DNA of 38,969 nucleotides. It comes from a virus. Below are positions 1 through 38,969 of this stretch, piece after piece. The notes beneath the pieces were generated by a model that was given only the letters and a program-made list of their open reading frames with translations, made no database searches and was not told where the DNA came from. Numbering within the stretch: the first letter of the stretch is position 1; each line of letters begins with the position of its first letter. Position numbers and translations under genes: made by a program. Location: the IMG/VR virus record IMGVR_UViG_3300017752_000046, positions 1-38,969 of that record. The stretch is one strand, 5' to 3'.

Positions 1-576
1 ACCTAATACAGAAAAGTCTGTACTACTTGAAGAAAAGCTAAATATGTCGTCGTTTCCGTTACTAGCTTTAAAGCTATCAAAGTTAAAATCATTATTTGTC
101 TCAAGAAAGAAACCCATTTTTTGAAAATCTCCTTGGATAGTGAGAGACGGGTTATCTTCAGAACCATCAGCCATAACAACAAACGGTTTTGTAGAAAATA
201 AGTGATTACCTGTAGAGCCTTCATCTCTTGAAAATAAAAGTGCATCTCCTAACTTTAAGGATGTGCTTGATGCTGCACTCGGAGTTCCACTAGTTACCTT
301 TCCTATGGTAATAATTGGATTATTTACAGTAACACTGTTAAAGAATGCGTCTCCGTCTGATTCAATTAGAAATCCAGAAGAACCGGCCGAATAGTTTGCT
401 TGTATATCTCCAGAGTTAATTGAGATACCACCAATAGTTCCACTAGTTGCAAATATACTTCCTGCACTAGTTACATAAAATTTAGTATTAGCTTGTCCCT
501 GTGCAGTAGAAAAAGTGTTTGAAACACCAGTTCCTATCCAAACATTACCACTTGTGTCAACATTAAAATTTGCCAT
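1..576 (-). CDS. Tail fibre / tail tip protein, C-terminus cut by window edge
   Basis: An open frame of 192 codons runs from the ATG at 574-576 off the left window edge, so the C-terminus is missing. It starts MANFNVDTSGNVWIG and is rich in Gly, Ser, Thr, Asn and short beta-strand patterns. The motif NYSAGSSGFLIESDG repeats the NYSAGSTGFILNNDG near the end of the preceding hub gene, so the two probably share a beta-helical or beta-prism fibre fold. It lies one base after that gene's stop, at the distal end of the leftward virion operon, where receptor-binding or tail-tip proteins are usual. I see no enzymatic motif. The exact role is inferred from position and composition. Confidence 0.75.
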   Translation of the reverse strand, partial: MANFNVDTSGNVWIGTGVSNTFSTAQGQANTKFYVTSAGSIFATSGTIGGISINSGDIQANYSAGSSGFLIESDGDAFFNSVTVNNPIITIGKVTSGTPSAASSTSLKLGDALLFSRDEGSTGNHLFSTKPFVVMADGSEDNPSLTIQGDFQKMGFFLETNNDFNFDSFKASNGNDDIFSFSSSSTDFSVLG

Positions 577-577
577 A

Positions 578-3500
578 TTATCCTATGTGTATTGAACCTG
601 CGTTTATTGTAAGTGTACCAGCTATAGTTGCTCCAGATGCAACAAGTGTTCCATTTTCATCAACACTAAAATTTGCACCACCAAATGTATTTGCACCCAT
701 AAATAACCTGCCATTGCTATCTACTTGAAATGCATCAGTTCCTATATCTATTGTACCAGCTTCTAAATCGCCTCTAAAGGTACCATTATTGAACTCTACT
801 GAACCGTCATTATTCAATATAAATCCAGTAGAACCAGCGGAATAATTGCCTTTAATAACAGTATTACCACCATCTAATTCTAAATTGCCTGCTGATAGTT
901 TATCACTAGCTATTGTCCAACCACCAATACTCCCTGTAGTAGCAGAGATATTACCTCTTATAACAGCATCTGAAATCTCTATAAAACCATCTGTATATGT
1001 TGCGTCTGTCTTTTTAATAATCCAACCAGAAGTACCTGCTACATAATTATCAGATTGTATCGTGTCACTAATTTTTGCATTCGTAATTGCAGCATCAGTT
1101 ATTTTTGCGGTTGTTACTGCAAGGTTGTTTATCTTTGCCTCAGTAATTGCAGCATCAGATATGTTTGCTGTTGCTACTAAATTACCATTAGAAGATTGCT
1201 CATCAGAGGGTATGGATTCATTTCCAGCAATATCTACTGCACTAAATCTAAAATAATGAGTAGAGCCATTTGGCATTTGCACTTCACCAACTACAGGTAT
1301 TTCATCTCTTATGTGCGAAGAAGTTGCTGGTAACTCACCTATTTTATATTGAGTCTTGTCGTTTAAAGTACTAAGAGAGAAACCAGAAGTTGTAGAAGCA
1401 TATACATTGAGATGGTCTATATCAGCCGATAAAGTAAAATTTGTAATACTACTTATAGGAGTTCCTTGTGCATTTTGAGCTCTTCCCAAACTATGAACTA
1501 TTTGAACACGCATAGCACCTGAAGCTATTGTGTCAGCTGGACCAGGTTTTTCTGGTGCAACAGTATCTACAGCTGTAGTTACAGAACCTGTTGCATATTG
1601 AGAGTAATTACCATTAGATAAAACTGCTGCTACACCAACTTCATAAGTCGTTGCTAACTGAAGACCTTCAATTGTAAAATCATTTTCAGACCAGTTTATT
1701 GTTGAGTAAGAAAAATCACCTGTTGAATTTACTGGTTTATACCTTATTAAGTAATGTAGACCATTTTGTATTGGAGTATTATTGTCATAGTTTGGCTCAT
1801 CCCAAGTAACTTTTATCAATGATTGGTTTACACCTAATGCATCAATCATTGTTGTTGAGACTAGATTAATATCACCTGTTACTCCAGTTGTCGGATGTTT
1901 AGGTCTTAATGGTTCATAAATTCTGGTACCAGAAACTACTCCTACTGTAGGTGCGGTAAATCTTAAATCATCGCCTATTCTTTTTTGTATATCTCCAATA
2001 TCTAAAGATGTATTACCAGTTTCCCAGGATACATACTCAGATAAATCTACATACTCAACTCTGTATGGACTAGTAGAAACAAGTCTTCTTAAATATACTC
2101 CATAACCATCTTTGATTGGCCATGTTATACCAGTAATTCTTATTTTTTCAGGATTTATTATCTCACCACGATATGCTACCTCATATAAACTATTTCTACC
2201 ATCTTCAATTCTTTTTTCTTCAGTATCTTCAAATCTTATTTCCGGGTCATATACGTATATCATATCTCCGACATTAAAATCTCCTTGTATGTCATAGTCT
2301 TCAAGAGATAAGGATAAAGATTTTTTAATCTTTTTAAACTCATTTAAGAAAGCTTCAGCTCTACTTTGTCTAGACACTGAAGGCATATTGGGTTCTGATA
2401 CAAATTGAACCCTTTCTAATTCTGCACCAAATAAATCTCTATACGGAGTATTGTCATCAAAGGCTTCGGCAAAGTCAGCATTCTGTGAATTAGCTGCATT
2501 ATTAACAAGATACTCAACACCAGAAACGTAATCTTCTGCCTCAAATTGTGAAGTAATACTTTCTGGATTTAGACCAACAATACTTGGGTCTTCACCACTG
2601 CTATTTCTTGATATTAAAGCAGGTGGTTCATTAGTACCGTGTCCTTGGAATAAGACTTCTGCTGTTGCAGCATCTAATGTAGCATCATTGTTAACTCTAA
2701 ATTCTACATCTAGATTTTGACAAACCCTTTCTATAGCTGATAGAGCAGATTCTACATAATGTTCACCATTGTACAAACCAGTGGTAGATGTAACTGTTAA
2801 AGCAGATGAAGGAGGAGTAAAGTCAGCTGTATACAATGCTGTACCTTTTGTAATTCTAAAGTCATCTATGTAACCATGAAAATAGTCAGCTCCTTGAGAA
2901 CGTCCTATCGAAAATTTTAGATTGCCATCTCTTGTATTTCTAGCAATTGATTTTGTAGATTGCCATTCATCTTGTTTAACACCATTTTTAAAAGTTTTAA
3001 AAGTATTACCTTCTCTTGTAATAGAAAAATGATTCCATTGACCATAATCAATTGAGCCTAAGTCTTTACCATCAGCTATGTCATAAGTACCACTATCAAC
3101 AGAACCTGATATATTAGCCTGTCCTAAAAAACTTTTAATATAAACTTTAGAATTAGCATTGCCGTCAGTATTCAGACCTAATATCATTGCAGGTGTTTGC
3201 CCGTCTGGGTTTGTAGCGAATACAGCACCGTGTTTAGTAGCAGCTCTAATTGTTGTTGAAACATTTGAACCGTGATACCATCTTTCGTTAGGAACCCAGT
3301 ACTGTGAATAATTTTGTTGAAATAAAGGGTCTTGCTCCCAAGCTAATACACTTCCACCTGGGTCTGTTTCGAATAAAGACCTATTACCTGTGTAATAATC
3401 TGGATAAATAATATTTGGGTCATTTGCAACATTTTGTGCTGAGGATAAGCTTCCTGTCCAGAAATCAATAGCAGGTGTTGGAGTAGAGTTATTATTTGTA

Positions 3501-4561
3501 TTAATTATATTAGAAGATACTGGAGGACTTGAACTAACAACTTTTGGAGAGTTATTAGTAGTAGGTAGAAATTTACTTCTTGTATCAAAAGAAGGTTTTG
3601 CTTTAAAGAAAGTAGATAATATTGGGGCTCCTTGATACCAATTAGGTTGTGTCACTGGGTCAATATTTTGTGCAACAGTTCTAGTACCACCAGTTCCTAG
3701 AAGTTCATCTATATCATCATTTCGTCTATTGACTATACCTACATCCCACCAAGGAATAGACCTGTTACCTCTTATAGCAAGAAACATTAATGCATATGCT
3801 GGACCATTATAAGCAACTAAATGAGATTCAGCAGTTACTGCTGTACCGTCTACATCTTTATAAAGATGAGCAAAGAAACTAGATGCAAACCCATTTTCTC
3901 CTCTATGGTAGCAAACACTAACCATCATATCGAAATGCTTTTGAGCTAGTGCTGTGTCATATGGAAACGCATCTTCATGTCCATTAAAAACTGCTTTAAC
4001 TTTATTTACATAAGGTAAAACTTTATTATTTATAAGTAAGCTAGAGGCTAATGTTTCACTAAATCTTTGATTACTAACAGTAGAGTCATTACCAGTATAT
4101 TTAAGTCTTATTCCTTTATCATCTATTAGAGTATTGGAGGAGTTAAAAAACCCACCCCCTAATCTTGTTGTTGCTGTAGAGTCTGAGAAAGATACAGGAA
4201 ATGTATAAGTAACTCCATTTATTTCTATTCCAGTTTCATAAATTTGATGATATAAATCTACTAATTTTGGCCGACCGTTAAATGTATGACCGTATCCAAC
4301 AGTTAATGTTCCTCTTATAGATGAATGAAAATTAGGGTCATAGGGTACCCTTCCAAAGAATGAGTTATGAGCAGTATACACAGTTTGTCCAGAAGGAGTA
4401 GGGTCGTTATCTTCATAAGTGTATTTACCTTTATCTGGTCCTACTGTAATTAAAACAGGATAAGCATCATCATATACGAATGGTACGAATCCTTCGTGAG
4501 ATTTGAGGTTAGTTATACCTTGAGCAGATAACTGTGCATTAGCTAAATCAAATTGAGGCAT
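578..4561 (-). CDS. Tail hub protein with N-terminal lysozyme, half LamG, FnIII and fibre repeats
   Basis: 1327 aa multidomain tail-tip protein. Residues 1-290 resemble a T4-type lysozyme (GH24): E23 in SHEGF, D32, T87 in TVGYGH, and a later QKHFDMMVSVCYHRG segment like the family helix. About 50 residues are inserted between the putative catalytic Asp and Thr. Residues 340-365 are a Ser/Asn/Pro linker. Residues 444-585 look like the C-terminal half of a LamG/concanavalin-type lectin, ending FHGYIDDFRITKG and FTPP. Residues 595-830 resemble a siphovirus hub/Tal core, 910-1000 and 1015-1125 are fibronectin-III-like, and 1130-1327 are short beta repeats. It probably degrades peptidoglycan locally during DNA entry. 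The start ATG lies 4 nt after the upstream stop and has only a weak, distant AGG, so translation is likely coupled. Confidence 0.85.
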   Translation of the reverse strand: MPQFDLANAQLSAQGITNLKSHEGFVPFVYDDAYPVLITVGPDKGKYTYEDNDPTPSGQTVYTAHNSFFGRVPYDPNFHSSIRGTLTVGYGHTFNGRPKLVDLYHQIYETGIEINGVTYTFPVSFSDSTATTRLGGGFFNSSNTLIDDKGIRLKYTGNDSTVSNQRFSETLASSLLINNKVLPYVNKVKAVFNGHEDAFPYDTALAQKHFDMMVSVCYHRGENGFASSFFAHLYKDVDGTAVTAESHLVAYNGPAYALMFLAIRGNRSIPWWDVGIVNRRNDDIDELLGTGGTRTVAQNIDPVTQPNWYQGAPILSTFFKAKPSFDTRSKFLPTTNNSPKVVSSSPPVSSNIINTNNNSTPTPAIDFWTGSLSSAQNVANDPNIIYPDYYTGNRSLFETDPGGSVLAWEQDPLFQQNYSQYWVPNERWYHGSNVSTTIRAATKHGAVFATNPDGQTPAMILGLNTDGNANSKVYIKSFLGQANISGSVDSGTYDIADGKDLGSIDYGQWNHFSITREGNTFKTFKNGVKQDEWQSTKSIARNTRDGNLKFSIGRSQGADYFHGYIDDFRITKGTALYTADFTPPSSALTVTSTTGLYNGEHYVESALSAIERVCQNLDVEFRVNNDATLDAATAEVLFQGHGTNEPPALISRNSSGEDPSIVGLNPESITSQFEAEDYVSGVEYLVNNAANSQNADFAEAFDDNTPYRDLFGAELERVQFVSEPNMPSVSRQSRAEAFLNEFKKIKKSLSLSLEDYDIQGDFNVGDMIYVYDPEIRFEDTEEKRIEDGRNSLYEVAYRGEIINPEKIRITGITWPIKDGYGVYLRRLVSTSPYRVEYVDLSEYVSWETGNTSLDIGDIQKRIGDDLRFTAPTVGVVSGTRIYEPLRPKHPTTGVTGDINLVSTTMIDALGVNQSLIKVTWDEPNYDNNTPIQNGLHYLIRYKPVNSTGDFSYSTINWSENDFTIEGLQLATTYEVGVAAVLSNGNYSQYATGSVTTAVDTVAPEKPGPADTIASGAMRVQIVHSLGRAQNAQGTPISSITNFTLSADIDHLNVYASTTSGFSLSTLNDKTQYKIGELPATSSHIRDEIPVVGEVQMPNGSTHYFRFSAVDIAGNESIPSDEQSSNGNLVATANISDAAITEAKINNLAVTTAKITDAAITNAKISDTIQSDNYVAGTSGWIIKKTDATYTDGFIEISDAVIRGNISATTGSIGGWTIASDKLSAGNLELDGGNTVIKGNYSAGSTGFILNNDGSVEFNNGTFRGDLEAGTIDIGTDAFQVDSNGRLFMGANTFGGANFSVDENGTLVASGATIAGTLTINAGSIHIG

Positions 4562-4565
4562 ACTA

Positions 4566-5258
4566 TCACGGGGTTAACCTATACTCCCACCATTCGATAG
4601 TAAAATCTCTATCGTCTACATTCAGAACGTTAGAGTAGTCTATTTCAAGGTGGTCATTCTCATCATTCAAATAAAGTGATGTATTCCCAAATTTAATCTG
4701 AGCATCAGATATTTGTGCATTATCATAAAAAGTTATTGCGTGATTATTAGAACTAGCATCTGTTGTAGTAACATCCCCGTTAGTTCCTTCAAAATTTAAA
4801 AGTAATTGAGTGTCTTCTTTTGATGGATTAGTAATTGTTCCAGCTCTAATAGCTCTTAAAGCTCCTGACTTTCCCTCTCTAAGTAAACCAAAAGGTGTTC
4901 CATTTATATTATCTAGAACATATTCTAGAGTTTTTTCTTGATAATTTCTTTTAGAAGAAAGTCCGCCTTTTTCAGCAATTGGTAAACCCCTTGTGTCGCT
5001 GTCACCAAGATATGAAACTAGTCCTGTTCCCTCTATTCCAACACCATCATCATCAATTTCTAATCCTTGTATAATTCCTATATATTCACTAGCAGAAATC
5101 ATACTTGCATCATCTAACTCTTCTTCAGAAACTCTAGTTGGCATTACGACTATATGGTCATAAGGCTGAATTGAATTCACTACTGAGTTTGGAACCAATG
5201 ACATATCTAGATTTACACTAAATACACCAGGTGCCATTAATTTTTGTGTTACACTCAT
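4566..5258 (-). CDS. Tail hub N-terminal part ending in half a LamG domain
   Basis: 230 aa. Residues 1-140 look like the N-terminal part of a siphovirus baseplate hub/Tal protein (PYDHIVVMP, then YVLDNINGTPFGLLREG). Residues 150-230 match the first half of a LamG lectin-like domain: QLLLNFEG, a SSNNHAIT-like stretch, KFGNTSLYL, then DFTIEWWEYRLTP. The protein stops there, in mid-domain, at tandem TGA TAG codons. The missing second half appears at residues 444-585 of the next gene. The start overlaps the stop of the distal tail gene by 4 nt (ATGA), so the two are translationally coupled. It may be a natural split hub, or it may be joined to the next frame by recoding. Confidence 0.75.
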   Translation of the reverse strand: MSVTQKLMAPGVFSVNLDMSLVPNSVVNSIQPYDHIVVMPTRVSEEELDDASMISASEYIGIIQGLEIDDDGVGIEGTGLVSYLGDSDTRGLPIAEKGGLSSKRNYQEKTLEYVLDNINGTPFGLLREGKSGALRAIRAGTITNPSKEDTQLLLNFEGTNGDVTTTDASSNNHAITFYDNAQISDAQIKFGNTSLYLNDENDHLEIDYSNVLNVDDRDFTIEWWEYRLTP

Positions 5259-6523
5259 CCCTTTATAACTCTACAGTATTCAGATACATTATCTAAGTAT
5301 TGGTCCCTAACATTATCGGATTCATTATGTGTAGAAAGAGTTCCATCTTGATTGTAAAACTCATAACCTACAAAAGCTTTAAATTGAGTACCAGCTGCAC
5401 TTGGGTAAATTAAACCCCTAGTTGTATCTGAACTGAACGTTGAAGGCGAACCAAATATAACTTTATTACCATCTACATCTAAAGATGTTTTCTTTAAATA
5501 ACCAGTTGAAGAAGTCATTGCTGTTGCTGATGATAGTCCAAGATTTAATCTTGAAACTGCTGGAGATTGGTTGATTATTACTGAAGCATGATGAGCACCT
5601 CTTCTTAAAGAAATGTCTACAGTAAGTCTTCCCTGTCCGTCTGCTTCATAATTAGAGGTAAGCCTAATTATTCCTAGCTCAGGTAGGTTTCTCAATACTT
5701 GTATAGTATTCCATCCTCTAAATTCTGTTGATAGTTGTTGTCCAGATGTAGGTGTGCCTCTATGTATAGAGTATTCATAATCACTCTGATAAGCTGATTG
5801 GTCCCAAATGTAAGTAGTAAACCTACTTTGAGTGGGTTGATTACCTATAACGATTCTCATTATTCCATTCTCTATTACAGAGTTTCCTGGATTATTAGGG
5901 CTATTAAGACCGTTTCTGGTTAAGTTGTTTGTTGTTATTTTTACAGCTCCTTTATAAAAGTCTGAAGTGTTTACATGAAACTGTGCATTTTCAGTACGAA
6001 GATTCTGACTTGTTTTAAAATATAAATTAACTGAATCTTGTGTGTTTGTAGTCGTTAAATCAGCAGCAACTCTTACGTTGCTTTCTGGATTGCTTGTATG
6101 ATAATAGTTGTAATGATTAGCTGGAGGAGTATGAAACTGTTGAGTTGTAGAGGTTATACCATGGTCATTATCTAAAAGCTTACCTGTTATAACTGATTCT
6201 TTAACTACTTCACCAACTTTTCCTAGATATTTCATATCTACTGAATAATTAATACCGCCGATACTGTATCTAGAAATGTCTATATTTGAACTAGATACCT
6301 CTACGAAGCCATTGAAACTCGAATCCCCATCATATTCAAAAGGAACGTAGTAACCAGATTGAGCCATTGACACTAATTCGTCTCTAATATATTTTGCAGT
6401 TTCTAAATTAGTTTCTGCTAGTTTACCAGATATATTTAGAGTTCTGTTTCCTCCACTACCTTCAAAACCTAATTGTGATGGTGATGTTAAGCTTACTCTT
6501 CCAATGTGTACTTGATTAGCCAT
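5255..6523 (-). CDS. Distal tail protein (Dit-like)
   Basis: 422 aa. It lies directly between the tape measure and the hub genes, the conserved position of the distal tail protein that caps the tail tube and docks the tip. The N-terminus (MANQVHIGRVSLTSPSQLGF, then LNISGKLAETN and VPFEYDGDSSFNGFVEV) looks like the ring-forming Dit beta-domain. The long C-terminal part is beta-rich and Asn/Ser/Thr-rich, longer than a minimal Dit, and may carry a carbohydrate-binding or structural extension. A good ribosome site (AAGGAG) precedes the ATG inside the end of the tape measure gene, and the stop overlaps the next start. Function is assigned mainly from gene order and general fold pattern. Confidence 0.7.
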   Translation of the reverse strand: MANQVHIGRVSLTSPSQLGFEGSGGNRTLNISGKLAETNLETAKYIRDELVSMAQSGYYVPFEYDGDSSFNGFVEVSSSNIDISRYSIGGINYSVDMKYLGKVGEVVKESVITGKLLDNDHGITSTTQQFHTPPANHYNYYHTSNPESNVRVAADLTTTNTQDSVNLYFKTSQNLRTENAQFHVNTSDFYKGAVKITTNNLTRNGLNSPNNPGNSVIENGIMRIVIGNQPTQSRFTTYIWDQSAYQSDYEYSIHRGTPTSGQQLSTEFRGWNTIQVLRNLPELGIIRLTSNYEADGQGRLTVDISLRRGAHHASVIINQSPAVSRLNLGLSSATAMTSSTGYLKKTSLDVDGNKVIFGSPSTFSSDTTRGLIYPSAAGTQFKAFVGYEFYNQDGTLSTHNESDNVRDQYLDNVSEYCRVIKG

Positions 6524-9500
6524 TTAATTTCTCCTTAATCCTGTTCCCGCATTACCTTCTTTATCTAACTTTCTTAAAGCTTTACTTATTTGTTGAGCTG
6601 CTTTTCTAGCAGATATTGGGTCTGATGGAACTCCTGTTACATTTACATTCAGGTTTTGTACAACAGTACCACCTCCACCAGTAGAAAGTGGTTTTACTAA
6701 GAAACCATTTCCAGGTATGAATTTTACTTCTTCTGGACCATACTCGCCAACAAGAGCTCGTTTCATTACATCTCCACGACCTCCATATTTATATTTTTTA
6801 ACGCGTCCACCCATTGCCATACCAGTAATATAATCTGGTAATCCATATAGAGCACTAGAAGAAACTTCTCTTATTTGCTCTTTTATATATTCAGGAAGAG
6901 AAGTGTAATTAGGAACCTGATTGCTAAAAGGATTTCTTTTAGGATTTGTTTTTTTACTTGGACTTGAAGGTTCGATTATTGGTTCTGAATCGGGGTCGTC
7001 TTTTTCTAACTGCTTAACAACTTCGTCTTCTATTGGTTTTGTAGCAGCTGTATCTAGACCACTCAAATCACCTATGTTATCTAAAGTATATTTAACAGCG
7101 TTACCTAAGTCGTTGTATCTATCAGTCAGTCCTAAAAGTCTAGTAACAAATTCTCCATCACTTGCTATCTGTAAATTAAAGGCTGCTCTTGCAGATTCTA
7201 ATCTTAAATCAGCATCTAGCACTCTTTCTTTAGCTTCACCTAAAGAATTAGTTGCAATTGTTAAGTCAACATCTAGCAACTCTTCTTCTTCTATCAATCT
7301 ATTATTTTCTTGACGCAGACTAACTAACTCATCGCTAATAGCTTTTGCGTCCTCTATAGCTTGACTGTTATCTTTTTGAGCTTGCGTTAGTTCAAGTAAT
7401 GATAATTTTCTTTCATCATCTGATAAGTTTTCACCTTTCATTGCTGATAAATCTTCTTCAGCAGCGGCAAGTTCTAGATTGCTTACAACACCTTTATTGT
7501 TTAGAAGTCTAAGGTCAGCTAGTTCTTCTTCTTTTTTAAATATAGCTAAGTTTTCTCCAGCAGTTCTTACACCGTTTATTTTGTCTATTTGTTTCTGTAT
7601 GTCTAATTTATTTCTAAGAAGTCCTATCTCTTCCTTGACAGTAATATTATTAACTCGACCAGATATTTCTGCTTTTCTAAGAGCTTCTGTATTTTTTGTT
7701 AGTCTTTCTTGGAAAGTAGCTCTGTCCCTTAATACCTGAAGATATTCATGTTCTGCGGTAATTAGTCCTCTTCGTGCTTGTGCAACTCCTCTGATTGCTC
7801 CAGTAAGTTGTGTTAATGCTGAAAAATCTTTTTGAGCTTGAGAAACAACATCTTGTATTGTTAATGGTAAGTTTTTAAATATTTCTTTGAAAGATGCTTC
7901 TAAATCTGGAGCTTTTCTTTTTATACCAGCAATAACACCATCAATCATAGGCATACCAATTTGTCTCATTGTAAACATAGATGGTGATTTTATTCCTAAG
8001 TAGTCTTTTACTTCTTCTATAGATTTTATAAATACATCTCTAAAGATTCCAACCATGTCATCTTTTTTAGACTCGATACCTGCAATAATTCCAGCGGTTA
8101 AATCCCCACCTAATCCGTAAGCATCTTCATTAATTGAACCATCAACAACTCCATCATTTATGGCTCTCCTTACTTGTTCCTGTAGTTCTGGTCCAACATT
8201 TTGTAGTAACTGAGCTTCAACAGTACCTGCCATTTGTGGTGTAGCCAGAGCTGCCTTTAATTGGTCCATAGCTGCTGGTCCAACTTCTGCGAATTGTTTT
8301 GCTAATAAAGGTGCGAATACTGAAAGTTCTTTTACAAGTTCACTGAATTCAGACTGTAGACTTATCTTCTTTTTAAGTCTTAAAGCAAAATCTTCAAAAG
8401 TTCCCAACATCTTTTCAGGTGCATCCCTAAATATATTTATGGCACCTTCCATACCATTTTTTAATTGGTCTTCAATCGTTTCTATAATAGTTATAAAAGC
8501 TTCATCGGTCATACCGAGTTCTTCTCTCATATTTTTAACATTGTCAGCAGCAGAACCAAACTGTTCTTTAGTTAGTCGAGCAACTAGTTCAGCAGCACCT
8601 TCGTAATCTTTTGCTGCATCAATTTGTGCATCAAAGTCAAGAGCTCCAGATGCTACAAGAGTTTTCTGTGTCTTGTTTAAATAAGAGATTCTTGCTTGAA
8701 CAATAGCAGCAGTCTTTTTAAATTGTATTTCTCCACCATCAATTATTTCTTTAAGAGTAAGACCAGAGACTTTTGTTAAAGTGTCTGCAACTAAATCTAA
8801 ACCTGCTGCAATTTCTATAGATTCTTCTTTACTTAAATCACCGAGGATATTTTCAAAAGCTTTACTTCCTTTTATTTTATCTGCAGCTTCAAAAGTTTCA
8901 TCCATAATTCCAGATATTCCAAAGGCTCCACCTGCTTTAGCAGTAAACTTATTTTCTCTTCCAGTAATCTTAGTCAAAGCAGAGTTGACTGAATCTAAAA
9001 ATCTACCTGCTTCCCCATCTATAAGTTCTTCTGTATCAGGACCTCCAAATAAAGAATTTGAAAAAGCTTGGTCTATTGCTCCTAGAACTCCTCCATCGAA
9101 TTCTCTATTAATTTTTCTAAGTTTTTCACCTAGCTCTGGTCCAAAAGCTGTTTCATCCCCAAGTAAATCATCTAAAATTGTATTAATAGTTGGAAGTCGA
9201 CCATTGTCTATATCTGTGACAAGACCTGATAAGGAACGTGAATACTGGTCTTTAAAGGTATCTATGTCTCTACCGAGTAATGCTGCAGTGGATTTCAGTT
9301 GAAAATCAATATCACCACCTGGTCCTCGTGCAGATTCTAACATTGGTAAAAGTAAGTCAGCTGAAGATTGTTTTATACCTTCTTTACCAACCTCTATAGC
9401 TTTAGTAATATTAGCTATTCTTGAATCGATAGTATTTAGAATTTGTTCATCTGCACCAAGTCTAGATTCTTCAGCTCTAATAGCTTTTAATGCTTCTAAG

Positions 9501-11869
9501 TCTGCCATTGCTTTACTAAGTTCTAAAGTATTTTCAACGACAGAACCTTGTCCTTGTGTTAATGCTTCTATACTTCTCTGAGCAGCACCAGCTCTTTCAA
9601 AAATTTGAAATATAAATTGAAATGCTGCTAAATAAACAGCCATTCTTGCAAAAGCTTTAACTGCTCCAGTTATAGCAACGGCTACAGATTGTATACCTAA
9701 AGATAAAGTAGCAGCAGCTGCTTGTGCCCCTTTAGATAAAGTGACCGTCTTACCAAGTTGAGCATTGTACATTTGTTGTAACGTAATACCTTCTTTTGTC
9801 ATTAAGCCAATCTGTTTCCAATAACTTAATCCAGACGTTTGTAATATTTTATAATGTGACGCTAATTCTAAAGTTCCTTTGCTAAACACTTTTTGAGCTA
9901 ATGTTAACCTAGTGTAACTTTGTAATTCTCTTTCTCTCAAAGGAATAGTTTCTGTAAAAGCAGCTTTTTGTAGTTTTCGAGACTTTATAAATGTAGTTAT
10001 TAATTCTTTCTGTTTGTTTATTTTTTGTTGAGTACCTTTTATAAAACCTTTGACTCCTTTTAATTGTTCAGAATTGGTTTTATTTATAGATAGTTGTAGT
10101 TTTTTTTCAAAAGCTAGTCTTTTAATTTGAGCATCACTCGTAGGAGCGAATTCACCAGTTCTTGATGTTGAGCTACCTTGTGCACTAACACTACGTTTTG
10201 ACTGTGTCTGTACTACTGGTGTACCTGCTGTAAGTTGAAGTTGCTTTGAACGGCTCAGCTGGGCCTGAACAGTTACTAACTTAGTAAGACTGTTTATAGT
10301 TTTTTGTATTAAAAGAATACCCTTTTTCCTTGCAAGATTAACTCTTCCAATTGCTTTTTCTTGAAGTTTTTCACCACTAACATCTGTAACTCTACCTGGT
10401 TTTGCAAGAGGATTGCCTGTATTAAATACTAAACCACCACGTCTTCCACCAATCCCAGCAAGAAATGCTGTCTGCTGTGCAGTGAAAGCAGCTTGTTGTC
10501 CTGTAGCAACAGCTAGAGAAGCTGCATACATTTCAGTATCTTTAGCTAAAAGTTTAAAGTTATTTCTAGCTGTTTTAGTAAACTGTATAATTCCAAAAGC
10601 TGTACCTAAAAATTTTGTTAAGGTTGTAACCGTTTTACCTATATCTGAGGTTGCGGTGACAAAAGATAACAATCCTTGAATTACATTATTTACAGCAGGA
10701 AGAAATTGTGAACCAAATTCTATACCAGCATCTTGAACTGTATTAGTTAGCATTCCTATTTGTGATATGACAGTCTCGTATTTTCTTTCTGCTTCTGTTA
10801 GAAGTGCATTATTTTCTAAAAATTCTTGGTTAGCCATATCAAGAGCAGCTATAAGAAGTGGTGTTGATTTACCTCCAACACTTTCTTGCGCTCTAGATAA
10901 AGCCATCAAGGCCCTCCTAGAACGTATTTGTCCTAGTGATAAATCTTCCAAAACTCCAATAGCATCCCCACCACTTTTTTCTAAATCTCCTAGACCAGCT
11001 AAGAATAAAGCAATAGCTCTATTTGGGTCAACAGATTCAAGTGCTCTAAATGAATCTTCAGTCATACCTGCTGTTTTTGCTAATAGTGATAAGTTTGGTC
11101 CTCCAGATTTAGCAGCTCTATCTACTACACCAATCAATCTGATTATTGCTGTGGAACCTGCTTGTGCTGGCTGACCTATTGCTCTTAATGAAGTTGCATA
11201 TGCTAAAGCATCAACTGCTGCATTATTAAATTCATTTGAGGTACCTGCAGTTGCTGTTGCTATCTGTGTAGCAGCAGTGATAATTTCTGATTCAGTAGTT
11301 GCAAAGTTATTACCTAACTTAACAAGTGTGGAAGCTAGGTTATCTAAATCATTAGTAGCTAGTCCAGTTATTTTTTGAAGTCTTGCTAGAGATAGTGCTG
11401 CTTGTTCTGCACCTAGGTTTGTAGCAACAGTAAGTTTTTGAATAGTATCAGTAAACTTAACTATATTATTAGCTTGAATACCTAACTGTCCACCAATTGC
11501 AGCTATTTGATTTAAAGACTCTACTGTAGCAGGGGAAAATTTAGCAATGTTTCTTATTTCTTTTGCAATATTTGCAAACTGTCTTTCGACTTCTCTGCCT
11601 TCACCTTTTACGTCTAAAGTCTTTTTTACATCTGCGAATTGTTGTTCAAACTTTGCGGCTGCTGCTGCACCTACAGCGAATGAAGCAACTAAAGCTCCAC
11701 CTATACCAGCGAAAACTGGTGTCATAGCTTTTACAGATTGAGCTTGGGCTTTAGAGTTTTGAGCCATTCGGTTCATAGCTCTATCTACATCACGTGTAGC
11801 TCTATTTAAGCTTTTATTATCAAAGCCAACATCAAGGGTGGCCCTTACCTTTGCTGCTTCTATTGCCAT
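6524..11869 (-). CDS. Tail tape measure protein
   Basis: 1781 aa, the longest gene here, placed after the G/GT chaperone pair as in lambda-like siphoviruses. Residues 90-290 fit the TP901/PhageMin_Tail tape-measure core, a helical region with repeated Ala/Leu/Thr-rich segments. Hydrophobic stretches occur near residues 50-72 and in a longer segment around 715-760; these may insert in the host membrane during DNA injection. The middle is highly helical and coiled-coil-like. The C-terminus has YLGIKSPSMFTMRQIG and YGGRGDVMKRALVGEYGPE, both common in tape-measure tails. At roughly 0.15 nm per residue, a tail near 250-270 nm would be expected if the protein is not processed. Confidence 0.95.
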   Translation of the reverse strand: MAIEAAKVRATLDVGFDNKSLNRATRDVDRAMNRMAQNSKAQAQSVKAMTPVFAGIGGALVASFAVGAAAAAKFEQQFADVKKTLDVKGEGREVERQFANIAKEIRNIAKFSPATVESLNQIAAIGGQLGIQANNIVKFTDTIQKLTVATNLGAEQAALSLARLQKITGLATNDLDNLASTLVKLGNNFATTESEIITAATQIATATAGTSNEFNNAAVDALAYATSLRAIGQPAQAGSTAIIRLIGVVDRAAKSGGPNLSLLAKTAGMTEDSFRALESVDPNRAIALFLAGLGDLEKSGGDAIGVLEDLSLGQIRSRRALMALSRAQESVGGKSTPLLIAALDMANQEFLENNALLTEAERKYETVISQIGMLTNTVQDAGIEFGSQFLPAVNNVIQGLLSFVTATSDIGKTVTTLTKFLGTAFGIIQFTKTARNNFKLLAKDTEMYAASLAVATGQQAAFTAQQTAFLAGIGGRRGGLVFNTGNPLAKPGRVTDVSGEKLQEKAIGRVNLARKKGILLIQKTINSLTKLVTVQAQLSRSKQLQLTAGTPVVQTQSKRSVSAQGSSTSRTGEFAPTSDAQIKRLAFEKKLQLSINKTNSEQLKGVKGFIKGTQQKINKQKELITTFIKSRKLQKAAFTETIPLRERELQSYTRLTLAQKVFSKGTLELASHYKILQTSGLSYWKQIGLMTKEGITLQQMYNAQLGKTVTLSKGAQAAAATLSLGIQSVAVAITGAVKAFARMAVYLAAFQFIFQIFERAGAAQRSIEALTQGQGSVVENTLELSKAMADLEALKAIRAEESRLGADEQILNTIDSRIANITKAIEVGKEGIKQSSADLLLPMLESARGPGGDIDFQLKSTAALLGRDIDTFKDQYSRSLSGLVTDIDNGRLPTINTILDDLLGDETAFGPELGEKLRKINREFDGGVLGAIDQAFSNSLFGGPDTEELIDGEAGRFLDSVNSALTKITGRENKFTAKAGGAFGISGIMDETFEAADKIKGSKAFENILGDLSKEESIEIAAGLDLVADTLTKVSGLTLKEIIDGGEIQFKKTAAIVQARISYLNKTQKTLVASGALDFDAQIDAAKDYEGAAELVARLTKEQFGSAADNVKNMREELGMTDEAFITIIETIEDQLKNGMEGAINIFRDAPEKMLGTFEDFALRLKKKISLQSEFSELVKELSVFAPLLAKQFAEVGPAAMDQLKAALATPQMAGTVEAQLLQNVGPELQEQVRRAINDGVVDGSINEDAYGLGGDLTAGIIAGIESKKDDMVGIFRDVFIKSIEEVKDYLGIKSPSMFTMRQIGMPMIDGVIAGIKRKAPDLEASFKEIFKNLPLTIQDVVSQAQKDFSALTQLTGAIRGVAQARRGLITAEHEYLQVLRDRATFQERLTKNTEALRKAEISGRVNNITVKEEIGLLRNKLDIQKQIDKINGVRTAGENLAIFKKEEELADLRLLNNKGVVSNLELAAAEEDLSAMKGENLSDDERKLSLLELTQAQKDNSQAIEDAKAISDELVSLRQENNRLIEEEELLDVDLTIATNSLGEAKERVLDADLRLESARAAFNLQIASDGEFVTRLLGLTDRYNDLGNAVKYTLDNIGDLSGLDTAATKPIEDEVVKQLEKDDPDSEPIIEPSSPSKKTNPKRNPFSNQVPNYTSLPEYIKEQIREVSSSALYGLPDYITGMAMGGRVKKYKYGGRGDVMKRALVGEYGPEEVKFIPGNGFLVKPLSTGGGGTVVQNLNVNVTGVPSDPISARKAAQQISKALRKLDKEGNAGTGLRRN

Positions 11870-11881
11870 TTAACTTCCTAT

Positions 11882-12564
11882 CTAATTCTTAGCGCCACCT
11901 GATTGTTCAACGAAATCGTCTAAACTCATTCTAGAGCGTGGTCTTCTTCTTCCTCGTATTTGGTCGAGTTCCTTTTTCCACCAACCTTTAGGAGGCTTGG
12001 TAGGGTCTTCTGAGGAATACTCTTCACCATTCATAAAAGCGTTATACATAGGTGCATAGAATATAGATTTATCTACAGGTAAATGAGATAAGTTGTTCAT
12101 AAATTTTCTCCATGGATAATCTAGTGGGTTATCAATGTTGTAAAATCTTAAAAAGTCTGATTCTACTGCTCCCCATTTAGAGATTATATCTATATAGGAG
12201 AAACTTATTTTGGGCCGTCTTCGTCTCCTTCTGACTCGACAGTCTCTTCATCTTCAGAACCTATACCGTATTCATCTAAAAGCCAATTTAAAAGAGCTTC
12301 AAGCTGTGGCCATGTTGCTCCCCCATCAATGATTTCGTCCATTAATGTTTTTCCCAATAAAGATTCAAGCCAATCTGGTACATAATTACTTGGTAATCCT
12401 CCATCTTCATCCATGAATCTCATTTGAGCAAGAACTACTCTTGCGGGAATTTCAGCTGATACGCTATATTCTTTATCGTTTAACTTAAAGTTAAGTTCAC
12501 CTTTGTCTGCTTCCTTTAAGGCAGCATCAAAGTCTTTCATTTTTTGTTCGTCAGGCATCCTCAC
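11882..12564 (-). CDS. Tail assembly chaperone GT fusion made by -1 frameshift
   Basis: Predicted 227-aa product. It shares the 119 residues of the upstream chaperone gene, then shifts to the -1 frame at C CCA AAA (12208-12214) just before the TAA stop. The -1 frame is open for 108 more codons: a 36-residue stretch with YIDIISKWGAVESDFLRFY, then the 72 residues that could alternatively start at the ATG at 12100. In lambda and relatives the G and GT forms recruit tail tube and tape measure during assembly. The 36-residue segment fills an otherwise unexplained gap between 12101 and 12204, which strongly supports the shift. An internal GGAGA before ATG 12100 leaves room for a separately started short form. 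Confidence 0.85.
12205..12564 (-). CDS. Tail assembly chaperone (G-like)
   Basis: 119 aa, acidic at the C-terminus. It lies between the tail tube and tape measure genes, the fixed position of the tail assembly chaperone. Residues 25-60 (KLNDKEYSVSAEIPARVVLAQ) resemble the family pattern of a short beta segment followed by helices. The last codons are GGC CCA AAA TAA, and this end contains the slippery heptamer that yields the longer GT product. It acts in the cytoplasm with the tape measure during tail assembly and is not expected in the virion. The start ATG at 12564 encodes MRMPDEQKMK; a second in-frame ATG lies two codons in (MPDEQ), so the exact start is uncertain by two residues. Confidence 0.8.
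   Translation of the reverse strand: MRMPDEQKMKDFDAALKEADKGELNFKLNDKEYSVSAEIPARVVLAQMRFMDEDGGLPSNYVPDWLESLLGKTLMDEIIDGGATWPQLEALLNWLLDEYGIGSEDEETVESEGDEDGPK
12208..12214 (-). promoter_or_regulatory. Programmed -1 frameshift site
   Basis: On the minus strand the heptamer reads C CCA AAA in the zero frame, immediately followed by the TAA stop at 12205-12207. It is a canonical X XXY YYZ slippery sequence. The -1 frame downstream stays open to 11882. I did not identify a clear downstream pseudoknot by eye. Confidence 0.85.
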
Positions 12565-12592
12565 CTCTCCTATAATCCATTATTTAATTTAT

Positions 12593-13252
12593 TTAGTTAA
12601 TGTCGAATACGTCACTATCGTTTGTATTGTCAACGATTCTAAACAAGTCAGTAAACTGATTTGTTGATTGTAACGCTTTTGGTTTGAGTACTTTAAACTC
12701 AACTGCTATTACGACTTTCTGTGGGGCTTTTTGATGAGCCATTGAGAAAGCTCCAACGTTTACAGAACGTGGAATTTCTACATGTCTATCTGCTCCAGCA
12801 GGACCATCTACAATTAATAACAATGATTTTTCATCAAAGTCATCAGTTGCTGGTGGTTTCAAACTATCGTAACCAGTCGCGTAGTCAGTGGTATCATTCT
12901 CTGTGAATGTTCCGCCGCCTAATGCAACTTGTAAGTTAGTCATACCAGACTGAGCAAGCTCACCTGTTAGTCTAACTTCTTGTGCTGTCTTAAATGTAGC
13001 AATTGGGTCTATTTCTTCAGCAACCATTATGTCTTCAAATGTTTTATCCATTTCAAGAGTCCAACCGTCTTCTGAATATCCTACGTCTACCCAGCCTGAA
13101 GCAGGGTCAGCCCATGCTCCAGAACCATTATCTGCTGGAAAGGCTACATAGTCGCCTCCACCTGCAGTATTGCCATCATTTGCAATGGCAGCTACGTAAA
13201 GTACACCAGTTCCGACAATAACTTCAGATATTGTACCATTTGTACTTGGCAT
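12593..13252 (-). CDS. Major tail tube protein
   Basis: 219 aa. It begins MPSTNGTISEVIVGTGVLYVAA and contains WVDVGYSEDGWTLEMDKTFEDIMVAEEIDPI and FKTAQEVRLTGEL, a pattern typical of siphovirus tail tube proteins, which polymerise around the tape measure as stacked rings. It lies just upstream of the G/GT chaperones, as expected. The length fits the family. A clear AGGAGAT ribosome site precedes the ATG at 13252. High expression is expected, because this is normally the second most abundant virion protein. Confidence 0.85.
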   Translation of the reverse strand: MPSTNGTISEVIVGTGVLYVAAIANDGNTAGGGDYVAFPADNGSGAWADPASGWVDVGYSEDGWTLEMDKTFEDIMVAEEIDPIATFKTAQEVRLTGELAQSGMTNLQVALGGGTFTENDTTDYATGYDSLKPPATDDFDEKSLLLIVDGPAGADRHVEIPRSVNVGAFSMAHQKAPQKVVIAVEFKVLKPKALQSTNQFTDLFRIVDNTNDSDVFDIN

Positions 13253-13265
13253 AATTTATCTCCTG

Positions 13266-13574
13266 TTATTCTTCTTCGCTTATACTATCTTGCAAGATAC
13301 TCTCATCTTCATAAGAGTTCTCATTGTCAGCTTCCCACGGAGCATCATCAGTTTCATTGTCTTCCGCTGAAGACTCTGAATCAGCTTCAATAAGTAAAGG
13401 ATAAGCATCTCCTTTGAGATACCAATTTTTTTCCTTTAACCTATTCCAGTCAGATTCTCCAATCTCAACCGCATCATCTTGAGTAAAAATATAACCAGAC
13501 ACTACATCTCTCGCTTTATTGCGATTAAATAGCGGGTGTAATTTTACCCAAACTTTATTATTTTCATTTTTCAT
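13266..13574 (-). CDS. Small acidic virion-region protein
   Basis: 102 aa, function not recognised. The first 60 residues look folded (VWVKLHPLFNRNKARDVVSGYIF, then WNRLKEKNWYLKG). The last 40 are almost entirely Asp, Glu, Ser and Asn and are probably disordered. It sits between the tail terminator and tail tube genes. The N-terminal part slightly resembles the short capsid-region proteins that carry an N-terminal module for locking onto virion partners, but this is weak. The acidic tail could also serve in assembly. The gene is certainly part of the virion operon; its role is open. Confidence 0.75.
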   Translation of the reverse strand: MKNENNKVWVKLHPLFNRNKARDVVSGYIFTQDDAVEIGESDWNRLKEKNWYLKGDAYPLLIEADSESSAEDNETDDAPWEADNENSYEDESILQDSISEEE

Positions 13575-13581
13575 ATCTATC

Positions 13582-14064
13582 CTATACAGCTCTATAAGTC
13601 ATTGCCAAAGCGAATGAATATCTTCCTAGTCCTGTTCCAACTTCCTCAATTCGAGTAGGGAACTGAACTACGTCAAAACCATAAATTTTGGCTTTAGTAC
13701 TGGACGTATCCGTTACTACATACCCATTAGCATAGTTGAATGCAGCTTGAATCGTAGCATTTGCTAAAGACATTGCTGCACTGTAATCTGCAAAAGGCTT
13801 ATCATTACTTGAACCACCCCATCTTCCTGCATATGCTTCCATTGGAAGTAGTGCTGATTGTATATGAGCTTCACTTCTAGGATTAATTAAAGCTCCACCA
13901 GCTCTAAACATGACTAAAAAAGGTAAGTTTGCATTTCGTGGAAGCCTTGTGGCAATATTAGTTCCACATATATCTGTTATTAGAGTTTCATTTAAAGCCC
14001 ACTCTCTTGCAATAATCTCTGCATCAGGTGGTACTAACTGGCTTTGGTCTCTAGTATTTGGCAT
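13582..14064 (-). CDS. Tail terminator / tail completion protein
   Basis: 160 aa. It lies between the gp10-like neck protein and the tail tube gene, the conserved position of the lambda gpU / HK97 tail-terminator group, which caps the growing tail tube and docks it to the head. The fold pattern fits: an N-terminal helix (DAEIIAREWALNETL), a strand with LPFLVMFRAGG, and a C-terminal beta segment GTGLGRYSFALAMTYRAV like the family's final strand. The internal SDYSAAMSLANATIQAAF-like stretch would be the second helix. Assignment rests on order, size and secondary-structure pattern rather than a signature motif. Confidence 0.65.
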   Translation of the reverse strand: MPNTRDQSQLVPPDAEIIAREWALNETLITDICGTNIATRLPRNANLPFLVMFRAGGALINPRSEAHIQSALLPMEAYAGRWGGSSNDKPFADYSAAMSLANATIQAAFNYANGYVVTDTSSTKAKIYGFDVVQFPTRIEEVGTGLGRYSFALAMTYRAV

Positions 14065-14080
14065 AAGTTTATGTTAACAC

Positions 14081-17000
14081 CTAAAATCCTGCAAATGGGT
14101 CATCTAGGTCTAAATCATCATACTCGTTTTCTGCATCTTCTTGTCTCATTCGAGTATTAAAAGCATCTGATTTGAGTGCTAGGCTAGCTATGTATCTCTG
14201 TATCCCTACTAGTGTTGTATCAGGCGTAAACGGAACTCCTTGAGATATAGAAAACTCTTCATGTCTTTTTCTAGCATGTTCAATGTAACCCTGTTTTAAA
14301 AAACCTTTACTCATTACAAGCTCTGTTGCATCTACTACTTCTAAGTAAACAGTCTGTTTATTTATTTTTCTACCATTCTCTACAGCACCAATAACTTGAG
14401 AAAATGCTTTTTCTTGTTTTTTCTTAGTTTCTATTCCTCCAATTTTTTTAACTATGTCATCATAAACAATATTTCCAGAGGTAGGAATTAATCCATTGTC
14501 GTCTATTGGTCTAGGGTCTCCAGCTCTGGCTTCATCTAAACTTGAGCTTCTAGGAGTTGAACCTGATTTTTTCTTTCTTTTACCACTAACATTAGGTAAG
14601 TCACTAGTGTCAACGTTTAGAGCATCATCACGAAATGCACCAAGTGTGTTAAAGTTAGTTTGAATTTGATTCCTAATTTCATCTGGAGATTTAATTTTCA
14701 TTTTTCCAGATGCACCGTATTCAACAGCATCAACATCTAAAATTGCTCTTAAGTGAGCTTTATCATTAAGTAAAGCAACGAAATCTCTAAAAGTTGGTTC
14801 ACCATCTCTTAATCTTTTGACCATTCTTTCATCGACTTCGTCAAATGTTGTTGTGGTAGCACTTTTTCTTTTACCTTTGCCCATTCCCATTTTTCCAAAT
14901 CTATCCATATGTTGTAATAAAGCACTAGCAATAGCGTCAGCATTTCCTATTAGTGACATTATGTCTTCACCTCCACCAACTTGTGCAATACGTGCTCGAG
15001 CCACATCGAATGCTTCAGTTACTGCTTTGTGAGCTGCATTATCAAGTGCTACTTCATCTACTGAGCCTTTTGCCATTTCTCTAAATTTTTGTTTAAAAGT
15101 AAATATAAATTCATTTCTTACTTTTTCGCCCTGAGCTATTAGTCCAAGTTGAGAAAGTTTTCTTGTCGCCATATCAGGTGCTGCCTCAAGTACGTCATCA
15201 CCAAGGTCACTTAAAATTAACCTATCTAGGTCAATACCATTTCTAATAAGTGAATACGGAGCAACATTGTAAGTTTCACCATCTACTTGTGTATACCTTC
15301 CTAGCTCTTTACCCTTCTCTCTAAATAAATTAGATGCTTGTCTTTCTACTTCAAAGAAGTTACCTTTTGAACTACCTCTGAAATCAAAATCATCAATAGC
15401 TTTTGCAAAAGGCTCCCTGTTAATATTATTTGTGCTTTTTTTAATGTAGCTGCTTCTGCCACCAAAAATAGCTGGAGTTAGTATGTCATCTAAAATTTCT
15501 AAGCTATTTGTATCTATACCTATATCTGCTGCACTAAGTATTAAATTTCCATTCTGAGTTTTTAATGCACCTGCTTTATTTGTTTTAACTGTGGCAGCTA
15601 AGTCGTCTAGTACCATTTTGGAATCTCTGGTTGCTGTTGCTGAAGATATTTTCATAGCTATTGAAGCATCGTCTTTTAAAAATTGTGTAGAACCAGACAA
15701 ACTGTTTCTATCCATATCTTTTTTAAATTTCTTGCTATTCATTAAGATACCAAGGTCAGAACCACTCATTCTAAATTTTTGACCTCTTGATACTCCTTCT
15801 CCTAAACCTATTGTTTTTGCTGCATTCATTGCACTCCTATAGATAAACAAACTGGGAACAAAAGTAAACATATCTGTTCTTTCATGTAATGAACCTCTTT
15901 TATCTGTAGCAGGTCCTCCGAACTCTATTTGATAAGCATCTCTTTGATTGTCAGCATATTTGGATTTGGCTGTCTTGCCACCAAAATCAACATAAAAAGA
16001 GATAAGACTTTTCTTATTTTTTAAATCTGGCTCAAGTGAATGTATAGCTCTTTGTATGTGACTTCTGGTGGGTACGTAATTATGACGTTGTCTATTTGCA
16101 GTAAATGTGGTGCTAACAGTACCACTTATATTTATGTCTGAATTAGGTATTTCAACTTTTTTACTTTGGTATTTCTTTTTTTTAATTTGTGTAGTTTCTA
16201 CTAGTTCTACTTTTCCTGGTTTAGACCTAGAGGATGGTCTAAAAGACTTTAAGTCTTCATCTGATATATCTCCATCTACAAAGCCATCTCTGACCCATCT
16301 TCTTCTTTTGGTTGTACCCTGAACAATTAAGTCACCTCTAAGTTTTCTTGCAGCTTGTCTAACTTTACCACTCTTGCTTAAATCAGTTCCGTTTCTAGCT
16401 TTCTCTAAAAGTGTGCTTGCAATTATATATTGAATTTGACCTGACTTCAATTCTGCATGATTAGTTAATGGTGTATTTTTTATAACTTCTGACGCAGCTT
16501 TCATCATTTCTCCTGCTGCTCCAACTAATTCTTCATGAGTAGCATTTCCCGCTGCACCAAAACCATAGGTCACTCCTTGTCCTTCTACTAAAAAATCAAA
16601 ATACTCCTCGTCAAGTGAATCTACAAGGTTGTCTAACTCTTTTGCTGTCGTTGTTGCTGCTGATGATACAGTTACTTGACCCTCTTCAGATGTGTAAGAT
16701 GTTGTTTTTATATTGTCTGGATGATGTATTTGCTCTATGTTTTGAGGCTTTCTTACTTTTGATGACATAATTTCATCTAAGTCAGCCTTTTGTATTAACT
16801 GGTCTATTTCTTCAGGAGTGTAATTTTTTGTAGAATAAGCAGAAAGTATATCATCATGTTTTCTTAAATCAGCAAAACTTTCATCTCCTCTTAAAGCTTT
16901 TTGAGCTCTGGCAGTAGCATATGGGTCTGGAGCATTTGCTACAGCAAGTGCATGTGTACTTCTTTGCCACTTGGTTAATGGACTATTAATTTTTGTTAAC

Positions 17001-17407
17001 TCTCTCTGCATAGCCATGTCCATTCTTTTAGGATTAATTTCTAACTTGGCTCTAAATAAAACTCTATCCATATATGAAAGAGCTCTCTTTGAAGCTCTAC
17101 CATAGGCTACATTCATAGCCCTACCGCCAAGTCCACCAATGTCAGGAGCAAGGGAACTAAATGCACTATTCATAACTTTAGCTGCACCCTTGAAAGAAAA
17201 ACGTCTAGCTACAGATTGACCTTCTCCATTCATTTGTCTTATAACTGCATCTTTGGTGTTACTTGTATCTAAAAAGTCATAACCAACACCACGTATTTTG
17301 CTAGTTTTAATTCCTGTGGCTGCCCCTATGTCACCACCAATTTTAAGACCCCTATATAGTTTTTCTTTAGGTTGTTTTAATTGTCTTGAAGAGCTAAACA
17401 AAGCCAT
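14081..17407 (-). CDS. Very large neck protein with HK97 gp10-like segment
   Basis: 1108 aa, in the slot normally held by a 100-200 aa HK97 gp10-type neck protein. Residues 444-530 carry the best family pattern: VPTRSHIQRAI (like the DTGxLRxSI motif), then SKYADNQRDAYQIEFGG and FVPSLFIYRSAMNAAK (like YAxxVEFGT and the PFLRPALDAAK end). About 440 residues precede this and about 570 follow it, with no recognised domain. The flanks are rich in Lys, Arg, Asp and helical segments, with a Lys/Arg/Ser-rich stretch (KRKKKSGSTPRSSS) near residue 960. The protein may be a head-tail connector with a long internal or ejected extension. The gp10 assignment is inference; the great length is observed. Confidence 0.6.
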   Translation of the reverse strand: MALFSSSRQLKQPKEKLYRGLKIGGDIGAATGIKTSKIRGVGYDFLDTSNTKDAVIRQMNGEGQSVARRFSFKGAAKVMNSAFSSLAPDIGGLGGRAMNVAYGRASKRALSYMDRVLFRAKLEINPKRMDMAMQRELTKINSPLTKWQRSTHALAVANAPDPYATARAQKALRGDESFADLRKHDDILSAYSTKNYTPEEIDQLIQKADLDEIMSSKVRKPQNIEQIHHPDNIKTTSYTSEEGQVTVSSAATTTAKELDNLVDSLDEEYFDFLVEGQGVTYGFGAAGNATHEELVGAAGEMMKAASEVIKNTPLTNHAELKSGQIQYIIASTLLEKARNGTDLSKSGKVRQAARKLRGDLIVQGTTKRRRWVRDGFVDGDISDEDLKSFRPSSRSKPGKVELVETTQIKKKKYQSKKVEIPNSDINISGTVSTTFTANRQRHNYVPTRSHIQRAIHSLEPDLKNKKSLISFYVDFGGKTAKSKYADNQRDAYQIEFGGPATDKRGSLHERTDMFTFVPSLFIYRSAMNAAKTIGLGEGVSRGQKFRMSGSDLGILMNSKKFKKDMDRNSLSGSTQFLKDDASIAMKISSATATRDSKMVLDDLAATVKTNKAGALKTQNGNLILSAADIGIDTNSLEILDDILTPAIFGGRSSYIKKSTNNINREPFAKAIDDFDFRGSSKGNFFEVERQASNLFREKGKELGRYTQVDGETYNVAPYSLIRNGIDLDRLILSDLGDDVLEAAPDMATRKLSQLGLIAQGEKVRNEFIFTFKQKFREMAKGSVDEVALDNAAHKAVTEAFDVARARIAQVGGGEDIMSLIGNADAIASALLQHMDRFGKMGMGKGKRKSATTTTFDEVDERMVKRLRDGEPTFRDFVALLNDKAHLRAILDVDAVEYGASGKMKIKSPDEIRNQIQTNFNTLGAFRDDALNVDTSDLPNVSGKRKKKSGSTPRSSSLDEARAGDPRPIDDNGLIPTSGNIVYDDIVKKIGGIETKKKQEKAFSQVIGAVENGRKINKQTVYLEVVDATELVMSKGFLKQGYIEHARKRHEEFSISQGVPFTPDTTLVGIQRYIASLALKSDAFNTRMRQEDAENEYDDLDLDDPFAGF

Positions 17408-17409
17408 AG

Positions 17410-17760
17410 TTATTCTCTATGAAGCAAGCTTAAATTTTTATAATATATTCCGCCATCTCTTTTTCTAGCTTCTGTAACACTTTGTATTTCATAATATTTA
17501 GTTCCGTCAAATATTCTATCTGAAGCTTTTACGTCAGTATTTCCAGGAACTACACATCCAAAAGTTTGTACTACTGTGTTTCTTCCGTCTCTATTTTCTG
17601 ATTCACTTGTTTTAATTAACCTACATTTGACAGCTGAAGAAGTATTTACCCAAGAATCTGATTCAACACCTCTTTCATCTACAGTTACTCCAGCAGTTCG
17701 CTGTATCGTTATTGTGTCTATTAAATGTCTTGTATTGAAATGTGCTGGCATATCATACAA
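17410..17760 (-). CDS. Head-tail adaptor / head closure protein
   Basis: 116 aa. It begins MYDMPAHFNTRHLIDTITIQR and then shows a WVNTSSAVKCRLI strand, DRIFDGTKYYEIQSV and a final IYYKNLSLLHRE. This is the small beta-barrel pattern of phage head closure proteins (SPP1 gp16 / HK97 head-tail adaptor group). These plug the portal channel below the connector ring. It follows the connector gene with an 8-nt overlap, which supports stoichiometric synthesis. Length and gene order both agree with the family. Confidence 0.75.
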   Translation of the reverse strand: MYDMPAHFNTRHLIDTITIQRTAGVTVDERGVESDSWVNTSSAVKCRLIKTSESENRDGRNTVVQTFGCVVPGNTDVKASDRIFDGTKYYEIQSVTEARKRDGGIYYKNLSLLHRE

Positions 17761-18409
17761 AAAACTGTCTTCTAAAAGGAGCTAACAAAGACATGTCAGT
17801 TCCTGTGAGAACAGCTGTAGAGTTGAGATTTAAAGAACCTGGATATTGTATAGAATAGTCACCTATTCTTTGACTATCTCCTAGTGTGAAGTTAGAAACT
17901 TCTGTTGAAGATTGTCCTTGTACATCCCCAGCTTCTTGTTGTGATGCGATTATTAAAGATGATTGTAGTAGTCTTGCAGATGCTCTTTCAGATACTGCTT
18001 TAAACTGTATCGGTAACTCTGGTGAATTACCTGAGCCTCGTGGATAATATCCAGCATTATAGGTAACTACTATATTTTGAGGTTTAGCATAAGACCATCT
18101 CATGCCTACTTTTTGAAGTCTTCCATTTGAAAAAGATACAAAGTCTTCTTCATTACCAGCTGTTAGTGTAAAACCATCTTCAACGACTGATGTTATTGAG
18201 TTAACAGGAAGATGAGTTAAAAATAATTCTTTAGTTTGGTCACCTGTAAAAGTTTCAACTTGAGTTGTTTGTTCTACGTCATAACCGACGTACTCTTTAA
18301 TTACAGAATCAGCTAATGGAATTATATTATTAGTAAGATGAGACTCTAAATCAGAATCAATATCAAACTGCATATATGCTTCTACATTAGTAGCAGTACA
18401 GAAAGCCAT
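17753..18409 (-). CDS. Head-tail connector (gp6/gp15-like)
   Basis: 218 aa. The N-terminus (CTATNVEAYMQFDIDSDLES, then IIPLADSVIKEYVGYDVE) is the helical start typical of phage DNA-packaging/connector proteins. It is followed by VETFTGDQTKELFLTHLPVNSI, the beta segment common in this family (head-tail joining proteins that form the ring under the portal). The C-terminus has FTLGDSQRIGDYSIQYP and ends LLAPFRRQFFV, also family-like. The gene overlaps the head closure gene. It belongs to the virion operon between capsid and tail genes. Confidence 0.8.
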   Translation of the reverse strand: MAFCTATNVEAYMQFDIDSDLESHLTNNIIPLADSVIKEYVGYDVEQTTQVETFTGDQTKELFLTHLPVNSITSVVEDGFTLTAGNEEDFVSFSNGRLQKVGMRWSYAKPQNIVVTYNAGYYPRGSGNSPELPIQFKAVSERASARLLQSSLIIASQQEAGDVQGQSSTEVSNFTLGDSQRIGDYSIQYPGSLNLNSTAVLTGTDMSLLAPFRRQFFV

Positions 18410-18426
18410 TTTCTAGAGCTCCTGTT

Positions 18427-18705
18427 TTACTTGTCTGTTGATTTAGTGTCTGTTACTTTGACGGATTTATTCTCAACTGGTTTTTGTGCTTTTTTAGCAG
18501 GAGCTTCTTTGTTTTCAGAAGCTTCTTTTTTAGCAGGAGCTTTCTTAACTTCTAAAGCACCTTGTTCTTTAAGCCACTCTGTTGGATATTCCTTACCAGC
18601 TTTAGCAATTAAGTCTGCTTGTGCTGTAGGTAAATCAGCAGGTGAACCTTTCCAGATTTTTCCGTCAGGTAATTTATAAACGTTTTGTTCTAATACTTTG
18701 TACAT
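18427..18705 (-). CDS. Small Lys/Ala-rich capsid-region protein
   Basis: 92 aa, function not recognised. Residues 1-48 look like a small folded domain (MYKVLEQNVYKLPDGKIWKG, then PTEWLKEQGALEV). Residues 49-92 are a low-complexity Lys, Ala, Pro, Glu tail with repeated APAKK units. The gene lies between the connector and a 51-aa gene. A positively charged tail of this kind could contact DNA or the capsid interior, or could be a head-fibre or decoration adaptor. This is only a suggestion from composition. The start is supported by an AAGGTAGGAT ribosome site on the minus strand. Confidence 0.75.
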   Translation of the reverse strand: MYKVLEQNVYKLPDGKIWKGSPADLPTAQADLIAKAGKEYPTEWLKEQGALEVKKAPAKKEASENKEAPAKKAQKPVENKSVKVTDTKSTDK

Positions 18706-18746
18706 AATAATTAATCCTACCTTATCTCTTGCGAATTTTTGGTTTT

Positions 18747-18902
18747 TTATTCCTCTTCGGTTTCGGCTTGTTGTAACTCATTTATATTCTCCGTTGTTGG
18801 TTTGATTTTAACTCTAAAAGATTCAATAATATCTTCAGATGTTTTAAAAAATTCTTTACTTCTTTTTATAAGTCCAAAAGGTTGTAAATCTCTTTCAAAC
18901 AT
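18747..18902 (-). CDS. Small protein between capsid and connector genes
   Basis: 51 aa, beginning MFERDLQPFGLIKRSKEFF and ending with the acidic LQQAETEEE. A very strong ribosome site (GGAGGAG) sits 5 nt before the ATG, so it is likely well translated although short. It follows the major capsid gene after a hairpin. No family recognised. The basic-amphipathic front and acidic tail suggest a capsid-associated or assembly peptide, but nothing more can be said. Confidence 0.75.
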   Translation of the reverse strand: MFERDLQPFGLIKRSKEFFKTSEDIIESFRVKIKPTTENINELQQAETEEE

Positions 18903-18920
18903 TTTCTCCTCCAATTGTTT

Positions 18921-18946
18921 TTGGGGTTAGTACGAACTAACCCCAA
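18921..18946 (-). other. Strong hairpin after the major capsid gene
   Basis: A perfect 11-bp inverted repeat, TTGGGGTTAGT and ACTAACCCCAA, encloses a 4-nt loop 17 bases downstream of the capsid stop codon. On the minus strand it is followed by AAAAAC rather than a T-run, so it is not a standard intrinsic terminator. It may protect the 3' end of capsid mRNA, mark a processing site, or partly terminate transcription. Confidence 0.75.
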
Positions 18947-18963
18947 GAAACAAATAATCTCAA

Positions 18964-20199
18964 TTACATATTTGTAATTGTGCAGAATGCGGTTGGTCTA
19001 TAAATTGCAAAACCCATACGCATTGTTAATCTAATTGCCAATTGATTCTTCGCAAAGAAGTCTGAATGGCTATCAGATACAGCAAGGTCGACGTTTTCTC
19101 TCATTATTACTTGAGCAGCGTCGCCTCCGCCAAATTTACCCACAAGTACTGTTCCAGCAGCAATAGCTGTTGAAGGTACTACTTGAAGACCCCAAATTCT
19201 TGGAGCTGGGTTATCACCAAATCCGCCAGCTACTACAAACAATGGGTTCTTTGAACCGCTTGTTGTAACATCTGAAACTGATGTGACAAGGTCATACCAG
19301 TCTGATGGATGTAAGACGATTGCATCTGGTTCTACAAATGCATCTTTCCTAATTTCAGTGATAGCTTGATAAATTTGACCTAATTTTCCAAGTTCCCCAC
19401 CATATGGGTCACCTGTATAGTCAAATGTATTAATTCCTGACTTGTTTAAAACACCTGTCAAGTTAGGTGCGGAACCATTTCCGTTAAGGAGTTGGTTGTC
19501 CATGTTTAACTTCATCATTGTTGACAATCTGGAGTTAACATAACCTTGGATTCCAGCAACATCACTTAGAAGCTCGTCAGTTACAGGCAAGAATGTAGCC
19601 ATCTTTCTGATGGATTCTGTTCTTTCTGTAAAAGCTAAAGCACCTTCATTAGATGTACTAATGTCTGCGGCTTCAGCAACTGAACCAGCATTGTTTGTGA
19701 ATGTTGTTTCTTCAAGATAAACATATGCATTTTGTGTTGTTTGAATTTGGTCAAACAATCCAATAACGCTGTCTGGATTTCTTAAAGCGGTTTCCAGGAT
19801 ACCAGGAGCTCTTAAGCTCTCTGGAGCGTAACCTGTTGTATTCAAAGTTGTTTTAAATTCAACATTTGAATCTACACCTTTAACACCATTGTTTACATAT
19901 GCTTCATAAGCATTTGTATTTACTAGGTGTTCTCCAATAGATTTTGGAGCTTCCATTCCTGATACTTCAGGTTGTGGAACAGTGTTGACAGGTTCGTTAG
20001 CAATTTCCATTGCTTTTTCGTTTGAAACTTTAGCTTCTTCGACTTTTAAATCATCAACAAGTCCAGCTAGTTCAGAGTTGAGACCTTTGATTTTCTCTTT
20101 GGCCTCAGGTGTGTACTTGCCGTCCTGAGATGCGTCGAATACGCCTTTAAGTTCTTCACGAGATTGAGCGATTTGCTCTTTTATCTCATTTGATTTCAC
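18964..20199 (-). CDS. Major capsid protein (HK97 fold)
   Basis: 411 aa. The first 75 or so residues are helical and charged (NEIKEQIAQSREELKG, then KVEEAKVSNEKAMEI), typical of the HK97 delta/scaffold domain removed by the prohead protease. The rest follows the HK97 pattern: APGILETALRNPDSVIGLF, the E-loop-like region with TFTNNAGSVAEAADISTSNEG, RKMATFLPVTDELLSD, the domain with LNGNGSAPNLTGVLN, and a C-terminal IRLTMRMGFAIYRPTAFCTI. It follows the protease gene, the standard order. Multiple copies build the icosahedral head. The AGGAGAAT ribosome site supports the start. Confidence 0.95.
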   Translation of the reverse strand: MKSNEIKEQIAQSREELKGVFDASQDGKYTPEAKEKIKGLNSELAGLVDDLKVEEAKVSNEKAMEIANEPVNTVPQPEVSGMEAPKSIGEHLVNTNAYEAYVNNGVKGVDSNVEFKTTLNTTGYAPESLRAPGILETALRNPDSVIGLFDQIQTTQNAYVYLEETTFTNNAGSVAEAADISTSNEGALAFTERTESIRKMATFLPVTDELLSDVAGIQGYVNSRLSTMMKLNMDNQLLNGNGSAPNLTGVLNKSGINTFDYTGDPYGGELGKLGQIYQAITEIRKDAFVEPDAIVLHPSDWYDLVTSVSDVTTSGSKNPLFVVAGGFGDNPAPRIWGLQVVPSTAIAAGTVLVGKFGGGDAAQVIMRENVDLAVSDSHSDFFAKNQLAIRLTMRMGFAIYRPTAFCTITNM

Positions 20200-20221
20200 G
20201 ATATTCTCCTGTGATATTAAT

Positions 20222-21478
20222 TTATACTTCTATTTCGATATCCACAGTTTCAGCTAATAATTGTTGACTCTCTATCCACTGTGCGTCAAATTCCTCATCA
20301 ACTAAGTCTTCTTCCTCTTCAGCAGTTTCAGTAGTTTCAGCTACAGGAACTAGTTCTTCAGTTTCGACTACTTCAACTTCAACAGCTTCAGTAGCTTCTT
20401 CTTCTATAACTTCTTCCTCAACTTCGACTTCAACAGTTTCAACATCGGGAGAACCCTCTGCTTCAACTTCAACTTCTGATGAGATAGTCTCTTCAGCTTC
20501 AGCTATTTCATCATCAGAATAATTTCCAATAAATGAATCAATTTCTTGACTAGCCTCTGTAAGGTATTCTTGCACTGCGCGTAAAGCGTCAGTAGCTTTT
20601 ATTCCCATTTTCCTTCCATCCTTAGCACGTAACATCGCAATGGCGTTAGCTCGTGCCATTAAGTCGTCCAATGCAGCAAGCACATCTTTGACTTGTTGTG
20701 AGAAAGTTAATTTCTCAACATCTTTTTCCTCTACTTCAGCAGAATTCTTTTCCTCTTCTTCTCTCATAGATTTCTCTATAGAAGCAAGGTAAGCTGGGTG
20801 GTCTTTGCAAGGCATGTACAAAACTGTACCATCGTGCTCATGCTCGTGACTACCAGAACAACCTAATTCTTTAGCTCGTTCTTCAGCTTCTTCCGCTGTT
20901 TTGAATAAATCTTTTCCTGAATATTTTTCTTCAGGCATTTCGTCCTCAGACTCAGAATTAACTTCATCCTCTGGTTCTTTTGAAATTTCTTTTAGTAAAT
21001 CATTGTTAGACTTTATAGCCATAGTATAAGTTTCTTGATTTGCTCCTACTAAAACTGGTGATACTTCAAAGACTGTAAGTCCTTTTAGATATCGAGCATC
21101 AATTTCTTTTTCGCCATCTTGAAACGTACCTCTTTCACTATCATCTACTTTATAACCAAATGACCATTGCTGTAAGTCGCCCATATTTTTTACAATGTTG
21201 TATGCTTCTTTTCCAGATTCAGTGTCCATAAAGAACTCTCCTTCAAAAGTAGCTTTACTACCATCTTCTATTATTTTTCCTTTTCCGATTGGCATGTCCC
21301 ACTTGTGAGCCCATACCATAGGAACTGAACCTGATTTAAATCCTGATTCTATTGCACCCGGAAGAACAATATCACCATCTGAATCTAAGTTGTTAAATAC
21401 TGAAAATACAGCACTTACTTTCCCTTCTGATTCTTCTTTAAACTCTAGGTCTATACTTTTTAATTCTCTATTTGACAT
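20222..21478 (-). CDS. Prohead protease with long acidic C-terminal tail
   Basis: 418 aa. Residues 1-155 are an HK97-type (S78) prohead protease, with H58 in WAHKWD and S106 in QWSFGYKV as likely catalytic residues and the family segment LTVFEVSPVLVGANQ. The enzyme trims capsid delta domains inside the prohead. Residues 190-240 contain ELGCSGSHEHEH and YMPCKDHPAYL, a Cys/His-rich patch that may bind metal. Residues 320-400 are an extreme Glu/Val/Thr-rich tail that could act as scaffold and be self-cleaved. The family is usually about 160-250 aa, so about half of this protein is extra. It lies between portal and capsid genes. Confidence 0.92.
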   Translation of the reverse strand: MSNRELKSIDLEFKEESEGKVSAVFSVFNNLDSDGDIVLPGAIESGFKSGSVPMVWAHKWDMPIGKGKIIEDGSKATFEGEFFMDTESGKEAYNIVKNMGDLQQWSFGYKVDDSERGTFQDGEKEIDARYLKGLTVFEVSPVLVGANQETYTMAIKSNNDLLKEISKEPEDEVNSESEDEMPEEKYSGKDLFKTAEEAEERAKELGCSGSHEHEHDGTVLYMPCKDHPAYLASIEKSMREEEEKNSAEVEEKDVEKLTFSQQVKDVLAALDDLMARANAIAMLRAKDGRKMGIKATDALRAVQEYLTEASQEIDSFIGNYSDDEIAEAEETISSEVEVEAEGSPDVETVEVEVEEEVIEEEATEAVEVEVVETEELVPVAETTETAEEEEDLVDEEFDAQWIESQQLLAETVDIEIEV

Positions 21479-21517
21479 GTCGTTAGAATACTCCTACTAA
21501 GTTATGTAACTATAATA

Positions 21518-24160
21518 TCAACTAGAAGCCAAATTATGTGTCTTTTCCTTGGTAATATCTTTTATAACTCTAAGCATAGATATTGGCATCACAACACTTC
21601 TATCTGTTCTTTTATGTGAACCATCTTCCATTATTGCCCATACCATCATAGTTGCAGTTTGTTTTTCATTATTAACAGAAGTTACAATACCATGAACTGT
21701 AGAAGGTGGGTCTGGGTCCTTTTTTATTGACCAAGAAACAGATTGACCTACTTTAACACTAGAAGCTTTCATCCCACTCTTTTTAGATGAGAGAGGGTGA
21801 GAAGAAGGCAACAAGTCTGTATCGTAAGGCTTTCTCTTAAATCGTCCTGTACGCAAAGCGTGTAAGAACCCATTAACTCTCGCTACTCCCCACTGTTCAG
21901 GACCAGTAACATTACCTCTCACTGAACCAGGGTTTGTTCGATAAGCACCGACACCTCTATTAAAAACCCTTATAAGAGTACTTAACCTTACGGTGTACTT
22001 TGGATTTTTAGCATTGTGTTCCTTAAGTTTATTAGTGAGTGTTTTTTTAATAGTCCCACTAACTTTAGAAAGGTAGAATTCATCAATCATTTGTTTTTGA
22101 TATTCTAAAGATTTCTTTCGTCGTTCTCTGACTAATTTCTTTCTTTCATTAATTTCTGCTTTCATTTTAGGAACACCTATATTTAGAACACCACCCCATT
22201 TGATTGCTGCAATAACACCATTTAATCTATTATCATTTTGATGTCTGCCCATGTAACGTTCTCTTCTTTTTACCCAGTTAAGTACTGATTCACTTCTGTC
22301 TCCAGATTGATATTTAGACCATCTACTGTAAGCATCATTACCTGTAAAAGATGTTGGCGGATTACCACCGTTACCTGCTAGTCTCCAAATTTCTGGCCAG
22401 TTTTCTTTTAAATCTTTTGCATATGAATATGAAAATTGTTTGTATTTAGAATTTGAAATCCTTATCGCCATATCATCTCCAGAGCTAGGGAAATTAGTTC
22501 TATCTTTTTTAGGTTTTTCTTTCTTTTCTGAAGGATTAAACATTTCAGATTCTTTTTCATATAAAACTTCAGCTTCTTCAAGTGATACTTTTAATTCATC
22601 TACAGGTTCAAAATCTTTTTTCATAGAAGCTAAAAACTTTTCTGCCTCTTCTCTAGTTTTAAAACATTCTACAACTTTGTTATCTTCGTGTTCTAATACA
22701 CAGTAAGCACCACTAGGCATTTGAGCAATATATTTTTCTTCCCCCCTAGGTTCTTCTGTTCTTTGTACTCGTGGCTCCCTAGAAGATTCAGGAGGTACAG
22801 CAGTTGAATCTAATATTGCTTTCGATTTAGGGTCTTCTCCGTCATACATGACTCTATCTCTTTCTAATAAAGGTTGACCCTCTTCGTTTATTTGAATCAT
22901 ATTAAGAGGTCTTAAGTAAATATCATGCCTATCATCTGTTTCAAGACCCACAACTCTTCTTGCTTCTCCTATTGTTATCCATCCACCTTGAACACCTGTA
23001 TTAACTCTTTTATAAAGTTCGTCCATGTCTTCCTGCAAAGCTCTAACTTCTTTTACATCGTATTCACATATGTATTCTTTTTCACCAAAGTCTGGTAAGA
23101 GTAATTGATGTGTTAGTTCATTTGCAACAGTTTTCCATAAAGGAATAAGTTTTTGTTCAGTAAAGAATTCTCTTAATTCACTTGTATTATTATACGTGGC
23201 CGAATCCAGTCCAGCTCCGAGTCCAGCGAGAATTGCTGGGACACCTAAAACTGCTGATATTCTCTCTTCTGGGAGTCTTCTTAGTTCTTGTAGTTTCATT
23301 TGGTCTGGAGAGAAAGATACAACATCTACATTCATAGAACCCGATAAGACCATTGGCTGTCCTCTATTTGCACCACCAAATTTTTGTTTATAAGACTCAG
23401 AAATAGCTTCAGCTTCTTCTCTTGTTGGTCCACCCATGGCATCGTTTCTAGGGGAAAGTACAACTCCTGGTACAGCCATATTGTGTAATAAAGCAGCTGA
23501 CCATTGTCCAGCAGCTTCGTCTCCAAGAATTTCTCTTAAAACACCTTTAAGTGGAGCATGTCCTCTTCTATGGTCATTAGGGTCAATACCTTGTCTTATG
23601 TGAACAACATCATCATATGGTAAATCTAATGCATTACCACTTCCATGAACAAAATACTCATAGTGCGTTATTAATTCTTTATCGTTGCCTCTTACTTGAA
23701 CTAAACTTGGCATTAGTGGTACTAATTGAACTACTTCTCCTTTTGTATTTCTATTCTTGTAGAGAAAAGCATCTCCTACTGTGTTTAAAGCTAAAACAAT
23801 ATAATGACTAATAAGTCCAGATGACATATAGGGATTAGGCCTTCTCCATAAATCAAATAAAGGGTGTTTGAAGTCTACATCTCTGTTACCAGCTTCGTCC
23901 ATTTTAACAATTTGTAACATTGGCTCTGAGAAAGCTGTTGATAATACATTTAGACAAGCAATAACAGCTGAGTTTGCAGAACCATCACCAATTTCTTCTA
24001 ATTGTTTTGTTTCCCAAAATCCAGAAGTAGTATTGTAACCATATACTGATGAATCCAAACCGTAGTTCTGATTATATCTACCCTGTGCTTTTTCTCCACC
24101 AGAGTTAGGTCTAATTATATCTACAATTCTTTGAAATCTACTTTTATTTTCTTGTTCCAT
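21518..24160 (-). CDS. Portal protein fused to a long C-terminal extension
   Basis: 880 aa. Residues 1-420 are an HK97-type portal: SANSAVIACLNVLSTAFSEP, HPLFDLWRRPNP, NTVGDAFLYKNR, VVHIRQGIDPNDHRRGHAPL, and LRRLPEERISAVLGVPAIL. The portal is the dodecameric gate for DNA packaging and is normally 400-500 aa. Residues 570-690 form a basic domain (WVKRRERYMGRHQNDNRL, GVIAAIKWGG). Residues 721-796 resemble a phage-associated DUF5824-like segment (RVFNRGVGAY, GPEQWGVARVNGFL, DTDLLPSSH). Residues 804-870 resemble the HVA1/DUF2945 Tudor-like fold (VGQSVSWSI through DRSVVMPISMLRVI). The ATG shares one base with the terminase stop (TAATG). Domain names beyond the portal are pattern-based. Confidence 0.9.
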   Translation of the reverse strand: MEQENKSRFQRIVDIIRPNSGGEKAQGRYNQNYGLDSSVYGYNTTSGFWETKQLEEIGDGSANSAVIACLNVLSTAFSEPMLQIVKMDEAGNRDVDFKHPLFDLWRRPNPYMSSGLISHYIVLALNTVGDAFLYKNRNTKGEVVQLVPLMPSLVQVRGNDKELITHYEYFVHGSGNALDLPYDDVVHIRQGIDPNDHRRGHAPLKGVLREILGDEAAGQWSAALLHNMAVPGVVLSPRNDAMGGPTREEAEAISESYKQKFGGANRGQPMVLSGSMNVDVVSFSPDQMKLQELRRLPEERISAVLGVPAILAGLGAGLDSATYNNTSELREFFTEQKLIPLWKTVANELTHQLLLPDFGEKEYICEYDVKEVRALQEDMDELYKRVNTGVQGGWITIGEARRVVGLETDDRHDIYLRPLNMIQINEEGQPLLERDRVMYDGEDPKSKAILDSTAVPPESSREPRVQRTEEPRGEEKYIAQMPSGAYCVLEHEDNKVVECFKTREEAEKFLASMKKDFEPVDELKVSLEEAEVLYEKESEMFNPSEKKEKPKKDRTNFPSSGDDMAIRISNSKYKQFSYSYAKDLKENWPEIWRLAGNGGNPPTSFTGNDAYSRWSKYQSGDRSESVLNWVKRRERYMGRHQNDNRLNGVIAAIKWGGVLNIGVPKMKAEINERKKLVRERRKKSLEYQKQMIDEFYLSKVSGTIKKTLTNKLKEHNAKNPKYTVRLSTLIRVFNRGVGAYRTNPGSVRGNVTGPEQWGVARVNGFLHALRTGRFKRKPYDTDLLPSSHPLSSKKSGMKASSVKVGQSVSWSIKKDPDPPSTVHGIVTSVNNEKQTATMMVWAIMEDGSHKRTDRSVVMPISMLRVIKDITKEKTHNLASS

Positions 24161-25380
24161 TAAAAAGCCTGCCAGGTTCTTTTGTTTTGCAGATGTTGTG
24201 CTCCTAAAGCTAATGCATCTACCATATCATCATGAGCACCAAGCGGGAACGTCAAAAGTTCCCTCTCTAAATCAGGTACCCATGCTGCATCAGCTCGAAA
24301 CAACACATCTCCTGCCTCCATCCTAGCCGATAATGGCAAAGCCTTTGTTATTTTATCCTTATCAGCAGAAACTTCTATAACTCTCAATCCACTCCTTTGA
24401 GCCATTTGCGTAAAGGGTTTTGATAAACCTTGTTTTTCTAATAAAACATGTTTCCAATTATATCTTCTGTACATGTCTCTAATTGCTGGAACAACATCAG
24501 GTCCTTCAACTTTTATTCTTTGAACGTCATTAACAAATATTCTCATATCTGGTGTCTGAGCGAAGCTCACAATTGCTGTGTAGTCAGAAGCATCTGCTGT
24601 TGTAACTGCAATATCTGCAGCACCAAAAAAACTTAACTGTTCTGGATTCCATTGAGTTCCACCACCTATCCATAAATTGTTTGATTTAATTGAGTAGTAT
24701 GCAAACCACTCTGGTTTAAACATGGCTTGTCCAGATTCAACAAACTCTGCCATATACTCTTGAGCAAAAACAATAGAACCTACTTCTGCTTTAGCACTCT
24801 CTAATTCCTCTGGGTCAATACTAGGGTTATCTAAAGTTGAAAATTTAAATCTTTCCCAGTTTGGTAATTCGTTTGCTGTTTCCCACAAATCGTAAAACCA
24901 ATTACCAACGCCCATAGGAGTACTAATAAATAACGCTCCACCTTTTCTTTCAGTCAGTGTTGGTCTTAATACTTCTCTCCATACTTCTGGCTTTATAAAT
25001 GCAGCTTCGTCCATAACTAAAAAGTCAAGACCTTCACCTCTTAGACGTTGTGGATTATCAGCAGATTTAGCACCTATATATCCACCGTTCGGAAAATGAA
25101 CTTCCATATTAGCAAGTGATATTTTAGGTCTTATTTCTTCGGGAAATGAATAGGCTGCATTTTCTATTGCTCTCCAGCCAACTCTAGCAATTGCAAAAGT
25201 AGGTGCAACCCACCAAGCTCTTTTTCCAGCTAAGGCATTTTCTAAACACAGTTGTACGCCTAATCTAGTTTTACCAAATCTTCTTCCTGCACAAAGAATT
25301 TTCCAACGACTATCAGATTGTGCAACTTTTTTCTGCGCTTCATGCAAAGGAGGTAGTTGTGCTACATATTCGTTTGACAC
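24160..25380 (-). CDS. terL: Terminase large subunit
   Basis: 406 aa packaging motor. The N-terminal ATPase shows Walker A AGRRFGKT (residues 31-38), Walker B with catalytic acid LDFLVMDEAAF (118-128) and coupling motif FISTP (151-155). The C-terminal RNase H-like nuclease has GAADIAVTTADASD (first Asp about residue 253) and HDDMVDALALG near 382-392. It cuts phage DNA and pumps it through the portal. Its length is slightly below the common 420-550 aa, but all motifs are present. It is tightly coupled to the portal gene and preceded by small genes including an HNH endonuclease. Confidence 0.97.
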   Translation of the reverse strand: MSNEYVAQLPPLHEAQKKVAQSDSRWKILCAGRRFGKTRLGVQLCLENALAGKRAWWVAPTFAIARVGWRAIENAAYSFPEEIRPKISLANMEVHFPNGGYIGAKSADNPQRLRGEGLDFLVMDEAAFIKPEVWREVLRPTLTERKGGALFISTPMGVGNWFYDLWETANELPNWERFKFSTLDNPSIDPEELESAKAEVGSIVFAQEYMAEFVESGQAMFKPEWFAYYSIKSNNLWIGGGTQWNPEQLSFFGAADIAVTTADASDYTAIVSFAQTPDMRIFVNDVQRIKVEGPDVVPAIRDMYRRYNWKHVLLEKQGLSKPFTQMAQRSGLRVIEVSADKDKITKALPLSARMEAGDVLFRADAAWVPDLERELLTFPLGAHDDMVDALALGAQHLQNKRTWQAF

Positions 25381-25599
25381 TTAATTTAAGTACTCTGCTT
25401 TTCTTCTTTTTAAATTAGTCATAGCTTGTTCTAGTGTCGTTATGTTTTGTTGCCAAGCTAAATGTTCTTCGGGATTCTGAAGTTTATGAGGTTCCATTAA
25501 ACACAAAGCCCAATGTTGAGCTTCTAGTTTTTTAATCTCGTTGTTAATAATATTTTCTTTTTCTTCCTCAGTAATAAGTTCGTAATTGTATTCTCTCAT
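25381..25599 (-). CDS. Small helical protein before terminase
   Basis: 72 aa, function not recognised. The sequence is almost wholly helical and charged (ELITEEEKENIINNEIKKLEAQHWAL, then EQAMTNLKRRKAEYLN in the last part), suggesting a short coiled coil. I place the start at ATG 25599 because AGGTGG lies 5 nt upstream and this start does not overlap the preceding gene; a GTG at 25608 would add three residues. It sits between the zinc-ribbon gene and the large terminase, so it might take part in packaging. Confidence 0.7.
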   Translation of the reverse strand: MREYNYELITEEEKENIINNEIKKLEAQHWALCLMEPHKLQNPEEHLAWQQNITTLEQAMTNLKRRKAEYLN

Positions 25600-25601
25600 T
25601 G

Positions 25602-25847
25602 TTACCACCTAAATTTCTTTTTCTTTGCTTTCTGATACTTTTCATAAGAACTAACAGATAAATCAGAGGGGTCTTTTTCCCACTCAACATCCACAGGGGT
25701 TTCAAACATAACATTTTTTGATATCTGTCTTAACATGACTGACTGACATTTAGGACAATTAATCTCTGGATTAATGTCTATCTTGTGAATAATTTCACTA
25801 ACTAGTCCACAATGTTCAGCTAAACATTTATAATCGTATCTAGGCAT
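25602..25847 (-). CDS. Zinc-ribbon protein (FmdB-like)
   Basis: 81 aa. It begins MPRYDYKCLAEHCGLVSEI and then has INCPKCQSVMLRQIS, giving Cys pairs at 8/13 and 31/34 in the layout of FmdB-type zinc ribbons. The C-terminus is Lys-rich (KYQKAKKKKFRW). These proteins are small putative regulatory or nucleic-acid-binding factors common in phages near packaging genes. Overlaps the HNH gene end by 8 nt, indicating coupled translation. Confidence 0.75.
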   Translation of the reverse strand: MPRYDYKCLAEHCGLVSEIIHKIDINPEINCPKCQSVMLRQISKNVMFETPVDVEWEKDPSDLSVSSYEKYQKAKKKKFRW

Positions 25848-26223
25848 ATCTCCCCAAGTAAGCTCTTACAAATTTAGTGTACTCTCTTTTTGCTCCAGAT
25901 ATAGTTTTACCATCAAAAATATCGTGATGATACTTACAAAATATAGCTACATTACCTTCACTGTTTGAAATATCCCTGTTCATACCACCCATACCAATAC
26001 CTGTAATATGAGCCATTTCTAACCATTGAGTTGTATCACATTCTGGCCATTCACATTTATTTTTAGCACGTTTTAAAGATTTTTCTCTGAGCTCTGATTT
26101 ATTAATTTTACCAGTGCCTTCTCTTTTTTTTTGACCCATTCCAGATACGCCATGTGATTTAGAACGACGTTGTTTGAATTCTTTATAACTTTCGTTTTCT
26201 GGGTCCCATTCCACTCTAGGCAT
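25840..26223 (-). CDS. HNH endonuclease near terminase
   Basis: 127 aa. The HNH core is clear: CEWPEC (C57, C62), LEMAHITGIGMGG with H72, NVAIFCKYHH with N91, C96 and H99/H100. The N-terminal 50 residues are basic. Small HNH proteins next to terminase genes are known to work with TerL in DNA cleavage at packaging in HK97-like phages, so this is the likely role here. There is no Shine-Dalgarno sequence before ATG 26223. Instead a TGTTAGAAT extended -10-like box ends 6 nt upstream, which would place transcription start on the A of the ATG. Confidence 0.88.
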   Translation of the reverse strand: MPRVEWDPENESYKEFKQRRSKSHGVSGMGQKKREGTGKINKSELREKSLKRAKNKCEWPECDTTQWLEMAHITGIGMGGMNRDISNSEGNVAIFCKYHHDIFDGKTISGAKREYTKFVRAYLGRYA

Positions 26224-26229
26224 TTAAAT

Positions 26230-26238
26230 ATTCTAACA
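26230..26238 (-). promoter_or_regulatory. Extended -10 promoter, leaderless start for the virion operon
   Basis: On the minus strand the bases read TGTTAGAAT. The hexamer TAGAAT (5 of 6 to TATAAT) carries the TG extension and ends 6 nt before the HNH ATG, so the predicted first transcribed base is the A of that ATG. The almost identical TGTTAAAAT precedes the gene at 29303. Confidence 0.5.
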
Positions 26239-26348
26239 GCTCTTTGTTATAGATACAGCTCTCCTAAGAGAGCCGATGATGGGAGGAGGTCGGTGTGGAT
26301 GCCGACTGATTTAATATTACCTCTTTAGCCTCTGTCTAGTGGTATTGA
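26239..26348 (-). other. Structured non-coding stretch upstream of HNH gene
   Basis: No open frame seen. It contains a 6-bp hairpin GCTCTC/GAGAGC with loop CTAA (26258-26273) and a second hairpin GTCGGT/GCCGAC (26289-26306). They could be regulatory RNA or part of a packaging site, given the neighbouring terminase genes. Evidence is limited to the inverted repeats. Confidence 0.45.
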
Positions 26349-26390
26349 AAAAGAGAAAGCCACCTCACAGGATGGCCTTATTCTCTTTTG
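26349..26390 (-). terminator. Intrinsic terminator after the AIPR-like gene
   Basis: On the minus strand a stem of GCCACC with GG(A)TGGC and an outer AAAGAGAA/TTCTCTTT arm is followed by a T-rich tail (TTTCTCTTTTTC). It lies 58 nt beyond the AIPR-like stop and would isolate that gene from the downstream HNH-terminase operon. Confidence 0.75.
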
Positions 26391-26430
26391 AAAAGTATTC
26401 TCACTACAGCGTTAGCCGTAGACGAATATA

Positions 26431-26475
26431 GTTACATTATAACTTAATTATGAAGCTAACTTATTCTGTTTTAGA
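26431..26475. repeat. 45-bp direct repeat, left copy
   Basis: Aligns without gaps to 27681-27725 with 8 mismatches by my count. It covers the last codons of the AIPR-like gene, its TAA, and a minus-strand TATAAT (26436-26441). The two copies fall in different reading frames, so protein similarity does not explain it. Confidence 0.8.
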
Positions 26476-27611
26476 CTTTTTAATTCTAAACGAGTTGCTT
26501 CAAACATCTCTTCCCACATTGGTTGGAAATAACCTACTGGTCTCAATTGGTCATATTGTCTAGCTATTCTTACAGCTTTCTGCATTAATTTAAATCCAAT
26601 ATTATCCCAAACTTTTTTAGCAAGGTGATAATTAAATTTTCCTTCCATTGCAATTATTGTTCTAAACGAAGCTATAACTGGAACGAGTACTGCCTGATGT
26701 AATACATATTCCATTTCTTTATCTTCATCAATAAACAATGTTTGATTCTTATTGTTTTTCCATGCAGAAAATATAAACGGATTGTCATCATTAGTTTCCC
26801 CTGTAGCATCGCACCACATTGGATAAGCAGTTTCTTGTACGTAGTCTTTAAATCTATAAATATCTTTTAAACTAGATTTAAATTTCTTGTAGTTGTCATA
26901 TTGTTCTTCATACTTATCTACAATTTTATTCTTACCACCATAGGCAAGCATCTTTGTATTAGGTTCAATCATAAGTTCTGTTCCATCTTTTATCAATGAA
27001 TAAACTGTTGATATGATATCTCTAACTTTTACAGTTCCATCATCTCCTTGAAAATAAACTATTGCATCTTCGTATGGAGTATTTTTAAAAGCGTCTTTAA
27101 TCCACTGAAATTGTCCTTTATGATTTAATAATGATTCATCACTAACTTGCAAAGAATTATTTAAACCAATAGAAATATTTAATCTAGTTGACTCATCTTT
27201 GACACCAGTCATTATGAAAACTCTTACAAACCTATCTTTTGGTATTGTATTCAATTCATCTCTTATAGCACCGTAGAGATGTCCTCCGTTAACAATGCCG
27301 TCTTCATCTGACAATGTAATGGTTATGGAATCATCCTCGACAACTGCGCTATCAGCTAGTATATGAATACCTAAAGAGGCAAACATAAATAAGTCTGGTA
27401 TTTGTTTTTTTTCTGTAATAGCATTTACTAGTTCTTGATATGAACTTTTATCAGCTACTTTCTTTCTAGGGTTTGGTGTATCTGGTAATTCTTCAGCCTC
27501 TGCCAAATCTTTACAGCTAATATACCCATAGTATTCTTTAACATTCTTATCAGTTAAGGAAGTTAATGTACGAATTGCCTGAATAGGCAACGTGATTTTA
27601 GTATTACTCAT
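26448..27611 (-). CDS. AIPR-family (abortive infection) protein
   Basis: 387 aa. Residues 74-118 have FMFASLGIHILADSAV followed by a strand and DGIVNGGHLYGAI, matching the AIPR family core (NGI...IVNGxQT/H). Residues 128-175 (RVFIMTGV, then SIGLNNSLQVSDESLLN and WIKDAF) match the following family segment, in which Asn-rich helices precede 'sL' and an aromatic helix. AIPR proteins were named from lactococcal phage-resistance genes; their biochemical activity is unclear to me. I chose MSNTKI as start because AAAGAAAGAG lies upstream; 19 upstream codons stay open but lack support. The gene has its own candidate promoter, a terminator and flanking direct repeats, so it looks like a transferred accessory unit. 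A DGQHR/DndB-like fold is the main alternative. Confidence 0.7.
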   Translation of the reverse strand: MSNTKITLPIQAIRTLTSLTDKNVKEYYGYISCKDLAEAEELPDTPNPRKKVADKSSYQELVNAITEKKQIPDLFMFASLGIHILADSAVVEDDSITITLSDEDGIVNGGHLYGAIRDELNTIPKDRFVRVFIMTGVKDESTRLNISIGLNNSLQVSDESLLNHKGQFQWIKDAFKNTPYEDAIVYFQGDDGTVKVRDIISTVYSLIKDGTELMIEPNTKMLAYGGKNKIVDKYEEQYDNYKKFKSSLKDIYRFKDYVQETAYPMWCDATGETNDDNPFIFSAWKNNKNQTLFIDEDKEMEYVLHQAVLVPVIASFRTIIAMEGKFNYHLAKKVWDNIGFKLMQKAVRIARQYDQLRPVGYFQPMWEEMFEATRLELKSLKQNKLAS

Positions 27612-27680
27612 TTTATTCTCTTTCTTTATTGAGATATCTTTCTGATAATCTCTCTTAACACACAACATTTGTTGGTGTAA

Positions 27681-27725
27681 TCTACACTATAACTTTATTA
27701 TGAAGTTAAGTTACTTTGTTTTAGA
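27681..27725. repeat. 45-bp direct repeat, right copy
   Basis: Second copy of the repeat at 26431-26475. It spans the end of the 61-aa gene and a minus-strand TATAGT (27686-27691), which could serve as the -10 box for the AIPR-like gene with a leader of about 68 nt. No good -35 is seen. Confidence 0.8.
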
Positions 27726-27896
27726 TTTTATATTGTAATGTCTTTCTAAATATCTTTCTAAAAAATATGTAATGTTAGAGTTTCTGAATTCTGATGGTAC
27801 AGATATGTATTCTACAATTTGTTTCTTTCTGTACATAGCCAAAACACTTTCTTTTAGCTTAAATCTGAAACCTTTGTAAATAATATCTTGAACCAT
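27711..27896 (-). CDS. Small basic protein in the accessory cassette
   Basis: 61 aa, beginning MVQDIIYKGFRFKLKESVLA and ending LERHYNIKSKTK; basic, mixed helix and strand, no family recognised. The frame is open further upstream, but that extension translates through a strong terminator hairpin (27931-27970), so the ATG at 27896 is preferred. There is no Shine-Dalgarno site; TATATT ends 9 nt before the ATG, giving a nearly leaderless message. Its position next to the AIPR-like gene and between two terminators suggests a shared accessory role, perhaps regulation of that gene, but this is only context. Confidence 0.6.
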   Translation of the reverse strand: MVQDIIYKGFRFKLKESVLAMYRKKQIVEYISVPSEFRNSNITYFLERYLERHYNIKSKTK

Positions 27897-27905
27897 TGTT
27901 ATATA

Positions 27906-27911
27906 AATATA
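27906..27911 (-). promoter_or_regulatory. -10-like box for the 61-aa gene
   Basis: Minus-strand TATATT (5 of 6 to TATAAT) ends 9 nt before the ATG at 27896, the same spacing as at the WhiB and 29303 genes. The predicted transcript would start about 3 nt before the ATG. No -35 seen. Confidence 0.4.
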
Positions 27912-27930
27912 CCATATCTGTTTGGTATTT

Positions 27931-27970
27931 AAAAAAAACGAAAGCCGCCTCGAAGGGCGGTCTTTTCGCT
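27931..27970 (-). terminator. Leftward intrinsic terminator upstream of the accessory cassette
   Basis: On the minus strand CCGCC/GGCGG with an outer AAAG/CTTT arm (one bulge) forms a GC-rich stem followed by CTTTCG and eight T residues. It would stop transcripts coming from WhiB and its neighbours before the 61-aa gene. Confidence 0.85.
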
Positions 27971-28070
27971 CTCTTAACATCAGGGCAATGATGTGTAGAA
28001 ATATAATTTTAACATATTTGAAACATATAATATACTTTTTATACAAAATGTATGATAAAGTATTTAACTT

Positions 28071-28250
28071 ATGTACGATTTACAAAGTTATTTAGGGAAG
28101 ATGTCTTCTGGTTTTGTTACTGAAAAAAAAATAAAACAATCGAAATTCGGAAAACCTAAAAAGAAAAAAAGAAATAAAGTTTCCTCACAAGCAAACTTTC
28201 ATCAACAGTTTCACGTTAGCTGGAAAATAACGGAAGACGACTTACCTTAA
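28071..28250 (+). CDS. Small basic protein on the opposite strand
   Basis: 59 aa, MYDLQSYLGKMSSGFVTEKK at the start, then a strongly basic stretch (KFGKPKKKKRNK) and an end FHVSWKITEDDLP. It is a plus-strand gene inside the minus-strand arm and overlaps the end of the convergent 76-aa frame by 9 nt. There is no Shine-Dalgarno site; TATGAT at 28051-28056 could be a -10 box with a short leader. It might be a DNA-binding peptide, judging only by charge. The reading frame looks protein-like, but evidence that it is expressed is weak. Confidence 0.4.
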   Translation: MYDLQSYLGKMSSGFVTEKKIKQSKFGKPKKKKRNKVSSQANFHQQFHVSWKITEDDLP

Positions 28251-28472
28251 GCTTTTAAGTCTTTTAAATTGATGCGGAATAAAATTATATTCTTCATCTA
28301 ACCAAGTAAAAAACTCTTCCAATGTGTATTTACCTACAATAAATGGAAAGTCATTTTCTTCAGGTGTAACCTCCCAGTAATATTTACGCTTTTTCTTGAA
28401 ACTCCGTCTGTAATCGTTGTTCTTTGCGTATTGCTCTTCGTTCTCGTTCAGACTTACCACCCCAAATACCAA
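28242..28472 (-). CDS. Small acidic-aromatic protein overlapping WhiB, start uncertain
   Basis: Up to 76 aa. The part after WhiB (YYWEVTPEENDFPFIVGKY, then LEEFFTWLDEEYNFIPHQF) is clearly protein-like, but no ATG is available in this frame; the upstream frame overlaps the last 89 nt of WhiB. A GGGAGGT ribosome-like site lies just after the WhiB stop with no in-frame start at normal spacing. Either translation begins at a TTG/GTG inside WhiB, or the frame is entered by recoding from WhiB. Function not recognised. Confidence 0.5.
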   Translation of the reverse strand: MVFGVVSLNENEEQYAKNNDYRRSFKKKRKYYWEVTPEENDFPFIVGKYTLEEFFTWLDEEYNFIPHQFKRLKSLR

Positions 28473-28665
28473 ATCTTTCTTTTCTTTCTACTGCGAATTC
28501 TAAACATACTTTTTTAACTTTACAAGAATTACAAATTGCTTTTGCTTTTACTGTAGAACCACCTCTGTCTGGAAAAAACAAGTCCTGGTCGTGTTTCTGA
28601 CACTCTCCGTCCTTATACCAGTCAGGTACACTTAATAATTCTTGCAGCGGAATGAAATTACTCAT
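28384..28665 (-). CDS. whiB: WhiB-like iron-sulfur transcription regulator
   Basis: 93 aa. Four Cys (C22, C45, C48, C54) follow the WhiB spacing with CNSCKVKKVC, and GIWGGKSERERR (66-77) is the family hallmark turn plus basic DNA-contact region. WhiB proteins bind a 4Fe-4S cluster, partner with the primary sigma factor and occur only in actinobacteria and their phages, so this is the best host clue. A phage copy can redirect host transcription or block host WhiB functions. The ATG has no strong Shine-Dalgarno; TATAGT ends 9 nt upstream. Confidence 0.95.
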   Translation of the reverse strand: MSNFIPLQELLSVPDWYKDGECQKHDQDLFFPDRGGSTVKAKAICNSCKVKKVCLEFAVERKERFGIWGGKSERERRAIRKEQRLQTEFQEKA

Positions 28666-28674
28666 TGCCCTTAT

Positions 28675-28680
28675 ACTATA
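28675..28680 (-). promoter_or_regulatory. -10 box before WhiB
   Basis: Minus-strand TATAGT (5 of 6 to TATAAT) ends 9 nt before the WhiB ATG, so the transcript would begin about 3 nt before the start codon. No clear -35 element. Confidence 0.45.
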
Positions 28681-28847
28681 TAGCTTTCCTAAATCATAAT
28701 AGGACTAACAATAACCATATAATGACCAACCTAAAGGCCCTTGTTTTTAGTGTTTTTCCACCTTTAGTGTAGTTGGAGGCGTAAAAATTTTTTTATTTCA
28801 TGCCTTGTTGAACGCCCGTTGTTTTTGGAGATATTTGTGTGGGGAGC

Positions 28848-29303
28848 TTAGTCGCCGTACTCAACGCTAAACTTGATTGGCTCTCCACCCTCCCCGCCTA
28901 TCTCTATGGCTGACCTCTTACCCCATTTCTTAGGAAAACTTCGCTCTAACCACCACGCACTGGCTTGCCAGCTGCCATTATCTGCAGCTCGCCTGATATT
29001 ACGTATGTGAGCACCCTCGGCTTCAGCTCGCGCTCGCTTTACTGCCTCCGAAAACTCCGAGTACATGTTAACAACCTCAATCTTTACAGCCTCCTGTGTT
29101 GCTGGTAAGGAAGAGTCTGGAGACGGTAGGGCTTTATCTTCCTCTATAATGTCGTCCATTTCGTCACCCTTCTTCATCCATTCATAGAAGGTAGAGGGGG
29201 AAATACCAGCCATAACAGCTGCATCTTCCTGATAATAGCCTAATTTAAGCCAATTACACACATCCTCTATAAGATTGGGGGATATTTTACTTTTTCTACC
29301 CAT
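28848..29303 (-). CDS. Probable terminase small subunit (HTH protein), GC-richer
   Basis: 151 aa. The N-terminus (ISPNLIEDVCNWLKLGYYQ, then AAVMAGISPSTFYEWMKKG) is a helix-turn-helix. The middle has EFSEAVKRARAEAEGAHIRNI, and WQASAWWLERSFPKKWGKR is a pattern often seen in phage small terminase/HTH proteins, which recognise the packaging site. It is separated from terL by the accessory region, which is unusual. By hand count GC is 31 of 60 at 28861-28920 and 34 of 60 at 28981-29040, against 12 of 60 at 27121-27180, suggesting recent acquisition. No Shine-Dalgarno; TGTTAAAAT ends 9 nt before the ATG. Confidence 0.7.
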   Translation of the reverse strand: MGRKSKISPNLIEDVCNWLKLGYYQEDAAVMAGISPSTFYEWMKKGDEMDDIIEEDKALPSPDSSLPATQEAVKIEVVNMYSEFSEAVKRARAEAEGAHIRNIRRAADNGSWQASAWWLERSFPKKWGKRSAIEIGGEGGEPIKFSVEYGD

Positions 29304-29312
29304 AATGAGGTA

Positions 29313-29321
29313 ATTTTAACA
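29313..29321 (-). promoter_or_regulatory. Extended -10 promoter for the small terminase-like gene
   Basis: Minus strand TGTTAAAAT: TG extension plus TAAAAT (5 of 6). The predicted start is about 3 nt before the ATG at 29303. It matches the TGTTAGAAT before the HNH gene. Confidence 0.5.
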
Positions 29322-29471
29322 TAAGTGCCTAGTTGAAATGGCATTCAAAACGAGAAAATTTGTGCACGGTGCTTGGGTTTACCCTTGATAGTTGTTTTTT
29401 GATTTGGAACCCCCCCTAGGGTCTCACTCATTACAGCTAGACAAGTAACAGTATCTAATAATTAGATATTG
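29322..29471. other. Divergent intergenic region between the two arms
   Basis: Non-coding. It separates the leftward and rightward transcripts and holds a GC-rich patch in an AT-rich setting: seven C in a row (29410-29416) running into the 8-bp palindrome CCCTAGGG (29414-29421). Such a patch beside a small-terminase-like gene is a candidate cos or packaging region, but no direct proof is present. Confidence 0.4.
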
Positions 29472-29477
29472 TATAAT
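29472..29477 (+). promoter_or_regulatory. Early rightward promoter -10 box
   Basis: A perfect TATAAT, 19 nt before the start codon of the first rightward gene. The -35 region is poor. An AAAGGAG ribosome site follows at 29484-29490. Confidence 0.6.
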
Positions 29478-29496
29478 TATATAAAAGGAGATACTA

Positions 29497-29727
29497 ATGA
29501 CTATGCCTAACATAATAAATAATAATAAAGAAGTGCTTATTGATACCGAGGAATTGGAGAAAGCATTTACAGTAGTGGCTAAACTGTTGACTCTTAAAGA
29601 TACAGAAGAGTTGCATAACAAGTTTGTTGTTTCAGTCAAGAGAAGAATGAATGACAATATCTACTCTACAACAGTAGAGCTAAATAACATGCTTGATTCT
29701 GCATATAAGCCAGAGAGTCAATTATAA
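29497..29727 (+). CDS. First early gene, small helical protein
   Basis: 76 aa, not recognised. Mostly helical and mildly charged (LIDTEELEKAFTVVAKLLTL, then FVVSVKRRMNDNIYSTTVE). It is the first gene after the rightward promoter, with an AAAGGAG site 6 nt before the ATG, so it is probably expressed immediately after infection. First early genes of phages often act on host functions, but nothing in the sequence shows which. Confidence 0.75.
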   Translation: MTMPNIINNNKEVLIDTEELEKAFTVVAKLLTLKDTEELHNKFVVSVKRRMNDNIYSTTVELNNMLDSAYKPESQL

Positions 29728-29749
29728 ATAACTAAAGAAAGGATATCTT

Positions 29750-29866
29750 ATGGATATGCAATTAATACAAGCAATTGTGATTACTGCTGTGTCAGTGTTC
29801 ATGGTTGTACAGTTACTTAATAATATATTTCCTAAATGGAAAGAAGTTATTGGGTTAACTAAGTAG
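29750..29866 (+). CDS. Single-span membrane mini-protein
   Basis: 38 aa. A hydrophobic stretch (LIQAIVITAVSVFMVVQLL) spans the membrane, followed by a short polar tail with FPKWKEVIGLTK. AAAGAAAGG upstream supports the ATG. The role is unknown; it could be a superinfection-exclusion peptide, an antiholin/holin-like protein or a membrane regulator. Confidence 0.65.
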   Translation: MDMQLIQAIVITAVSVFMVVQLLNNIFPKWKEVIGLTK

Positions 29867-29872
29867 ATAGAT

Positions 29873-29903
29873 AGACAGCATGCAAATGAATAGTGTGCTG
29901 TCT
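29873..29903 (+). other. Inverted repeat between early genes
   Basis: AGACAGCA and TGCTGTCT form a perfect 8-bp inverted repeat with a 15-nt loop, just upstream of the exonuclease ribosome site. It may be an RNA hairpin or an operator. No T-run follows, so termination is unlikely. Confidence 0.45.
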
Positions 29904-29932
29904 GGTGTGTCTATATATAGAAAGGAACAGAC

Positions 29933-30631
29933 ATGAATGGTGCCCAACTTTATGAACTATGGAAAGCAGAGAAAGATAAGGTTATGGAAGGTAGGATAGA
30001 AAGTATGAGTGAATCAGTAGAACAGAAAGGTGTAGTAATACTAGACTTTGAAACAACTGGTGCAAACATTACTAATCACCCTGACAAGAAATGGGGTTAC
30101 TTTAAGGGTAAGACTTGGTATGACGCTATACAAATAGCATTAATAGATACATCAGTACTAGATAGCTCAACCAAATCTGGTTACAAAGAATACTCATGGA
30201 GACTTATGCCTCATAAGGATTATCACTCAAGAAAGGACTGGGCTACATCAATACATGGTCACTCAAGAGATGAGTACCTACTAAGAACAGACTTAGTTAA
30301 CTTCACAGATATATATCCAGAACTAGCAAGAATACTCAATGATAAAACAGTAGTGGCACATAATGCCTTTGGATTTGATAAATCAGTACTAGAACAGATG
30401 GCTGAGAAGTACAATGTAATCTTACCAGTATTCAATTGGAGAGATACTAAAGATGAATTAGTCAAGATGTATCCACAAAGAAAGCATTCACAAAAAGCAG
30501 TAGCAGCTTGGATGGGATTTGATAATGACTTTGAGGGGCATGATGCATTAGTGGATGTACAAATGCTTACTAAAATCTATCACAGAATAGAAGAGATTAA
30601 AACTAAATCAGATGACTTTTACTTTGTTTAA
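29933..30631 (+). CDS. DEDDh 3'-5' exonuclease (DnaQ/RNase T-like)
   Basis: 232 aa. All DEDDh residues are visible: D38 and E40 in VVILDFETTG, D149 in VVAHNAFGFDKSVL, H203 and D208 in FEGHDALVDVQML. These coordinate two metal ions for 3'-5' hydrolysis of DNA or RNA. A 30-residue helical N-terminal extension precedes the catalytic fold. No polymerase domain is fused, so it may proofread in trans, degrade host nucleic acid or process ends. It is followed by a rightward terminator. AAAGGAAC lies upstream of the ATG. Confidence 0.9.
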   Translation: MNGAQLYELWKAEKDKVMEGRIESMSESVEQKGVVILDFETTGANITNHPDKKWGYFKGKTWYDAIQIALIDTSVLDSSTKSGYKEYSWRLMPHKDYHSRKDWATSIHGHSRDEYLLRTDLVNFTDIYPELARILNDKTVVAHNAFGFDKSVLEQMAEKYNVILPVFNWRDTKDELVKMYPQRKHSQKAVAAWMGFDNDFEGHDALVDVQMLTKIYHRIEEIKTKSDDFYFV

Positions 30632-30676
30632 TTAGTCGATGTCCTGAGCAAGACATAAAACTGCTTACATACTATG

Positions 30677-30702
30677 AGCTCACCAAATTGGTGGGCTTTT
30701 TT
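30677..30702 (+). terminator. Terminator after the exonuclease gene
   Basis: The stem AGCTCACC/GGTGGGCT (one G-U pair) with loop AAATT is followed by TTTTTT, a typical intrinsic terminator. A related hairpin without the T-run occurs at 31813-31839. Confidence 0.85.
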
Positions 30703-30729
30703 ATTGACATAAAGAAAGGAAGGTAACTC

Positions 30730-30867
30730 ATGAGTCCATGGAAACTATTTCTATCTAGTTTCTTTCAGGTATGCGTAACTATGGTTCACCCCAATAACGA
30801 GTTTGGTGAAGCAGTAGGTTGCGAATGTTATGAGATTAATGGAATACCAGTATTCGACGAAGCGTAA
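30730..30867 (+). CDS. Small early protein
   Basis: 45 aa, starting MSPWKLFLSSFFQVCVTMVH and ending with the acidic CYEINGIPVFDEA. Good ribosome site AAAGGAAGG. Three Cys in all. Not recognised. The hydrophobic front could be a membrane anchor or signal segment. Confidence 0.6.
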   Translation: MSPWKLFLSSFFQVCVTMVHPNNEFGEAVGCECYEINGIPVFDEA

Positions 30868-30883
30868 AAGAAAGGTAGGACTT

Positions 30884-30976
30884 ATGTTCCCACTATACGT
30901 TGGGCTAGCAGGACTTTGTGTTCTAATAGCCTTATTAAAAACTATGAAAGACGAGCCATACAATGGCAGAAGATAA
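30884..30976 (+). CDS. Membrane mini-protein
   Basis: 30 aa with one hydrophobic span (LYVGLAGLCVLIALL) and a basic tail ending YNGRR. AAAGGTAGGA precedes the ATG. One of several tiny membrane peptides in this arm; function unknown. Confidence 0.55.
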   Translation: MFPLYVGLAGLCVLIALLKTMKDEPYNGRR

Positions 30977-31022
30977 ATGTACATGTGCGCCAGTGCATGT
31001 ATGCAAACTACTAAGGAGGTAA
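30963..31022 (+). CDS. Possible Cys-containing micro-protein
   Basis: 19 codons overlapping the previous gene by 14 nt: MAEDKCTCAPVHVCKLLRR. Three Cys in a short peptide could bind metal, but there is no good ribosome site, and the end of the frame supplies the AAGGAGGT of the next gene. It may be only leader sequence. Confidence 0.25.
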   Translation: MAEDKCTCAPVHVCKLLRR

Positions 31023-31026
31023 AGAA

Positions 31027-31113
31027 ATGAAACCATGTCCAATATGTGGTATACCGTTTCATTATATTATGGTTCCTGCTTGTCAGGAATGTTGTAGAAA
31101 GGAAAGAGAATGA
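31027..31113 (+). CDS. Zinc-knuckle mini-protein
   Basis: 28 aa with CPIC near the start and CQECC near the end, a CxxC...CxxC metal-binding layout. A near-perfect AAGGAGGT precedes the ATG, and the stop overlaps the next start (ATGA), so it is probably translated. Role unknown; such knuckles often contact nucleic acid or proteins. Confidence 0.6.
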   Translation: MKPCPICGIPFHYIMVPACQECCRKERE

Positions 31114-31322
31114 AACCAAGGAAGGTTGAGCAATCTCGCTTAACTTTGTTAGGAGTCGAAGTTGATAAGAAAGAGTTGAACAAGAAATTGTTTAGCAATT
31201 TTGCTTATGATGCGACACTCGACAAAGTGAGTAAAGAAGAAATAACTAAAGAAGACATAGCAAGTGAGTTGATGAAAGATGAATCTTTTCTAGACGAACT
31301 GCTTACTGAATTCTCTAGTTAG
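31110..31322 (+). CDS. Small charged early protein
   Basis: 70 aa, helical and charged (LGVEVDKKELNKKLFSNF, then KEEITKEDIASELMKDESF). Not recognised. Coupled by a 4-nt overlap to the zinc-knuckle gene. The C-terminal acidic half resembles the acidic end of the 73-aa protein at 31883, but only in composition. Confidence 0.65.
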   Translation: MKPRKVEQSRLTLLGVEVDKKELNKKLFSNFAYDATLDKVSKEEITKEDIASELMKDESFLDELLTEFSS

Positions 31323-31334
31323 TAAACAAGGCTT

Positions 31335-31358
31335 TGGGAAGTGCCTTCAAACTTCCCA
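31335..31358 (+). other. Hairpin upstream of the 80-aa gene
   Basis: TGGGAAGT and ACTTCCCA form a perfect 8-bp stem with an 8-nt loop, 20 nt before the ATG at 31379. It may influence translation or mRNA processing. Its presence argues against the alternative start at 31334. Confidence 0.6.
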
Positions 31359-31378
31359 TTACTCAAGGGAGGAATTAC

Positions 31379-31621
31379 ATGAGTAATGTTAAACGTACCT
31401 TTACTTGCAGGTGGAATATAAAAGGATTCCCATGCAATCGTAGAGTATCAGAAGCCGACAGTATCTTATTCGAAGAAGAGATATTTCCACGTTTGTTTAA
31501 TGCTCAGGTGTGTGATGTACACATTAATGAGTTTGACAGAAGAGTGGGTGAACTTCGTAGGATTAAAAATCTTATGAAATTTACAAGACACACAAGCAAG
31601 TTAGTAAAGCACATAGCATAG
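31379..31621 (+). CDS. Small basic Cys-containing protein
   Basis: 80 aa, MSNVKRTFTCRWNIKGFPCN at the start, later CDVH, then a basic helix (RRVGELRRIKNLMKF). Cys10/Cys19 and CxxH could bind zinc, so a small DNA- or RNA-binding protein is plausible. The start is set by GGGAGGA upstream; 15 further codons upstream lie in a hairpin region and are not included. Confidence 0.65.
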   Translation: MSNVKRTFTCRWNIKGFPCNRRVSEADSILFEEEIFPRLFNAQVCDVHINEFDRRVGELRRIKNLMKFTRHTSKLVKHIA

Positions 31622-31632
31622 GAGGAATAAAC

Positions 31633-31806
31633 ATGATGCCATTACTTAACCAAGGCGGCGACGGAGGTAGCAACACTATCACATTGACAGCAGTCAGTGA
31701 TGATGATGGAGATAACTTTGTTGAGATAGTAGAAAGAAGCTTTGGACCAGAGGACTTCTGGCCAGCGCTTGACTCTCTATTCGGCGAGGATATTGAATAC
31801 ATCTAG
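31633..31806 (+). CDS. Small acidic protein
   Basis: 57 aa, MMPLLNQGGDGGSNTITLT then an acidic helical C-terminus (DFWPALDSLFGEDIEYI). The ribosome site is GGAGGAATAA. No family recognised. The net charge is strongly negative, like many proteins in this arm. Confidence 0.6.
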   Translation: MMPLLNQGGDGGSNTITLTAVSDDDGDNFVEIVERSFGPEDFWPALDSLFGEDIEYI

Positions 31807-31812
31807 TAGCTC

Positions 31813-31839
31813 GGAGCTCATCACTATGTGGTGGGCTCT
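31813..31839 (+). other. Long hairpin related to the exonuclease terminator
   Basis: GGAGCTCATCAC pairs with GTGGTGGGCTCT across a 3-nt loop, with two or three G-U pairs. It shares AGCTCAYC and GGTGGGCT with the terminator at 30677 but has no T-run. It may be a processing or weak termination site. Confidence 0.55.
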
Positions 31840-31882
31840 AGGGTGTTAGGAAAGTCCTATCAACCATAAGAAAGGAGTAGAA

Positions 31883-32104
31883 GTGGGAAACCAGAATCTA
31901 CTTATCGAACAGAATCAATTAGCAATTGATTTAGCTAAAGCAGAACTGAGAGAAGAAATATCTCAGAAAGATATCACTACCAAAGAAGAGGTTAGTGAAT
32001 TAGTAACAGAAACAGCTGATAGATACTATATCAGCTTTGAAGAAGTCGTAAACGAATTAGCAGACTTTGCTAATGAATTTATGGATACAACAGAGGAGGG
32101 GTAA
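31883..32104 (+). CDS. Small acidic helical protein, GTG start
   Basis: 73 aa, GTG start with AAAGGAG 6 nt upstream. Helical and acidic (LAIDLAKAELREEISQKD, then FEEVVNELADFANEF). No family recognised. Joined to the next gene by a one-base TAATG overlap. Confidence 0.65.
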   Translation: MGNQNLLIEQNQLAIDLAKAELREEISQKDITTKEEVSELVTETADRYYISFEEVVNELADFANEFMDTTEEG

Positions 32105-32436
32105 TGAATAAGCCTACTTGTAACTGGTGTGAAGTAGAAATCTCACCAATAGTATTGGGACACTATCCAAACGGTACAGAGTTTATTAGTACGTTCTGTA
32201 CTACATTTTGCGAAATGGAAAGCATGACAAACGGACTGTTTCGTAAGAGGAGCTTACTTAAAGATTTATTCACAAAAAGTGACTGTGATGAATTCTTTAA
32301 ATTTAAGAGACTTGGATTCATACCTGCTAAAGGAAGCAGAGCTGAGTCCGTTCATATAGGTGTAGAACCTATGGCTCTATGGGATGATAACTCAAGTTGG
32401 AATATATTTGAGCAAGAATTTGTTCCTATAACATAA
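32104..32436 (+). CDS. Small Cys-rich protein (zinc-binding likely)
   Basis: 110 aa. CNWCEVEI near the N-terminus and FCTTFCEME at residues 31-39 give CxxC and CxxxC pairs, as in small treble-clef or MYM/TRASH-like zinc fingers. The remainder (LLKDLFTKSDCDEFFKFKRLG) is helical. It lies directly before the amidoligase operon. Function unknown; protein-protein contact is more likely than catalysis. Confidence 0.6.
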   Translation: MNKPTCNWCEVEISPIVLGHYPNGTEFISTFCTTFCEMESMTNGLFRKRSLLKDLFTKSDCDEFFKFKRLGFIPAKGSRAESVHIGVEPMALWDDNSSWNIFEQEFVPIT

Positions 32437-32455
32437 AATATAAAATTGTTAGTAA

Positions 32456-32492
32456 CCTTTTGTACAGCTTATAAGTCTAAGTTGTACAAAGG
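32456..32492 (+). other. Hairpin in the leader of the amidoligase operon
   Basis: CCTTTTGTACA pairs with TGTACAAAGG (one bulged T) around a 16-nt loop, about 55 nt before the amidoligase ATG. No T-run follows, so it is more likely regulatory or a processing site than a terminator. Confidence 0.55.
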
Positions 32493-32547
32493 CGAAAGCA
32501 ACAGACATCTGTATATCAGTAATGAGTACAGAAGAGGAGGAAGGTAA

Positions 32548-34683
32548 ATGAGACAAAAACTCATTTTTCATGAGGACTTAGAGTCCTTAAAGAATAGAAT
32601 CCCTAACTTCACCGAGCGAATACCAAATAGACTCGATGATGGTACGAGATTCAATACAAATCTAACAGACTCGTTAGAGATTATAGAAATACCAATAGGT
32701 CAAATTGTTTGGCTCTTCAGTAGGTATAGAGGTTGGGATGATGCAACAAGACAAGTTACACAAGATATCCGAGCCAATATACAACAGTGGAGTGACCATA
32801 GATACATGTACGAGAATCATGTATGGAACATTGACGATGATGACCTTTACGAAGTGATAAGCGTTGTTTCACGTAAGTTAAAGTTAGACAACATATCATG
32901 GGGTAATCAATCAGACTACAGGGACTTAAATATGAACAAACATAGTTTGTTTATTATGGTTCTTGCAGATGATGAGTCATGGGCACAAACTCAGGACAAC
33001 TGGTTTGTATTACTAAATGGTATTCCAAAATTGTTGTGCAGAGATAGGTTCCATAGACACTCAACAATGTGGTCTTTTTCTAGACCTGATGGTCACTTCT
33101 ACCTTACAAGCTACAGTGGACGAAGTGCACTATCTGAGGATAGGAACTATACAAGATGCTACAACTGTAGTTTGTATGACAAACCTAGGTCAAGAATGGT
33201 ACCTGTCAAGGATATGAGACCAAGACAGAACTATAAGAACTGGAGTCGTGCAAAGAACCTTTGTGACGCATGTGTCAATCACTTAGCGGTACAAGATATA
33301 GCACACTTTGAAGTACCTATAGATGAAACCAACGCATCTAAGTTTGATTACTTAATAGTCAGACCAGGTGTACAAGAATCTGTAGATAGTCAGCGTGTAA
33401 TGCAAGAAGATAAAACTTCTTGGGGTAGTAATAATGTAGGTAGGTTCATGAGAAGAAACATGGACTTAGTTATATACCTAATAGATGGAGAAACTCTAAC
33501 TCTAGGTGAATCAATCAACTTCGAGTATCCATTCGAAGTACATTCACATAGTTGGAATTACAGACCATCGTTTTACTACACACACAATGCTGGTCACCCT
33601 GGTTCTGAGCTTCAGTCAGTCAGCACAACTGCTGATGCTGGTATGAATTTCCAAACGAGATGCGGACCGTTCTTGGGTATGGAATTAGAAGTAACTATCA
33701 GAGAAGATAGAGCAGACCAAAGTAACATACAAAGTGTGATGGAGAAAGCAGTAAGACTGTTTCATCCAATGGATTATCCAAACAACTATAGACAACAAGG
33801 ACCACACCAACTCTTATTTAGGAAAGATGACGGTAGCCTTGATAGTTATAAAGGTACTGAGTATGTTTCAATGCCATTGTCTTTAGATTATTGGAATAAC
33901 GAAGTCCCAGATGTATTCTGGAATTATCTTAAGGATAACTTTCGAGCACTGAATGATGACAGATGTGGTATCCATATACACGTACCATGGGAATCATTGA
34001 TAGTTGTTGAACGATGGATATTCCTTGAGTTGCTTGACACAATGGTTAACCACCCACTTTACAAGCCTCTATTCCAAACTATAACCCAAAGACCATCTGT
34101 GAGTTATGCAAGATGGGATAGGATAACTTATGAAGATAGAGTGGCAGACGATGAGGGTAGCTTGTGGAAAGCAAAGCATGCTGTATTTAATGTAGGTCTT
34201 AATGAGAAACAAACAAGTCCAGCATATAACGCTAAGTACATGGGACTCAATACACTCCATGACGAGACTATGGAGTTGAGATACTTCCAAGGTAACACAG
34301 GACGCAATGGTATCTTAGGCAAAGCACAATTCGTAGGTGCTATGTGGGATATAGCCAAAGCGTATGGACATCCATTTAAAGATTGGGATTATGAAAATGA
34401 TAAACCACCCTTTGCATTAGTTGATATCATTAACGAGATTCAATGTAATGCTGGGGACATCTTACTTGGGTGGATTACAGTAGCAAGCACAACAGATGAG
34501 TTTGCTAGAAAACATAGTCATAAAAGATATGACCAACTTCGTAACTTAATTGCTGCTGCAATAGAGCGCGAAACATATAACTATGACTTTACAAAGAGTA
34601 CAAAAGCCTGGTATGACTTGAATGGCATAGCACGCACTTATGTACAAGAAACAACAAACGACAAACAAGAAAGGACAGGATAA
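32548..34683 (+). CDS. Amidoligase (COOH-NH2 ligase) with N-terminal Cys-rich part
   Basis: 711 aa. Residues 372-600 carry the Amidoligase_2 pattern: GPFLGMELEV (373-382), KDDGSLDSYKGTEYVSMPL (426-444, like DGSL...GxExVSxPL), DRCGIHIHV (471-479) and GLNTL...TMELRYFQGN (566-583). This is the glutamine-synthetase-like fold, which uses ATP to join a carboxylate to an amine. Residues 1-370 are family-unknown, with Cys pairs CYNC (204-207) and CDAC (239-242) that probably bind zinc. A YRPSFYY stretch (338-344) also appears as YRPDYFF in the 369-aa ligase, so they are paralogues. GGAGGAAGG precedes the ATG. The substrate is not visible. Confidence 0.82.
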   Translation: MRQKLIFHEDLESLKNRIPNFTERIPNRLDDGTRFNTNLTDSLEIIEIPIGQIVWLFSRYRGWDDATRQVTQDIRANIQQWSDHRYMYENHVWNIDDDDLYEVISVVSRKLKLDNISWGNQSDYRDLNMNKHSLFIMVLADDESWAQTQDNWFVLLNGIPKLLCRDRFHRHSTMWSFSRPDGHFYLTSYSGRSALSEDRNYTRCYNCSLYDKPRSRMVPVKDMRPRQNYKNWSRAKNLCDACVNHLAVQDIAHFEVPIDETNASKFDYLIVRPGVQESVDSQRVMQEDKTSWGSNNVGRFMRRNMDLVIYLIDGETLTLGESINFEYPFEVHSHSWNYRPSFYYTHNAGHPGSELQSVSTTADAGMNFQTRCGPFLGMELEVTIREDRADQSNIQSVMEKAVRLFHPMDYPNNYRQQGPHQLLFRKDDGSLDSYKGTEYVSMPLSLDYWNNEVPDVFWNYLKDNFRALNDDRCGIHIHVPWESLIVVERWIFLELLDTMVNHPLYKPLFQTITQRPSVSYARWDRITYEDRVADDEGSLWKAKHAVFNVGLNEKQTSPAYNAKYMGLNTLHDETMELRYFQGNTGRNGILGKAQFVGAMWDIAKAYGHPFKDWDYENDKPPFALVDIINEIQCNAGDILLGWITVASTTDEFARKHSHKRYDQLRNLIAAAIERETYNYDFTKSTKAWYDLNGIARTYVQETTNDKQERTG

Positions 34684-34687
34684 TAAT

Positions 34688-35671
34688 ATGTGTGTAATAG
34701 CAAGTATTCCTGCAGGAAAAACAATAGACGACAAGACGTTCGAACAAATGTGGAGTAGAAACCCAGACGGTGGCGGTATCGCTTACATTACAGACTCAGA
34801 CAAGATTGAGGTATTCAAATCTATGGATGAGAAAGAACTGTTAGCACAATACAAAGTGATAAGTAAAAAGCATGGTAATCATGACATGCTTATCCACATG
34901 CGTATTGCGACTCACGGTTCTGTATGTATGGATAACAATCATCCATTTTGGATTGACCCACATACAGTGTTCGCACACAACGGTATATTGCCTAACCACT
35001 TTCATCCATCTGCTAAGTCAGACTTGTCTGACACAAGATACTTTAACCAAGTATATTTGCAGTATGTGAAGCCAGTGGCGTTCGATGACGAAGGATTCCG
35101 TGAGCAATTGGGTGAGATTATTGGCTTCAACAAGCTGGTAATACTATCAACCAATGCTAAGTTACGTAAAGAATCTTACATAATCAACGAACGACAAGGC
35201 AGTTGGGAAAATGGTGTATGGTATTCAAACACACATCACCTACCAACGCAGAGTTTTGTATTCGGTGGTGGCAAAACAAACTACAAGACAACTAAAAGAA
35301 AGACCAAGTCTTCATCACGATATCAGTTAGACCTAACAAGTAGTACTGATAAAGGGTACATGGTCAATCCAGAACTGTATACTGACCCGACCTTTGTTGA
35401 GTCAGTCAATGCAATGCTAGATTACACTGGGTTCAAGGATGTAGAAGACATGCTTATTGAATATGAGATGGAAGTCAATCCAGTAACAGGTGACTTTGTT
35501 TGCTTAGCTTGTGGTGAGGCAGTAAGTACAGACACAAAAAGAGCGTGTCTAAGTGACTGTTGGGCTACAGAAATGTTAGGACTTGGTTCAGAGTATGACG
35601 ACCAAGAATGGCAAATGGATTCATGCGATGTAAGAATCGATGTAGATAAAATAGCTAGGGACTCTAAGTAG
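34688..35671 (+). CDS. Class II glutamine amidotransferase (Ntn hydrolase)
   Basis: 327 aa. It begins MCVIAS, so Met removal would expose the N-terminal Cys nucleophile of the Ntn-type glutaminase. Family motifs follow: NPDGGGIAY (25-33), HMRIATHG (70-77), NNHPF (83-87), FAHNGIL (95-101) and SDTRYF (114-119). It should release ammonia from glutamine, or cleave a related amide. A frame extending 16 codons upstream is rejected because it would bury the nucleophile. Residues 265-300 hold CLACGE and CLSDCW, a likely zinc ribbon. The gene starts 4 nt after the amidoligase stop, suggesting the two act together. Confidence 0.9.
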   Translation: MCVIASIPAGKTIDDKTFEQMWSRNPDGGGIAYITDSDKIEVFKSMDEKELLAQYKVISKKHGNHDMLIHMRIATHGSVCMDNNHPFWIDPHTVFAHNGILPNHFHPSAKSDLSDTRYFNQVYLQYVKPVAFDDEGFREQLGEIIGFNKLVILSTNAKLRKESYIINERQGSWENGVWYSNTHHLPTQSFVFGGGKTNYKTTKRKTKSSSRYQLDLTSSTDKGYMVNPELYTDPTFVESVNAMLDYTGFKDVEDMLIEYEMEVNPVTGDFVCLACGEAVSTDTKRACLSDCWATEMLGLGSEYDDQEWQMDSCDVRIDVDKIARDSK

Positions 35672-35694
35672 TCTCTAGCGGAAAGGATATAAAT

Positions 35695-36081
35695 ATGGCA
35701 GTTCCAAAATGGAATTTAGAATTAGTAAAACGTGATATAGAAGGAATAAAGTTATTAGCAGATGGCACAATAAATGTTGAAGTACGTGACGAGGGTACAG
35801 CTACCTACGTTAGACATGGTCATCTCGATATAACTTTAAGTGATATATTTCCAGACATAGAATCGGATACGGATGACAACCCTCAAAACTACACTGATAT
35901 GCAGGATGCAATACTCCAGTACATATATGACGAAGGTATTGTATACGACTATGAACTTACTGAAGAAGACTTTCACGACCACGATAGTGAGGACATAACC
36001 ATGAACGAAATTAATCTATACAACAGTCAGGGTGCAAGTGTTACACCTGAAGAAGTAGACAACATGCTCGAGGGAGCATAG
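35695..36081 (+). CDS. Acidic MAVPxWN protein 1
   Basis: 128 aa, MAVPKWNLELVKRDIEG at the start; beta-rich middle (TATYVRHGHLDITLSDIF) and acidic end (EEDFHDHDSEDITMNE). It shares start, layout and acidic DxHD-type segment with the protein at 36600, so they are paralogues. No known family. Its place inside the amidoligase-amidotransferase operon makes a substrate, carrier or adaptor role possible; a DNA-mimic role is the alternative given the charge. AAAGGAT precedes the ATG. Confidence 0.7.
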   Translation: MAVPKWNLELVKRDIEGIKLLADGTINVEVRDEGTATYVRHGHLDITLSDIFPDIESDTDDNPQNYTDMQDAILQYIYDEGIVYDYELTEEDFHDHDSEDITMNEINLYNSQGASVTPEEVDNMLEGA

Positions 36082-36092
36082 AAAGGAGCCCA

Positions 36093-36224
36093 ATGGGTTA
36101 CTTAATAAACTTGTTCAAAGCAGAACAAAAAATAAACAATATCAAAAGTCAAGGGTACGATGATACCTTTGACTCAGTCATAGACGAATCGTTTATGAAT
36201 AGAGATAGAAAGGACAATGAATAA
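36093..36224 (+). CDS. Small operon protein
   Basis: 43 aa, MGYLINLFKAEQKINNIKS then DTFDSVIDESFMNRD. AAAGGAGCC lies upstream, and the TAA shares one base with the next ATG. Not recognised; amphipathic N-terminus. Confidence 0.6.
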   Translation: MGYLINLFKAEQKINNIKSQGYDDTFDSVIDESFMNRDRKDNE

Positions 36225-36457
36225 TGCCTATGAGTAGATATCTAGTACAGGAAGAATACCGTGAAGACGTTAGAGGTGTTCGTGTAGTACTTGTAGAAGC
36301 AGAAAGTAAAGAAGCCGTTATTGAAGATGGTGAATACGAAGTGCTTGATATAGTAGAAGAACTTGATTCATCAGCTGATTGTTATTCGACTAGTTTAGTT
36401 GATGACGTTCAGTTCTTACAATCTGGATGGACAGAACTTATAAAGGAGGATAAATAA
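36224..36457 (+). CDS. Small acidic operon protein
   Basis: 77 aa, MPMSRYLVQEEYREDVRGV, then VLVEAESKEAVIEDGEYEV and an acidic end. Mixed strand and helix, net negative; no family recognised. Joined on both sides by TAATG one-base overlaps, so translation is tightly coupled with the amidoligase genes. The VEAESKEAVIEDG segment resembles a short phage fold seen in DpnD/PcfM-like small proteins, but weakly. Confidence 0.65.
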   Translation: MPMSRYLVQEEYREDVRGVRVVLVEAESKEAVIEDGEYEVLDIVEELDSSADCYSTSLVDDVQFLQSGWTELIKEDK

Positions 36458-36600
36458 TGCCTAAGTTATTTTACGCAAGTATATCAAAAGATATAACTGT
36501 TTATGCTGATGATGAACAAAACGCATTATACGAAATAAGAAAGATGTATCAAAACTTTGGAGAAAATCTTGAAGTTGAGATATTTGATGAGGAGGAATAA
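36457..36600 (+). CDS. Small acidic operon protein
   Basis: 47 aa, MPKLFYASISKDITVYADDEQ at the start region and EVEIFDEEE at the end. The strand-helix-strand pattern (FYASISKDITVYA, then NALYEIRKMYQNF) is similar to the preceding 77-aa protein, so they may share a fold. One-base TAATG overlaps occur at both ends, and AAAGGAGGAT precedes the ATG. Confidence 0.7.
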   Translation: MPKLFYASISKDITVYADDEQNALYEIRKMYQNFGENLEVEIFDEEE

Positions 36601-36971
36601 TGGCAGTACCAGATTGGAACAAGCCTAATTTTGTGATAGACGAAAGAGAAATAGCAGTCGACGAAGATGGTCATACCTTTAGACAGATAGATGAAGGTAA
36701 CTTACCTTTTGAAACTGGCACTACTGTGAGGGTAACTGAAAGAGTTAGTGGTATCGCAATGTACAGTGAGACCAGGTCTTTGGATTTACCTATATCAGAG
36801 ATAATCGAGCATGCTAATTATATAGAGTACGAGATTAGAAATAGATATGACCTTGAAAGTCTTGCAGAAGATATGGCAAGAGAGATGGAATTCGACGACT
36901 ATAACGACGATATTGAATACGACGACCACGATGCTAATGATTTTGAAATTGAATCAGCAGTAACTATATAA
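36600..36971 (+). CDS. Acidic MAVPxWN protein 2
   Basis: 123 aa, MAVPDWNKPNFVIDEREIAV at the start; TTVRVTERVSGIAMYSETRS in the middle; the last 40 residues are dominated by Asp and Glu (FDDYNDDIEYDDHDAND). Paralogue of the 35695 protein. It lies immediately before the second amidoligase gene (12-nt gap). Likely partner, carrier or target of the ligases, or an acidic decoy; unproven. Confidence 0.7.
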   Translation: MAVPDWNKPNFVIDEREIAVDEDGHTFRQIDEGNLPFETGTTVRVTERVSGIAMYSETRSLDLPISEIIEHANYIEYEIRNRYDLESLAEDMAREMEFDDYNDDIEYDDHDANDFEIESAVTI

Positions 36972-36983
36972 AGAAAGGACGAT

Positions 36984-38093
36984 ATGTTATTAGAAAATAG
37001 ACTAAGTGAAGATAGAAAAGCACAAATACAAAGACAACTAACCTATAACAGTGATACTTCAATTCACGGTTATAGTTACAGACCAGACTACTTCTTTGTT
37101 GGTGGAGAACAGATGCTAGAAAGCTGGACCTCTCCGACAAAAGTAAACAGTAAGTTCATAGATACACAAGGAGTACCTATGGGTTTCGAGTTAGAACTTG
37201 AGAAGAGGCACGATTGTTATGATGTTGATGAGAGAGTAGAAGAATTTCTCTACGAGCAAAATAAAACAATGGGCTCTAAGTATTACGTCCATAGATTGAA
37301 TACCTATGCAAACGACGTAACAGCGAAGATAAACAATCTAGTACCACACTTGCTATATGCAAAGACTGATAGTTCTCTTGATAATGGTGTGGAGTTTGTT
37401 ACTCAGCCAATGACATTGGAAGTACACAAAGGTGTTGGTTATGTATTTGACAAGTACAATGATGCTTTAGCTGGGTATCAAAGAAGCACTACAGGTATGC
37501 ACATACACATACCAAAAGGTGCATTCACAAATGCTCAGCTATATCTATGGATGTTCTTCATGGACATGTTAGGTACAGCAAGTGTCAGACATCAGAAGTT
37601 CGGAAACGTGCTTACACTTATTGGACAACGTGAGTTCAACAGTTGGGCAAGATTCGAAAAACCATCATATGGTACAGGAGCTAAACATCAGTTAGCACAG
37701 GTAGCAATTGATAGAGTGGACCATGGTGGTACTAGATACAAGTATGTCAACTATCAGAACAGACCTACTCTAGAGTTAAGGTTCTTCAAGGCCAACATGC
37801 TTGAGCATAGAATACTTAAGAACCTAGAGTTTGCTGACTCTACGTTTGAGTTTGTAAAGTATATAACAAGCAATGATTACGATGCTTCTGATATGCTGCA
37901 CTTAGCAACATCACTAAGTGATTACTTTGGGTTCCTTGTTTCAAAAGGTGACAGGTATTCAAATCTTAAGAGTTATCTTGACAGATACAGAGATAGAATA
38001 AATATTCAAGGTCCAGTACTTGACGAAGAAGATACTGATGCTTTGGAAAATATTCTAACCGACGAATTGATAAGCGTAGTGGAAGGGGTTTAA
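36984..38093 (+). CDS. Second amidoligase (COOH-NH2 ligase)
   Basis: 369 aa. Amidoligase_2 motifs in order: MGFELELEK (66-74), AKTDSSLDNGVEFVTQPM (126-143), TGMHIHI (170-176) and KYVNYQNRPTLELRFFKAN (253-271). This is a nearly minimal catalytic domain, unlike the 711-aa paralogue, and lacks the Cys-rich front. Two ligases plus a glutaminase in one operon imply two amide-forming steps or a heteromeric enzyme. AAAGGACG precedes the ATG. The stop shares one base with the next ATG. Confidence 0.85.
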   Translation: MLLENRLSEDRKAQIQRQLTYNSDTSIHGYSYRPDYFFVGGEQMLESWTSPTKVNSKFIDTQGVPMGFELELEKRHDCYDVDERVEEFLYEQNKTMGSKYYVHRLNTYANDVTAKINNLVPHLLYAKTDSSLDNGVEFVTQPMTLEVHKGVGYVFDKYNDALAGYQRSTTGMHIHIPKGAFTNAQLYLWMFFMDMLGTASVRHQKFGNVLTLIGQREFNSWARFEKPSYGTGAKHQLAQVAIDRVDHGGTRYKYVNYQNRPTLELRFFKANMLEHRILKNLEFADSTFEFVKYITSNDYDASDMLHLATSLSDYFGFLVSKGDRYSNLKSYLDRYRDRINIQGPVLDEEDTDALENILTDELISVVEGV

Positions 38094-38212
38094 TGCAAGA
38101 ACTAGTACTTAGTTATATAACTGTAGTACTTCTTACGCTACTACTACCTTTTGCATTCATCATATTTATGGGTGTATTGCTTTTCTGGGAAGTAGAACGT
38201 AAAGCTAAGTAG
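38093..38212 (+). CDS. Membrane mini-protein at the end of the amidoligase operon
   Basis: 39 aa with a long hydrophobic span (YITVVLLTLLLPFAFIIFMG) and a charged tail ending EVERKAK. It starts in the TAATG overlap with the second amidoligase. It may anchor the pathway at the membrane or be unrelated (holin-like, exclusion). Confidence 0.65.
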   Translation: MQELVLSYITVVLLTLLLPFAFIIFMGVLLFWEVERKAK

Positions 38213-38224
38213 ATTAAACTATAT

Positions 38225-38252
38225 AGGCGGTGTATGAAAGTGCACCGCTTGT
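38225..38252 (+). terminator. Hairpin closing the amidoligase operon
   Basis: AGGCGGTG pairs with CACCGCTT (one G-U) over a 10-nt loop, 13 nt after the last stop codon. The tail is only TTGTTAT, so termination may be weak or factor-assisted. Confidence 0.55.
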
Positions 38253-38254
38253 TA

Positions 38255-38266
38255 TAGCTTAAGCTA
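38255..38266. other. 12-bp palindrome
   Basis: TAGCTTAAGCTA is a perfect palindrome just after the operon hairpin and 6 nt before the first 18-bp repeat. Could be an operator half-site pair. Confidence 0.5.
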
Positions 38267-38271
38267 ATAAT

Positions 38272-38289
38272 GTAAGGCATAAGTAGGCA
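38272..38289 (+). repeat. 18-bp direct repeat, copy 1
   Basis: GTAAGGCATAAGTAGGCA, identical to 38333-38350 with a 61-nt period. Copy 1 also lies in a 7-bp inverted repeat ATGTAAG/CTTACAT (38270-38302). Confidence 0.85.
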
Positions 38290-38332
38290 GACCAGCTTAC
38301 ATAACTAGACAAGGATTTCGTGGCGACAAAAC

Positions 38333-38350
38333 GTAAGGCATAAGTAGGCA
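38333..38350 (+). repeat. 18-bp direct repeat, copy 2
   Basis: Exact second copy of the repeat at 38272. It is 16 nt before the -35 box of the candidate promoter at 38367, a usual place for activator or repressor sites. Confidence 0.85.
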
Positions 38351-38366
38351 AAAAAGGTTGAAAACG

Positions 38367-38397
38367 TTGAGGTTTCCTTAGTTCATTTCTATATAAA
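38367..38397 (+). promoter_or_regulatory. Candidate promoter
   Basis: TTGAGG, a 17-nt spacer, then TATATA (an alternative TATAAA is two bases on). The predicted start is near 38402. No well-supported gene begins directly downstream. Confidence 0.5.
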
Positions 38398-38402
38398 GAT
38401 TT

Positions 38403-38618
38403 GGTAAATGAGTTATGATGCCCATCTGGTCAGGCATCTGCTAAAACTTACACACAAGCCAGTTTTTATAGGGTTTAGGTATTTTGCACTCTTCCATCCT
38501 GGCTGGCTTAACAATTACACATTCATCAATAAACACAATATGTTGTGGTGTCTTCTCCCTTCTCTCAATCACTACACATTAAATAGTCTTATTAATTAAA
38601 TAAGTGTGTAACCTTTTT
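38403..38618 (+). ncRNA. Candidate structured small RNA in a 430-nt gene-free stretch
   Basis: Between 38213 and 38640 I find no convincing gene. From the promoter to a T-run at 38614-38618 the sequence has several complementary pairs: GATGCC/GGCATC (38417-38438), TTACACAC/GTGTGTAA (38448 and 38604), AAGCCAG/CTGGCTT (38456 and 38503) and TACACA/TGTGTA just before TTTTT. A minus-strand GTG frame of 43 codons (38441-38572) is also possible but lacks a ribosome site. Confidence 0.35.
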
Positions 38619-38663
38619 GCTCACCCTGCTGTCTAAGTATTGCAAGCAACAGAAAGTGTAAAA

Positions 38664-38873
38664 ATGTATAAATTGTTTAGAGTATCTGGTTACTATACGC
38701 CCGAAGGGGAAGATTACCCATTTGAAGATTACCTAATCTTTGAAGGCGATGATACTGACGACTTACCTAAAGGTTATGAAGATGATGACATATTCTACTA
38801 TGGGATTAATCCAAGTAATGTAGACAAAGAATATGACGGATTTGTAATTACAGAAAGTGTAGAGGTAAAATAA
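38664..38873 (+). CDS. Small acidic protein
   Basis: 69 aa, MYKLFRVSGYYTPEGEDYPF then DYLIFEGDDTDDLPKGYED, acidic throughout. I start at the ATG because an upstream TTG start would need an unsupported 8-residue extension. The ribosome site is weak (AGAAAG). Similar in tone to the other short acidic proteins; no family recognised. Overlaps the next gene by one base (TAATG). Confidence 0.6.
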   Translation: MYKLFRVSGYYTPEGEDYPFEDYLIFEGDDTDDLPKGYEDDDIFYYGINPSNVDKEYDGFVITESVEVK

Positions 38874-38969
38874 TGTTAGTAATACTATTAATATGCATAG
38901 CAATTGTTTTTGCTAGCGCGGAAGATTTGTGGAGTGATATAAAACAAGATAGAGAGGATACTTGGTTAT
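38873..38969 (+). CDS. Membrane or secreted mini-protein, cut by window edge
   Basis: At least 32 residues. A hydrophobic N-terminus (LVILLICIAIVFASA) looks like a membrane span or signal peptide and is followed by a charged part (EDLWSDIKQDREDTWL). Starts in a TAATG overlap. The C-terminus is outside the window. Confidence 0.55.
   Translation, partial: MLVILLICIAIVFASAEDLWSDIKQDREDTWL

Follow-up and report, generated by a model that had tools for sequence, protein, structure and literature searches.

Paired amidoligase and glutaminase genes appear in phage annotations from 2009 at the latest (Iyer et al., cited in PMC10580990); such pairs recur over many phage lineages and on some plasmids. 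In podoviruses, they belong to a "peptidoglycan modification cassette" comprising two amidoligases, a glutaminase, an ATP-grasp enzyme and a cyclotransferase (PMC5498523), examples of which are found in RIO-1, PSA-HP1, phiEco32, LUZ24 and tf (PMC5498523, PMC3890496). The cell-wall role of this cassette is so far a hypothesis (PMC5498523), and the literature consulted yielded no demonstrated activity or target for any member. The window analyzed here, a viral contig of 38,969 nucleotides (IMG/VR record IMGVR_UViG_3300017752_000046), harbors on its plus strand an operon block (32548-38212) encoding two ligases, AmiL1 (711 aa) and AmiL2 (369 aa), a class II glutaminase and several small acidic proteins. 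Published relatives of the gene pair have been known for years; the phage group described here is an elaborated version with two ligases and zinc fingers. New features are a supported two-ligase clade, the zinc-finger ligase always adjoining the glutaminase while the other ligase is finger-free, a zinc knuckle on the glutaminase as well, and, among the closest relatives of the window, a family of acidic "VPxWN" proteins. The protein families, the conservation of active-site residues, the AmiL1 fold, the conserved adjacency and the split between finger-bearing and finger-free ligases were established by computation. The operon is a conserved, self-contained enzyme set that very probably puts amide groups on a macromolecule of the infected cell.

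AmiL1 (32548..34683, + strand) assembles an N-terminal extension, a zinc-finger motif and a catalytic domain (residues about 366-610, 33643..34377, + strand). It displays the motifs GMELE, CGIHIHV and MELRYF, and AmiL2 the motifs GFELE, GMHIHI and LELRFF, in agreement with a prior reading made from the sequence alone, which had quoted these six motifs for two paralogous ligases resembling glutamine synthetase (GS). Residues G377, E379, E381, D428, E438, P443, G474, H476, R515, E576, R578 and F580 (AmiL1 numbering) are invariant in 44 ligases, and the Amidoligase_2 residue pattern (G-x-E-x-E, D, E, G-x-H-x-H, R, N, E-x-R) is complete in both paralogues. AmiL1 itself gives no Pfam match to Amidoligase_2 (PF12224); its orthologues pass (23.2 bits in L011, 31.3 bits in L105), and AmiL1, which is among the seed-alignment sequences, matches the ligase-family profile with E = 3e-55. 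In the AmiL1 model, the pLDDT is mostly >90 for the catalytic domain and <50 for the N-terminal extension. The range of about 366-685 superimposes on glutamine synthetases with a VIA-align Z of about 10.8 (rmsd 4.7-6.9, 213-229 residues aligned) and on YbdK with a Z of 10.6. Further structural matches are the Pup ligase PafA and the depupylase Dop, and the BFVD matches bear the name amidoligase. As modelled, the catalytic domain of AmiL1 is a glutamine-synthetase fold. The zinc-finger motif, C204-x2-C207 ... C239-x2-C242 (33157..33273, + strand), is predicted with a modest pLDDT of about 56-72 as a hairpin followed by a helix. Its four cysteines are invariant among AmiL1 orthologues, each being kept in 36-39 of the 44 ligase rows, and it yields weak profile matches to LIM, FYVE, RING and uS14 zinc fingers.

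The glutaminase (327 aa) most likely starts at 34688 (34688..35671, + strand) rather than at the longer ATG at 34640, judging from the ATG TGT codons that place a cysteine directly after the initiator methionine. It matches GATase_4 (29.9 bits, cut-off 23), phrog_25883 (6e-30) and GlmS glutaminase chains of the PDB (8e-8), with RIATHG, NxHP and HNG aligned. The hallmarks of a class II enzyme are present: a cysteine that is N-terminal once the methionine is removed, and the Arg, Asn-x-His-Pro and His-Asn-Gly motifs of GlmS. The proposal of an Ntn-type glutaminase with an N-terminal cysteine was thereby borne out. A C-terminal zinc knuckle, C-x2-C-x(n)-C-x3-C (35501..35560, + strand), was detected by motif scan; it occurs in 15/15 two-ligase loci of the AGA and GAA gene orders, and the remaining 84 glutaminases scanned include 56 that have it. 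To note, the glutaminase of L017 is fused to a GGACT.

AmiL2 (36984..38093, + strand) matches the curated Pfam family Amidoligase_2 (PF12224) with 24.3 bits (cut-off 22), and retains every invariant ligase residue without a single CxxC. Its fold is presumably GS-like, by homology to AmiL1. AmiL1 and AmiL2, about 25% identical, are old paralogues. A search for COOH-NH2_lig (PF14395), run without a control that matched, gave nothing above cut-off. In the ligase tree, the enzymes of two-ligase loci form one clade (support 98/94), within which AmiL2 groups with sequences from L011, L013, L014 and L102 (100/100). The AmiL1 proteins of L015, L016 and L111 fall on the AmiL2 side of the tree on a branch of 1.98; they are therefore left unplaced, and strict AmiL1 monophyly is not claimed. 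AmiL2 is followed by a 39-aa protein with a hydrophobic segment (38093..38212, + strand). Small hydrophobic proteins also lie after AmiL2 in L015, L016 and L107, as compared by position.

Between the glutaminase and AmiL2 genes, all on the + strand, are encoded SAP-1 (35695..36081), an acidic VPxWN protein of 128 aa (32 D/E, 6 K/R); a 43-aa microprotein (GYDDTFDSVIDES, 36093..36224); small acidic proteins of 77 aa (36224..36457) and 47 aa (36457..36600); and SAP-2 (36600..36971), a SAP-1 paralogue of 123 aa (34 D/E, 9 K/R) whose model is poor (pLDDT 53). The VPxWN profile matches the window, L011, L013, L014, L102 and L105, and in the records searched no member turned up outside the near relatives of the window; these operons hold the acidic small proteins in one to three copies. 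For an acidic protein of 192-199 aa occupying the same slot in L015, L016 and L111, no homology to the family is claimed, its matches being sub-threshold (E 0.65-3). Relatives of the microprotein occur in L013 and L102 (about 1e-12) and weakly in L011, where they lie upstream of AmiL1. The 77-aa protein has weak relatives at best, and a search for relatives of the 47-aa protein gave none that was clear. The one-base TAATG couplings described earlier are found at 36224, 36457, 36600 and 38093, and also at 32104, but not between AmiL1 and the glutaminase (4-base gap), the glutaminase and the first small gene (23) or the last small gene and AmiL2 (12). Purine-rich, ribosome-binding-like sequences precede the operon genes. 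What lies downstream of the operon is seen only in part, since the contig stops at 38969.

Relatives in IMG/VR were found only by the ligase profile, single-protein searches of that database with AmiL1 or AmiL2 giving no matches. Among 82 virus loci found by the ligase alone, a glutaminase adjoins the ligase in 73; this adjacency holds in 18/19 lineages (40% identity), with a median gap of 11 bases. As the set is conserved in unrelated contigs, a chance origin is excluded. The suggestion of a dedicated block holds for the ligase/glutaminase module but not for the small genes at 36093-36600, which lie outside its fixed core. Two-ligase modules come in three gene orders: AGA, GAA and AAG. In 20 of 22 two-ligase loci sampled, a comparison that takes in L102-type rows, the glutaminase-adjacent ligase has at least two CxxC and the other ligase none or one; one locus, L084, has CxxC in both ligases. 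The finger-bearing ligase always adjoins the glutaminase. Zinc motifs on the ligase tend to go with zinc motifs on the glutaminase (26/33 versus 1/5 lineages, p = 0.02, post hoc). A further generalization, that ligases without a glutaminase have no zinc fingers, was dropped as it rests mostly on one Clostridioides-phage lineage.

The amide-ligase and glutaminase chemistry anticipated in the sequence-only reading fits the predicted GS-fold ligases encoded beside a class II glutaminase. Neither of the outcomes named there as refuting it occurred: the AmiL1 model has a GS-like fold, and the gene set is conserved among relatives. We tentatively favor, with a confidence that falls a little short of even, an operon whose enzymes use ATP and glutamine to form amides on a macromolecule, most likely a protein, that the zinc modules recruit. 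The ligase zinc-finger arrays, which reach 18 CxxC, suggest a macromolecular target. The glutaminase would hydrolyze glutamine and presumably pass the ammonia to AmiL1, which would activate a carboxylate as an acyl phosphate and convert it into an amide. AmiL2 may perform a second, related ligation, at another site or with an amine other than ammonia, in an order of steps that we infer; as AmiL2 often lies away from the glutaminase, a common source of ammonia for both ligases is unproven. The zinc modules of AmiL1 and the glutaminase would hold the pair together, bring it to its target, or both. Our guess is that the target is a host or phage protein, that its amidation benefits the phage, and that the VPxWN proteins act as partners, adaptors or substrates. 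The zinc fingers could also be structural, and the literature prefers a cell-wall role. A narrower and doubtful version is a zinc-docked split amidotransferase: the zinc-finger ligase and the zinc-knuckle glutaminase would come together on one particular protein of host or phage, whose acidic side chains would be amidated or extended by a two-step reaction. Such a post-translational modification would be the first of its kind described in phages.

Among the targets proposed beforehand, a protein or the cell wall is most likely, and peptidoglycan is the main rival to a protein. The stem peptides of cell-wall precursors might be amidated or extended in the cytoplasm, excluding superinfecting phages or resisting lysins; the carboxylates of Glu or diaminopimelate would be modified, by analogy with MurT/GatD and its unrelated folds. 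This possible but rather unlikely reading is the one published for the podoviral cassette (PMC5498523; PMC10580990 citing Iyer 2009). However, RimK-type ATP-grasp enzymes, for which a control matched in 13/14 genomes, were not found above cut-off in the window, whose contig is possibly a fragment, or in its two-ligase relatives; the ATP-grasp enzyme of a Stenotrophomonas cassette gave no match as query, and no gamma-glutamyl cyclotransferase was found in the window. The contigs of L011, L111 and L112 do carry such a cyclotransferase, at another place. As GGACT occurs in 5/49 records, too few, and a virus background is lacking, its association with the module is not called. Moreover, zinc-finger arrays would be unexpected for a small lipid- or nucleotide-linked precursor.

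An improbable alternative is small-molecule chemistry, with the amide made or capped on a metabolite, a signal molecule or a nucleotide; a defence signal, for instance, might be blocked in this way. The pair is self-contained and mobile, being present on mycobacterial plasmids and, in Labedaea, beside an SSB and a TrwC relaxase. The module of the window, like that of several relatives, sits in a region of small genes whose transcription runs away from the structural genes. The anti-defence step and the nucleotide or DNA precursor put forward earlier nevertheless lost ground: no model of a defence-system library, which covers defence and not counter-defence, was matched, and no DNA- or nucleotide-modification gene was recognized among recurrent neighbors, judged by eye without Pfam annotation in records not annotated whole. 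Still less probable is a Pup-like peptide tag, an acidic VPxWN protein being joined via its carboxylate to lysines of target proteins. The PafA and Dop matches and the acidic proteins of these operons speak for it, but it is disfavored because these proteins lack a conserved C-terminal residue: a tag calls for a conserved Glu/Gln there, and they end variously in TI, GA, II, RE, RN, WE, IN, VN or EQ. Most such modules have no VPxWN protein. The addition of amide groups to modified bases of phage DNA, with zinc fingers that could bind DNA and replication-type genes following the module in several relatives, is the least credible reading, as base-hypermodification genes were not recognized nearby in the same survey by eye.

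If the target is a protein, as we favor, the operon would stand for a novel form of protein modification directed by a phage. The contrast between the zinc-finger ligase beside the glutaminase and the finger-free second ligase provides a clear, testable division of labor, and the zinc modules could serve as bait for isolating the target.

As in the window, the podoviral cassettes cluster amidoligase(s) and a glutamine amidotransferase in a non-structural part of the genome, PSA-HP1 also having two amidoligases. In contrast, they carry an ATP-grasp enzyme and a gamma-glutamyl cyclotransferase, of which the window contig yielded neither; the LUZ24-like Stenotrophomonas locus is devoid of the zinc motifs of AmiL1 and its glutaminase, and the VPxWN proteins further set the window apart. 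In mycobacteriophage Marvin (cluster S), gp105-gp106 resemble the pair seen here, in that the amidoligase bears a zinc motif and the class II glutaminase after it has another at its C-terminus, but the ligase is single (about 32% identity over 57% of AmiL2) and VPxWN proteins are absent. OM43 phages MEP401 and MEP402 encode a long amidoligase whose gene overlaps that of a class II glutaminase (gp05-gp06, PMC10580990), with one ligase and no zinc knuckle on the glutaminase. GS, YbdK (GCS2) and PafA/Dop have the catalytic-domain fold in common with the AmiL1 model, at about 10% identity and with a differing substrate and partner glutaminase. Finally, MurT-GatD, which amidates peptidoglycan (PMC3267633, PMC5871853), can be likened by analogy as a two-protein, glutamine-dependent amide-forming system, built on Mur-ligase and class I glutaminase folds for which no homology is claimed here.

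The amidoligase module of the window (32548-38212) is real and conserved. The window is the whole of its IMG/VR virus record, 38,969 bases, and its phage is siphovirus-like, with leftward genes encoding the terminase, portal, protease, capsid, tape measure and tail proteins. Small rightward genes follow from ~29.5 kb on and include the module, close to the record end at 38969; at 0.382, the G+C content of this block differs little from the 0.361 of the window overall. To note, an AIPR family protein (26448-27668, minus strand; PF10592, 2.9e-12) is encoded between the terminase genes, this family being known from phage-resistance genes.

The two ligases, AmiL1 (711 amino acids, 32548-34683, plus strand) and AmiL2 (369 amino acids, 36984-38093, plus strand), share a match to phrog_16683 (PHROG). 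AmiL2 exceeds the Amidoligase_2 Pfam cut-off; AmiL1 itself has no Pfam match, while its orthologues pass, and it matches the ligase profile, of whose seed it is part, with E = 3e-55. Residues G377, E379, E381, D428, E438, P443, G474, H476, R515, E576, R578 and F580 (AmiL1 numbering) are invariant in 44 ligases from unrelated contigs, and AmiL2 retains them all. The G-x-H-x-H and E-x-R motifs resemble in form those known from glutamine synthetase. The AmiL1 model, confident at residues ~370-530 and ~570-640, aligns to glutamine synthetases (Z ~10.8) and to YbdK (Z 10.6), with PafA and Dop also among its Foldseek matches. The 370 residues preceding this domain have no clear model, save a zinc-finger-like hairpin-helix around C204/C207/C239/C242.

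Between the ligases is encoded a class II (Ntn) glutaminase (327 amino acids, 34688-35671, plus strand). Read from 34688, it begins Met-Cys and harbors RIATHG, NNHPF and HNG, spaced as in the GlmS glutaminase domain. Its C-terminal C-x2-C-x(n)-C-x3-C motif is present in 15/15 glutaminases of AGA or GAA modules (gene orders; A, amidoligase; G, glutaminase) and in 56/84 others. In locus L017 (6824-8176), a single 450-residue protein, adjoining a zinc-motif amidoligase, combines a class II glutaminase with a gamma-glutamyl cyclotransferase-like domain (GGACT, 3.1e-19); from this fusion, at least one lineage may use gamma-glutamyl chemistry.

Eighty IMG/VR loci were gathered with a ligase-only profile; with three further loci and duplicates removed, 82 were counted. 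A glutaminase gene adjoins the ligase in 73 of them (median gap, 11 bases), or by lineage in 18/19 at 40% ligase identity and 35/39 at 70%, a count that is independent of locus selection. Both the zinc motif and a neighbouring glutaminase are missing for the ligases of Clostridioides phage AR1086-1 and similar contigs (L003, L078, L079, L085, L087, L088, L090). Among known phages, the pair occurs in cluster S mycobacteriophages, OM43 phages and a Stenotrophomonas phage. It is also found on three mycobacterial plasmids, including those of Mycobacterium intracellulare (L142, 8084-9756), where a very large protein with a methyltransferase domain is encoded upstream, and Mycobacteroides abscessus (L143, 8094-9792), and in actinobacterial genome contigs, the Labedaea pair adjoining SSB and a TrwC relaxase. 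Two Nocardia contigs (L128, 4799-8859; L130, 4736-8862) carry the pair twice in tandem, and one virus contig (L056, 806-9715) three pairs in succession. Because WhiB-like small Cys proteins recur downstream of the glutaminase, a few genes from the pair (L018, L020, L047, L054, L060 and others; 29 loci in one neighbour cluster, identified by eye), actinobacterial hosts are suggested for those phages.

Two-ligase modules follow the order AmiL1-glutaminase-AmiL2 in the window and nine distinct relatives, glutaminase-AmiL1-AmiL2 in five loci, and AmiL-AmiL-glutaminase in seven. By simple pattern counts, which do not measure zinc itself, the glutaminase-adjoining ligase has at least two CxxC and the other none or one in 21/22 modules; in the exception, L084, both have two or more. 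In the tree, a single clade (support 98/94) holds the AGA and GAA ligases plus one extra member, and inside it eleven AmiL1 group together (100/99); the window AmiL2 groups with its orthologues (100/100), and three AmiL1 on a long branch were left unplaced. The AAG lineage falls outside the AGA/GAA clade, and two-ligase modules therefore arose more than once. Both paralogues were kept, with intact active sites over such divergence, which points to separate roles for the two.

Judged by what is known of the families and by adjacency, the most plausible reading of the glutaminase and the adjoining GS-fold ligase is a split amidotransferase that depends on glutamine: the glutaminase would hydrolyse glutamine and pass ammonia to the ligase, which would activate a carboxylate with ATP. 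The zinc motifs of the two proteins tend to co-occur (p = 0.02 over lineages, thresholds having been set after the data were seen), a pattern compatible with docking or common targeting. The ligases bear arrays of as many as 18 CxxC, which suggest a macromolecular partner, and a protein target is for this reason ranked first, with low confidence. The module also encodes two acidic proteins, SAP-1 (35695-36081) and SAP-2 (36600-36971), with a common MAVPxWN start and an Asp/Glu/Tyr-rich tail. Members of this VPxWN family (three in L011, two each in L013 and L014, one each in L102 and L105) sit between the glutaminase and AmiL2 or directly after AmiL2; no further significant members were found in the compared loci or in 26 whole records, L105 falling below threshold in the stricter whole-record search. 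Their variable C-termini speak against a Pup-like tag.

In phage PSA-HP1 and relatives, a cassette encodes two amidoligases together with a glutamine amidotransferase, an ATP-grasp protein and a gamma-glutamyl cyclotransferase. It has been proposed that this cassette changes peptidoglycan and blocks superinfection (PMC5498523), an idea that PMC10580990 also cites for phiEco32. Two amidoligases with a glutaminase are therefore not new as such. Missense changes in the amidoligase and in gp23, the adjacent-numbered, aminotransferase-annotated gene, arose in both of the FJK.R9 phages that had been evolved on Pseudomonas biofilm (PMC11450229); gp23 may be the glutaminase, and the changes hint at a role in infection. 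No demonstrated activity for such sets was found in the literature examined. The window module is a new form of an already known kind of phage gene set: searches of the 38,969-base contig found neither a RimK-type ATP-grasp gene nor the cyclotransferase of the PSA-HP1-type cassette, and the module differs further by its zinc motifs and VPxWN proteins.
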